Shown piece by piece: positions 1 to 47,294 of a DNA stretch of 47,294 nucleotides. Position numbers and translations under genes: made by a program. A model generated the notes under the pieces. The model worked only from the letters and a program-made list of their open reading frames with translations, did no database searches and was not told the origin of the DNA. How positions within the stretch are numbered: the first letter of the stretch is position 1; each line of letters opens with the position of its first letter. The DNA comes from Candidatus Thioglobus sp. (lineage in GTDB: Bacteria; Pseudomonadota; Gammaproteobacteria; PS1; Pseudothioglobaceae), in assembly GCA_012959965.1 (NCBI GenBank), contig DUCF01000003.1, positions 1-47,294 on the forward strand, given 5' to 3'.

Positions 1-663
1 GCGGGTGGGGTCGTCAACACCCGCTTGGTCAAAACCATTTTGTCGTAAAATGCAAGCATCACATTCCCCACAGGCTTCGCCTTTATCATTTGCTTGATAA
101 CAAGTCGTGGTCATTGAGTAATCAACGCCAAGACGTAGGCCTTGCTGAATAATTTCGGCCTTAGTGAGATTGATGAGTGGTGTGTGAATTTGAATTTTAT
201 CGCCTTCAACGGATTGCTTGGTGGCCAAATTAGCCATCGTTTCATAAGCTTTTATGTATTCTGGCCTGCAATCAGGGTAGCCAGAGTAGTCAAGGGCATT
301 TACTCCAATAAAAATGGATTGAGCGTCAAGCACCTCTGCCCAAGCAAGCGCAAAAGATAGAAAAATGGTGTTTCTTGCGGGAACGTATGTAATCGGGATT
401 TCGTCACTTTGGGTAAATTTTGGCACTTCAAGGTTGGGATCAGTAAGCGCAGAGCCGCCGATATCGTCTAGACAAACCCTCATAACTCGGTGCTCTGTCG
501 CGCCAAATTCGCTTGCTATTGCCCTTGCTGCGTTAAGTTCGGAGCGTTGTTTTTGGCCGTAATCAAAACTAAGTGCATAGCACTCAAGACCTTGTGATTG
601 TGCAATTGCTAATACCGTTGTTGAGTCAAGTCCGCCTGAAAGAAGAATGACTGCCTTAGACAT
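1..663 (-). CDS. queC: 7-cyano-7-deazaguanine synthase QueC (3' end cut by window edge)
   Basis: QueC converts 7-carboxy-7-deazaguanine to preQ0 with ATP and ammonia in queuosine biosynthesis, in the cytoplasm. Translating the minus strand from the ATG at 663 gives an open frame of 221 codons to the window edge. It starts [16 protein letters not shown], whose SGGLDS is the PP-loop ATP-pyrophosphatase motif. Near the end it has [17 protein letters not shown], the cysteine cluster that binds zinc in this family. The last visible residues, DDPTR, lie very near the normal C-terminus, so only a few residues are missing. The start overlaps the parE stop by 8 bp, suggesting translational coupling to parE. 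Identification is firm; the stop is outside the window. Confidence 0.95.
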
Positions 664-2539
664 TGGCTAGATTGCCTTTTGTTTCCAGCCAAGATTTTCT
701 ATCCGACGCGCGTTTTTTAGACAACAGCATGTCCATGGTTTGGGTTACTTGTAATGGGTTATCAAGCGTCAACTGAATCAGTCGCCTGGTATCAGGCTGC
801 ATGGTTGTTTCTCGAAGTTGTTTCGGGTTCATTTCCCCAAGACCCTTGAAGCGCTGTATTTGGATTTTTACTCGCTTGTTTTCTTTTTCAATTTTAGCAC
901 TTATTGCATCTTTTTCATTGTCGTCAAGAGCGTAAAAAACCTGCTTGCCGGCGTCAACTCGGTACAGGGGCGGCATAGCAACATAGACATGGCCCGCACG
1001 AACCAACTTTGGAAAGTGCTTAACAAACAAAGCGCAAATTAAAGTGGCAATGTGCGCACCGTCAGAGTCGGCGTCAGCAAGAATGCAGATTTTTCCATAA
1101 CGCAGGCCTGACAAATCAACAGAGTCTGGCTCAAGTCCAATAGCAACACTTATATCGTGTATTTCATTGGAGGCAAGCACCTCTGATGAGTCCACTTCCC
1201 AAGTGTTTAGGATCTTACCTCGCAGCGGTAAGATTGCTTGGTATTCTTTATCTCTTGCCTGTTTGGCAGAGCCACCAGCAGAGTCGCCTTCAACAAGAAA
1301 AACCTCTGTTTGGTTCAAGTCAGTGCTGGTGCAATCTGAAAGCTTGCCCGGCAGGGCAGGACCGCTGACGATTTTTTTACGAATCACCTTTTTGCCGCTC
1401 TTAAGTCTGGCCTGTGCGTTCATAATTGCCAATTCTGCAATCTTTTCAGCAATATTGGTGTGCTGGTTAAGCCAAAGGCTAAAGGCGTCTTTAGCAACTC
1501 CTGAGACAAAGGCGGCACACTCTCTTGATGAGAGTCTTTCTTTGGTTTGTCCAGAGAACTGAGGATCTAGGATTTTGATTGATAGAACGTAGGCTATTTT
1601 TTGCCAAACATCGTCCGGTGTTAATTTAACGTTTTTTGGGATTAAGCTTCTGAATTCACAAAATTCTTTTAGCGCATCAGTAAGACCAGAACGAAGGCCA
1701 TTAACATGCGTACCTCCGCCAATGGTTGGGATAAGGTTGACATAGCTTTCGGCAATTGTGTTGCTTGTGTTTTCTGTCCAAGTTAGTGAGCAATGCATTT
1801 GCTCCTGCGCCGATTCAAAAGACACAATAAAAGGATCGGCTGGCAGGCAGTCTAATCCATCTAGGGAGACTTTAAGGTAATCCCTAAGGCCGTCTTTGTA
1901 AATCCACTTATCTGTGGTTTCATCAATTTGGTTTTCAAAATTAACCTCAAGCCCAGGACAAAGGATTGCCTTTGAGCGAAGATTGTGACGCAACTGACTT
2001 GCTGAAAATTTAACGGTATCAAAAAATTCGGCATCGGGCTTGAATTTAACGGTTGTGCCTGTGTTGCGCTTGCCAACATCACCTATTTCCTCTAAGTCAG
2101 ATATTTTCTTGCCCGAACCAAAGGCCATGTAGTGTTGTTTGCCGTCTCTTTTAATCCAAATTTCAAGTAATTTTGAGAGGGCATTGACTACCGAAACGCC
2201 AACCCCGTGCAGGCCACCTGAAAACTGGTAAGAATCATTTGAAAACTTACCGCCAGCGTGTAGTTTAGTGAGAATAACCTCAACGCCGGGTACGCCTTCT
2301 TCTGGGTGGATATCGATTGGCATACCTCTGCCATTGTCTTCTACAGAGACAGATCCATCAGCAAAGAGGATGACATTGATTTGCGTTGCGTGTCCCGCAA
2401 CAGCTTCGTCAACACTGTTGTCGATGACTTCTTGAGCAAGATGATTGGGGCGTTCGGTTTCTGTGTACATCCCCGGGCGCTTGCGAACTGGTTCAAGCCC
2501 GGTTAAAACCTCAATGGATGAGGCGTCGTAATTAGACAT
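656..2539 (-). CDS. parE: DNA topoisomerase IV subunit B
   Basis: ParE is the ATPase subunit of topoisomerase IV, which decatenates daughter chromosomes with ParC (not in this window). The 627-aa product has the GHKL ATPase core with NSVDEA, DNGRGMP and GGLHGVG in the first third, a transducer domain, and the TOPRIM segment [14 protein letters not shown] followed by DADSDGAHI. Length and the stretch [12 protein letters not shown] fit ParE rather than the longer GyrB. I chose the ATG at 2539 because [14 protein letters not shown] matches the family N-terminus; an upstream in-frame start at 2575 would add 12 unrelated residues and lacks a ribosome site. It follows a terminator at 2577-2603, so it is probably separate from groEL, and it leads into queC. 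Confidence 0.97.
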
Positions 2540-2576
2540 AGTTTGAGGTGATAATATTTGCAATAATAATACCAAA

Positions 2577-2603
2577 AAAAAGCCCCAAAAAATGGGGCTT
2601 TTT
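2577..2603 (-). terminator. Rho-independent terminator after groESL
   Basis: A perfect hairpin with arms AAAAAGCCCC and GGGGCTTTTT around a 7-nt loop lies 18 bp after the groEL stop. On the minus strand the stem is followed by a run of T, so it should end the rpoH-groES-groEL transcript before parE. The symmetric A/T flanks could let it work in both directions. Confidence 0.85.
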
Positions 2604-2621
2604 ATCAGCTTGGTAAATGAT

Positions 2622-4561
<1,940 letters not shown>

Positions 4562-4601
4562 ACTTTCTCCTAGTATTGAACGAAAAATGATCTTGGAAGT
4601 T

Positions 4602-5429
4602 TTAGGCTTCTAGACTTTCTTTAAGCTTTTTAATCGCTTTGTTTTCAAGTTGGCGCACTCTTTCAGCAGAAACGCCATACTTGTCTGCTAAAGTATGTAG
4701 GGTCGCTTTTTGTTCTTTCAAGTACCTAGATTGTAAAATATCTATACTTCTTTCATCTAAGGCTGAAAGTGCTTGATAAAGCTTGTGTTGTTGGTCTTTC
4801 TCAGAGCGATCGCTAAGCAATAATTGCTCTGGCGTTTGCCCTGGGTCAGCAAGGTATTGCTCGGGCGTGTAAGAATCTTCATCGTCGTTAAGCTCAAAGG
4901 GAACGTCGTTAAGCTGTAAACGAGATTCCATTTCAATTACATCTTTTGCTCTAACACCAAGATCGGTTGCAATTTGCTCGGCCTGGTCGTTAGTTAGTGC
5001 TTGAAAAATATGAGATTTAGCCTGCTTAAGTTTGAAAAATAGTTTGCGCTGCGCTTTAGTGGTGGCAACTTTAACAATTTTCCAGTTTTTGAAAATATAT
5101 TCATGAATTTCAGCGCGAATCCAATAAACAGCAAAAGAGGAAAGTCTGACTTTCTTGTATGGGTTGAAACGCTTGACGGCCTTCATTAAGCCAATCGTAC
5201 CTTCTTGAATTAAATCTGCATGCTCTAGGCCATAGCCTTTGTAGCTGTGCGCAATGAAAGCAACGAAGCGCATGTGCGCCAAGACAAGCTTTCTTGCTGC
5301 AGAAAGGTCGCCATTGTCAAACAGCTCAACAGCCAGCTCATGTTCTTGCTCGGGCGAGAGGATTGGCGGGTATTTTTGTACCTGTATGCCAGTACCTTTA
5401 TTGCCGATTGATAATGCAAATTCACTCAT
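4602..5429 (-). CDS. rpoH: RNA polymerase heat-shock sigma factor RpoH (sigma-32)
   Basis: RpoH directs RNA polymerase to heat-shock promoters. The 275-aa product has region 2 with the core-binding and -10 recognition segments ([19 protein letters not shown], then [14 protein letters not shown]), the sigma-32-specific RpoH box [12 protein letters not shown] after region 2, and a C-terminal region 4 helix-turn-helix ([20 protein letters not shown]). The RpoH box separates it from RpoD and RpoS. It is preceded by its own sigma-70-like promoter (5474-5501) and runs straight into groES, 40 bp away. This makes a sigma factor and its classic target a single transcription unit, which differs from the unlinked arrangement in E. 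coli. ftsE/ftsX, which often neighbour rpoH, are absent here. Confidence 0.96.
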
Positions 5430-5473
5430 AATTTCTATTACTAAGTAGGATCTAAGCGATAATTAGAGATAAC

Positions 5474-5501
5474 ATTATACCTAAATCTATTGTTATATCA
5501 A
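5474..5501 (-). promoter_or_regulatory. Sigma-70-type promoter for rpoH-groESL
   Basis: Reading the minus strand, TTGATA (5496-5501), a 16-bp spacer and TATAAT (5474-5479) lie 45 bp before the rpoH ATG. The -35 overlaps the final codons of gmk. This is a near-consensus vegetative promoter; no experimental support. Confidence 0.65.
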
Positions 5502-6095
5502 TTGTTTAAGTAAATTGTTGTACTTGTAGGATTGCTCTTTTAAAGTGAGCCTGGCAGAGAAAATAATGTGCTTTAAGTCTTCAAGAGCAGTGTCAAAATC
5601 ATCATTAAAGACCACAAAGTCAAATTCATAAAAATGAGACATTTCACTTTCAGCGTCAGCCATCCTTTTATTGATGATCTCTTGAGAGTCTTGGCCACGA
5701 CCTTGAAGGCGAGATAATAGCGCCTCTTTTGTGGGTGGTAGGATAAAAATTGACAGTGCTGCAACATTTTGTTTTACTTGTTGTGCGCCTTGCCAGTCGA
5801 TTTCTAAAATGACGTCTTTGTTTTGTTCAAGCTCTTTGCTAATGGATTTTTTGGCGCTGCCATAGTAATTGCCAAACACTTCAGCGTGTTCAACAAAGGC
5901 GCCTTCCGAGCACATGTCATTAAACTTCTCTTTTGAGACAAAATGATAATTCTCGCCATCAACTTCACCGGGTCGCGGCGTGCGAGTAGTGTGAGAGATT
6001 GAGGCGCATAAGTCAGACATGCTTTCGAGAAGTGCCTTTACTAGTGAGGTTTTTCCGCAGCCAGAGGGCGCAGAAATAATAAATATATTAGCCAT
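5493..6095 (-). CDS. gmk: Guanylate kinase
   Basis: Gmk phosphorylates GMP to GDP with ATP, in the cytoplasm. The 200-aa product opens with the P-loop in IISAPSGCGKTSL, followed by the GMP-binding region with HTTRTPRPGEVDGENYHF and the EIDWQGAQQV segment, and has a normal length for the family. It begins 3 bp after the yggX stop and is the last gene of the bamA-to-gmk run. The rpoZ gene that follows gmk in many gammaproteobacteria is not here; rpoH follows instead. Confidence 0.97.
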   Translation of the reverse strand: MANIFIISAPSGCGKTSLVKALLESMSDLCASISHTTRTPRPGEVDGENYHFVSKEKFNDMCSEGAFVEHAEVFGNYYGSAKKSISKELEQNKDVILEIDWQGAQQVKQNVAALSIFILPPTKEALLSRLQGRGQDSQEIINKRMADAESEMSHFYEFDFVVFNDDFDTALEDLKHIIFSARLTLKEQSYKYNNLLKQLI

Positions 6096-6098
6096 TTT

Positions 6099-6371
6099 TT
6101 AACCGTTCTCTGGCGTGTAGCCCTTAATGTTGTCTAAGTCGTCTGCCGCAAAGAAATACTTTTCCATTTGCTCTTTAAGGTAGCTTTGTGCATTGGGGTC
6201 AATCAAACTTAAGCTGTTTTCATTGATCAACAAAGTCTGGTGATTAAGCCACATTTGCCAGGCTTCTTTGGAGACGTTTTCGAGGATTCTTTTCCCCAGT
6301 TCGCCTGGGTAGGGAGCTCTCGCCAGTGATTCCAGCTCTTTATTTAGTTTAATACAGTGTAGTGTGCTCAT
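6099..6371 (-). CDS. yggX: Fe(II)-trafficking / oxidative damage protection protein YggX
   Basis: YggX-family proteins help protect Fe-S clusters and have been proposed to traffic ferrous iron; the exact role is debated. The 90-aa product has the conserved N-terminal Cys (residue 6), [22 protein letters not shown] and the closing GYTPENG that define the family. Its start overlaps the murJ stop by 4 bp (ATGA), so translation is probably coupled. The usual partner mutY is not present next to it. Confidence 0.95.
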
Positions 6372-7897
6372 AGTTGCTTGATTCTTAGTCCGAAAATATA
6401 CAAACCTGCAAAATAAATTCCAGCAGAAATGAAGATAGTTTTACTTAGCATGATAACTCTTTGTATGGCATCCGCTTGCAGGTATAAATCTGTTGTAGGG
6501 GATGCGTAGTAAATATAGCCCAACATTATAATGCTTGATAAACCCACTTTAATGAGCATTTTATAAAAATCCGGACTGAGTCGAAAGATTGACTGCTTGG
6601 TTAAAAAGTAATACAAAAGGCCGGCATTTAAAACAGCAGATAGCGATGTTGCCGCTGCTAAGCCATCATGCCCATAGTAATACGCCAAAACAAGGTTTAG
6701 GATTATATTACTCAGCATGGCGGCAACACCTGCTTTAACTGGTGTCTTAGTATCTCCTCTAGAAAGGAATACTGGTGCCAAGATTTTGACTGCAATAAAG
6801 GCAACCAAGCCGGAGCCGTAGGCTTGAAGACTCAGAGCCGACTGAAGAGCGTCGTTCGCATTAAAGGCATCGTAGCGAAACAGAGTGATAATGAGGCCAT
6901 CAGAGAGCATAACAAGGCCAATCGATGCTGGCAGGCCAAGAATCAGACCGTAAACCAACGCTTTGTCAATGGTTTTTTCAAAGCTCTCTGTGTCATTTTT
7001 TGCATAAAAATTGCTCAACCTTGCCAAAGCAACGGTTGCCAGAGCAATACCAATTAAGGCTAAGGGTAATTCTAGTAAGCGGTCCGAATAATACAACCAA
7101 GAAACACTACCAGCTATCAATGTTGAGGCAATCATAGTGTCAATTAAAAGGTTTATTTGAGACACCGAAACGCCAAATAAAGCAGGCAACATGCGTTTTT
7201 TAAGAGTTTGTATTGCTGGGTGTGAGCCAAACCTGAGTTTTGGCATGCGGTGGATTTTTCGCAAAAAAGGAATTTGGAAAGCAAGCTGGGCAACGCCGCC
7301 AATCAGTACCCCCCAAGCGAGCGCCATAATAGGTGTCTCTAAATATTTTGATAGAAAAATCGCACTAAGAATCAAAGAGACATTCAGCAGTACAGGGGTA
7401 AAGGCAGGCACACTGAAATTATCATAAGTGTTAAGGATGGCGCCGGATAGTGCTGTCAGGGAAATCAGCAAAAGGTAAGGAAAGGTAATTCTTAGCATGT
7501 CTGAGGCCAAGAAGTATTGACTTTGATCGGCCTTAAAATAAAAGCCCCAGGCAAAAATAAACATCACTAATGGTGCCAATAACATCACCACAATTGTGAT
7601 CAACACTAAAACACTAAGCAATTTGGTTGCAATGTGATTAATAGCCTTTTGCAGTTCATCGTCGCTTTGGTTTGCTTTACTGTCCGCCAAAATGGGAATG
7701 AAGGCTTGTGAAAAAGCGCCTTCGGCAAAAAGACGGCGAAAGAAATTTGGAATGCGAAAAGCAACTAAAAAGGCATCTGAAAGACCGCTTGCGCCAAAGT
7801 GTTTGGCAATAATAAAATCTCTAACCAGGCCTAAAATACGCGATAACAAAGTCATCGCAGTAACAACACCGCTTGACTTTATAAAGGATTTTTCCAT
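6368..7897 (-). CDS. murJ: Lipid II flippase MurJ
   Basis: MurJ moves lipid II across the inner membrane for peptidoglycan synthesis. The 509-aa product has 14 or so hydrophobic segments typical of the MOP/MVF superfamily. It has the N-terminal signature [48 protein letters not shown] (shown in part), including the Arg cluster of the cavity. I chose the ATG at 7897 ([10 protein letters not shown]); an extra 23-residue upstream extension would run into lpxA and has no family match. It begins 10 bp after the lpxA stop. Its location directly after lpxA, where lpxB sits in E. coli, is unusual but functionally coherent. Confidence 0.96.
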
Positions 7898-7907
7898 GAT
7901 GGGTTGT

Positions 7908-8705
7908 TTATTCGTCGGCTGGTCCGCGCATGATACCCACTCGTGAGTTGCGAATGCATTCCACAAATTGCATCACTTCGCGACTGTCTGTTTCCGACTC
8001 TTCCAGCTCGGTTAAAGCGTTATCAAGAAGCCTTCCCTGGGATTCGCGATAGACTATTTTAAAGGCGCGCTTAATGGAGGCAATTGAGCTTGAGCTGAAG
8101 CCACGTCTTTTCATGCCAACGGCATTAATTCCGCGAATTTTTGGATGTACGCCTGCAGCAACCATGTAGTCAGGAATGTCTTTATTGACTTGCGAACCCA
8201 TGCCAACATAAGTGTGTCGACCAATCATACAAAATTGTTTAACCAGTACAAAGCCCCCTAAGATTGACCAATCAGCAATACGGACATGTCCTGCAAGGGA
8301 GGCATTGTTCGACATAATGATGTGGTTACCTAGTTGGCAGTCGTGGGCGATGTGAACGTACGACATCAACATGTTGTTGGAACCAACTCTTGTTAGTGAA
8401 TTTTCTTTTTCTGTGCCACGATTGATGGTGCAGAACTCTCGAATAAGATTGTCATCACCAATAATTAGATTACTTTCTTGGCCTTCTTGATAAGTGATAT
8501 CTTGAGGGTCTCCGCCAATAGAGGCAAAAGAATAAATGTGATTATTTTTACCTATTTTTGTAGGTCCAGCAATAACCGCATGAGAGTCAATAATGGTGCC
8601 CGCCCCAATTTCAACATTGGCACCGATAATGGCATAAGCAGAAATCGTTGCATCTGGATGAATCTTTGCGCTAGGGTCTACGATTGCTGACGGGTCAACT
8701 GACAT
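7908..8705 (-). CDS. lpxA: Acyl-ACP--UDP-N-acetylglucosamine O-acyltransferase LpxA
   Basis: LpxA catalyses the first step of lipid A synthesis. The 265-aa product begins with repeated left-handed beta-helix hexapeptides (residues about 5-185; for example IDSHAVI, IYSFASI). It has the catalytic-His segment SYVHIAHDCQLGNHIIMSNN, and a C-terminal helical domain with the GMKRRGFS motif. It lies 1 bp after fabZ. Full length for the family (about 260 aa). Confidence 0.97.
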   Translation of the reverse strand: MSVDPSAIVDPSAKIHPDATISAYAIIGANVEIGAGTIIDSHAVIAGPTKIGKNNHIYSFASIGGDPQDITYQEGQESNLIIGDDNLIREFCTINRGTEKENSLTRVGSNNMLMSYVHIAHDCQLGNHIIMSNNASLAGHVRIADWSILGGFVLVKQFCMIGRHTYVGMGSQVNKDIPDYMVAAGVHPKIRGINAVGMKRRGFSSSSIASIKRAFKIVYRESQGRLLDNALTELEESETDSREVMQFVECIRNSRVGIMRGPADE

Positions 8706-8706
8706 G

Positions 8707-9150
8707 TTATTCGGCTGCTTTTTGAGTGCACATAAGAATGGCGGAAGTGACCAGTTTGCCTTCTACCGTGGCTTTACAATCAAACTTCCAAATACCGCGC
8801 TTAACCATCATAACCTCAACCCTGAGTAAAATTTGGTCTCCAGGCTCAACGGTGCGCTTAAAACGAACCTTGTCAATGCCGACCAACATATAAATTTGCC
8901 CATCAATTGGTTTGCCAACTTCTGATTTAAAAGCTAGAATTCCTGTCGCTTGAGCTAACGCTTCAACGATTAAAACTCCCGGCATAATAGGCTGTGAAGG
9001 AAAATGGCCAGTAAATTGAGGCTCATTAAATGACACGTTTTTGATTGCAGTTAAGTGTTTTCCAACTTCAAAATCGAGAACTCGATCTATCATTAAAAAA
9101 GGGTAGCGGTGAGGCAAAAAGTTCATTACCTCGTTAATGTTCATTTCCAT
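8707..9150 (-). CDS. fabZ: (3R)-hydroxyacyl-ACP dehydratase FabZ
   Basis: FabZ dehydrates beta-hydroxyacyl-ACP in fatty acid elongation and competes with LpxA/LpxD for hydroxyacyl-ACP. The 147-aa hot-dog-fold product has LPHRYPFLMIDRV with the catalytic His. It also has the segment GHFPSQPIMPGVLIVEALAQ with the catalytic Glu. It is packed between lpxD (2 bp gap) and lpxA (1 bp gap), the classic lpxD-fabZ-lpxA order. Confidence 0.97.
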   Translation of the reverse strand: MEMNINEVMNFLPHRYPFLMIDRVLDFEVGKHLTAIKNVSFNEPQFTGHFPSQPIMPGVLIVEALAQATGILAFKSEVGKPIDGQIYMLVGIDKVRFKRTVEPGDQILLRVEVMMVKRGIWKFDCKATVEGKLVTSAILMCTQKAAE

Positions 9151-9152
9151 AA

Positions 9153-10166
9153 TTATTTTTTAATGTCTCTCAATTTAATGTTCAAAACTTTGGCAATTTT
9201 ATCAAGTTTTATCAGCCACATTCCAACCTTTTTCCAGCCTTTGTGCGTCATTAACGGGAAGAATCCTGTGTACATTCCGGCTTTTGTGATGTTTTTATCC
9301 ACAGTGCTTGTTGCATTGACAATGACATCGTCTGCTATTGTGATATGACCAACAATGCCCACCATGCCGCCAATCATACAACGCTTACCTAGGGTTGTAC
9401 TGCCTGCGATGCCTGTTTTGGCCGCTATAGCCGTATTTTCACCAATAATAACATTATGGGCAATGTGAATAAGATTGTCGAGTCTGACGCCATTGTGGAT
9501 CTCTGTGTCGTCAATTGTGCCTCTATCAATCGTTGTGTTTGCGCCAATAGTGACATTATTACCTATGACGACTTTCCCTATATGTGCAATTGTTTGCCAG
9601 ATTTTATCGTTATCTCTTGCGTTGCCAAAACCTTCTGAGCCGATGACGACGCCAGAGGAGATAACACAGGAATGACCCAGTTGACAATCTTTGTGAATGA
9701 CAATATTTGCAAAAAGGTGTGAGTTGGCGCCTATTTGAACGTTGTCTTCAATGACACAATTTGGTCCAATAATTGTATTTTCGCCAACACAAACATTTTT
9801 TCCAATAAAGCACCCGGGTGAAATTTTAGCGTTATTGAGTTTTGCTGAAGGTTCGATGACCGCAAGAGAGTTGTCGCTACACACCGAACTGTATTGTTTA
9901 AAGTGGTGTGTTAGTTTTGCAAACGCTAAATATGGATTTGACACCACCAAAGCATTGGTGGGGCAAAGTGCTGACAGCTCAGCACTAAGTATAACTGCTG
10001 AGGCTTTGGATTGACTGAGGGAGTTTTGATATTTGTTAGTGGCTATGTAAGTAATTTGCCCGACTTTGGCGGAGTCAAGTGCATTAACACCTTTAATAGT
10101 CACTTCACCATTACCAATTAATTTGGCTCCAATCAATTCAGCAATGTGTGACAGTTTTAAGTTCAT
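9153..10166 (-). CDS. lpxD: UDP-3-O-(3-hydroxyacyl)glucosamine N-acyltransferase LpxD
   Basis: LpxD adds the second hydroxyacyl chain in lipid A synthesis. The 337-aa product has an N-terminal uridine-binding domain (about residues 1-100), then a hexapeptide-repeat beta-helix with the conserved catalytic-His region NLIHIAHNVIIGENTAIAAKTGIAG, then a C-terminal helix. Its start overlaps the stop of the skp-like gene by 4 bp (ATGA). Full length compared with E. coli (341 aa). Confidence 0.96.
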   Translation of the reverse strand: MNLKLSHIAELIGAKLIGNGEVTIKGVNALDSAKVGQITYIATNKYQNSLSQSKASAVILSAELSALCPTNALVVSNPYLAFAKLTHHFKQYSSVCSDNSLAVIEPSAKLNNAKISPGCFIGKNVCVGENTIIGPNCVIEDNVQIGANSHLFANIVIHKDCQLGHSCVISSGVVIGSEGFGNARDNDKIWQTIAHIGKVVIGNNVTIGANTTIDRGTIDDTEIHNGVRLDNLIHIAHNVIIGENTAIAAKTGIAGSTTLGKRCMIGGMVGIVGHITIADDVIVNATSTVDKNITKAGMYTGFFPLMTHKGWKKVGMWLIKLDKIAKVLNIKLRDIKK

Positions 10167-10660
10167 TTCAACAGTTCTTGTATTTGATCAATGATTAATT
10201 GAGTGATGTCTATTTCATCACTAACGAATGCAGCATTCTGATAAAAAATTATATCGAACTCTTGATCAATCCCGTATTTTTTTATTATTTTATTTATAAA
10301 AATTTCAATACGTTTAATGGCTGCCGCTCTTTCAGTGCTCAGTTGTTCATTCCAAGCGATGGTTTCTTGTTGAAAGTAGAGCTCAAGTTTTTTTAAGTTA
10401 CTAAGTTTTTTGCTGTACTCGTCCGCTTGAGACTCTTTATTGGTTTTTGCTAGATTGTTTTTTAGTAGATTGACGTGGTCAAAGAGTGCCAAAAGCTCGT
10501 CTTTTGTCTGTTGAAATCGACCGTTGATTGTGTCAATATCTTGCTGATATTGGGGTGTGTTTTCTACAACCTTCTCAATGTCGATATAGCCAATTTTTAA
10601 ATCATGGGCAAAGACATTCGTCGCCAGTAGCGCTAATGCAAAAGCGGATAAAAATCGCAT
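10163..10660 (-). CDS. skp: OmpH/Skp-family periplasmic chaperone
   Basis: Skp holds unfolded outer-membrane proteins in the periplasm and hands them to the BAM complex. The 165-aa product has a cleavable signal peptide (MRFLSAFALALLATNVFA) and the family start KIGYIDIEKVVENTPQYQQD. This is followed by a long Lys/Glu/Gln-rich segment (about residues 45-120) that should form the coiled-coil tentacles, then the KKYGIDQEFDIIFY closing strand. It lies 6 bp after bamA and overlaps lpxD, the standard bamA-skp-lpxD arrangement. Sequence is diverged from E. coli Skp, so assignment rests on family features plus position. Confidence 0.88.
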   Translation of the reverse strand: MRFLSAFALALLATNVFAHDLKIGYIDIEKVVENTPQYQQDIDTINGRFQQTKDELLALFDHVNLLKNNLAKTNKESQADEYSKKLSNLKKLELYFQQETIAWNEQLSTERAAAIKRIEIFINKIIKKYGIDQEFDIIFYQNAAFVSDEIDITQLIIDQIQELLK

Positions 10661-10666
10661 TGTGTT

Positions 10667-12952
10667 TTAGAAGCCTGTACCTAGCGATACAGCAAAGTCT
10701 TCAGTTACGTCGCCACTCTTCTTTAAGAGTGGTAGAGCGGTGTAAATACCAATGGCGCCGATTGGACTCATGTAGGCAAAAGCAACACCGGCTGACATGC
10801 GCAACTCGCCTAAATCAAGGGAGATATTCTCGTAAACATTACCGACATCCACAAAGACACTCATGCGCATGTTTTCACTGTCATCGATAAAGGTGATAGG
10901 GGAGATGATATTGGCACTTCCCAAGATCGAAAATTCACCACCTTTAGGATTTCCGTTTGGATAGACTGGGCCAAGTGTTTTGGGCTTAAAGCCACGCACT
11001 GAGCCACTACCACCACCAAAGTAGCGTTTGTAGAATGGCAGAGCTTCGCTGCCATAACCGGTTGCTATGCCAAGGTCGCCGGTGAGTTTTAGCGTCAGGC
11101 TGTTGTTCAACTGCTTATAACTTCTGTGGTTTGCGTCAATTTTGATGTATTGATAGTCACCCAAGGGCAGCCCTAGGTCGATATTAAGGGTGTTGCTTGC
11201 GCCTTCTGTAGGATACATGTAATGATTTAGTGTGTTTTCAGTCCAGTTGAGATTTAGTTTAATTTCATTTCGACTGTCATAAGCGCACTGTGCTAACTCA
11301 TAGCCAGCACTAGCAAATGTTGAGCCACAAGCAATGCTGTTGTTTGAATATTGCAGCTTGGCATTAAGACGGGTGTTTTCCGTAAGCGGCACACCATAGC
11401 CAAAACTAAATCCTGTGGAGTTGATTTGATAGGAGTCTTGGGAAACTTGGTTGTCATCAATCGAACTCGCAAACAGGCCGTAATTAATGCTGTGTTTTTC
11501 ATTGTTGAAGTATGGGTTTTCAAAGTAAAAGCTGAGCTTTTTATAGGTTTCTGAATATTGCAGCTCGGCGTTGAGTGTGTTACCAGAGCCAAGGAAGTTT
11601 TTCTCTCTGATACCGGCATTGAAAGACATACCGAAGTTTTGGCTATGCGATACACCTGCGCTGAGCGCACCGGTTTTGGTTTCTTGTACTACAAAGTTTA
11701 AATCAATTTTATCAGGCGTGTCCGCAAGCCTTGAAGTTTGCAAAGTGACATTAGAAAAGAATCCGAGTCTTCTAAGCTTGTTAAGAGAATCACTGATAGC
11801 ACTGGCCGAATAAAGGCCGCCCTCAGAAAGTCCTATTTCGCGACGAATAACCTCATCCTGAGTTCTGGTGTTACCAGTGATGGTGATTCTGTTGATATAG
11901 GCTTTTTTGTTTAATGTGACGTTCACATTAAGGTGGATGCTGTTTGACGCTGAATCTTCTTCGGTGATTGGGTTAATGTCAACATGCGCATAGCCCTGAT
12001 CAGCATACAGGTAGTTAATTTTTTGAATGCTATTAACCAATTGTTGTCTGTCAAAAATTGCACCCGAATTGAGTGAGAATAACGCAAGCAAATCATCGGC
12101 TGACTGATTGCCTAAATTACCACTAAAAGTAAGATTACCCAAGGTGTATTGAGCACCTTCAGTTACTTCTATTGCAATATTAATAGTCTCTTTATCATCA
12201 GATAAGCTGGTGTTAACACTGCTAACTGAAAAATCAAGGTAGCCATTGTTTGAGTACAGGTTGCGCAATTTTTCCAGGCCTTTGTTAAGTGCTTTATCTG
12301 TATAGCGATCTTTGTCAGTAAAGAAGTTAACAATAATATTGTCAGCAACACCAATATCAAATAAATCCAATAGTTCGTCTTCAGGATAGGCAATAGAGCC
12401 ATTGATGTTCATTGAGCCAATTTTCGCTCTTTTGCCCTCTGTGATAACAAGTTCGATGCCAATTCTATTTTGAAGGTCTAAGTCAATATTTTGTTCAATT
12501 TCAACGTTGTAAAAACCTTCGGCGATATACATTGCTTTGAATGCGGATATCGTCTCAAAAAGGCTTCTCTTGTTATAGACCTTACCAGAGCTTAGGTCAA
12601 AAGCGCCCAATGTTGAATTAACTGTGTCGCTGTTTAGTACCTTGTCTGAGTAGTTAAGTACGTCAATATATTTAATGTGTGCATTTTCGACAAGGGCAAC
12701 ATAAACCGTATCGTTCTCGATGGAGACCATAACATCGCTAAAAAATCCAGTAGCGAACAGTGTTTTAATAATTTGGTCAGAAGTTTCGCCAGTGATCTCA
12801 TCCCCAGCGTTTACAGGAAGATAGCTCAAGACAGTGCTGTTTGGAATAACATCAAGCCCCGAGAGCTCAATGTTTTTGATTGGGGTAGCGGCGACTTGAA
12901 TCGAGAAAAGTAGGCCAATAATAATACTAATTTGAATAATTTTATTTTTCAT
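10667..12952 (-). CDS. bamA: Outer membrane protein assembly factor BamA
   Basis: BamA is the central pore of the beta-barrel assembly machine in the outer membrane. The 761-aa product has a signal peptide (MKNKIIQISIIIGLLFSIQVAA), five POTRA repeats (about residues 25-420) and a C-terminal 16-strand barrel. The conserved lid motif VRGF sits within GGSGSVRGFKPKTLGP, and the protein ends in an aromatic residue (SLGTGF), the usual outer-membrane insertion signal. I chose ATG 12952; an in-frame start 5 codons upstream (12967) is possible. A TATAAT-like -10 on the minus strand (12986-12991) suggests its own promoter, but no good -35 is evident. dxr and rseP, often just upstream, are absent. Confidence 0.96.
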   Translation of the reverse strand: MKNKIIQISIIIGLLFSIQVAATPIKNIELSGLDVIPNSTVLSYLPVNAGDEITGETSDQIIKTLFATGFFSDVMVSIENDTVYVALVENAHIKYIDVLNYSDKVLNSDTVNSTLGAFDLSSGKVYNKRSLFETISAFKAMYIAEGFYNVEIEQNIDLDLQNRIGIELVITEGKRAKIGSMNINGSIAYPEDELLDLFDIGVADNIIVNFFTDKDRYTDKALNKGLEKLRNLYSNNGYLDFSVSSVNTSLSDDKETINIAIEVTEGAQYTLGNLTFSGNLGNQSADDLLALFSLNSGAIFDRQQLVNSIQKINYLYADQGYAHVDINPITEEDSASNSIHLNVNVTLNKKAYINRITITGNTRTQDEVIRREIGLSEGGLYSASAISDSLNKLRRLGFFSNVTLQTSRLADTPDKIDLNFVVQETKTGALSAGVSHSQNFGMSFNAGIREKNFLGSGNTLNAELQYSETYKKLSFYFENPYFNNEKHSINYGLFASSIDDNQVSQDSYQINSTGFSFGYGVPLTENTRLNAKLQYSNNSIACGSTFASAGYELAQCAYDSRNEIKLNLNWTENTLNHYMYPTEGASNTLNIDLGLPLGDYQYIKIDANHRSYKQLNNSLTLKLTGDLGIATGYGSEALPFYKRYFGGGSGSVRGFKPKTLGPVYPNGNPKGGEFSILGSANIISPITFIDDSENMRMSVFVDVGNVYENISLDLGELRMSAGVAFAYMSPIGAIGIYTALPLLKKSGDVTEDFAVSLGTGF

Positions 12953-13111
12953 AGTTGTTATTAACAATTGTCAAATTTTGGGCTCATTATATACTCGAAT
13001 GAAGTTAATAAGTGATTTGAGCCGAAGATAATTTTAACAAAATGTAGTGCCAGATAGCGAATCTAGCACGTTTTTTGTCATAATTTTAAGAGCGAATGAG
13101 TGAATTAGCAC

Positions 13112-13456
13112 CTACTTAGATGTCAGTCTTTGTGACACTTTTTGTAAGTATTCGCGCCAAAGCCGCTCTTGGTCGATCGCCAAATGATGTAAATATGGCC
13201 ACGAATAGATACCGGTGTCGTGGCCATCGTCAAAATGCAGCACAACAGCGTAATTACCCATGGGGCGTACGTTTTGTATTAACACATTCTCTTTGTTGAG
13301 TTGTAGTACTGCATCTTCCGGTTTGTGGCCTTGGACTTCGGCTGAAGGTGAGAGAACCCGCAAAAATTCACTTGATAAGGGATAGTTAACCCTCTCAAAA
13401 GAAACCGTCAATGTATTTCTTTTCTTATTAAGGTTGATACTGGTTGGTGTAATCAT
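13112..13456 (-). CDS. DUF971 (gamma-butyrobetaine hydroxylase-like N-terminal) family protein
   Basis: The 114-aa product matches the DUF971 family: LNKKRNTLTVSF at the start, then YPLSSEFLRVLSPSAEVQGH and VRPMGNYAVVLHFDDGHDTGIYSWPYL. The last is the family hallmark. Proteins of this type are small cytosolic zinc-binding-like domains related to the N-terminus of gamma-butyrobetaine hydroxylase, and some are linked to Fe-S assembly; the function here is not known. It is divergent from dapF across 72 bp, and stands alone. Confidence 0.85.
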   Translation of the reverse strand: MITPTSINLNKKRNTLTVSFERVNYPLSSEFLRVLSPSAEVQGHKPEDAVLQLNKENVLIQNVRPMGNYAVVLHFDDGHDTGIYSWPYLHHLAIDQERLWREYLQKVSQRLTSK

Positions 13457-13528
13457 ATGAAAGGATAGTGATGCGTTTTATTAAGACATTATAGAAATAT
13501 AGAGTGCGCATATTGTTAAAATACCGCC

Positions 13529-14356
13529 ATGGTTTATTTTACGAAAATGCAAGGCCTTGGTAACGACTTTATTGTTATTGATAATACTCAAGGTAATGTC
13601 TGTCTCTCCTGCGAAGAAATTCGAGACTTAGCCGATCGACATTTCGGCATTGGCTTTGATCAACTACTGATGGTTGAGCCCGCTATAAGTGCCGGTGTAG
13701 ACTTTCAGTATACGATTTTTAATGCCGATGGCTCCGAAGTTCATCAATGCGGTAATGGTGCCAGGTGTTTTGCTCGTTATGTCTATGAGAAAGATTTAGC
13801 GAAGAGCAAAAAAATTACGGTAGAGACGTGCTCGGGCGTGATGACTCTTGAAATTAATCGGGACAATACCGTTAAAGTGGATATGGGCGCACCTGTTTTT
13901 ACTCCTTCTTCGGTGCCAATTTCTACTCAAGAACAAGCAAAAGAATATCGTGTTGAAGGGCTTTCTATGGGCGCCTTATCGATGGGAAATCCACACGCTG
14001 TTATTATCTCTGATGGTTTCAATGGTAGTGATATTGAGTCTATTGGGACTAAGATACAAAATGCTGATTTTTTCCCTGAAAGTGCCAATGTTGGCTTCAT
14101 GAGTGTTATTAACAGAACTGAAATCAACCTGCGCGTGTATGAGCGCGGCGTTGGTGAAACTTTGGCTTGCGGCTCCGGTGCGGCTGCAGCCGTTGTGCAC
14201 GGTCAGCAGATGGGGTTTTTAGATGATGCTGTAACGGTTCATTTGACGGGCGGCGATGCATTGGTTGAGCATCTCGCTGGCGGCAACGTTTATTTGTCCG
14301 GCCCTGCTGAGTTTGTTTTTGAAGGGGCCATCAAGCTTAGAAGCGATAATTTCTAA
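13529..14356 (+). CDS. dapF: Diaminopimelate epimerase
   Basis: DapF converts LL- to meso-diaminopimelate for lysine and peptidoglycan synthesis. The 275-aa product has both catalytic cysteines: Cys74 in HQCGNGARCFARY and Cys214 in ETLACGSGAAAA. The family start MQGLGNDFIVID is also present. Its stop overlaps the end of the convergent apaH gene by 4 bp, so no terminator fits between them. Full length for the family. Confidence 0.97.
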   Translation: MVYFTKMQGLGNDFIVIDNTQGNVCLSCEEIRDLADRHFGIGFDQLLMVEPAISAGVDFQYTIFNADGSEVHQCGNGARCFARYVYEKDLAKSKKITVETCSGVMTLEINRDNTVKVDMGAPVFTPSSVPISTQEQAKEYRVEGLSMGALSMGNPHAVIISDGFNGSDIESIGTKIQNADFFPESANVGFMSVINRTEINLRVYERGVGETLACGSGAAAAVVHGQQMGFLDDAVTVHLTGGDALVEHLAGGNVYLSGPAEFVFEGAIKLRSDNF

Positions 14357-15159
14357 CAAATTTCGATGCTACGCACAGAAGTCAGTTGATGGGTTTCCAG
14401 ATTAAGTGCGCTGAGTTTTTCTCCCCAGACGCATCCATGATCTAAGGGATAGATACGATTAACACGGATATTGTGTAAAGTTGACCAGTGACCAAATAAC
14501 ACATCGGTGTTTTCTAGCGCTCTATTTTCGTGCATAAACCAAGCCTCGAAGCCGTTTGGCGGCTGATCCGCATTCATTTTATGCTCAAATTCTAATTCGC
14601 CATCAGCTTTGCAAAAACGCATTCTCATCATTGCGTTGATAGCGTATCGACAAGCCTCATTTTCATTTAGGCAGCCTGATTCTTTGGCGGGTTCGTTGCC
14701 GTACATCGCACCGAGGAATTGCTCGACACCACCACCTTGCAGTCGATTCTCAACCAATTTGCTCTGTTGGAGTGCTTTTTTCTTGCTCCACTGTGGCGGA
14801 ATCCCAGCGTGCACTAGTAAGGCATTATTTTGTTCAATTAATAACGGCCTTGTGAGTAGATAGTCAAGCAGTGTATTCTTGTCGGGGGCATCAAGTATGT
14901 CATGAAAAGTGTCTTTTCGGTTTGGGTGGTGTGACGTCAGCGCGCAAACCAATAGATGAAAATCATGGTTTCCAAGAACCATTTGAGCGTTGTCTTCGAG
15001 TGACTTTATAAATTGCAGTGTTTCTAAGGACTTGTTTCCACGGTTGACAACATCGCCTAAAAAAAATAGTCGATCTCTGTCGATATTAAAGTTGATTTTT
15101 TTTAGCAGTAGCTGAAGGGTGTCAAAACAGCCCTGCACATCTCCAATAGCATAATCCAT
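14353..15159 (-). CDS. apaH: Symmetrical bis(5'-nucleosyl)-tetraphosphatase ApaH
   Basis: ApaH hydrolyses Ap4A to two ADP and also removes Np4 caps from RNA. The 268-aa product carries the metallophosphatase motifs GDVQGC (near residue 6), GDVVNRG, and GNHDFHLL, with two further His near the end (HAGIPP and FGHWS). It is the last gene of pdxA-rsmA-apaG-apaH, separated from apaG by 11 bp. Normal length. Confidence 0.96.
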   Translation of the reverse strand: MDYAIGDVQGCFDTLQLLLKKINFNIDRDRLFFLGDVVNRGNKSLETLQFIKSLEDNAQMVLGNHDFHLLVCALTSHHPNRKDTFHDILDAPDKNTLLDYLLTRPLLIEQNNALLVHAGIPPQWSKKKALQQSKLVENRLQGGGVEQFLGAMYGNEPAKESGCLNENEACRYAINAMMRMRFCKADGELEFEHKMNADQPPNGFEAWFMHENRALENTDVLFGHWSTLHNIRVNRIYPLDHGCVWGEKLSALNLETHQLTSVRSIEIC

Positions 15160-15170
15160 GTGGTAAGTGT

Positions 15171-15542
15171 TTAGTGAAGCGTGTAAGGCTTGCTGAGAAC
15201 AAACTCTGGGATGATGGCCTCGAAACGCTGCCCATCGTCATTAATCATGCCGTAAGCGCCTTTCATTGAGCCAGTTTCGGTATTTATGATAGCGCCCGAA
15301 CTGTACTCGAAACTTTCACCTGGTGAGAGGTGCGGTTGTAGGCCAATAACCCCTTCGCCAACAACTTCCTCTACAAGGCCAGATTCATCCTCTATTAGCC
15401 AGCGCCTTGTCCTTAATTGAGCGCCGCTATTGCCTTTGTTGGTAATTGTAATTGTATAGGCATAGGCATACTGACCATTAGGAATGTTTGATTGGTTTGG
15501 CAGATAGGTAACCTCTACATCAATGTCAATTTTGTTTTGCAT
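15171..15542 (-). CDS. apaG: ApaG (DUF525) protein
   Basis: ApaG is a small immunoglobulin-like fold protein associated with Co2+/Mg2+ efflux phenotypes in enterics; its molecular job is unclear. The 123-aa product has the family signatures YAYTITITNKG, QLRTRRWLIED, VVGEGVIGLQPHLSPGESFEYSSG and MKGAYGM. Its start overlaps the end of rsmA by 17 bp, within the conserved rsmA-apaG-apaH order. Confidence 0.96.
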   Translation of the reverse strand: MQNKIDIDVEVTYLPNQSNIPNGQYAYAYTITITNKGNSGAQLRTRRWLIEDESGLVEEVVGEGVIGLQPHLSPGESFEYSSGAIINTETGSMKGAYGMINDDGQRFEAIIPEFVLSKPYTLH

Positions 15543-16281
15543 AGTCTTTGGTTAGGTTAATAAATTCATCAACACTGAGCATTTCTGCGCGTTGTGATAG
15601 ATCAATGTCTGTTTGTTCTTGAGTGAGAATTGATTTTAAACAATTCCTGAGAGTTTTTCTGCGTTGTGAAAACGCAGCTTTTACAACTTTTTGTAAAAGT
15701 GTTGATTCACTAAGTGCTGCATCCGTTCTGGGCTTGAAATAGATGATTGCAGATTCTATTTTTGGCTGTGGATCAAAAGATTCCTTAGGCACGCTAAACA
15801 TCAGCTCAACGTCAAAAAAAGCTTGCAGCATAACACTTAAGCGTCCATAAGTTTTACTGCCATGCGGAGCGACAATTCGATCAACCACTTCTTTTTGAAG
15901 CATAAAGGTCATGTCGATAACGTTGCTTCGATGCTCTAATAGATGAAACAACAAGGGCGAGGAGATGTTATAAGGTAAGTTGCCAACAATTCTTGCCTTT
16001 TCTTCTAACTGGCCAAAGTCAAATATAAGTGCATCTGCCTCTATAACGGTGAGCTTCTTGTGGTTTTGTGATTCCAGTAACGCAATCAAATCTCGATCAA
16101 TTTCAATAACTTTCATTGCGTTTAAGTTTTCAAGTAATGGTAGGGTCAGAGCGCCTTTACCAGGGCCAATCTCGATAAGATTGTCTTTTGCTCTGGGGGC
16201 GATGGTGGCGACAATTCTCTCTATGATTTGAGAATCAATTAAGAAGTTTTGCCCAAATCGTTTTCTAGCCTTGTGCTGCAT
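15526..16281 (-). CDS. rsmA: 16S rRNA dimethyladenosine transferase RsmA (KsgA)
   Basis: RsmA dimethylates A1518 and A1519 of 16S rRNA using S-adenosylmethionine. The 251-aa product opens with KARKRFGQNFLID, has the SAM-binding EIGPGKGALT and the NLPYNISSPLL catalytic motif, and ends with the C-terminal helical domain FSQRRKTLRNCLK. The ATG at 16281 gives MQHKARKRF; a GTG at 16287 two codons upstream is an alternative. It overlaps the end of pdxA by 17 bp, so the pair is coupled. Confidence 0.97.
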   Translation of the reverse strand: MQHKARKRFGQNFLIDSQIIERIVATIAPRAKDNLIEIGPGKGALTLPLLENLNAMKVIEIDRDLIALLESQNHKKLTVIEADALIFDFGQLEEKARIVGNLPYNISSPLLFHLLEHRSNVIDMTFMLQKEVVDRIVAPHGSKTYGRLSVMLQAFFDVELMFSVPKESFDPQPKIESAIIYFKPRTDAALSESTLLQKVVKAAFSQRRKTLRNCLKSILTQEQTDIDLSQRAEMLSVDEFINLTKDYAKQN

Positions 16282-17227
16282 AATCACTCAGTGTATTGAA
16301 GTAAGATAGGGCAGTATGAAAGCTGCCTAAACTAATATCACCTGTGCCGGCAAGGTCAAGAGCTGTGCCGTGATCAACCGAAGTGCGGAAAAATGGCAGG
16401 CCCAAGGTGATGTTGGCTGATTTTTTAAAACCCAGTGTTTTCAGTACCGGCAAACCCTGATCGTGATACATTGCCAAAACCACATCAACACCCGCTAGTG
16501 AGTCGGGGGTGAAGGCGGTGTCCGCTGGCACTGGACCCGATAAGTGACAACCCTTGGCATTCAATTTTTGAATAACCGGCGAGATGGTCGTTATTTCTTC
16601 ATCGCCCAAATGACCGGCTTCACCTGCGTGTGGGTTTAAGCCACAAACAAGAATGTGAGGTTTTTTTATACCAAAATAGCGAAAATCATGATTGATTATT
16701 TCAATCACTTGCGTTAAGGAGTCTTGGGTGATACTACTCGAGACTTGACTTAAGGGGAGGTGGGTGGTTGCCAAGGCAACTTTCAGAGTGTCTGTGGCAA
16801 GCAGCATCACTGTTTTACTGACATTGCTTAGTTTGGCGAAAAATTCGGTATGGCCACTAAATTCGACACCGGCTTCATTGATAACACCCTTGTGAACCGG
16901 ACCTGTTAGCAGGCCATCGGCCTCACCACTTAAGCAATGTTTGCCAGCTGCTGTTAGGGTTTCAAGTACGTATTCAGAATTATCAGCATTGAGTACACCC
17001 GGAACGGCATCTGCCTTTGCTGAAATAGGATACACACTTAACTCACCTTGTTTTGTTGTTGTCGATTCCGTCAATCGAATTGATAAGCCAAGTTTTTTTG
17101 CTCTTTTTTGTAAAACATTTGGATCGCAATAAGCGACTATGTTTTGAGCTCTTTCTTGTTGTGCGACCATAACCGCCAGGTCTGGTCCGATACCAGATGG
17201 CTCACCGGGTGTAAATGCGATTGACAT
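16265..17227 (-). CDS. pdxA: 4-hydroxythreonine-4-phosphate dehydrogenase PdxA
   Basis: PdxA oxidises 4-phosphohydroxy-L-threonine in the DXP-dependent pathway to pyridoxal phosphate. The 320-aa product begins FTPGEPSGIGPDLAV, has the metal-binding SGHTEFFA, HAGEAGHLG and YHDQGLPVLK motifs, and the C-terminal FFRTSVDHGTALDLAG. It is first in the operon pdxA-rsmA-apaG-apaH. A TATAAT sequence on the minus strand (17256-17261) could be its -10, but the -35 is weak. The lptD and surA genes that precede pdxA in E. coli are absent. Confidence 0.97.
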   Translation of the reverse strand: MSIAFTPGEPSGIGPDLAVMVAQQERAQNIVAYCDPNVLQKRAKKLGLSIRLTESTTTKQGELSVYPISAKADAVPGVLNADNSEYVLETLTAAGKHCLSGEADGLLTGPVHKGVINEAGVEFSGHTEFFAKLSNVSKTVMLLATDTLKVALATTHLPLSQVSSSITQDSLTQVIEIINHDFRYFGIKKPHILVCGLNPHAGEAGHLGDEEITTISPVIQKLNAKGCHLSGPVPADTAFTPDSLAGVDVVLAMYHDQGLPVLKTLGFKKSANITLGLPFFRTSVDHGTALDLAGTGDISLGSFHTALSYFNTLSDYAAQG

Positions 17228-17407
17228 GTTTTTAGTGTTGATTCTGAATAGGGTTATTATAAAGTTAAGTGTGGTGTATTCGCCGATTAGATTTCACTTG
17301 TTATGCTATTTAAAGAGCAGTTAGAACCATAAGAATCTCCCTAGTAAAAAGTAGCTGATATATAATCAATTTGGAGAAAATAACTATTAACTGTATTGCT
17401 ATAATTT

Positions 17408-18433
17408 GTGCTAATTTCGTGCCTGCGACATACTGCTGTTATATTGCTTCTGAGTGTGTCCACACACTCAGTGATGGCGGCGCTTGGCAGTGAATCTGGA
17501 ACTGATTTTACCAGCGATACTTACACTGTAACCAACGGTAGTTACTCTCATCTCGCGGTACTTGGCGGAACAGTTATTTCATCAGAAGTTGTTGAACTGA
17601 ATGCCAATAGCTACTCTCAAGTTGCTGTTGTTAATGGCAATGAGGGTGACTTATTTGCCAAGGGTTCAATATTAATTGAGTTTGACCAAAGGGCTCTACA
17701 AAATCAAAGAGCGAGTGCCTACAATCAAATCATGCAAACGAGCGAAATGCTTCGTTACGCTCAAGCAAATGCAGATACGTTAAGTGCTGAACAGAGGGTA
17801 ATTGTTAATAACGCCCAATACCAGTTAAATCAAACCCAGACGCAATTGCGTTTTATCGAATCTCAATTACAAAACTCAAACGTTCATGCACCTTTTAATG
17901 GCATGATTATCCGTAAATATGTTTCGCCAGGGCAGCAAACACAACCCCATCAGATGTTGCTAGAATTTTCTAATATAGCGCAACTGCAGCTTGAGGTTCG
18001 CGTGCCGATTAGGTTGTTATCACAAGTCAAAATTGGTGCTTTTTACAAGGTAAATATTGACACAGTCCGCCAAGCCGTTTCTGCAACCGTTGCGCAAATT
18101 AAACCCATCACACAAGATTACAGCCATAGTGCTATTGTTTTATTAAATCTTCCCGAAGGGGTGCCTGTATTGCCCGGGAGTTTTGCTGAGCTGGAGTTGC
18201 CTATATTAAATGATGGTAAACCAGTGCCGATGGTTCCAAGTACTGCCATTTCTTGGCATGCTAGCTTGCCAAGCGTTTATGTCGTCAATAACGCCAATCA
18301 AATCGGGCAACGTTTTATACGATTGGGCGACTCCCTTGACGAGAGAATGACTTTGGTACTTACCGGCTTAGGTGTTGGTGAGGTAATTCTGAGTAACCCC
18401 AAACAATACCTAGCCTTAAATTTGGCTATTTAA
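17408..18433 (+). CDS. RND efflux-type periplasmic adaptor (membrane fusion protein)
   Basis: The 341-aa product resembles HlyD/AcrA-type adaptors that bridge an inner-membrane RND pump and an outer-membrane channel. A signal peptide (to about HSVMA) is followed by a biotinyl-lipoyl half-domain. Next comes a short helical hairpin (about residues 95-155, Gln-rich) and the second lipoyl half NVHAPFNGMIIRKYVSPGQQTQ, and then beta-barrel domains. The start is a GTG; an in-frame TAA at 17402 excludes a longer version, and ribosome-site support is poor (a GGAG lies about 30 bp upstream). It precedes the RND permease by 13 bp. No outer-membrane TolC partner is encoded nearby. The substrate cannot be read from sequence. 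Confidence 0.85.
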   Translation: MLISCLRHTAVILLLSVSTHSVMAALGSESGTDFTSDTYTVTNGSYSHLAVLGGTVISSEVVELNANSYSQVAVVNGNEGDLFAKGSILIEFDQRALQNQRASAYNQIMQTSEMLRYAQANADTLSAEQRVIVNNAQYQLNQTQTQLRFIESQLQNSNVHAPFNGMIIRKYVSPGQQTQPHQMLLEFSNIAQLQLEVRVPIRLLSQVKIGAFYKVNIDTVRQAVSATVAQIKPITQDYSHSAIVLLNLPEGVPVLPGSFAELELPILNDGKPVPMVPSTAISWHASLPSVYVVNNANQIGQRFIRLGDSLDERMTLVLTGLGVGEVILSNPKQYLALNLAI

Positions 18434-18446
18434 GTGGGCAGTGTTA

Positions 18447-21400
18447 ATGAATGAAAATAGCCAGACCATTGATGAAGCCTCATTCAACAGCAGCGACGAA
18501 AGTTTGAATAAAAGCCTTCACTCGCCCGTTACCTTTGTTCTATTTATAGGCATTCTCATCATTGGTATTATGGGTTATTTGTCGATACCTTATGGCTTAG
18601 ATAAGACCGAAACTCCCCCCATTGTTGATATTGATATTAGCTACCCTGGCGCTTCATCTAATATTTTATCTAGTTTGGCCGTAGCACCCCTGGAGCGCAG
18701 CCTTTCACACATTGATGGCGTCAAACAAATAAGCTCGATAAGCGACAAAAGTCACGCCATAGTCACACTTGAGCTTAGCGAGGTTAGAGGCGCCCAAGAG
18801 GTATTAAATGTCATACATAAGAATATTAGCAAAGCTCGGGAAGCGCTACCTGAGGGCGCAAAAATAACCGCCACTAGAGTGGGGGGCGCATCTGAACGAC
18901 CCTTTGCAATTCTCACGCTTTTTTCCAATTCTCTAGACGACGCTCAACTTAGAATTATTGCCCTGCAAAGTTTGACAAGTTTTGAGACCCTTGAAGGGGT
19001 TTCCAGGGGGGTGGTTACCGGTGGCAGACAAAGTGCATTTCATATCAACATCTCACCACCACGACTGGCAAATTTTGACATCAGCCTAATGATGGTTCTC
19101 GAAGCCATTCGAAGTGCAAACGGCAGTAGTAATGTCGGCGATATTGAATACGATGGAAATCAAATAGATATATATGCGGGTGATTATTTTCGTGGCACTG
19201 AGGATATTGCTAATATTGTTGTAACAACAATAAATAGCACCCCAGTTACGGTGCGTGATGTGGCGACTGTTCGTTTTGGCGTCAAAGATACTTCACAAAT
19301 GGTGAGTTATTATTCCAAAGAAATAGCACCGCTTGGCGCTCAAGCGGTGACAATTGCCCTGTATCAAGATTTGGGCACTCAGAGTGCTTCGCTCAATGAG
19401 CGGCTTAACGCTCAAATCACCTCTATGAGGGCTGAAAATCCTTCGAGTCAAGTTGGTGTTGTCTTGGCGAGAAACACACTGTCATTGGCTAACAACATGA
19501 CGCAATTCTGGCTTACCAAATTAATTATCTTTGTCGGACTCATTGCTTTATCGATTTTTCTGACTTTGGGTTTTAAGCGACTTCTGGTTTTTTCCTTTTT
19601 GATACTAATACCATTGTCCACCTCCGTAGCTTTTGCAAATATAATTGGGCTTGAGCTCTCGAGAGTTAGTATCTTGGGGCTGATGATATCAATTGCCCTT
19701 TGCTCAGGATTAATCACCGCTCAGCTATTAAGAAGCGAATTAAAACCCGGCTCGCAGCGCTCCGTTGGCGGCCTAGTTCAGCTGGTCAAGGATTCTAGAA
19801 AATTGATTTCCATCTCTGCCATGGTCTTTATTTTGCTTATTTCCCCGTTGCTTCTTGTTGATTATCATTCGGTTGTCAATGGCTACTTTTTTCCGTTGCT
19901 GGTAATTAACATTATTTTTATTGTTTCCAGTGTTGTTGCCTCAATATATTTCTTGCCGTATTTTTCATTAAAGTTGATTGATCTTGATCGGTTGGGTGGC
20001 TTTTCACTTCAAAATAAGTTCACTGATTGGTTGTTGCGTTATTTTTATCCTGCCAAACTGTACGCTAGATTGCTACTGTTTACCTTGATTGGTGCGACTG
20101 TTTTTTCACTGATATTATTGGCAACTCAAAAAGCACCAATCAATATGATGTCGGCAGACGACTCAAGTGAATTCGGCTTAATTGTTAGCATGCCTGATGG
20201 TGGTGCTTTGCCGATAACTGCAACAGTGCTGAACGCAATGGCATTGAAATTACAACAAATACCTGAAGTTAAAAGCATAAATTTATACTCTGGAACAATC
20301 TCTCCAAGTGTTAATAACACCGAAGTTTGGCGAAATATTTTGCTTGAGTCTAGTGACAGAGGGGAGTTGCACTTATTTTTAACCGAGTCCTCCGCGCGCT
20401 CCAAAACAAGCGAAGAGATGGCCAGAATGGCTCTAGAATTGATTCAACCGATTGCTAATAATGCTGGCGCAACAGTGCTTGTTAACAATATGTTGATGGC
20501 GGCACCGCTTTCTCAAAGTTTGGTTGCCGAGATTTATAGTGAAGACGACATTCTCAGAAGGCAAGCGGCTAGAGGTCTGAAGCAGTTAATATCAAGAAAT
20601 CCTCTGGTTGAGACTGTTCATCACTTTATTCGTGACGAGCAGCCTGTTATAAACTTTAAGGTGGACCGTGAAAAGGCGACTTACTTTGGCGTTAGCCAGG
20701 AGTCTATTAAACAAAGTCTTTTGCTGGCAATGTCGAGCGCTAAGGTGACGAGTGTGTACTTAAAAAACGCAATTGAGTCGACTGATATTATTATGAACAT
20801 TCCGCTCAGCAAAAGATCTCAATTGGGCTATTTGTCGCAACTGCCAGTGCCTAGCAGTCATGGATCAATGGTTCCTTTGTCTGAGCTTGGTACTTTTGTT
20901 TATGCGAAAAATGATGATTTAATTTTCCATAAAAACTTAAAAAAAGTTGAGTACTTATCAACTCAAATCAAAGGTGCAGAGATAGCCTCTTCGGCGCTTA
21001 GCACAATTGAAAATAGCATTGATGACTTGCTTAATAATAACGCCATGCTCAATGAGGTGTTTCAAAATTCAAATGACAGTTTTAACGACATTAATCTGTC
21101 TTGGTCTGGGATATGGTCTGAGACAAAAGAGACACTGAAAAACTATGCGATTGCTTTTGCTGCCTCTATTATCGCCATCTTCATATTGCTGCTTTGGCGT
21201 TACGGCAGTTTCCGCATCACATGCGTTATTTTGGCGCCAATTGCTTTGTTATTAATTGGAATCGTACCGGCACACTGGCTGCTTGGTGTGAGCGTCAGCG
21301 CAAGCTCCTTATTGGCTTTTGTTGTTTTATCAGCGTTAGCCATTCACGGCTCTTTGTGTTCCCTGCATCACGCCAGTAAACATTACGCCTCTGGTATGGG

Positions 21401-21797
21401 ATTATTTGATGCTGTTATTGCATCGAACAGGGCGCAATTACGACTCAACACGGTCAGCTTAATTTCGTTTTTGTCGATCGGTGCTTTGGTTTTGAGCGAT
21501 CCAATTTTCGCTGGTATGGGTGTCAGTTTTTTGTTTGGTATTGTGGTGGTGGTTTTTGTTAATTTAATTGTGGTACCATTAGGCACGCTCAGTGCGGGCG
21601 AGTTGGCCTGGCAAAGTATTCGAATAGATAAGCCACAGATTGGCACAGAAGCAAGAGACTACATTGTTGAGGAAGCGAATAATCACGCATCGGATAATAA
21701 TCGTCAAATGAACAAATCTCAAGGATCCACAAGTCAAAAGTCAAGCAAAATTGACACCCGTGTTTTTTTGAAGAAAGAAGACAAGAGTAGGCTATGA
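18447..21797 (+). CDS. RND-superfamily transporter permease with non-canonical proton-relay residues
   Basis: The 1116-aa product has RND architecture: TM1 near residues 25-45, a first periplasmic loop (about 45-340), TM2-6 (about 345-510), a second large loop, and TM7-12 (about 850-1035). The porter-domain signature YPGASSNILSSLAVAPLE is present. In TM4 the usual GLxVDD motif is replaced by SIALCSGLITAQ (about residues 415-426), so both proton-relay Asp are absent. The conserved TM10 Lys aligns with a His (about 967, in LAIHGSL). A 60-residue hydrophilic tail ends the protein. An alternative GTG start lies two codons upstream. It follows the adaptor by 13 bp and overlaps the next gene by 4 bp. 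RND membership is firm; efflux activity is doubtful. Confidence 0.88.
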   Translation: MNENSQTIDEASFNSSDESLNKSLHSPVTFVLFIGILIIGIMGYLSIPYGLDKTETPPIVDIDISYPGASSNILSSLAVAPLERSLSHIDGVKQISSISDKSHAIVTLELSEVRGAQEVLNVIHKNISKAREALPEGAKITATRVGGASERPFAILTLFSNSLDDAQLRIIALQSLTSFETLEGVSRGVVTGGRQSAFHINISPPRLANFDISLMMVLEAIRSANGSSNVGDIEYDGNQIDIYAGDYFRGTEDIANIVVTTINSTPVTVRDVATVRFGVKDTSQMVSYYSKEIAPLGAQAVTIALYQDLGTQSASLNERLNAQITSMRAENPSSQVGVVLARNTLSLANNMTQFWLTKLIIFVGLIALSIFLTLGFKRLLVFSFLILIPLSTSVAFANIIGLELSRVSILGLMISIALCSGLITAQLLRSELKPGSQRSVGGLVQLVKDSRKLISISAMVFILLISPLLLVDYHSVVNGYFFPLLVINIIFIVSSVVASIYFLPYFSLKLIDLDRLGGFSLQNKFTDWLLRYFYPAKLYARLLLFTLIGATVFSLILLATQKAPINMMSADDSSEFGLIVSMPDGGALPITATVLNAMALKLQQIPEVKSINLYSGTISPSVNNTEVWRNILLESSDRGELHLFLTESSARSKTSEEMARMALELIQPIANNAGATVLVNNMLMAAPLSQSLVAEIYSEDDILRRQAARGLKQLISRNPLVETVHHFIRDEQPVINFKVDREKATYFGVSQESIKQSLLLAMSSAKVTSVYLKNAIESTDIIMNIPLSKRSQLGYLSQLPVPSSHGSMVPLSELGTFVYAKNDDLIFHKNLKKVEYLSTQIKGAEIASSALSTIENSIDDLLNNNAMLNEVFQNSNDSFNDINLSWSGIWSETKETLKNYAIAFAASIIAIFILLLWRYGSFRITCVILAPIALLLIGIVPAHWLLGVSVSASSLLAFVVLSALAIHGSLCSLHHASKHYASGMGLFDAVIASNRAQLRLNTVSLISFLSIGALVLSDPIFAGMGVSFLFGIVVVVFVNLIVVPLGTLSAGELAWQSIRIDKPQIGTEARDYIVEEANNHASDNNRQMNKSQGSTSQKSSKIDTRVFLKKEDKSRL

Positions 21798-22165
21798 TGC
21801 CAAGCAAGCGATCGCTAATAGTTGCCTTATTCTTTCTTGCTTTTAGCATCACAACTCAAGCCAATTGGTCCCAAGAAATAATTCAAACAGGCAATGTTCA
21901 GTTCTTGGATTTCAGCGTTCAGGACAACCCAGATCCATTTGCTATTAAGGTTGAAAAACCGGTGACACCAAGAGAGGTCGAGCAGGTGGTTGTATTCCCC
22001 AGCCCTAGTAATGGTATAGACCCTATTGCAGCTTGGGCGCAATCTTATGGGCAGCAGACAATGAGCCGTGGTTTTGCTAATTACTACCCAATTTTAATCT
22101 ACTACCCAGTGCCGATATATTACCCAATCTATTATCGGGTCTACACGCCCTACTACTTTAACTAA
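21794..22165 (+). CDS. Small secreted protein with Tyr/Pro-rich C-terminus, coupled to the RND operon
   Basis: I do not recognise this 123-aa product. It has a clear signal peptide (about residues 1-23, hydrophobic core [12 protein letters not shown], cleavage near TQA-NW) and no other membrane segment. The middle is acidic and Pro/Val-rich. The last 28 residues hold 11 Tyr and 5 Pro in overlapping YYP units ([25 protein letters not shown]). Its ATG overlaps the RND permease stop (ATGA), so the two are translationally coupled, which argues that it acts with that complex in the periplasm or at the outer membrane. It ends inside the end of convergent lipA (8 bp overlap). An alternative start is the second ATG at 21797. 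Confidence 0.75.
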
Positions 22166-23105
22166 CCAGTTCTCCCTGAGCTTGCAAATCCGCATGATAT
22201 GAGGACCTAACCATTGGACCACTCGCTACTTGAGAAAAGCCCATTTCTAGTGCCAACTCTTTGTATTCTGCGAATTGATCTGGATGGACATATTCCTCAA
22301 CCGCAAGATGGTGCCTGCTGGGTTGTAAGTATTGGCCTAAAGTAAGCATATCAACTTGATGTTGACGCAAATCTCTGAGCACGTCCAGCACTTGTTTTTT
22401 GGTTTCGCCAACGCCTAACATTAAGCCCGATTTTGTTGTCACTTGGGGGTGTTGTACTTTGAAAGTTTTTAGTAGATCTAGTGAGTGTTGATAGTCAGCG
22501 CCCGGCCTAACCCGAGGGTAGAGAAAAGGTACGGTTTCCAGGTTGTGATTAAAGACATCGGGAGGACAGTCGGTGAATATATCGAGCGCCTTATCCATTC
22601 TTCCTCTGAAATCTGGAGTTAATATTTCAATTTTCACTGAAGGTGTTTGCGTTCTGATGGCGTCAATGCAATTTTTAAAGTGTGTGGCACCACCATCTCT
22701 TAAATCGTCACGGTCCACTGAAGTAATAACGACATACTTGAGCGCCATTTTGGCAATGGTGTCTGCAAGATGTTTAGGTTCATCGGTGTCAAGTGCTTTT
22801 GGCTTGCCATGGGCAACGTCACAAAAAGGGCATCGTCTTGTGCAAATCTGACCCATGATCATAAAGGTTGCTGTGCCGTGGGTGAAGCATTCGTTTAGAT
22901 TGGGGCATTGCGCCTCTTCACAAACAGTAAACAATTCTTGCTTTCTAAGTGTTTGCTTGAGTTGGCTAACTTTTTGAGAGTTGCTGTGTTTGATTCTAAT
23001 CCAGCTTGGCTTTCTAAGTGGCGTACGACTGGCATCCGGTTTGATTCTCAGTCTTTGAGTTTTTGACTCCCCCTTAAGGGCTTTGATTTCAACGTCTTGT
23101 AACAT
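22158..23105 (-). CDS. lipA: Lipoyl synthase LipA
   Basis: LipA is a radical-SAM enzyme that inserts two sulfurs into octanoyl groups on lipoyl domains. The 315-aa product has the auxiliary Fe-S cysteines in [12 protein letters not shown], the radical-SAM motif in [10 protein letters not shown], and the closing [15 protein letters not shown] chose the ATG at 23105; a TTG two codons upstream is also in frame. The start overlaps the lipB stop by 17 bp. Confidence 0.97.
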
Positions 23106-23700
23106 GATCAATTAAGTGCCTAGTAAGTTGTTTTTTAATGGTATTCAAAAAAATCGTATTATCCACCAAATCCTGCATTTGTGTCACTTTTAAATTGACA
23201 TAACCGCAAGGATTAATGAGCTTGAATGGTTTAAGATCCATATCAATGTTGAGACTAAGGCCGTGGTAAGTTCTACCCTTTTTAATCTTAAGCCCAAGTG
23301 CGGCGATTTTGTCATCATCGACATAGACACCGGGCGCTCCCGGCTTTCTTTTGGCTTGAATTTTATAGTCGTGCAGAAGATCTATAATCGACTGCTCAAT
23401 AATAGAAACAATTTTTTTAACCCCAATACCCAGCCTTTTGATGTCAATTAAGCAATAAATAACAAGCTGACCTGGGCCGTGATAAGTAATTTGGCCGCCA
23501 CGATCGGAGTGCACAATAGGAATATCAGTTGCTGATAAAAGGTGTTCAGCTTTACCCGAAAGCCCTTGAGTTAGTACGGGGTTGTGCTCCACAATCCAGA
23601 GTTCGTCTGGCGTGCTCTCATCTCTATCCTCAGTAAAAGACACCATGGCGCGCCAACATGTTTCGTAGTCTTGAACTCCCTTGTCGCAAACTTTAATCAC
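23089..23700 (-). CDS. lipB: Octanoyl-ACP:protein octanoyltransferase LipB
   Basis: LipB transfers octanoate from ACP to lipoyl domains, supplying LipA's substrate. The 203-aa product has the substrate-binding [16 protein letters not shown]. It also has the conserved Lys segment [12 protein letters not shown] and the acyl-accepting Cys in [13 protein letters not shown]. It lies 5 bp downstream of a DUF493 gene and overlaps lipA, the widespread ybeD-lipB-lipA order. Confidence 0.96.
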
Positions 23701-23705
23701 ATGAA

Positions 23706-23975
23706 TTACAAAAGATAGGCGACATCAGGGCACTTTTGCAACTCTTCATTAATGGTGTCTAATTGCGCTCGGCTTGTGGCAATGATTCTGACCGTTAAAG
23801 AAACATAAGAGCCTTTAGAGCTAACTTTTTCTGTTATCTGATTGTCGTGCAATTGGCCTGCGTGTGGCTCAATAATGTCACACACAATTCGTCTAAAGCC
23901 TGGCGTTTTTTTGCCAAAAACCTTAATCGGAAAATCGCAGGGAAAGTTAAATATTTCTTCGTTGGGATTGCTCAT
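23706..23975 (-). CDS. ybeD: DUF493 (YbeD-like) protein, copy 2 of a tandem pair
   Basis: The 89-aa product matches the UPF0250/YbeD family, small ACT-like alpha/beta proteins often found before lipB and proposed to influence lipoylation; the function is unproven. Family features seen are [41 protein letters not shown] and a C-terminal PDVAYLL. The second strand keeps the usual KGSYVSLT wording, so this copy is the closer match to the family. Its start overlaps the stop of the upstream paralogue by 4 bp. Confidence 0.88.
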
Positions 23976-24235
23976 AGAATAAAGTCAACCAGTGAACAGT
24001 TTACCAAGTCTTTATTGATGGCGTTAATTTGCGCTCTACTGGTTGCCATAATGCGAATTGTTAGTGATGTCATTCTTCTTTTATGTTTTGATGTGATCTG
24101 GTGAGCGTCAAGTTTGCCAGCGTACTGTGCGACAATTTCACACACCTTAGGCTCAAATTCACGCCGATTTCTTCCTTCTATTTTGATCACATAATCACAG
24201 GGAAAATGCGAGATATTTTCTTTAACATGGCTCAT
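23972..24235 (-). CDS. DUF493 (YbeD-like) protein, copy 1 of a tandem pair
   Basis: The 87-aa product is a second DUF493 protein next to the first: it shares the FPCDYVIKIEG start, ATSRAQINAIN and a C-terminal VDFIL. By eye it is clearly related but far from identical to its neighbour, and KGSYVSLTV is replaced by HKRRMTSLTI, giving a more basic central strand. The two overlap by 4 bp (ATGA) and lead the operon into lipB-lipA. This looks like an old duplication rather than an assembly artefact. Confidence 0.83.
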   Translation of the reverse strand: MSHVKENISHFPCDYVIKIEGRNRREFEPKVCEIVAQYAGKLDAHQITSKHKRRMTSLTIRIMATSRAQINAINKDLVNCSLVDFIL

Positions 24236-24310
24236 ATTCGGGCATTTTACCCCTTTGTTTTAAGTGCGCCATAATGATGTAAAATTGACAATAAAAATAA
24301 CCAAGCAATC

Positions 24311-24628
24311 ATGATTCAAGATTTACCACCCGAGGCTTTTAAGGCGTCTCTAAATAATGAAAATACCATTCTGATCGATGTCCGAGAAGATTGGGAATTT
24401 GAACTCTGCAATATAGAGAGCGCCCAACTGATGCCAATGAGTACCATTGCGCAGACTTGTGTCCAGTTGGATAAAGACGCACATTTAGCTGTCTATTGTC
24501 ACCACGGCGTTCGCTCTCTCCGCGTCATTCATTTTCTGCAATCTCAGGGCTATGAAAATCTCATTAATTTGCAAGGTGGTATTGACGCATGGTCTAGTGA
24601 GATTGACAGTTCTGTTGCTAAATACTAA
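24311..24628 (+). CDS. Single-domain rhodanese-like sulfurtransferase
   Basis: The 105-aa product is one rhodanese domain with LIDVREDWEFELCNIESA. The active-site loop is YCHHGVRS with Cys63, and the closing part is NLQGGIDAWSSEID. Such proteins carry sulfane sulfur as a persulfide; the partner is unknown. No signal peptide, so cytosolic. It is divergent from the DUF493-lipB-lipA operon across 75 bp, a position that could, but need not, link it to sulfur supply for lipoate. Confidence 0.9.
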   Translation: MIQDLPPEAFKASLNNENTILIDVREDWEFELCNIESAQLMPMSTIAQTCVQLDKDAHLAVYCHHGVRSLRVIHFLQSQGYENLINLQGGIDAWSSEIDSSVAKY

Positions 24629-24706
24629 CGAACAAAAATAGCTTTTTCTCTCTCGATTTTTGAATCGACTATAATTAATTTCACCCAAAAATAAAGGCAA
24701 TATAGA

Positions 24707-25360
24707 ATGAATCTTATTGAGCAAATGTTCAAGCTTCAGAACGAATTAAACAACCATACCAATGGCGAAATGTGGGTTGATGGACTCACCAAAGAAAACC
24801 GTCAAATATCATGGTATCGTTGTATTTATATGGAAGCGGCTGAAGCGATTGATTCCTTTAATTGGAAGCATTGGAAGAATATCAATGTTGAGCCTGATTG
24901 GGCCAATATTAAAGTGGAGTTAGTGGATATTTGGCATTTTATTATGTCCGAGGCTATTCGAGTCGACGACCAATCCTACGCCAATCAATACGAAGAAATT
25001 GATGCCATTGAAGATCTGGACTCAGAGGTATTGTTGCAAACCCTTGAGAGAATTCTTGCACTATCGGCACAAGCAAAAATTGAGAATAACGGCAATGTCA
25101 TTCGCGAAACAATCGATTTGTTTTTTGTTGCATTGTCAGGTATTGGCATGGACACGAAGGAGCTTTACAAGCGCTACGTTGTCAAAAACCAACTGAACAC
25201 GTTTAGACAACAAAACGGCTATAAAGACGGCAGTTATATTAAGATTTGGGGCTCGGTCGAAGACAACGTTGTCGCCTTTAATATTATGGGCGATAATCCT
25301 GGCATTTCGCCCAAGGACCTTTATCAGCAACTTGAATCGGCTTACGCAAGCCTCAATTAG
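24707..25360 (+). CDS. Dimeric all-alpha dUTP diphosphatase
   Basis: The 217-aa product resembles the dimeric dUTPase family (dUTPase_2), which hydrolyses dUTP to dUMP and PPi and belongs with the all-alpha MazG-like NTP pyrophosphatases. The metal-binding pattern is visible as [15 protein letters not shown] and [15 protein letters not shown] later [12 protein letters not shown] segment fits the family C-terminal motif. It is unrelated in fold to the trimeric Dut of E. coli. It sits 20 bp before selD. Function is from family knowledge. Confidence 0.82.
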
Positions 25361-25380
25361 CCGAAACGGTTAACTTTAAA

Positions 25381-26427
25381 GTGAATAACAACGCACAAGT
25401 TCGTTTGACCGAGTACAGTCATGGCGCTGGCTGTGGTTGCAAAATATCACCAAAGCTGCTTGATGAGATGCTTAGTGGTGCTCGAACAGATTTTATTGAT
25501 GCCAATTTACTGGTCGGCAATGAGTCAAAAGACGATGCCGCCGTTTATGATTTGGGTAATGGCGAAGCGCTCATTAGTACGACTGACTTCTTTATGCCCA
25601 TTGTTGATGACCCATTCACCTTTGGCAGAATTGCAGGCTGTAATGCCATCAGTGATGTTTATGCGATGGGCGGTGAGCCGCTTATGGCAATCGCCATTTT
25701 CGGCTGGCCGATAAATATACTGCCCGCGCACGTTGCTGCTGAGGTGATAGAAGGTGGACGTTCAATTTGTGCTGAGGCTGGCATAGCACTCGCTGGAGGT
25801 CACAGTATCGATTCACCGGAGCCGATTTTTGGTTTGTCGGTTTCTGGCAGGGTTAATCTTAAACACTTAAAAAAGAATTCGGACGCAAAAGCAGGGGATG
25901 CGATTTTCATTACCAAGCCGCTTGGTGTGGGGATTTTATCGACAGCACAAAAAATGAAGAAAGTCAGCGCTGACGATCATCACAATGCCATTGTTCATAT
26001 GACGCAACTCAACAGTGTGGGCGGTGCGATTGCAAAAATTAAAGGTGTTAATGCGATTACCGATGTTACTGGTTTTGGCCTGGGAGGGCATTTAGTGGAA
26101 GTCTGTCTAGCGAGTCAAGTGAGTGCTAAATTGTCGTTTGCCGCCATTCCATTACTCGATAATATTGGGCATTATCTCGATTTGGGCTGTATTCCAGGAG
26201 GGAGTGAGCGCAATTTTCAAAGCTACGGACATCAATTGGACGAGCTTGAAAAAGTACAAAGAGCTATTATTTGCGACCCCCAAACCAGTGGTGGATTGCT
26301 TGTTACCGTCTCTCAAAGTGCCAAGAGTGAAGTACGAGAAGTACTTGAGGAGCAAAAATTATCATTCGCTGAAATTGGTGAAATTTGCCCGGCAGATCCC
26401 CAATTAAAAACCGTCAGTTTTCAATGA
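25381..26427 (+). CDS. selD: Selenide, water dikinase (selenophosphate synthetase), Cys form
   Basis: SelD makes selenophosphate from selenide and ATP. The 348-aa product has the catalytic loop [13 protein letters not shown], where the first Cys (Cys18) takes the place that is selenocysteine in some homologues and Lys21 is the catalytic Lys. ATP-binding segments include [18 protein letters not shown] and [13 protein letters not shown]. Translation starts at a GTG (25381). The stop overlaps the start of selU by 4 bp (ATGA), so the two are coupled. No selA, selB or tRNA-Sec is present in this window. Confidence 0.96.
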
Positions 26428-27524
26428 CAGATTTACCCGTCATTGAGGATTATGAGGCTTTGTTTGTCAACAACACGCCACTACTTGACACTCGCGCGTC
26501 AATAGAATTTAATAAAGGCGCTTTTCCGTGTGCTAAGCATGTGCCGTTAATGACGGACGATGAGCGTGAGCAAGTCGGCACTTGTTATCAAAATGTCGGC
26601 AAAGAGGCTGCGCTTAAGCTTGGTCATCAATTGGTTAGTGGGCATGTTAAAGAGCAAAGACTTGATGCTTGGATGGCGTTTTTTCAAGACAATCCACAGG
26701 GTATTTTGTACTGTTTTCGCGGTGGCCTGCGCTCACAAATAACACAGCGCTGGATTTTTGAGCGTTCTGGTGTTGCTTACCCACGAGTTAAAGGCGGCTA
26801 CAAAGCGATGCGTCGTTATTTGATTGACGAGCTGAAAGTTCTTGGTGAGAGGCTTAACTTTGTTGTTGTTGGGGGACAAACAGGCGCCGGTAAAACGCTG
26901 TTATTAAATCGTTTGAGCAGCAGTATTGATTTGGAGAGCTTGGCAAATCACCGAGGCTCTGCCTTTGGCAATGATGTCGACCCTCAGCCAACACAAATTA
27001 ATTTTGAAAATGCTTTGGCTATCGAGCTTATAAAAAATAAACAGCAAGCGTTTATTGCACTCGAGGACGAGGGCGCTAATATTGGCACAATCCACATTCC
27101 AGACGCACTAAAACTTAAGACGCAACACGCCAAGTTGGTTGTTCTTAGGGCCTCTAATGAGGAGAGAATCGAGTTGAGTTTGAAAACCTATGTTGCCGAT
27201 ATGTGCGATAAATATTGCACACTGGATCCGCAACGAGGCTTTGAGAATTTTGCTAACTATTGGCGTGAGAGCCTTGGAAAGATTCGCAAACGTCTAGGTG
27301 GTGTTCGCTATCAAGAGCTTTCAATGATACTTCAAGAGGCGCTGTCCAAGTATCAAGATGCTAGTAGTGCGGTGCTTTTTTTACCCATTATTGAAACGCT
27401 GTTGTTTGATTACTACGACCCAATGTACGCCTACCAAATCAACAACAAAAAAGACCGAATTGTATTTGAGGGCAGGGCGGATGAAATCATTGATTTCCTA
27501 GAGAGCTCGAAATTTAGCCTCTAA
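26424..27524 (+). CDS. selU: tRNA 2-selenouridine synthase SelU/MnmH
   Basis: SelU replaces sulfur by selenium at the wobble 2-thiouridine of tRNAs for Lys, Glu and Gln, using SelD's selenophosphate. The 366-aa product has an N-terminal rhodanese domain with catalytic Cys97 in [10 protein letters not shown] and a C-terminal P-loop domain with GGQTGAGKT (residues 150-158). I chose the ATG at 26424, which overlaps selD's stop. A longer start at 26385 would add 13 residues that only mirror selD in another frame. Its 3' end overlaps the convergent ferredoxin gene by 11 bp. Confidence 0.95.
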
Positions 27525-27777
27525 CGGTTATTTTGATGTCACTAGCCGGCCTTGCCTGGCAGGCCAGTATTTCGCCTGTTGAGAGTGGCACAAGGCATTC
27601 TTGATGCATAACATCACCCTCCAATAGCTGCAGAATACAGCTACCACAATGTCCTTGTCGACAATTGTAGTTTATTAAGATGTTGTTATTTTCAAGCTCG
27701 GTAAGGATGGATTCGTCACCAAACACATAAAGCGACTCGGTTTTGCCATTAATATTGTCAACATCAATTCGAAACAT
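27514..27777 (-). CDS. yfaE: [2Fe-2S] ferredoxin, YfaE type
   Basis: The 87-aa product is a plant-type ferredoxin with the four cluster cysteines in NCRQGHCGSC and LACQA. Its place 17 bp after nrdB, and its size, match YfaE, which feeds electrons to NrdB to regenerate the diferric-tyrosyl radical. No signal peptide. It ends inside the tail of convergent selU. Confidence 0.9.
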   Translation of the reverse strand: MFRIDVDNINGKTESLYVFGDESILTELENNNILINYNCRQGHCGSCILQLLEGDVMHQECLVPLSTGEILACQARPASDIKITVRG

Positions 27778-27794
27778 TTAAACAAGTGTAACCT

Positions 27795-28931
27795 TTAAAG
27801 CGTGAAGTCATCAAAGTCGTTATCGTTGGTACTCATGGTGTTGTCAATAGCGCTCACGAGATAGGAAGTAATTTCAGTCTCTTGCGGTGCTACTTGAACG
27901 TTGTCCGAATCCAGCCAGTGATTAATCCACGGTAGCGGGTTAGTGCTTTGTTTAAAAATTGGGTCTAAGTCAATAGCAGCCATACGGACATTGGTGATGT
28001 ATTCCAAGTATTGTTTAAGAATTTCCGCATTAAGGCCAATCATTGAACCGTCTCTGAATAAATACTCGGCCCACTCTTTTTCTTGCTCTGCCGCCTCCTT
28101 AAACATCGCAATGACTTCTTCCTCGCACTCGCTGGCAATAGCTGCCATGTCGGGATCGTCTTTACCGGTACGCATTAGGTTAAGCATGTGCTGTGTGCCA
28201 GTTAAATGCAGTGCCTCATCGCGCGCAATCATCTTAATAATTTTGGCATTTCCTTCCATAACCTTGCGCTCGGCAAAGGCAAAAGAACAGGCAAAGCTGA
28301 CATAAAAACGCACAGCTTCGAGAATATTAACCGACATAATGGTGAGGTAGAGTTGCCTCTTTAGAGCGCGTAAATCAACCGTGAGCGTCTCTCCGTTAAT
28401 TGTGTGCTCACCCTCACCGTGCGCCAAGTAAGCCTGAGCATCCTCAATCAACTTATCATAATTGGCGGAGACGCTGTCAGCGCGTTTAATGATTTCATCG
28501 GTTTTCATAATGTCATCAAAAATCACGCCGGGTTCGTTGACAATGGCTCTAATAATGTGAGTGTAACTTCTGGAGTGAATGGTCTCGGAAAAAGACCAAG
28601 TTTCAATCCAATTCTCTAATTCTGGCAGAGAGACAATGGGCAAGAAAGCAATATTAGGTGATCTTCCCTGTACCGAGTCCAGCAAAATTTGGTATTGTAG
28701 GTTGGAGATGAAAATGTGCTTTTCATTCGGTAGCAATTTGGCGAAATCCATTTTGTCTTTTGAAACGTCGATTTCTTCAGGACGCCAGAAAAAAGACAGT
28801 TGCTTTTCTGTCAATTTTTCAAATATTTCAAACTTTTGTTTATCAAAACGCGCAACGTTAACACTGTCACCCAAAAACATCGGCTGGGTTAGGGTGTTGC
28901 TAATTTTATGGTTAAAAATACTAAATGACAT
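27795..28931 (-). CDS. nrdB: Class Ia ribonucleotide reductase beta subunit NrdB
   Basis: NrdB carries the diiron-tyrosyl radical cofactor of aerobic ribonucleotide reductase. The 378-aa product keeps the cofactor residues at nearly E. coli numbering: Asp85, Glu116, His119 and the radical Tyr123 (in [12 protein letters not shown]), and the later metal ligands in [11 protein letters not shown]. It lies 9 bp after nrdA and 17 bp before the maintenance ferredoxin. The radical tyrosine is intact, which argues against the tyrosine-free class Ic type. Confidence 0.97.
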
Positions 28932-28940
28932 AATGTTTTC

Positions 28941-31220
28941 CTAGAGTTTACAGACGCCATCGGCGCAGTCGTCGTCGCTCGGCTTGGCATTGTTTTGTGA
29001 GTCTGTCGCACCATCCCGAGTGGTGTGGTAATAAAGTGTTTTAATGCCGTATTTATAAGCCTTAAGCAGATCCATCAAGAACAACTTCATCGGCACTCTG
29101 TTGCCATCAAATTGCGAAGGATCGTAGTGGGTGTTGGTTGAAATGGATTGATCGATGAACTTTTGCATGATTGCACACAACTGCAGGTAGCCTTCGTTGT
29201 TTTTGATGTCCCAAAGCAATTCGTACTGAGATTTAAGATTTTCAAAGTCTGGCACAATTTGCTTGAGGATACCGTCCTTTGATTGCTTCACAGAAACATA
29301 ACCTCTCGGTGGCTCAATGCCGTTGGTTGAGTTAGATATCTGCGAAGAGCTTTCACAAGGCATTAGTGCCGTTAAGGTGGAATTTCTCAAGCCAGTCTTA
29401 ACAATTTCAGCTCTTAATGTTACCCAGTCAAGTTTTAATTCTGGCGAGCAAAATGTGTCGACATCCTTTTTGTAGCTATCGATTGGCATAATGCCTTTGG
29501 CGTATTGTGTTTCTGGGAACAGTGGGCAAACCCCTAATTCTTTAGCCAGTTTGTTGGATGCCTTTAATGAGTAGTATTGCAGTGCTTCAAAAGTATCGTG
29601 AATCAGTCTGTTGCCAGAGCCATCGGAGTACTTCACTCCATTTTTTGCTAAATAATAAGCTAGGTTAGTCACACCTATGCCGAGCGTGCGTCGGTTTTTA
29701 CTGGCAATTTCTGCCGACTTAATTGGATAATCTTGGTAATCAAGAAGTGAGTCTAGTGATCTTACAATGATCTCAGTAATTTCCTCTAATTCATCGAGAC
29801 TCTCGAGAGCGCCTAGGTTAACCGCAGATAGGGTGCAAAGTGCAATCTCACCTTCCTCGTCTTGAACCGAGAACAGCGGCTTAGTTGGCAGGGTGATTTC
29901 CATACACAGATTAGATTGTCTAACTGGTGCTACAGCAGGATCAAAGGCGCCATGAGTGTTGCAGTGATCAACATTTTGCAAATAAATACGCCCCGTATTA
30001 GCGCGCTCCTGCATAAATTTTGCAAATAATTCTCGTGCATTTACGCTACGTTTACGAATACTGTCGTCTTGCTCGTATTTTTCATAAAGAGTTTTAAACT
30101 CATCTTGATCGGCGAAAAAAGCATCGTATAGGCCGGGTGCGTCATGTGGTGAGAAAAGAGTAATGTCACCATCAGCCAAGAACCTTTGATACATTAAGCC
30201 ATTAAATTGCACGCCATAGTCAAGATGTCTGATACGGTTTTCATCGGTACCGGTGTTGTTTTTTAGAACCAGCAGCTCTTCAACTTCCAAGTGCCAAAAT
30301 GGGTAGAAAAGGGTTGCAGCGCCACCGCGAACACCACCTTGAGAGCAGGATTTAACCGCGGTATGGAAGTGTTTGAAAAAAGGAATGCAGCCAGTATGAG
30401 TTGCCTCGCCGCCACGAATAGGGCTACCTAGCGCGCGAATGCGGCCACCATTAATGCCTATGCCAGCTCTTTGAGAGACGTATTTAACAATCGCACCCGA
30501 TGCTGCACTGATGGAGTCGAGATCATCATCGGTCTCAATTAACACACAAGATGAAAATTGCCTTGTGGGCGTGCGCACGCCAGCCATAATTGGTGTTGGA
30601 AGAGAGATTTTAAAAGTGCTTGTGGCATCATAAAAGCGCTTCACAATAGCCATTCTTTCGCTTTTGTCGTATTCTTGGAAAAGACACATGCCAACGAGAA
30701 TGTAGAGAAACTGCGGGCTTTCGTAAACCTCGCCGGTGACACGATTTTGCACAAGGTATTTACCCTCGAGTTGCTTAACCGCAGCGTAGCTGAAGCTCAT
30801 GTCGCGCCAGTGGTCAATATGCGCATCAAACTCTTCAATTTCATCTTTACTGTATTTAGCAAGAATGTCTTTGTCGTAAATGCCAAGCTCAGTGAATTTG
30901 GTTATTTGATCAAATAAGGAGGGCGGGGTGAATTGATGGAAAGCTTTTTTCCGTAAATGAAAAATAGCCAGACGAGCGGCCAAATATTGATAATCAGGTG
31001 TCTCGGTTGAGATTAAATCGGCAGCCGATTTAATGATGGTTTCATGAATGTCTTCGGTCTTGATGCCATCAAAAAAAGCCAGTTGTGCATTGATCTCAAC
31101 TTGAGAGACAGAGACCCCTTCTAAATCTTGAGAAGCCCAGTGCACAACGCGGTGAATTTTCTCCATATCAATGGACTCTTGCTTGCCATTCCGCTTGGTG
31201 ACTTTAATATCTTCGGTCAA
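28941..31220 (-). CDS. nrdA: Class Ia ribonucleotide reductase alpha subunit NrdA
   Basis: NrdA reduces ribonucleoside diphosphates to deoxy forms. The product has an N-terminal ATP-cone (KVTKRNGKQESIDMEKIHRV), the catalytic-barrel motifs RQFSSCVLIE, QSNLCMEI and LMPCESSSQISN, and the C-terminal redox pair CADGVC. I start it at a TTG (31220; 759 aa), because a CAGGAG ribosome site lies 7 bases before it and the result matches the family N-terminus. A GTG at 31241 opens the same frame but lies inside an NrdR box and upstream of that ribosome site. Expression is expected to be controlled by NrdR. Confidence 0.97.
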   Translation of the reverse strand: MTEDIKVTKRNGKQESIDMEKIHRVVHWASQDLEGVSVSQVEINAQLAFFDGIKTEDIHETIIKSAADLISTETPDYQYLAARLAIFHLRKKAFHQFTPPSLFDQITKFTELGIYDKDILAKYSKDEIEEFDAHIDHWRDMSFSYAAVKQLEGKYLVQNRVTGEVYESPQFLYILVGMCLFQEYDKSERMAIVKRFYDATSTFKISLPTPIMAGVRTPTRQFSSCVLIETDDDLDSISAASGAIVKYVSQRAGIGINGGRIRALGSPIRGGEATHTGCIPFFKHFHTAVKSCSQGGVRGGAATLFYPFWHLEVEELLVLKNNTGTDENRIRHLDYGVQFNGLMYQRFLADGDITLFSPHDAPGLYDAFFADQDEFKTLYEKYEQDDSIRKRSVNARELFAKFMQERANTGRIYLQNVDHCNTHGAFDPAVAPVRQSNLCMEITLPTKPLFSVQDEEGEIALCTLSAVNLGALESLDELEEITEIIVRSLDSLLDYQDYPIKSAEIASKNRRTLGIGVTNLAYYLAKNGVKYSDGSGNRLIHDTFEALQYYSLKASNKLAKELGVCPLFPETQYAKGIMPIDSYKKDVDTFCSPELKLDWVTLRAEIVKTGLRNSTLTALMPCESSSQISNSTNGIEPPRGYVSVKQSKDGILKQIVPDFENLKSQYELLWDIKNNEGYLQLCAIMQKFIDQSISTNTHYDPSQFDGNRVPMKLFLMDLLKAYKYGIKTLYYHTTRDGATDSQNNAKPSDDDCADGVCKL

Positions 31221-31237
31221 TGTACTCTCCTGATAAA

Positions 31238-31253
31238 ACACTACATTTAGTGT
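31238..31253. promoter_or_regulatory. NrdR box, proximal
   Basis: The 16-bp near-palindrome acactacatttagtgt matches the NrdR operator pattern acaCwnnATnTwGtgt. Its start is 32 bp from that of the second box, about three helical turns, the arrangement known for NrdR-controlled nrd genes. It lies between the promoter and the nrdA start. Confidence 0.85.
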
Positions 31254-31269
31254 TTGATTGAATTAATGC

Positions 31270-31285
31270 ACACTAAATATAGTGT
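31270..31285. promoter_or_regulatory. NrdR box, distal, over the nrdA -10
   Basis: The 16-bp perfect palindrome acactaaatatagtgt (apart from the central pair order) fits the NrdR consensus. It covers the proposed -10 hexamer, so bound NrdR would block RNA polymerase when dATP is plentiful. nrdR itself is not in this window. Confidence 0.88.
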
Positions 31286-31304
31286 ATTTCGACAATTTTA
31301 GCAA
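31276..31304 (-). promoter_or_regulatory. nrdA promoter
   Basis: On the minus strand, TTGCTA (31299-31304), a 17-bp spacer and TATATT (31276-31281) form a plausible sigma-70 promoter. The -10 lies within the distal NrdR box, which supports both calls. Confidence 0.6.
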
Positions 31305-31478
31305 GTGGGTTTTAGCGCATAAATTGATCGAAACAGGCTAACCGGTTGATATGACAAGCATATACCAAGATAAATATTTATATATTATTTTCCCAACGCA
31401 CATATAACAAATAATCAGTAGCAATTGCTTAGAATTAAGGCGAAATATCGTGGTGAGTGGTTGTACGAATAGAGCAAA

Positions 31479-32612
31479 TCAGCCTGTTAATTTTCTCAGC
31501 GCTTTTTTCATTACCTGTACAAACTTTGAGTTTTGATTTGGTCTTGCAGTTGTATCGTCATTTGCCTTTAAATTTGACTCGTTTCCCCGCTCAACGTAGG
31601 GCGATGAATTGGCAATTAATTGCTGCGCAAAAGACTTTATGGCTTGCTTATTGTCCTGGGCAATTTGCTGGCCGAGATAATAAAGGCAATCTAAATAGTC
31701 TTTAGAGGTGTTGTCGAGGCTACTTTTATCGGCATCACTAAAAAATCCATCGAGCCTCAAGTAATTTGGCATGCTGTCATAAACAGCTTTTAGTTGATAA
31801 TGGTTTGCATCTGCCACAGCATTGGCAAACAAATTACCCGCGGGCTCTCGCCACTCCAAAGCACCCCAATTTTGTGTACTTTCACAATCCAGATGGGTGC
31901 CTTGTTTGCCAGTGCCAAGGGAAAACATCATTGTGTCCTTTGCGTGTAACTCTGGGTTGTGATAGCGAAACTCAGCGTAAGCGGATAGGGCGGGGTTGTT
32001 GGCAAAGATACCGCCATCAATAAAACAGCGCTGCCTAGTACTGTCAACGGTTGATATTTGCATTGGTGGAAAATAAGTAATCGCAGATGTAGCAGACCTT
32101 AATACATCTTTGAGGTAATAATTATGTCTCGCACTGATTTTCGCCTTTTGTTGTCGAAAAAAGTAGTTTTTACCCCTTGTTAGGTCGTATACAGGGATTA
32201 GAGTGGGTTTGAGTAACTCGCTAAGCTCGGTATCTGGAAAGTGCTGTTGAAATACAGATTCAATACCCTCCGGATTGTATTTAACGTTCAACAACCCCGC
32301 CACGGATTTGATGTCTTGGAGCAGCGAGTCTTGAAATATAGTATCGGCATTGTCAAAATACAGGTCAACAATTTCCTTGGCGCTATATGCAGGTCGATTG
32401 TCCTTATTTGGTGCAAGTAAGCCAGCAACAATCATTGACCCAGTACTGGTTCCAGCAAATAAGTCAAAAAAATCAACCAGCCGTGCGTCGGGGTTGTTGG
32501 TAAGCTGTTGCAGGGCTTCCTCTAGATGTGTCAAAACAACTGCAGGAACGATACCTCTTATGCCGCCGCCATCGATGGATAAAATTCTAGTTATGTTGCC
32601 ATTGCTCTTCAT
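31479..32612 (-). CDS. Patatin-like phospholipase
   Basis: The 377-aa product is a patatin-family lipid acyl hydrolase. It has the oxyanion-hole loop DGGGIRG (residues 14-20), the nucleophile elbow GTSTG with Ser56, and the second catalytic Asp199 in DGGIFANNP. These three elements make the Ser-Asp dyad complete. There is no signal peptide or membrane segment, so it should be cytosolic. The C-terminal 100 residues are hydrophilic and end in a Lys-rich tail. Similar stand-alone enzymes act in membrane lipid turnover; close relatives (CapV) are effectors of CBASS defence, but no cyclase or companion gene is adjacent. It is an isolated single gene. The substrate is unknown. Confidence 0.9.
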   Translation of the reverse strand: MKSNGNITRILSIDGGGIRGIVPAVVLTHLEEALQQLTNNPDARLVDFFDLFAGTSTGSMIVAGLLAPNKDNRPAYSAKEIVDLYFDNADTIFQDSLLQDIKSVAGLLNVKYNPEGIESVFQQHFPDTELSELLKPTLIPVYDLTRGKNYFFRQQKAKISARHNYYLKDVLRSATSAITYFPPMQISTVDSTRQRCFIDGGIFANNPALSAYAEFRYHNPELHAKDTMMFSLGTGKQGTHLDCESTQNWGALEWREPAGNLFANAVADANHYQLKAVYDSMPNYLRLDGFFSDADKSSLDNTSKDYLDCLYYLGQQIAQDNKQAIKSFAQQLIANSSPYVERGNESNLKANDDTTARPNQNSKFVQVMKKALRKLTG

Positions 32613-32715
32613 GGTTTTTAGGATTCGAGGTTGGATATATCATAACCCTAGAGGCACGAAGTAATCCAGTAATTACATTAATTTGGTAAAAGGGCAATGA
32701 GATGGGGTGCGTAGC

Positions 32716-33618
32716 TTAGATTGTGACTTTGCGACGAGACAAGACAATGCCGGCAATAATAAGCAGCAAGGCTAAAATATCGTGCCAGAGAATAACCTCA
32801 CCAAGAACAAGGGCGCCGGAAAAATACGCGACAACAGGGATGACATAATTAATGTTTGAAAGGAATGTGGCACCTGCACGGTTGATAATGTGAAAATAAA
32901 GTAGCATTGCCAAGGCGGTCGGTAAAACACCCAGTAAAGCCACACTGAAGCCACTGATAAAAGGCACATCTGACAAACTAAAGCTCAACATATTTGGCCA
33001 AATCAAGAGGCTAACAAGTCCTGCACATATCAACGTACCCGTGCTGGCAACTAATGGGTCATAAACAGGTAGGCGTTTTGTAAAAATCGTACCACTTGCA
33101 TAGCAGCAGGCAGCAGCCAAAACCAACAGACTTCCCACCAATGAATTTGAGACGTTGATCAATGTTGGTCCAAGAATAAATACAACACCAGAAATACCCA
33201 CAATAAAACCCATTAATTTGAATCGATTTAGTCTTTCATTGACAAGAAAAATATGAGCCAATACCAAGGTAACCAGAGGCATAATCGCCATCAGTAGGCC
33301 GGCCATGCCCGATGAAATGGTTGTTTGTCCGATAGCGATCATCCAAAAAGGAAGAAGGTTAGCAACAACGGCAATAACAAGGAAATGCAGCCATGCGGGA
33401 CCAAGATTTGGAAGTCGTTTTCCGCTGATAAATAAGACTGTCACCATCACTATAGCACCAATACAAAGTCTAAATCCAGCAACTTGTTCTGGAGTAAAAA
33501 ATATCAGACTTCGGTTGATAAGTAAAAACGAAGTTCCCCAAATAAGGATCAAGGCCGACAACATTAAATTATTGATCATGCTGTGACTTAAGTTGGATTT
33601 AAGCGGTAGAAGTGACAT
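32716..33618 (-). CDS. EamA/DMT-family transporter
   Basis: The 300-aa product has about ten hydrophobic segments arranged as two EamA repeats (about residues 15-140 and 155-290). It includes the typical GTSFLLINRSL, FTPEQVAGFRL and, in the second half, YVIPVVAYFSGALVLGE segments. It ends in a basic RRKVTI tail. Such proteins export metabolites or amino acids; the substrate cannot be read. The start is uncertain: candidates are 33657 (GTG), 33618 (used here) and 33579, none with a good ribosome site. It stands alone between the patatin gene and a pseudogene. Confidence 0.85.
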   Translation of the reverse strand: MSLLPLKSNLSHSMINNLMLSALILIWGTSFLLINRSLIFFTPEQVAGFRLCIGAIVMVTVLFISGKRLPNLGPAWLHFLVIAVVANLLPFWMIAIGQTTISSGMAGLLMAIMPLVTLVLAHIFLVNERLNRFKLMGFIVGISGVVFILGPTLINVSNSLVGSLLVLAAACCYASGTIFTKRLPVYDPLVASTGTLICAGLVSLLIWPNMLSFSLSDVPFISGFSVALLGVLPTALAMLLYFHIINRAGATFLSNINYVIPVVAYFSGALVLGEVILWHDILALLLIIAGIVLSRRKVTI

Positions 33619-33726
33619 TGAATAAAAAACCATTCTAATCGAAATTATAAAGACCACAGTTTACACAAAATCCCAATGCAAGAAATAGGGCGAGTATTTA
33701 ATTGATCTCTAAAGCAATGAGAGGCT

Positions 33727-33757
33727 TAATTTATATTATTTAACATAATATAAATTA
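33727..33757. repeat. Perfect 13-bp AT-only inverted repeat
   Basis: The arms TAATTTATATTAT and ATAATATAAATTA pair perfectly around TTAAC. It lies between the EamA gene and the pseudogene. With no G or C in the stem and no T-run it is a poor terminator; it may be an operator or a structural cruciform site. It lies roughly 110 bp upstream of the EamA start used here. Confidence 0.5.
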
Positions 33758-33789
33758 TGCGAAGTAGTAACTAACGTTAAAGCTAATGT

Positions 33790-34510
33790 TTACCAATGTA
33801 GCCAAACAAAAAACAGCCAACGCCCTACATGTAGGATTTTCCGCACAGGAGTTTTGACAACTATCAGCAGGAGTGCAATTGAAATTAAACACCACACAGC
33901 GGCCTGTTCATTCGTCGTGTCAGTTAGAAGATATGCGATAGCTGGACCCATTAGCAAGTGGTACAAGGTAAAACGCAAAGAGCCGTACAGTATTGGCAGG
34001 AAAAAAGCTCCTAATATATATGAAAAACCAGTTAATTGGTAAAAACCAAAATCCCAGTAATCCAACAAATTGAGAGGCACTTCCCAAGCTATATGCTAGG
34101 AGCCAGAAACAGAGCATAAGCGCTCACTGCACAAGCCACTTTCGCTGGAGCCAGCCCAGGGAGAATGGATACGAAGCCAATATCATGTAGATCGCAACAG
34201 CAAAGCAAAATGCGTAAACCGGTATTGAAATTTTTCGCCGAATCTCATCCGGAACAAAGTACATAGAGATGGCATTTATAAAGAAAGGCTGGAAGGCAAT
34301 ATGCAAATACCCGGGCAAAGTGGCAACTTGGTTTGCAGGGCTGGAGCAGTCGTCGATTACAGTGTATGTAAATGCTTGCAGAAGCTCCATTGAAGAGAAA
34401 TAGCCAAGCGTTATCCATAACACTGCCGGCTCTTTTTTATAGGCTACGTAAGCGGTAGTGGCTATCCCAACAATGGCTAGTGCGGTTGACGCCTCTCCAC
34501 TCCAGCACAT
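33790..34510 (-). pseudogene. Disrupted polytopic membrane protein (DUF5765-like), frameshift plus nonsense
   Basis: Two minus-strand fragments join into one membrane protein of about 239 aa. The first runs from ATG 34510 (MCWSGEASTALA..., several hydrophobic segments). Its frame is lost by one extra base at 34162; reading on in the shifted frame gives PWAGSSESGLC...SVSGS. A TAG at 34096-34098 then interrupts it where HIAWEVPLNLL follows, and the frame continues intact to 33790 (LRFTLYHLLMGP, VWCLISIALLLIVVKTP). I recall intact relatives reading SGSWHIAWEVP at this place, so TGG became TAG. I think the family is DUF5765, of unknown function, but I am not certain of the number. Two independent lesions make decay more likely than sequencing error. 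Confidence 0.82.
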
Positions 34511-34589
34511 AAATTAGAGACTTATATATAATAAGGTCAAAAAAGAAGTCTACACAAAAATAAGGTCTAGTATTAACCAGACTGTCAGT

Positions 34590-35615
34590 TTATGAGAGTT
34601 GCTCTTGAATAAGTTTTAAGAGAAAATCAGTATGCAGCTTTTGCTTATTTAGGGCCGGAATGTAGTGAAATTTTGAGCCGCCATTTTCAAGGTATATTTC
34701 TCGATTCTCCATATCAATCTCCTCGAGAGTTTCCAAGCAATCCACGGGAAAACCTGGGCAAACCACTTGCACATGGGAGGCGCTATTAGAGCCAAGATTT
34801 GCGAGAATATCACTTATATTTGGCCCAATCCACTTTTCTCTACCAAAGATAGATTGAAAGCAGATTTCATAATCATCGTCATTAAGTTGCAGTTTTTCGA
34901 CTAGTAGCTGTGTTGTTGTTTGGCAATGCTCATAATAGCAATCACCGTTATTAACGTAGCGCTGAGGAATGCTATGGTAAGAGATTAACAGTTTGTCTGG
35001 CACGCCATTTACGGTCTGAAATTCCGTAATAGAGGCCGCCAAAGTGTCGATGTAAAAGGTGTTGTCATGATAATCATTTATCAACAAAATCTCTGGCACG
35101 CCTTGCCATTTTTTCATGATTTCGGAGATCTCATAAAAAGTGGAAGCGGTCGTGGTTTTTGAATATTGAGGGTAGAGAGGAAGGATAATAATTTCATCAC
35201 AATCCTTGCCTCTTAATTCCTCCAGAGCGCTTGATATACAAGGATTTCCGTAGCGCATTCCCAGGGCAAATTCAAAATTATTATCCACAGAAAGAGATTG
35301 CTTTTTAAGTTGCTCCAAGAGGTCCTGGCAAAGCGAAATAAGCGGCGCTTTCTCTTGTGGATTACCCCATACTTTTTGGTATTTTTTGGCGGATTTGGCG
35401 GGTCGAATATTTAGAATAACAAGGTGCAGTATGCACAGCCAAATAAAACGACTGGGCGGAGGCTGGATGACAAACTTGTCAGACAAAAATTGCCCTAGAT
35501 ATTTCCTTAAGGCACTTTTAGTCGGCGCATCAGGCGAACCCAAGTTGGTAATTAAAACACCTACTTTGTTAGAGCTATTTTGCTTTGAAGAATTTTCAAT
35601 TAAATGATCGGGCAT
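34590..35615 (-). CDS. hemH: Ferrochelatase
   Basis: HemH inserts Fe2+ into protoporphyrin IX, the last step of haem synthesis. The 341-aa product has the N-terminal GVLITNLGSPDAPTKSALRKYL, LPLYPQYSKTTTAST, the catalytic His in LISYHSIPQRY and the catalytic Glu in CPGFPVDCLETLEEI. The usual FQSRFGRExW motif reads FQSIFGREKW, an Arg-to-Ile change at a normally conserved place, from memory of the family. It has its own promoter 37 bp upstream and no clear ribosome site. Nothing follows it but the pseudogene. Confidence 0.95.
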   Translation of the reverse strand: MPDHLIENSSKQNSSNKVGVLITNLGSPDAPTKSALRKYLGQFLSDKFVIQPPPSRFIWLCILHLVILNIRPAKSAKKYQKVWGNPQEKAPLISLCQDLLEQLKKQSLSVDNNFEFALGMRYGNPCISSALEELRGKDCDEIIILPLYPQYSKTTTASTFYEISEIMKKWQGVPEILLINDYHDNTFYIDTLAASITEFQTVNGVPDKLLISYHSIPQRYVNNGDCYYEHCQTTTQLLVEKLQLNDDDYEICFQSIFGREKWIGPNISDILANLGSNSASHVQVVCPGFPVDCLETLEEIDMENREIYLENGGSKFHYIPALNKQKLHTDFLLKLIQEQLS

Positions 35616-35651
35616 TTTGCGGCATTATAAAAAAATAGTAAATCTTGCTAA

Positions 35652-35680
35652 ATTATAGTCTGAAGATGCAAAACAGACAA
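35652..35680 (-). promoter_or_regulatory. hemH promoter
   Basis: On the minus strand TTGTCT (35675-35680), a 17-bp spacer and TATAAT (35652-35657) form a near-consensus sigma-70 promoter 37 bp before the hemH ATG. Confidence 0.65.
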
Positions 35681-35906
35681 ATATGCGATTAAATAGGGCG
35701 ACAATAGAGAAAATAACAAAGAAATATCAATAAATTATATATAAATCAATAACTTAGGGTTTAGTTGTTAAATTTTGCGAACAAGAGGGGATTATTGCGG
35801 TAGCCATATTAGGTGTTAAGTTTTTTAAAATAATTGAAAATACAAGTAATATGGAGGTTGATCAACAAAAAGATGTGTTTTGACTCGAAATCAACCAATA
35901 AACAAC

Positions 35907-36305
35907 TTAAACCTTGGTTCTGCGTCGAACAAACAAATTGGTTAGGCGGTATTTCTGATTTGGACTTTTTGGTTTTTCAGGAATTGTTAATTCAAGAAAG
36001 CCATTTTCAATTAAGGGTCTGATAATGACGTTCTTAAATTTTGACTTATTTGTTCTTTTTAAAATCTTCATTAGTTCTAACGCGCTACTTTCATCTTTGC
36101 ATTTTTTTAAGATTTTAAGATGGTCACTACTTAGTCCCAACTTAGTCCCACCATCCATAAAATCATTGCTAGAGCCATATGTAAATGACATCTGTTCTGC
36201 CTCTTGCCCTATTACTTGATTTCTCTTAATCTCTTTTGTCCAGTCTTCGGGGCGGGTGATTTCTACTTCTTTAGTGGACTCTTCTTTCTTGAATAAATTA
36301 AACAT
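35907..36305 (-). CDS. Orphan winged-helix protein resembling Fic/RecG-like C-terminal domain
   Basis: The 132-aa product has a charged N-terminal half (FKKEESTKEVEITRPEDW) without recognised domain. Its C-terminal half, about residues 75-125, reads LELMKILKRTNKSKFKNVIIRPLIENGFLELTIPEKPKSPNQKYRLT. That arrangement (helix-turn-helix, then LTIPxKPxSxxQKYRLT) is the winged helix found at the C-terminus of Fic proteins and of AlbA/RecG-like ATP-binding regulators. No Fic or ATPase domain is attached. It may be a free-standing DNA-binding protein or the tail of a lost larger gene. No ribosome site is clear. Flanks of about 290 and 270 bp hold no other gene. Confidence 0.6.
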   Translation of the reverse strand: MFNLFKKEESTKEVEITRPEDWTKEIKRNQVIGQEAEQMSFTYGSSNDFMDGGTKLGLSSDHLKILKKCKDESSALELMKILKRTNKSKFKNVIIRPLIENGFLELTIPEKPKSPNQKYRLTNLFVRRRTKV

Positions 36306-36523
36306 GTTGGCTGATTGGTGATTGAGTTATGGTAAATGAATTCGATAATATTGGGATAAATTATAGCTTATTAGTAATAAATAAGCCTTGGCTTATCTTT
36401 AATTGTTGCACCCATGTGCCTGCTTTTGGCTTAATTTACCCCTATCTGCATGCGCCTTTTGTCTCGATTTGGCGTCATATTTCACTCAATCGAGCTTCTC
36501 TTTGATTGTGTTTTGGCGAAAAA

Positions 36524-36546
36524 AAATGCCACTTAATGTGGCATTT
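36524..36546 (-). terminator. Rho-independent terminator after the aapJQMP operon
   Basis: Hairpin arms AAATGCCAC and GTGGCATTT around TTAAT, followed on the minus strand by eight T. It lies 31 bp after the stop of the ATP-binding subunit gene. Confidence 0.85.
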
Positions 36547-36576
36547 AATTGGTTATGAGGCTTAATCGCCTTGCGT

Positions 36577-37332
36577 TTAATGCGTTAGAATTTGATCCAA
36601 GAAGAGTTTTAAGCGATCCGACTCTGGATGATGGAAGAAAGTTTCAGGGTCGTTTTCTTCAACGATTTGGCCTTCGTCCATAAAGATAATGCGTTGTGCC
36701 ACCTTGCGTGCAAAGCCCATCTCATGCGTTACACAGATCATGGTGATGCCCTCTTTAGCCAATTCAATCATTACGTCCAACACTTCAGAGATCATTTCTG
36801 GATCGAGCGCTGATGTAGGCTCATCAAACAGCATAATTTTTGGCGATGTGCATAGAGATCTGGCGATCGCTACTCGTTGCTGTTGGCCACCACTAAGCTG
36901 ATTAGGGTACTTCTCTGCCTGATCCTTAATACCTACCCTGTCGAGCAATTTTAGGGCTTTTTCGCGTGCCTCTTCCTTACCTTCGTTGTGTACCCAGATA
37001 GGCGCCAGTGTTAGGTTGTCAATAATGCTTAAATGAGGGAATAAATTGAAGTGCTGAAAGACCATAGAGGCCTCACTACGAACGCTTCTAATTTTTGCAA
37101 CATCGTCTGTTAGCTGTATGCCGTTGACAATAATTTCGCCTTCTTGGAACTTTTCAAGGAAGTTGACACACCGTATAAGTGTTGATTTACCACTGCCAGA
37201 TGGACCACAGACGACAATAATTTCACCTTCTTTAATGTTTAGGTTGATGTTTTTAAGTGCATGAAACTCGCCATACCACTTGTTTAGATCGCTAATTTGG
37301 ATAATGTTTGCGTTGTTGTTTTCTGTTTTCAT
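36577..37332 (-). CDS. aapP: General L-amino acid ABC importer, ATP-binding subunit (AapP-like)
   Basis: The 251-aa product is the ATPase of a polar amino-acid importer. It has Walker [10 protein letters not shown] (about residue 43), the signature [15 protein letters not shown], Walker [15 protein letters not shown] and the switch His in [12 protein letters not shown]. It begins 11 bp after the second permease gene and is the last gene of aapJ-aapQ-aapM-aapP. Assignment to the aap type rests on the long permeases in the same operon. A terminator follows. Confidence 0.93.
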
Positions 37333-37343
37333 CTTAAACCTTA

Positions 37344-38486
37344 TTAATTTTTGTGATCGGTACTGAAGCGTACTTCAAGTTTTTTGGAATAGCGTGACAT
37401 GGAATAAAGGAATATCCACATGGTCATTGTTACAAAGACAAAGCCCTCTGTCTCACGGCCGAGCCAATTGATGTCGTTTGCGGTCATATTAACCATCGCA
37501 AGCATGTCCATCAGGCCAATAATAAGCACCAGCGTGGTGTCTTTAAACAGCGAAATGGACGAGCCAACCAAGTTTGGAATGGATATTTTCAGCGCCTGAG
37601 GAAGAATAATGAGTGCATTTTTTTGAACGTAATTAAGGCCAATCGCATCAGCAGCTTCGTATTGTCCGGTTGGAATGGCTTGCAGACCACCACGAACTAC
37701 CTCGGCGAAATAAGCAGCTTGGAACAGTGTGATTGCGATCAGTGCGCGTAAAAGCTTATCAAAGCTTATACCCCCAGTAAAGAACAATGGCAGTACAAAC
37801 GACGCCATAAAAAGAATGGTGATTAAAGGCACTGCGCGAATAAACTCAATGTAAATCGTTGAAAAGAAATTGATTACTCTTAAGTTGGATTGCCTGCCAA
37901 GTGCAAGCAACACACCGATTGGGAAGGAGATGATGATGCCGACAGAGGCGATCACCAGGGTAAGCATTAACCCACCCCATTGATGCGTCTTAACCACTTC
38001 CAACCCGAAAACACCACCACCTATTAAAAAGAAAGAGGCGATAGGGAAGCCAATAATCATCGCTAGAAGGACTTTGTTTTTATACTTGTAATTGCGAACG
38101 AGACGCACAATAACAAAAAGTGATGCCGCCAAAGCGAACACAATATCCACTCTCCAGACCAATTCACGCGGGTAAAAGCCATAGACAAACATGTCAAACT
38201 TCTCGTAAATGAATGGCCAACATGCAGCCGCACGACCGCAATTATCGTTGGTGGCCATGATCTCACCAAATTCAAATCCTAAGAAACTAAATTCACCAAA
38301 ATTGAAGTTGGCATCGAAAATCATCCAGCCTAACATCGGCGGAATAATGACATAAAGCATATACAGCGCAGCAAGCGTTAAGCCAACATTAACCTTTGAA
38401 GAGAAGAGGTTTACTCTTAGCCAGCGGACAATGCCTACTTGGCTAATTGGCGGCTTTCTAAGTTCTTGTGATTCGTATATAGCCAT
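37344..38486 (-). CDS. aapM: General L-amino acid ABC importer, permease (AapM-like)
   Basis: The 380-aa permease has an N-terminal hydrophobic anchor, a periplasmic loop with Cys-containing [13 protein letters not shown], and a HisM-like core of five TM helices. The EAA loop is [24 protein letters not shown]. The extra N-terminal TM region and length of about 380 aa are typical of AapM/BztC and longer than plain HisM. It starts 1 bp after the stop of aapQ. Confidence 0.92.
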
Positions 38487-38487
38487 T

Positions 38488-39660
38488 TTATCGTCCCTTG
38501 ATGCTCATTTTCTTGTTAACAACGTTGAGTAGTAGTGATATGCACAATGAAATCACTAAGTACACCGCCATCGTCATTCCTAGAATCTCAACGGCCTGTC
38601 CTACCTGGTTAAGCACCGTGCCGCCAAAGGCAGACATTAGCTCTGGATAACCAATGGCTGTTGCCAATGATGAGTTTTTGGTTAGGTTTAAATACTGGTT
38701 AATGGTTGGTGGAATAGCAACGCGCAGGGCTTGCGGTAATACTATTAATTTGAGCGATTGCGTTTGCGTGAGACCTAGCGCAGCAGCAGCTTCTTTTTGA
38801 CCCTTGTTGACCGCCTCAATGCCCGAGCGAATGGCTTCAGCAATGTAAGTCGCGGTATAAACACTGAGCGCAAAAGTAAGTGCTAAGAATTCAGGAGTGA
38901 ATGTTCTACCGCCCTTAAAATTGAAACCTTGAAGCGAAGGGTAATCAAGATGCATTGGCGAGCCCAAAAGAAAAAACACAACCAAAGGCAGGCCAAAAAT
39001 AAGACCTGCGGTGTAGCCCAAAGTATTGGTGTGAACGCCGGTTTTATCGTGCTTTTGCCTGAAGTGGCGCCTCATGAATACCGTTAAGACAATGCCAAGA
39101 ACAAAAGCGATTAGCACCCAAACAAATCCTGGCTCAGAAACAGGCTCTGGCACATAGATGCCGCGCTTGTTGATGAAGATTGAATCAAAGAAACCAAAAC
39201 TGCCTCTCGGAGACGGAAGCGTGAGCAAGGCTATGTTGTACCAAAATAAGATTTGAATAAGAATTGGGATGTTTCTAAAGAGCTCAATGTAACCCCCTGC
39301 TAGCTTGGAAATTAGCCAGTTGTTTGAGAGTCTAGCAATACCAATCATAAGGCCGATGATGGTTGCAAAAATAATACCCACAACAGCAACAACTAGGGTG
39401 TTGATCAGTCCAACATAAAAAACCTGAAGATTTGAATGCTCAGGTGTGTAAGTGATCATGGATTCGTTAATGTCGAAACCCGCCCTGTTTGACAAAAAGG
39501 CAAATCCTGTATGAATTTCACGTGCTTCGATGTTGAACATCAAATTAGAAATGCCCGAATAAATCACAAAGGCGATAATTAGCAGGGTGATAACTTGAAA
39601 CGCAATAGCTCTCGTTTCGTTGTTATTAAGGAAAGAGAGTAGAGTTTTATCTTGTTTCAT
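38488..39660 (-). CDS. aapQ: General L-amino acid ABC importer, permease (AapQ-like)
   Basis: The 390-aa permease has about eight hydrophobic segments with the conserved N-terminal FNIEAREIHTGFAFLSNRAGFDI. It also has the pair NIPILIQILFWYN, characteristic of AapQ/BztB, and the EAA motif in EAAAALGLTQTQSLKLIVLPQALR. It pairs with AapM to form the membrane channel. It is separated from aapJ by 212 bp that hold a terminator-like hairpin and AT-rich repeats, so it may be expressed below the level of the binding protein. Confidence 0.93.
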   Translation of the reverse strand: MKQDKTLLSFLNNNETRAIAFQVITLLIIAFVIYSGISNLMFNIEAREIHTGFAFLSNRAGFDINESMITYTPEHSNLQVFYVGLINTLVVAVVGIIFATIIGLMIGIARLSNNWLISKLAGGYIELFRNIPILIQILFWYNIALLTLPSPRGSFGFFDSIFINKRGIYVPEPVSEPGFVWVLIAFVLGIVLTVFMRRHFRQKHDKTGVHTNTLGYTAGLIFGLPLVVFFLLGSPMHLDYPSLQGFNFKGGRTFTPEFLALTFALSVYTATYIAEAIRSGIEAVNKGQKEAAAALGLTQTQSLKLIVLPQALRVAIPPTINQYLNLTKNSSLATAIGYPELMSAFGGTVLNQVGQAVEILGMTMAVYLVISLCISLLLNVVNKKMSIKGR

Positions 39661-39746
39661 GAGAGGATTTTAACTAAATAAAAATAGGATTAAAACAAAT
39701 AATTATATGACAAGCATTATACGCTTGTTAATTTAAATGCCATAAG

Positions 39747-39786
39747 TTAATTTAATTAAATTCACCATTAATTTAATTAAATTCAC
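39747..39786. repeat. Two 19-bp direct repeats (21-bp period) upstream of aapQ
   Basis: The 19-mer ttaatttaattaaattcac occurs exactly twice, at 39747-39765 and 39768-39786. Each copy contains a palindromic aatttaattaaatt core. Period of two helical turns suggests a protein-binding array. A related copy stands upstream of aapJ (41117-41134). Confidence 0.6.
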
Positions 39787-39824
39787 TTTATTTAAAGAAT
39801 AGGCTTGCTAAGGTTTTAATAAAA

Positions 39825-39851
39825 AACCAGCCCGCATAAAGCGAGCTGGTT
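39825..39851 (-). terminator. Terminator/attenuator between aapJ and aapQ
   Basis: Hairpin AACCAGC-CGC with GCG-GCTGGTT (one mismatch) followed by T6 on the minus strand, 21 bp after the aapJ stop. In binding-protein-dependent operons such an intercistronic hairpin commonly allows excess binding protein and partial read-through into the permeases. Confidence 0.8.
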
Positions 39852-39872
39852 AGATGTTACTAAGTTGATTGC

Positions 39873-40880
39873 CTATCTAAATGGAGCTGAGTATAAGATA
39901 CCGCCATTTGTCCATAGTGCATTCACACCACGAGCAATACCGATTGGTGTATTAAGACCAATGTTGCGCTCGAAGCTTTCAGCGTAGTTACCAACTTGAG
40001 CGATGATGTTGTAAGTCCAATCTGAACTTAGACCAACATACTCGTGTGTGTTGCCAGAACGACCCATTAAGCGCTCGCGCTCAGGATTGTTAGAAACAAC
40101 ATCAACAGTTGCGCTTGTTACACCGATTTCTTCCGCAGTAATCATAGCGTTTAGAGACCAACGAACAATGTTGAACCACTGATCATCACCTTGACGTACT
40201 ACAGGGCCTAGAGGCTCTTTAGAGATGATTTCAGGCAATACAACGTGCTCTGAAGGATCGTTAGAAGCCGCACGCATTGAATACAAGCCTGAAGCGTCAG
40301 TTGTTAACACGTCGCAACGACCTGCGTCGTAGTTAGATAGTGTTTGAGCGTTAGTATCAGATACTACTGAAGTGTACACAATACCGTTTGATTTAGCCCA
40401 GTCAGCTAGGTTAAGCTCAGTCGTTGTACCCGCTTGGATACATACAGCTGCGCCACCAAGATCCATTGCGCTATCAACACCTAGAGAAGACTTAACCATA
40501 AAGCCCTGACCGTCGTAGTAGTTAACACCAGCAAAGTTAAGACCTAGGGAAGCATCACGAGTAATCGTCCATGTTGTGTTTCTAGATAACATGTCAATTT
40601 CACCTGACTGCAACGCAGTAAATCTTTCTTTTGCTGTTAATGGTACGAATGTAACCGCAGTTGCATCGCCAAGTGTTGCAGCAGCTACAGCGCGACATAC
40701 GTCAACGTCAATACCTGTCCAAGTACCTGATGAGTCGGCAGCAGAAAAACCCGCAAGACCTTTTGATACACCACATTTAACGCTGCCATTGGCTTGAACG
40801 TCCTGAAGTGTTCCTGCTTGCACAGCAAACGCACTAAGCGCTAAAACTGAAGCAACAGAGAATTTTACTAATTGTTTCAT
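39873..40880 (-). CDS. aapJ: General L-amino acid ABC importer, periplasmic binding protein (AapJ-like)
   Basis: The 335-aa product has a signal peptide (MKQLVKFSVASVLALSAFAVQA) and matches the AapJ/BztA class 3 solute-binding family. Signatures include VKCGVSKGLAGFSAADSSGTWTGID, LTAKERFTALQSGEIDMLSRNTTWT and, near the C-terminus, FERNIGLNTPIGIARGVNALWTNGGILY. The family binds a broad range of L-amino acids, often acidic ones and glutamine. An AAGGAG ribosome site lies 7 bases before the ATG. A hairpin-forming leader and a promoter lie upstream. Confidence 0.94.
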   Translation of the reverse strand: MKQLVKFSVASVLALSAFAVQAGTLQDVQANGSVKCGVSKGLAGFSAADSSGTWTGIDVDVCRAVAAATLGDATAVTFVPLTAKERFTALQSGEIDMLSRNTTWTITRDASLGLNFAGVNYYDGQGFMVKSSLGVDSAMDLGGAAVCIQAGTTTELNLADWAKSNGIVYTSVVSDTNAQTLSNYDAGRCDVLTTDASGLYSMRAASNDPSEHVVLPEIISKEPLGPVVRQGDDQWFNIVRWSLNAMITAEEIGVTSATVDVVSNNPERERLMGRSGNTHEYVGLSSDWTYNIIAQVGNYAESFERNIGLNTPIGIARGVNALWTNGGILYSAPFR

Positions 40881-40910
40881 TTATTTCTCCTTTGTATTAT
40901 TAAAAACTTA

Positions 40911-40939
40911 CTAATCCTAAGGATCCCCCTAGGAATTAG
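40911..40939 (-). promoter_or_regulatory. Imperfect inverted repeat in the aapJ leader
   Basis: Arms CTAATCCTA (40911-40919) and TAGGAATTAG (40930-40939) pair with one bulged A. It would sit near the 5' end of the aapJ mRNA, about 30 bases before the ATG, as an mRNA stem-loop or a protein-binding site. Confidence 0.45.
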
Positions 40940-40943
40940 GAAG

Positions 40944-40971
40944 TTTATATTAAGCATGGTTCGTTAGTAAA
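40944..40971 (-). promoter_or_regulatory. Candidate aapJ promoter
   Basis: On the minus strand TTTACT (40966-40971), a 16-bp spacer and TATAAA (40944-40949) give a moderate sigma-70 match 64 bp before the aapJ ATG. Confidence 0.45.
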
Positions 40972-41008
40972 CTATTAAACCACAAAAGAAGAAAGTCAAT
41001 AATTAGAA

Positions 41009-41072
41009 GCTGTATTCTAGTAAATACATTAAGTTTATACGCTATATTCTAGTAAAAACAGCACGTTTATGC
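41009..41072. repeat. Tandem 32-bp repeat upstream of the aapJ promoter
   Basis: Two adjacent 32-bp units (41009-41040 and 41041-41072) agree at 26 of 32 positions; the shared core is tattctagtaaa. The unit is about three helical turns, so a regulator would bind on one face of the DNA, 38-100 bp upstream of the proposed -35. Confidence 0.6.
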
Positions 41073-41116
41073 TTTTTTTTAATTAAATAATAGTATTTTT
41101 TAAACACTCGATTTAG

Positions 41117-41134
41117 TTAAATTCACTATTAATT
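41117..41134. promoter_or_regulatory. 18-bp motif shared with the aapJ-aapQ gap
   Basis: TTAAATTCACTATTAATT here differs at one base from 39756-39773. Its presence at both control points of the same operon makes it a candidate operator for an unknown regulator. Confidence 0.5.
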
Positions 41135-41232
41135 GAAATAATTATATCTGTTTATTAGCACAAAACACAATGTGGCCAAGTTTTAATTCGACAAAGACTT
41201 CATCATTTGAAGTTGCTCCATGTTATGTGAAA

Positions 41233-41356
41233 AAATAACTATAAATACATTAAAAATCATATAGTTATATAGCTATTAGTTATTTATTACAACCACTTAT
41301 TGTTCGTTAGTGCGTCAACTACAGTTATTTATTACTACTACTGGTATAAAATAACT
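41233..41356. promoter_or_regulatory. Four AGTTATTT sites upstream of nadE
   Basis: AGTTATTT occurs at 41278-41285 and 41323-41330, and as its complement AAATAACT at 41233-41240 and 41349-41356. The first three are exactly 45 bp apart. The last two form an inverted pair spanning the likely -35 and -10 region (TATAAA 41345-41350), 28-61 bp before the nadE ATG. This is consistent with an operator array for a repressor, possibly NadE's own HTH domain. Confidence 0.45.
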
Positions 41357-41383
41357 AAATATTATCCAAATGACAACTGAAAA

Positions 41384-43255
41384 ATGACCATTAAAACCTC
41401 TGAATACCTTGATATGGTACGCCTTAAGACGGGTTTATCGGATTATAAAATTGCCAAACAATATGACATTAATCAGTCTAATCTTAGCAAATACAGTTCC
41501 GGCAAGGCGGCTCTCAGTGAAACACACTCTTGGCTGTTTGCAAACATCCTTGATTTGGATCCGGCAGAAATTGTGGCAAATACCAAACTTGAGCATGCGA
41601 TAAATTCCGACAATAAAACTAAAGCCAAATTTTGGCAGGAGCAGCTCAATAAAATATTAGCCGATACTCAGCCTATTAAAATTCAAATCGCGCAATTTCA
41701 CCCCGTTGTTGGTGATATCTCCAATAATGCCAGGAAAATTCTTGATATGAGCATCGAGGCGCTTGATCTTGGTGCGCATATGATTGTTTTTCCAGAGTTG
41801 GCGTTAACAGGTTATCCGCCAGAAGACCTTTTATTGCGCTCAGGGCTTATCAAGCAGGTTGAGCTTCGTATTAATGAACTTTGCAATCAACTACCCTCTT
41901 CGATTGCTGTTTTGTTTGGTGCGCCAAGCTCTACTGGGGAAATCCTTCACAACAGCGCATACTGCATTCATAAAAACAAAGTGGTGCATATTTATCACAA
42001 ACAGTCTCTACCCAATTATGGAGTGTTCGATGAGAAACGCTACTTTAGCCCCGGCGAAAGGACACTTGTTTTTGAACACCAAGGCTGTAAGATTGGCGTG
42101 TTGATCTGTGAAGATGCCTGGGTCGGAGATCCTTTGGAAAAAGCCTGTCAAGCCAATGCCGATTTGATTATTAGTTTGAACGCTTCTCCTTTTCAATCGA
42201 ACAAGTCCCAACAGCGTATTGACCTATACCGCCAGCACGCGCTCAAATGGGGCGTGGACTTACTTTATGTAAACTCTGTGGGTGGGCAAGATGAGCTGGT
42301 ATTTGATGGTGGTTCTTTTATGATGAATACCAAAGGTAAGATTGTTCAGCAATTGCCATTTTTTGAAGATTGCCAAGTTTTGCACACCAACCCTTGCGAA
42401 TATAGTGAGCTTCCCGGGGTCGCTTTAATCTACAAAGCACTTGTGCTTGCTACCAAAGACTACGTAAAGGGTAATGGCTTTGCTGGCTCTCTTATTGGCC
42501 TTTCTGGTGGTATTGACTCTGCCCTCACCCTTGCCATTGCTGTAGATGCCCTTGGGGCTGAGAACGTCAGTGCGGTAATGATGCCTTATCGGTTCACCTC
42601 GGGCATGAGTCTTGAGGACGCCGAAGAACAGGCGAGAACGCAAGATGTTCATTATTCGAGTATTGATATTCATCCAATGGTCACGGCTTTTAATTTATCT
42701 TTGGCTGATTCGTTCGATGGTGCCGATAAAGACACGACTGAAGAAAACATTCAAGCCAGAGTTCGTGGCATCTTACTAATGGCCTTGTCTAACAAGTGGC
42801 ACAAGATGGTGCTGGCTACTGGCAATAAATCTGAAATGTCTGTTGGTTACGCCACTCTTTATGGTGATATGTGCGGTGGCTTTGCGCCACTTAAAGACAT
42901 CTCTAAAACTCTTGTTTATCAACTGGCCAATTATCGCAACTCTGTCTCTAAAGTCATTCCTGAGCGCGTCATTACCAGACCCCCTTCTGCCGAGTTAGCG
43001 CCAGACCAAGTCGATCAAGACTCATTACCCCCTTACGACGCTCTTGATGATATTCTAATGCGATTTGTTGAAGAAAAGCTTTCTGTTGAAGAAATTGCTC
43101 AACATGGGCATGATATAGAGCTTGTTAAAAAAGTCACTTCGATGGTGCTAAATAACGAGTACAAAAGACGTCAATCAGCCCCCGGGCCAAAGGTAAGTGC
43201 TAATGCTTTTGGTAAAGAAAGGCGCTACCCAATGACCTCTAAGTTTAAACCCTAG
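41384..43255 (+). CDS. nadE: Glutamine-dependent NAD+ synthetase with N-terminal helix-turn-helix extension
   Basis: NadE amidates nicotinic acid adenine dinucleotide to NAD+ using ammonia from glutamine. The 623-aa product has a nitrilase-type glutaminase domain from residue 98 (Glu138 in FPELALTGYPPED; Lys206 or a nearby Lys before LPNYGVFDE; Cys242 in ICEDAW). The synthetase domain has the PP-loop SGGIDS at 374-379 and GNKSEMSVGYATLYGD. The first 97 residues are extra. They resemble an XRE/DUF3693-like helix-turn-helix (SDYKIAKQYDINQSNLSKYSSGKAALS, then a helical WLFANILDLDPAEIVA part). No in-frame ATG, GTG or TTG near residues 84-97 would allow a normal-length start, so the fusion is real in this sequence. 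It lies between two amino-acid importers. Confidence 0.93.
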   Translation: MTIKTSEYLDMVRLKTGLSDYKIAKQYDINQSNLSKYSSGKAALSETHSWLFANILDLDPAEIVANTKLEHAINSDNKTKAKFWQEQLNKILADTQPIKIQIAQFHPVVGDISNNARKILDMSIEALDLGAHMIVFPELALTGYPPEDLLLRSGLIKQVELRINELCNQLPSSIAVLFGAPSSTGEILHNSAYCIHKNKVVHIYHKQSLPNYGVFDEKRYFSPGERTLVFEHQGCKIGVLICEDAWVGDPLEKACQANADLIISLNASPFQSNKSQQRIDLYRQHALKWGVDLLYVNSVGGQDELVFDGGSFMMNTKGKIVQQLPFFEDCQVLHTNPCEYSELPGVALIYKALVLATKDYVKGNGFAGSLIGLSGGIDSALTLAIAVDALGAENVSAVMMPYRFTSGMSLEDAEEQARTQDVHYSSIDIHPMVTAFNLSLADSFDGADKDTTEENIQARVRGILLMALSNKWHKMVLATGNKSEMSVGYATLYGDMCGGFAPLKDISKTLVYQLANYRNSVSKVIPERVITRPPSAELAPDQVDQDSLPPYDALDDILMRFVEEKLSVEEIAQHGHDIELVKKVTSMVLNNEYKRRQSAPGPKVSANAFGKERRYPMTSKFKP

Positions 43256-43265
43256 GGCTTTCACT

Positions 43266-44015
43266 TTATTTTGGGTGTCGTAGGTAAGGAGTGAATTTGA
43301 TTTCAAGATACTTCACCAGCTGAGTAACCAAAAAGTTAAGGATCAAATACAGCAATCCTGCAATCAAGAAAATTTCTACTGGTGTCCAGTATTTGGCGAT
43401 AATTTGCTTGGCAATGCCTGTAATTTCCATTAAGGTGATAATGCTTACCAACGAGGTGCCCTTTACCATCAGTATCATTTCGTTGCCATAGGCTGGCAAA
43501 GCCTGTCTAAAAGCAATTGGGAAGATAATCCTTCTGTAAAGTAGCAAGCCACTCATCCCCATCGCACGCGCAGATTCTATTTGACCAAAAGGTACCGATT
43601 GCAAACCACCACGAATAATCTCAGCCGTGTAGGCGCCGGTATTTAGTGTTAACGCGAGAATACCACACCAATAGGCCTCTTTTAAAAAAGGCCAAAGGAA
43701 GCTCTGCTGAACAAATTCAAATTGCCCAAAGCCATAATAAAGCAAAAAGACTTGAACCAAAAGTGGTGAGCCGCGGAAATAAAAAACATAGCCACGAGCA
43801 AAACCATTTAGCACTCGATTATTAGAAAGTCGCATCATGGCAATACCAAGCGCCAAGAATAATCCAATGAAAAGTGAAATAGAAACCAACTCAATGGTTA
43901 AAGGGACGCCTTTCAGTAAATCTGGCAGTTTTTCACACATTAAGTTAAAGTTCAACCAGCCTTCTCGACCTGGTAGGCCTTCACACATCTGAAAATACCC
44001 ACTGGAAATAGTCAT
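43266..44015 (-). CDS. Polar/basic amino-acid (opine-type) ABC importer, permease HisM-like
   Basis: The 249-aa permease has five or so TM helices with YFRGSPLLVQVFLLYYGFGQFEF, typical of the HisM/OccM group, and the EAA-type loop ESARAMGMSGLLLYRRIIFPIAFRQALP. I start it at the ATG at 44015, which has an AAGGAGG ribosome site 8 bases upstream; the longer frame to 44048 would overlap the other permease. It lies 2 bp after the partner permease and ends 10 bp from convergent nadE. Confidence 0.93.
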   Translation of the reverse strand: MTISSGYFQMCEGLPGREGWLNFNLMCEKLPDLLKGVPLTIELVSISLFIGLFLALGIAMMRLSNNRVLNGFARGYVFYFRGSPLLVQVFLLYYGFGQFEFVQQSFLWPFLKEAYWCGILALTLNTGAYTAEIIRGGLQSVPFGQIESARAMGMSGLLLYRRIIFPIAFRQALPAYGNEMILMVKGTSLVSIITLMEITGIAKQIIAKYWTPVEIFLIAGLLYLILNFLVTQLVKYLEIKFTPYLRHPK

Positions 44016-44017
44016 AA

Positions 44018-44731
44018 TCAAGCCCTCCTTACACCTTTGTTGGCCCAATTCTCAGCACTATTGAGGGCATGAGTTGAGACCGTTGTTAGGGTCAAGTAAA
44101 GAATGGCGGCAAAAATATAGAAAACAAACGGCTCCTTGGTATTTCCAGCAGCAATCTGTGCGGTGCGCATAATCTCAGCAATTGCCATCACACTTATAAG
44201 CGCCGTATCTTTTAAGGTTAACTGCCAAACATTGCCTAACCCCGGCAAGGCGTAGCGCATGACTTGTGGCACGAGAATACGGTGAAATATTTGAAATTTT
44301 GACATGCCAACCGATTTGGCTGCTTCGATTTGGCCTTTGGGTACCGCTAAAAAAGAACCTCTAATAACCTCTGTTGAGTAAGCTCCAGAGATGATGCCGA
44401 CTGCAATTGCAGCGGTGAGAAAAACAGGAAATTCGAAATACTCATGGTAATTAAACAAGCTTTTTGCGGCAGCCATTAGAGCGTTGTTGAAACCAAAGAA
44501 GAACAGATAGATTACCAACAGTTCTGGTATACCCCTGACAACCGTTGTATATGTATTACCCAAGACTCTGGAAAAAACATTGTTTGACAGCTTGGACATA
44601 GTGGCAAACACAGAAAAAACAAGACCTATTGCCATTGCCGAAACACTGACCAGCAAGGTTATAACCATGCCCATGAGCATCTCATCACCCCAACCGGTAT
44701 CGTCAAATGCAAGTAAAGCTAAAATATCCAT
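44018..44731 (-). CDS. Polar/basic amino-acid (opine-type) ABC importer, permease HisQ-like
   Basis: The 237-aa permease carries TVVRGIPELLVIYLFFFG and the EAA loop EAAKSVGMSKFQIFHRILVPQVMRYALPGLGN. It matches the HisQ/OccQ group of the lysine-arginine-ornithine/histidine/octopine importers. It follows the ATPase gene by 6 bp and forms the channel with the HisM-like subunit. Confidence 0.93.
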   Translation of the reverse strand: MDILALLAFDDTGWGDEMLMGMVITLLVSVSAMAIGLVFSVFATMSKLSNNVFSRVLGNTYTTVVRGIPELLVIYLFFFGFNNALMAAAKSLFNYHEYFEFPVFLTAAIAVGIISGAYSTEVIRGSFLAVPKGQIEAAKSVGMSKFQIFHRILVPQVMRYALPGLGNVWQLTLKDTALISVMAIAEIMRTAQIAAGNTKEPFVFYIFAAILYLTLTTVSTHALNSAENWANKGVRRA

Positions 44732-44737
44732 TGCTAA

Positions 44738-45508
44738 TTACCCTTCTAGATTTGAGGCTAAAAATTGCTTTAAACGCTCTGATTTTGGTGAATTAAAGAT
44801 CTCACTTGGCGCGCCCTGCTCCTCAATACGGCCATTATGAAGAAAGACCACTTTCGATGCAACCTCTCTAGCAAAGCCCATTTCGTGGGTGACCACAATC
44901 ATTGTTCGCCCTTCTCCCGCAAGTGACTTCATCACCTTTAATACTTCGCCAACCAGTTCTGGATCGAGTGATGAGGTCGGCTCATCAAATAGTAAAATGT
45001 CGGGATTCACAGCCAAAGCTCTAGCAATAGCCACCCTTTGTTGTTGGCCACCGGAGAGGCTTGATGGATAGTCGTCGGCCTTTTCAGTAATGCCAACTTT
45101 TGTCAATAATTCCAGGCCGCATTTAGTGGCTTCAATTTTGTTAATTTTTTGTACGTGTACTGGCGCTTCAATGACATTTTGCAATACCGTCATGTGCGAC
45201 CATAGATTAAAATCTTGAAAGACCATTGCTAGCTTTGTTCTGATACGATCAACCTGTAAATGATCGCCCGGCTGTGGTTGTCCTTTTTTGTCTAGACTCA
45301 TTTTGATCAACTCGCCGTTGACCAAAACCTCACCTGAATTTGGTGTTTCAAGTAAATTAATGCAACGCAATAAAGTGCTTTTTCCTGAACCACTAGAGCC
45401 GATGATACAAATAACATCGCCTTGATCGGCGGTCAGAGAGACGTCCTTGATAACCTCAAGATCGCCAAAAGATTTCACTAGATGTTTAATTTCTAAAGCG
45501 TTTGCCAT
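44738..45508 (-). CDS. Polar/basic amino-acid (opine-type) ABC importer, ATP-binding subunit HisP-like
   Basis: The 256-aa ATPase has Walker [19 protein letters not shown], signature [15 protein letters not shown], Walker [15 protein letters not shown] and the switch His in VVTHEMGFA. The insert [25 protein letters not shown] after the first strand is typical of the HisP/OccP branch and is absent from the AapP-like ATPase in this window. It follows a terminator behind the binding-protein gene. Confidence 0.94.
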
Positions 45509-45597
45509 ATTTTTCTCGTATTAATTTTTCTTCTATTGTAACAAACAGAGTTTGCTTGGTTTTTGTTGTAGTAGTTGTTACTGTTTTATATATAAAA

Positions 45598-45624
45598 AAA
45601 GCGGTCATTTGAGATGACCGCTTT
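45598..45624 (-). terminator. Terminator/attenuator after the binding-protein gene
   Basis: Perfect 11-bp arms AAAGCGGTCAT and ATGACCGCTTT around a 5-nt loop, followed on the minus strand by a T7 run. It separates the binding-protein gene from its ATPase and permeases, as the hairpin in the aap operon does. Confidence 0.9.
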
Positions 45625-45646
45625 CCTATAAAGATTTTCTCAATAA

Positions 45647-46468
45647 TTACATTGAGATATCTTTACCGAACCACTTAACAAAGTGAGCCGCGAGCGTACC
45701 GTCAGCTCTTGCCTCGTTAATTGCTTTGTTGAACATAGCCTTAAGATCTCTGTCGGCTTGACGCAAGCCAACACCAACACCAGGACCAAATGCACCACCA
45801 CCTAACTTAGGACCGAAGAACACAATTTTAGAACCGCTTGAGCTGTCCATAAAGTCTTGAAGTGAGCTTGTATCAGAAAGTGCAGCATCAATTCTGCCCG
45901 CAGCCAAATCAAGTTGTAGATTTTGCTGTGTGTCATACACTTTGACAGTAACCATACCACCAAGAGTCTCTCTTACAAAGTTCTCGTGAGTTGTTGAACC
46001 CTGAACACCAACAACGCCACCATTAAGGGCCGCTCTAAGTGCGTCAATCAAGTCAGAATGACCAAGGTCTAGGTTAACACTGCCAGTCTCGCCCATCTGT
46101 GCAAGAATAGAAGAACTACGAGCCGCAAAAGAGGCTGGCTCAGTCGCATAACCTTGTGAGAAATCAATAACTTGCATTCTTTCAGAAGTAATCGACATGC
46201 CCGCCATAATAACGTCATACTTACCATTCTGTAGGGCTGGAATAATACCATCCCAATCTTGAGCAACAAATTCACAAGTTACGCCCATTCTGTCACACAA
46301 GTCGTTGGCTAGGTCAATCTCTGCACCTTCAAGTTCACCAGAAGCACTTGTGCCATTCCACGGGGGGTATGCGCCTTCAGTACCAATTTTAACTGTTGAC
46401 CAAGCACCACCAAAGGCACTCGTCGCCATTGAGACGCCAAGTAGCGTCATCACTAGTTTTTTATTCAT
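45647..46468 (-). CDS. Polar/basic amino-acid or opine periplasmic binding protein
   Basis: The 273-aa product has a signal peptide (MNKKLVMTLLGVSMATSAFGG) and the class 3 solute-binding features VKIGTEGAYPPWNGT, EIDLANDLCDRMGVTCEFVAQDWDGIIPALQNGKYDVIMAGMSIT (shown in pieces) and GVQGSTTHENF. The AQDWDGIIPAL wording and the paired Cys in DLCDRMGVTCE fit the octopine/lysine-arginine-ornithine branch. I start at the ATG at 46468, which has an AAGGAG site; a longer frame to 46510 has none. Divergent from the FAD oxidoreductase gene across 194 bp. Confidence 0.92.
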   Translation of the reverse strand: MNKKLVMTLLGVSMATSAFGGAWSTVKIGTEGAYPPWNGTSASGELEGAEIDLANDLCDRMGVTCEFVAQDWDGIIPALQNGKYDVIMAGMSITSERMQVIDFSQGYATEPASFAARSSSILAQMGETGSVNLDLGHSDLIDALRAALNGGVVGVQGSTTHENFVRETLGGMVTVKVYDTQQNLQLDLAAGRIDAALSDTSSLQDFMDSSSGSKIVFFGPKLGGGAFGPGVGVGLRQADRDLKAMFNKAINEARADGTLAAHFVKWFGKDISM

Positions 46469-46515
46469 TTTTTTCTCCTTTTTATGAATTAAAATATTCT
46501 GTAAAAGCAATAAAT

Positions 46516-46537
46516 TATCGCAATTTCTTCTGCGATA
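46516..46537. promoter_or_regulatory. Inverted repeat upstream of the binding-protein gene
   Basis: TATCGCA and TGCGATA pair perfectly across 8 bases. On the minus strand an extended -10 (TGGTATAGT, complement at 46543-46550) lies just upstream, so the repeat would be at the very 5' end of the transcript. It could be an operator for the divergent importer/oxidase pair or a 5' mRNA hairpin. Confidence 0.45.
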
Positions 46538-46662
46538 TAGAGACTATACCACAAAAATTATCATAAATATAGAGTTAACTCCTATAAAATCTAGATTGTT
46601 GTATTTAAGCCTTGTTCTATCACAGGGCCTCTGTTATATAATTATTTATCCTGTAGAAAAGC

Positions 46663-47294
46663 ATGAAAGATTTTGATACTATCGTTGTTGGTGGCGGCAT
46701 GATTGGTGCCTCTGTAGCCTATGGCTTGAGCCGCTCTGGCCAAAGAGTGGCAATGTTCGACGAAGGCGACAACGCCATAAGAGCTGCACGCGGCAACTTT
46801 GGCTTAATTTGGGTGCAGGGAAAAGGCGTTAATAGTCCCGCTTATGCGGCGTGGACACGCAAATCAGCACAACAATGGCCTGACTTTAGTAAAGAGCTTT
46901 CAGAATTGACAGGCATTGATTTAGCTTTTGAGCAGAACGGTGGCTTTGACTTTTGTTTGAATGAGGCAGAGTTCAAGCAAAGATGGACACTAATGGAGAA
47001 AATACACTCTGACAGTCGGGGCGACTTTAGTTTTGAAATGCTTGACAATAAAGACCTAAAGCAATTGCTGCCAAACATTGGTCCAACGGTAACTGGTGCA
47101 TCTTTTAGTAAATTGGATGGACACGTTAACCCGCTTTATTTACTAAAGGCGCTTCACAAGGCCTTTAAACAGCTGAACGGCAAACTAGTCACAAAACCTG
47201 TTACTGATATTCATTACAAAAATAAAGCCTTTCAGGTTAGTACAGAGGTGGATGAATTTACAAGTGAAAGGGTTGTTCTTGCTGCGGGCTTTTC
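46663..47294 (+). CDS. FAD-dependent amine/opine oxidase-like oxidoreductase (3' end beyond window)
   Basis: The ATG at 46663 opens a frame of 210 codons that runs off the window. It starts with the FAD-binding Rossmann motif VVGGGMIGASVAYGL, then RGNFGLIWVQGKGVNSPAYAAW, and later LLPNIGP, DGHVNPLYLLKAL and VVLAAGF. This matches the DAO family, particularly the OoxB/HcnC-like branch that includes opine oxidase and hydroxyproline dehydrogenase beta subunits. Placed next to an opine-type importer, it probably oxidises an imported amino-acid derivative. The substrate and any alpha/gamma subunits cannot be seen here. Confidence 0.85.
   Translation, partial: MKDFDTIVVGGGMIGASVAYGLSRSGQRVAMFDEGDNAIRAARGNFGLIWVQGKGVNSPAYAAWTRKSAQQWPDFSKELSELTGIDLAFEQNGGFDFCLNEAEFKQRWTLMEKIHSDSRGDFSFEMLDNKDLKQLLPNIGPTVTGASFSKLDGHVNPLYLLKALHKAFKQLNGKLVTKPVTDIHYKNKAFQVSTEVDEFTSERVVLAAGF

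Follow-up and report, generated by a model that had tools for sequence, protein, structure and literature searches.

A glutamine-dependent NAD synthetase with an N-terminal helix-turn-helix domain: a candidate enzyme-regulator conserved in a gammaproteobacterial family

We analysed a 47,294-nucleotide stretch of DNA from Candidatus Thioglobus sp. (contig DUCF01000003.1), hereafter called the window. It carries a nadE gene whose product is predicted to begin with a helix-turn-helix (HTH) domain, followed by a glutaminase domain and an NAD synthetase domain. Three candidate operators lie upstream of this gene (Table 1). The fusion frame cannot begin earlier than its ATG, because an in-frame TGA is found at 41378, six bases 5' of this codon.

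Table 1. Features of the HTH-NadE locus, in positions of the window
Feature	Position	Strand	Details
HTH-NadE fusion gene	41384..43255	+	623 aa, stop included; ATG at 41384
Xre-type HTH domain and C-terminal helices (predicted)	41384..41674	+	residues 1-97; profiles, AF2 model, HigA-like fold
Predicted recognition helix QSNLSKYSS	41474..41500	+	residues 31-39; helix in AF2 model
Glutaminase (CN_hydrolase) domain	41687..42367	+	residues 102-328; Pfam match
NAD synthetase domain	42431..43174	+	residues 350-597; profile match
Candidate operator O1, TAGTTATTTATTACAAC	41277..41293	.	13.0 bits
Candidate operator O2, CAGTTATTTATTACTAC	41322..41338	.	12.2 bits; 45 bp from O1
Candidate operator O3, CTGGTATAAAATAACTA	41341..41357	.	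16.1 bits; 19 bp from O2

The catalytic part is a full glutamine-dependent NAD synthetase. Residues 97-622 matched the curated profile NF010588 of this enzyme with 720 bits (cut-off, 479), covering profile positions 4-543 out of 546, and both domains were complete. E138, K206 and C242 were invariant in an alignment of 22 NadE proteins, and so were S374, G375, G376, D378, S379 and A380; we take all these residues to be catalytic.

The initial annotation had proposed an HTH of 97 residues ahead of the glutaminase domain of NadE, and this proposal was borne out by profile searches, by the full NF010588 match and by conservation across the family. Residues 1-97 matched the HTH families phrog_4441 (E 1.1e-14, over residues 3-90), phrog_638 (E 2e-9) and Pfam HTH_3 (E 1.2e-4; 22.5 bits, barely below the 23-bit gathering cut-off). 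Both phrog profiles matched all 15 members of the window's genus at E≤0.001, and HTH_3 matched the same 15 at E≤0.1 (best, 7.8e-7). The label 'DUF3693-like', also given to this head, did not survive: DUF3693 was absent among the Pfam matches at E≤1 for residues 1-97, so identity with that phage protein was discarded.

The AlphaFold2 model of residues 1-97 was all-helical (pLDDT 90.9), with a helix at residues 31-39 and two terminal helices plus a linker; the HTH was also confident in a model of the full-length protein (mean pLDDT 83.0). Given its position within the HTH, we presume that the helix at 31-39 is the recognition helix. The nearest solved folds were HigA-type Xre repressors, several of them solved with operator DNA, at a Z of 9.0, which is modest for a helical domain; sequence identity to HigA/GraA-type structures was only 8-18%. 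Foldseek with the HTH model returned no significant match (best E 0.058 in the PDB and 0.0063 in a viral library), and the best E in a PDB profile search with the HTH was 0.026. Judged by profile match and predicted fold, the head is a member of the Xre/Cro-CI HTH superfamily. The collinearity of the domain across genera and its low dN/dS show that it is more than a chance match.

According to the initial annotation, no in-frame start codon would allow an enzyme of normal length. This was correct for residues 65-120 of the window frame, where no ATG, GTG or TTG occurs, but not for the whole head, which has two such codons, TTG (residue 58) and GTG (residue 64). These two codons could be invoked for an artefact of annotation or assembly, in which a separate upstream regulator gene is read into nadE or translation starts internally. 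However, start codons at residues 90-104 are found in only 4 of 63 aligned genomes (23 of 63 for residues 71-104), HTH sequences from the window's genus align without indels, purifying selection acts on the domain in five groups (see below), and the same frame is present in 11 genera, single-contig genomes included. We regard such an artefact as extremely improbable. An upstream frameshift error fusing two genes, which the initial annotation had named as a possible flaw, likewise fails, since the frame is shared by 11 genera.

To describe the distribution of the fusion, the available genomes of the order were scanned. The HTH profile matched 71 of 83 genomes, including all 49 near-complete ones, and all 11 genera. 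A strong NAD_synthase match (E<1e-20) was present in 72 of the 83, one per genome (that of G085 in two pieces). The sole genome with a strong match and no HTH was G032, whose match begins at base 166 of its contig. In the carrier genomes the fused NadE is the only strong NAD synthetase; the weaker matches, judged by their length, are probably other ATP pyrophosphatases. Most fusion frames span 590-690 codons, with shorter ones in G008, G038, G060 and G085. The HTH is interrupted in G066 (L194) and G077 (L165) and the enzyme frame is broken in G008 (L015); these are single draft genomes and the breaks are possibly assembly errors. Named carriers are Candidatus Pseudothioglobus aerophilus (of the window's genus), Candidatus Ruthia and Candidatus Thioglobus, and we take the carriers to be marine or clam-symbiont bacteria.

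From a collection of named genomes, 80 NadE loci were kept: five (L061-L065) matched from residue 1-4, and all others from residue 61 or later. In a sample of 369 genomes of the class, five had an HTH match, four of them in the family. In the fifth, G022, both matches are weak and stand-alone, and one of the two adjoins a small toxin-like gene (named by reading). A phylum sample of 398 genomes contained three HTH-matching genomes outside the family, with frames too short for NadE; the matches in G684 and G521 were weak. Thus, no HTH match on a NAD synthetase was found outside the family among the 369 class and 398 phylum genomes sampled, and 223 of 274 sampled class genomes exceeded the NadE profile cut-off. 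As the fusion is restricted to this family in our samples, a single origin, no later than the family base, is probable.

Stand-alone relatives of the HTH were also observed. An 84-codon gene in G055 (L184:7505-7759, C117; E 1.8e-28) is a second copy, located 180 bp upstream of a ribonucleotide-reductase-like gene (named by reading); it possibly gives a picture of the pre-fusion gene. Another relative was found in G744 (L278:1456-1830; E 1.1e-9), from a different gammaproteobacterial family. When residues 1-97 were compared with 50,697 phage records by tblastn, nothing matched at E≤0.01, and none of the 29 pattern matches from a scan of viral contigs was confirmed as a relative. On the basis of these two scans a recent phage origin of the head was rejected; distant phage HTH profiles do match.

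We analysed the region upstream of nadE in 68 loci of 67 genomes, after leaving out G085, G008, G038 and G039 from the 71 HTH carriers. For motif discovery, site counts, cross-validation and array sums, L165 and L194 (HTH interrupted) and L184 (stand-alone HTH) were also dropped, giving 65 loci. An inverted repeat is visible across genera in the aligned upstreams, and the three best of 60 expectation-maximization (EM) seeds converged on the same palindromic 17-mer, TAGKTAwwwwwTAMCTA. Using the full matrix, which was trained on the same sequences that it scores, we counted 3.17 sites of at least 7 bits per 300 bp of nadE upstream, versus 0.21 in Markov-sampled controls. The spacing of successive sites was 19-20, 35-36 or 44-45 bp in 102 of 141 cases, and in the window's genus a site occupied each of three fixed positions in 18 of 18 upstreams. 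Across all 68 loci, the 300-bp upstream regions of nadE contained 137 sites of at least 12 bits, compared with 10 in the remaining 523,716 bp. In the window, the sole cluster given by the full matrix is that at 41277-41357.

Cross-validation at 10 bits supported the motif in both directions. A matrix trained outside the window's genus detected 1.89 sites per 200 bp within it (control, 0.022), and one trained in the genus detected 1.79 outside (control, 0.026). Single high scores are not specific, because at 12 bits the outside-trained matrix found 11 sites in 400 kb of genome G005 (23% of that genome; 58 sites at 10 bits or more) and none at nadE in the window's genus. By contrast, density and clustering are specific: at 10 bits, 1.89 sites per 200 bp at nadE in the genus compare with 0.029 in G005. 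With the same matrix, the window contained 35 sites of at least 8 bits, including 4 at nadE, and the G005 stretch yielded one pair and no triple at 9 bits or more. This pair (11.8 and 12.0 bits, with a spacing of 45 bp), which was seen with the outside-trained matrix only, falls within a long coding gene, and we regard it as a chance occurrence.

The array was then sought at other genes. Unfused nadE loci (L066-L140; 910 kb, from other lineages whose AT content was not matched) contained five sites of at least 11 bits and no pair. The genes nadA, nadB, nadC and nadD were found above profile cut-off in 12 of 12 genomes. Their 48 loci had no site pair or array; isolated single sites of at least 11 bits occurred at four, one of them (16.4 bits) inside nadB of G030. 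A wider NAD regulon was discarded on this ground for the 12 genomes.

The position of the sites relative to the promoter bears on their possible effect. Outside the window's genus, 40 of 47 upstreams have an operator whose TAACTA continues into TATAAT (TAACTATAAT), and 36 of the 47 have a further site just downstream. The -35 boxes are poor: 5 of the 40 match the consensus at 5 or 6 of 6 positions. In the window's genus no -10 box could be placed, and a consensus promoter scan detected no plus-strand promoter at the window's nadE (3 matches, at the shuffle level of 3.7). Since sites overlap TATAAT and lie downstream of it, occupancy of the array should block RNA polymerase. Alternatively, the fusion might bind the array and activate nadE, or mainly control other genes with nadE as one target. 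In 45 of the 47 upstreams a site begins at -101 to -79, probably upstream of the -35 region, which is a possible activator position, and the scan of G005 for other targets covered 23% of the genome. Such a role is nevertheless unlikely given the overlap with TATAAT and the sites just downstream of it, and given that the full matrix found no cluster in the 400 kb of G005 (11 sites at 10 bits or more, 3 at 12 or more; nadE lies outside this stretch), in the rest of the window or at nadA/B/C/D of 12 genomes.

The initial annotation had suggested that the regulation might extend to the flanking amino-acid importers. An amino-acid importer gene (cluster 2) lies upstream of nadE, in divergent orientation, in 44 of 67 loci. 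Downstream, pabB-like (45 loci), cpoB-like (34) and pal-like (34) genes were found in the same 67 loci, many of which end early; the names of neighbouring genes are our own reading of the sequences. In the window, the genes of a second amino-acid importer occupy 43266-46510, downstream of nadE, and permease genes are similarly placed in G042. Importer control was not upheld. At the start of the divergent importer, no separate site of at least 12 bits was found beyond 300 bp of nadE in the loci scanned. Furthermore, G030 has different upstream neighbours and keeps its sites (16.6, 9.1 and 8.5 bits), so the array goes with nadE. The shared intergenic array might still affect the divergent promoter.

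We next compared selection on the two parts of the protein, using alignments of 63 loci (L176, with a truncated nadE, and L004, with ambiguous letters, were also dropped). The dN/dS of the HTH was 0.061, 0.028, 0.084, 0.084 and 0.066 in groups g1 (the window's genus), g20, g19, g21 and g16, respectively, versus 0.120, 0.080, 0.098, 0.074 and 0.106 for the enzyme; the values are approximate because synonymous differences are high, and those of g16 were computed without four reduced genomes. The HTH was thus more constrained than the enzyme in four of the five groups and slightly less in g21. Residues 29-37, 39 and 40, in the region of the predicted recognition helix, were invariant in 59 of 59 genomes outside these four.

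The reduced 1.0-Mb genomes (G044, G045, G048 and G053) showed a different pattern: dN/dS was 1.02 in the HTH versus 0.094 in the enzyme. HTH and enzyme differed in all six pairs of these genomes (Fisher test, p 2.9e-4 to 8.7e-8), whereas none of 21 control pairs of the same genus was under 0.05; the pairs are not independent, and the control comprises seven of the eight other genomes of the genus, G055 being left out. At the loci concerned (L181, L183, L180 and L182) the HTH decays neutrally and in frame while the enzyme stays intact, so that one domain is dying within a gene that lives on. That the frame is kept is as required if translation of NadE starts ahead of the HTH. The operator array is weaker in the same genomes, with top-three site sums of 15.7-28.2 bits versus 31.1-46.0 in the eight others of their genus (p 0.004). 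Elsewhere, the sums of G067 and G072 (23.3 and 23.7) fall within the range of the decayed genomes. Outside the four reduced genomes, 3 of 61 lacked a site of at least 12 bits within 130 bp, among them G047, whose HTH is intact.

These data also bear on the possibility that the HTH serves the structure or oligomerisation of the enzyme and that another protein reads the array. HTH-fold enzymes were present among the structural matches (cyanase, 6xgt; MPnS, 6b9s/6b9t), which we take to bind no DNA, and the two terminal helices and linker of the head could serve packing. However, the region of the predicted recognition helix is invariant in the 59 genomes outside the four reduced ones; the drift of the HTH beside a constrained enzyme in the four reduced genomes suggests that catalysis does not need the head's sequence; and the array is found with fused nadE but at none of the unfused nadE loci scanned. 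We consider a purely structural role quite unlikely.

Taken together, these results point to a real and conserved candidate enzyme-regulator of the trigger-enzyme kind (concept outlined in PMC8249747), in which DNA binding, repression and ligand sensing are all inferred. A predicted DNA-binding domain lies within the same polypeptide as the enzyme. The enzyme-regulator reading of the initial annotation, once importer control is removed from it, agrees with the array at the nadE promoter, with selection on the predicted recognition helix and with the separate decay of the HTH. We favour, with a probability of roughly 80%, a trigger enzyme whose Xre HTH binds the palindromes of its own promoter and represses when the enzyme or its product is abundant. 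On this reading, it would be this HTH that reads the array, and the effect of its binding would be repression.

A mechanism can be proposed for this trigger enzyme. Type-2 glutamine-dependent NadE is described in PMC7196632 as dimeric and as controlled by NAD+ inhibition and PII binding, and from this source and from homology to 4f4h and 5kha a dimer is expected for the window enzyme as well. In such a dimer, two HTHs would face each palindrome, and three sites in a row would permit cooperative binding, which is known from the triple operator of phage lambda. Occupancy of the array by HTH-NadE would shut the nadE promoter, resulting in negative autoregulation. The signal would be the ligand-bound state of the enzyme: bound NAD+, NaAD/ATP or the glutamine state may switch its affinity for DNA, which is the least certain step.

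Several known systems resemble HTH-NadE in part. NadR carries an N-terminal DNA-binding domain of Xre type on an NMN adenylyltransferase and a ribosylnicotinamide kinase. This protein of Enterobacterales combines a DNA-binding domain with enzyme domains of NAD metabolism and represses NAD genes (PMC12421817), with nadA-pnuC and others under its control (PMC5343134), whereas only nadE was found for HTH-NadE. The enzyme here is instead NadE, which catalyses the last step of NAD synthesis, and profile searches of the window protein found neither the adenylyltransferase nor the kinase domain of NadR. None of the 83 genomes of the order exceeded the cut-off for NadR (TIGR01526; weak partial matches in 71), and the winged-helix domain of NrtR (PF21906) was found in none of the 83 and was absent among the Pfam matches of the window protein.

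PutA and BirA have catalytic domains unrelated to that of NadE. They are likewise enzymes that also repress genes of their own pathway, as described in PMC6978683 and PMC8249747. For HTH-NadE, a ligand switch is a proposal. The catalytic half of the fusion is a full-length type-2 glutamine-dependent NadE, but the solved relatives, 4f4h (565 residues) and 5kha (549), leave no room for an HTH. HigA/GraA-type Xre antitoxin-repressors, the nearest solved folds of the head, several of them bound to operator DNA, are stand-alone proteins paired with a toxin, unlike HTH-NadE.

A 2025 paper (PMC12421817) lists NadR, NiaR, NrtR and NadQ as the four types of transcription factor that act on NAD synthesis, and none of these four is a NadE. 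No earlier report of an HTH on NadE was found among the titles and abstract openings listed by searches of the open-licence PMC literature. HTH-NadE may well constitute a fifth class of NAD regulator, a reading that we hold with less assurance than the trigger enzyme itself: a NadE repressor with a single origin at the family base, active-site sensing of enzyme or NAD abundance, a lambda-like triple operator and one promoter, of which reduced symbionts lose the regulatory half and keep the enzyme.

With one protein and one promoter, HTH-NadE offers a simple test system, and the four genomes whose HTH has decayed provide a natural experiment in which enzyme and regulator are set apart. If the proposal is true, a self-regulating NAD synthetase would show how a lineage with no NrtR or above-cut-off NadR in 83 genomes sets its NAD supply.
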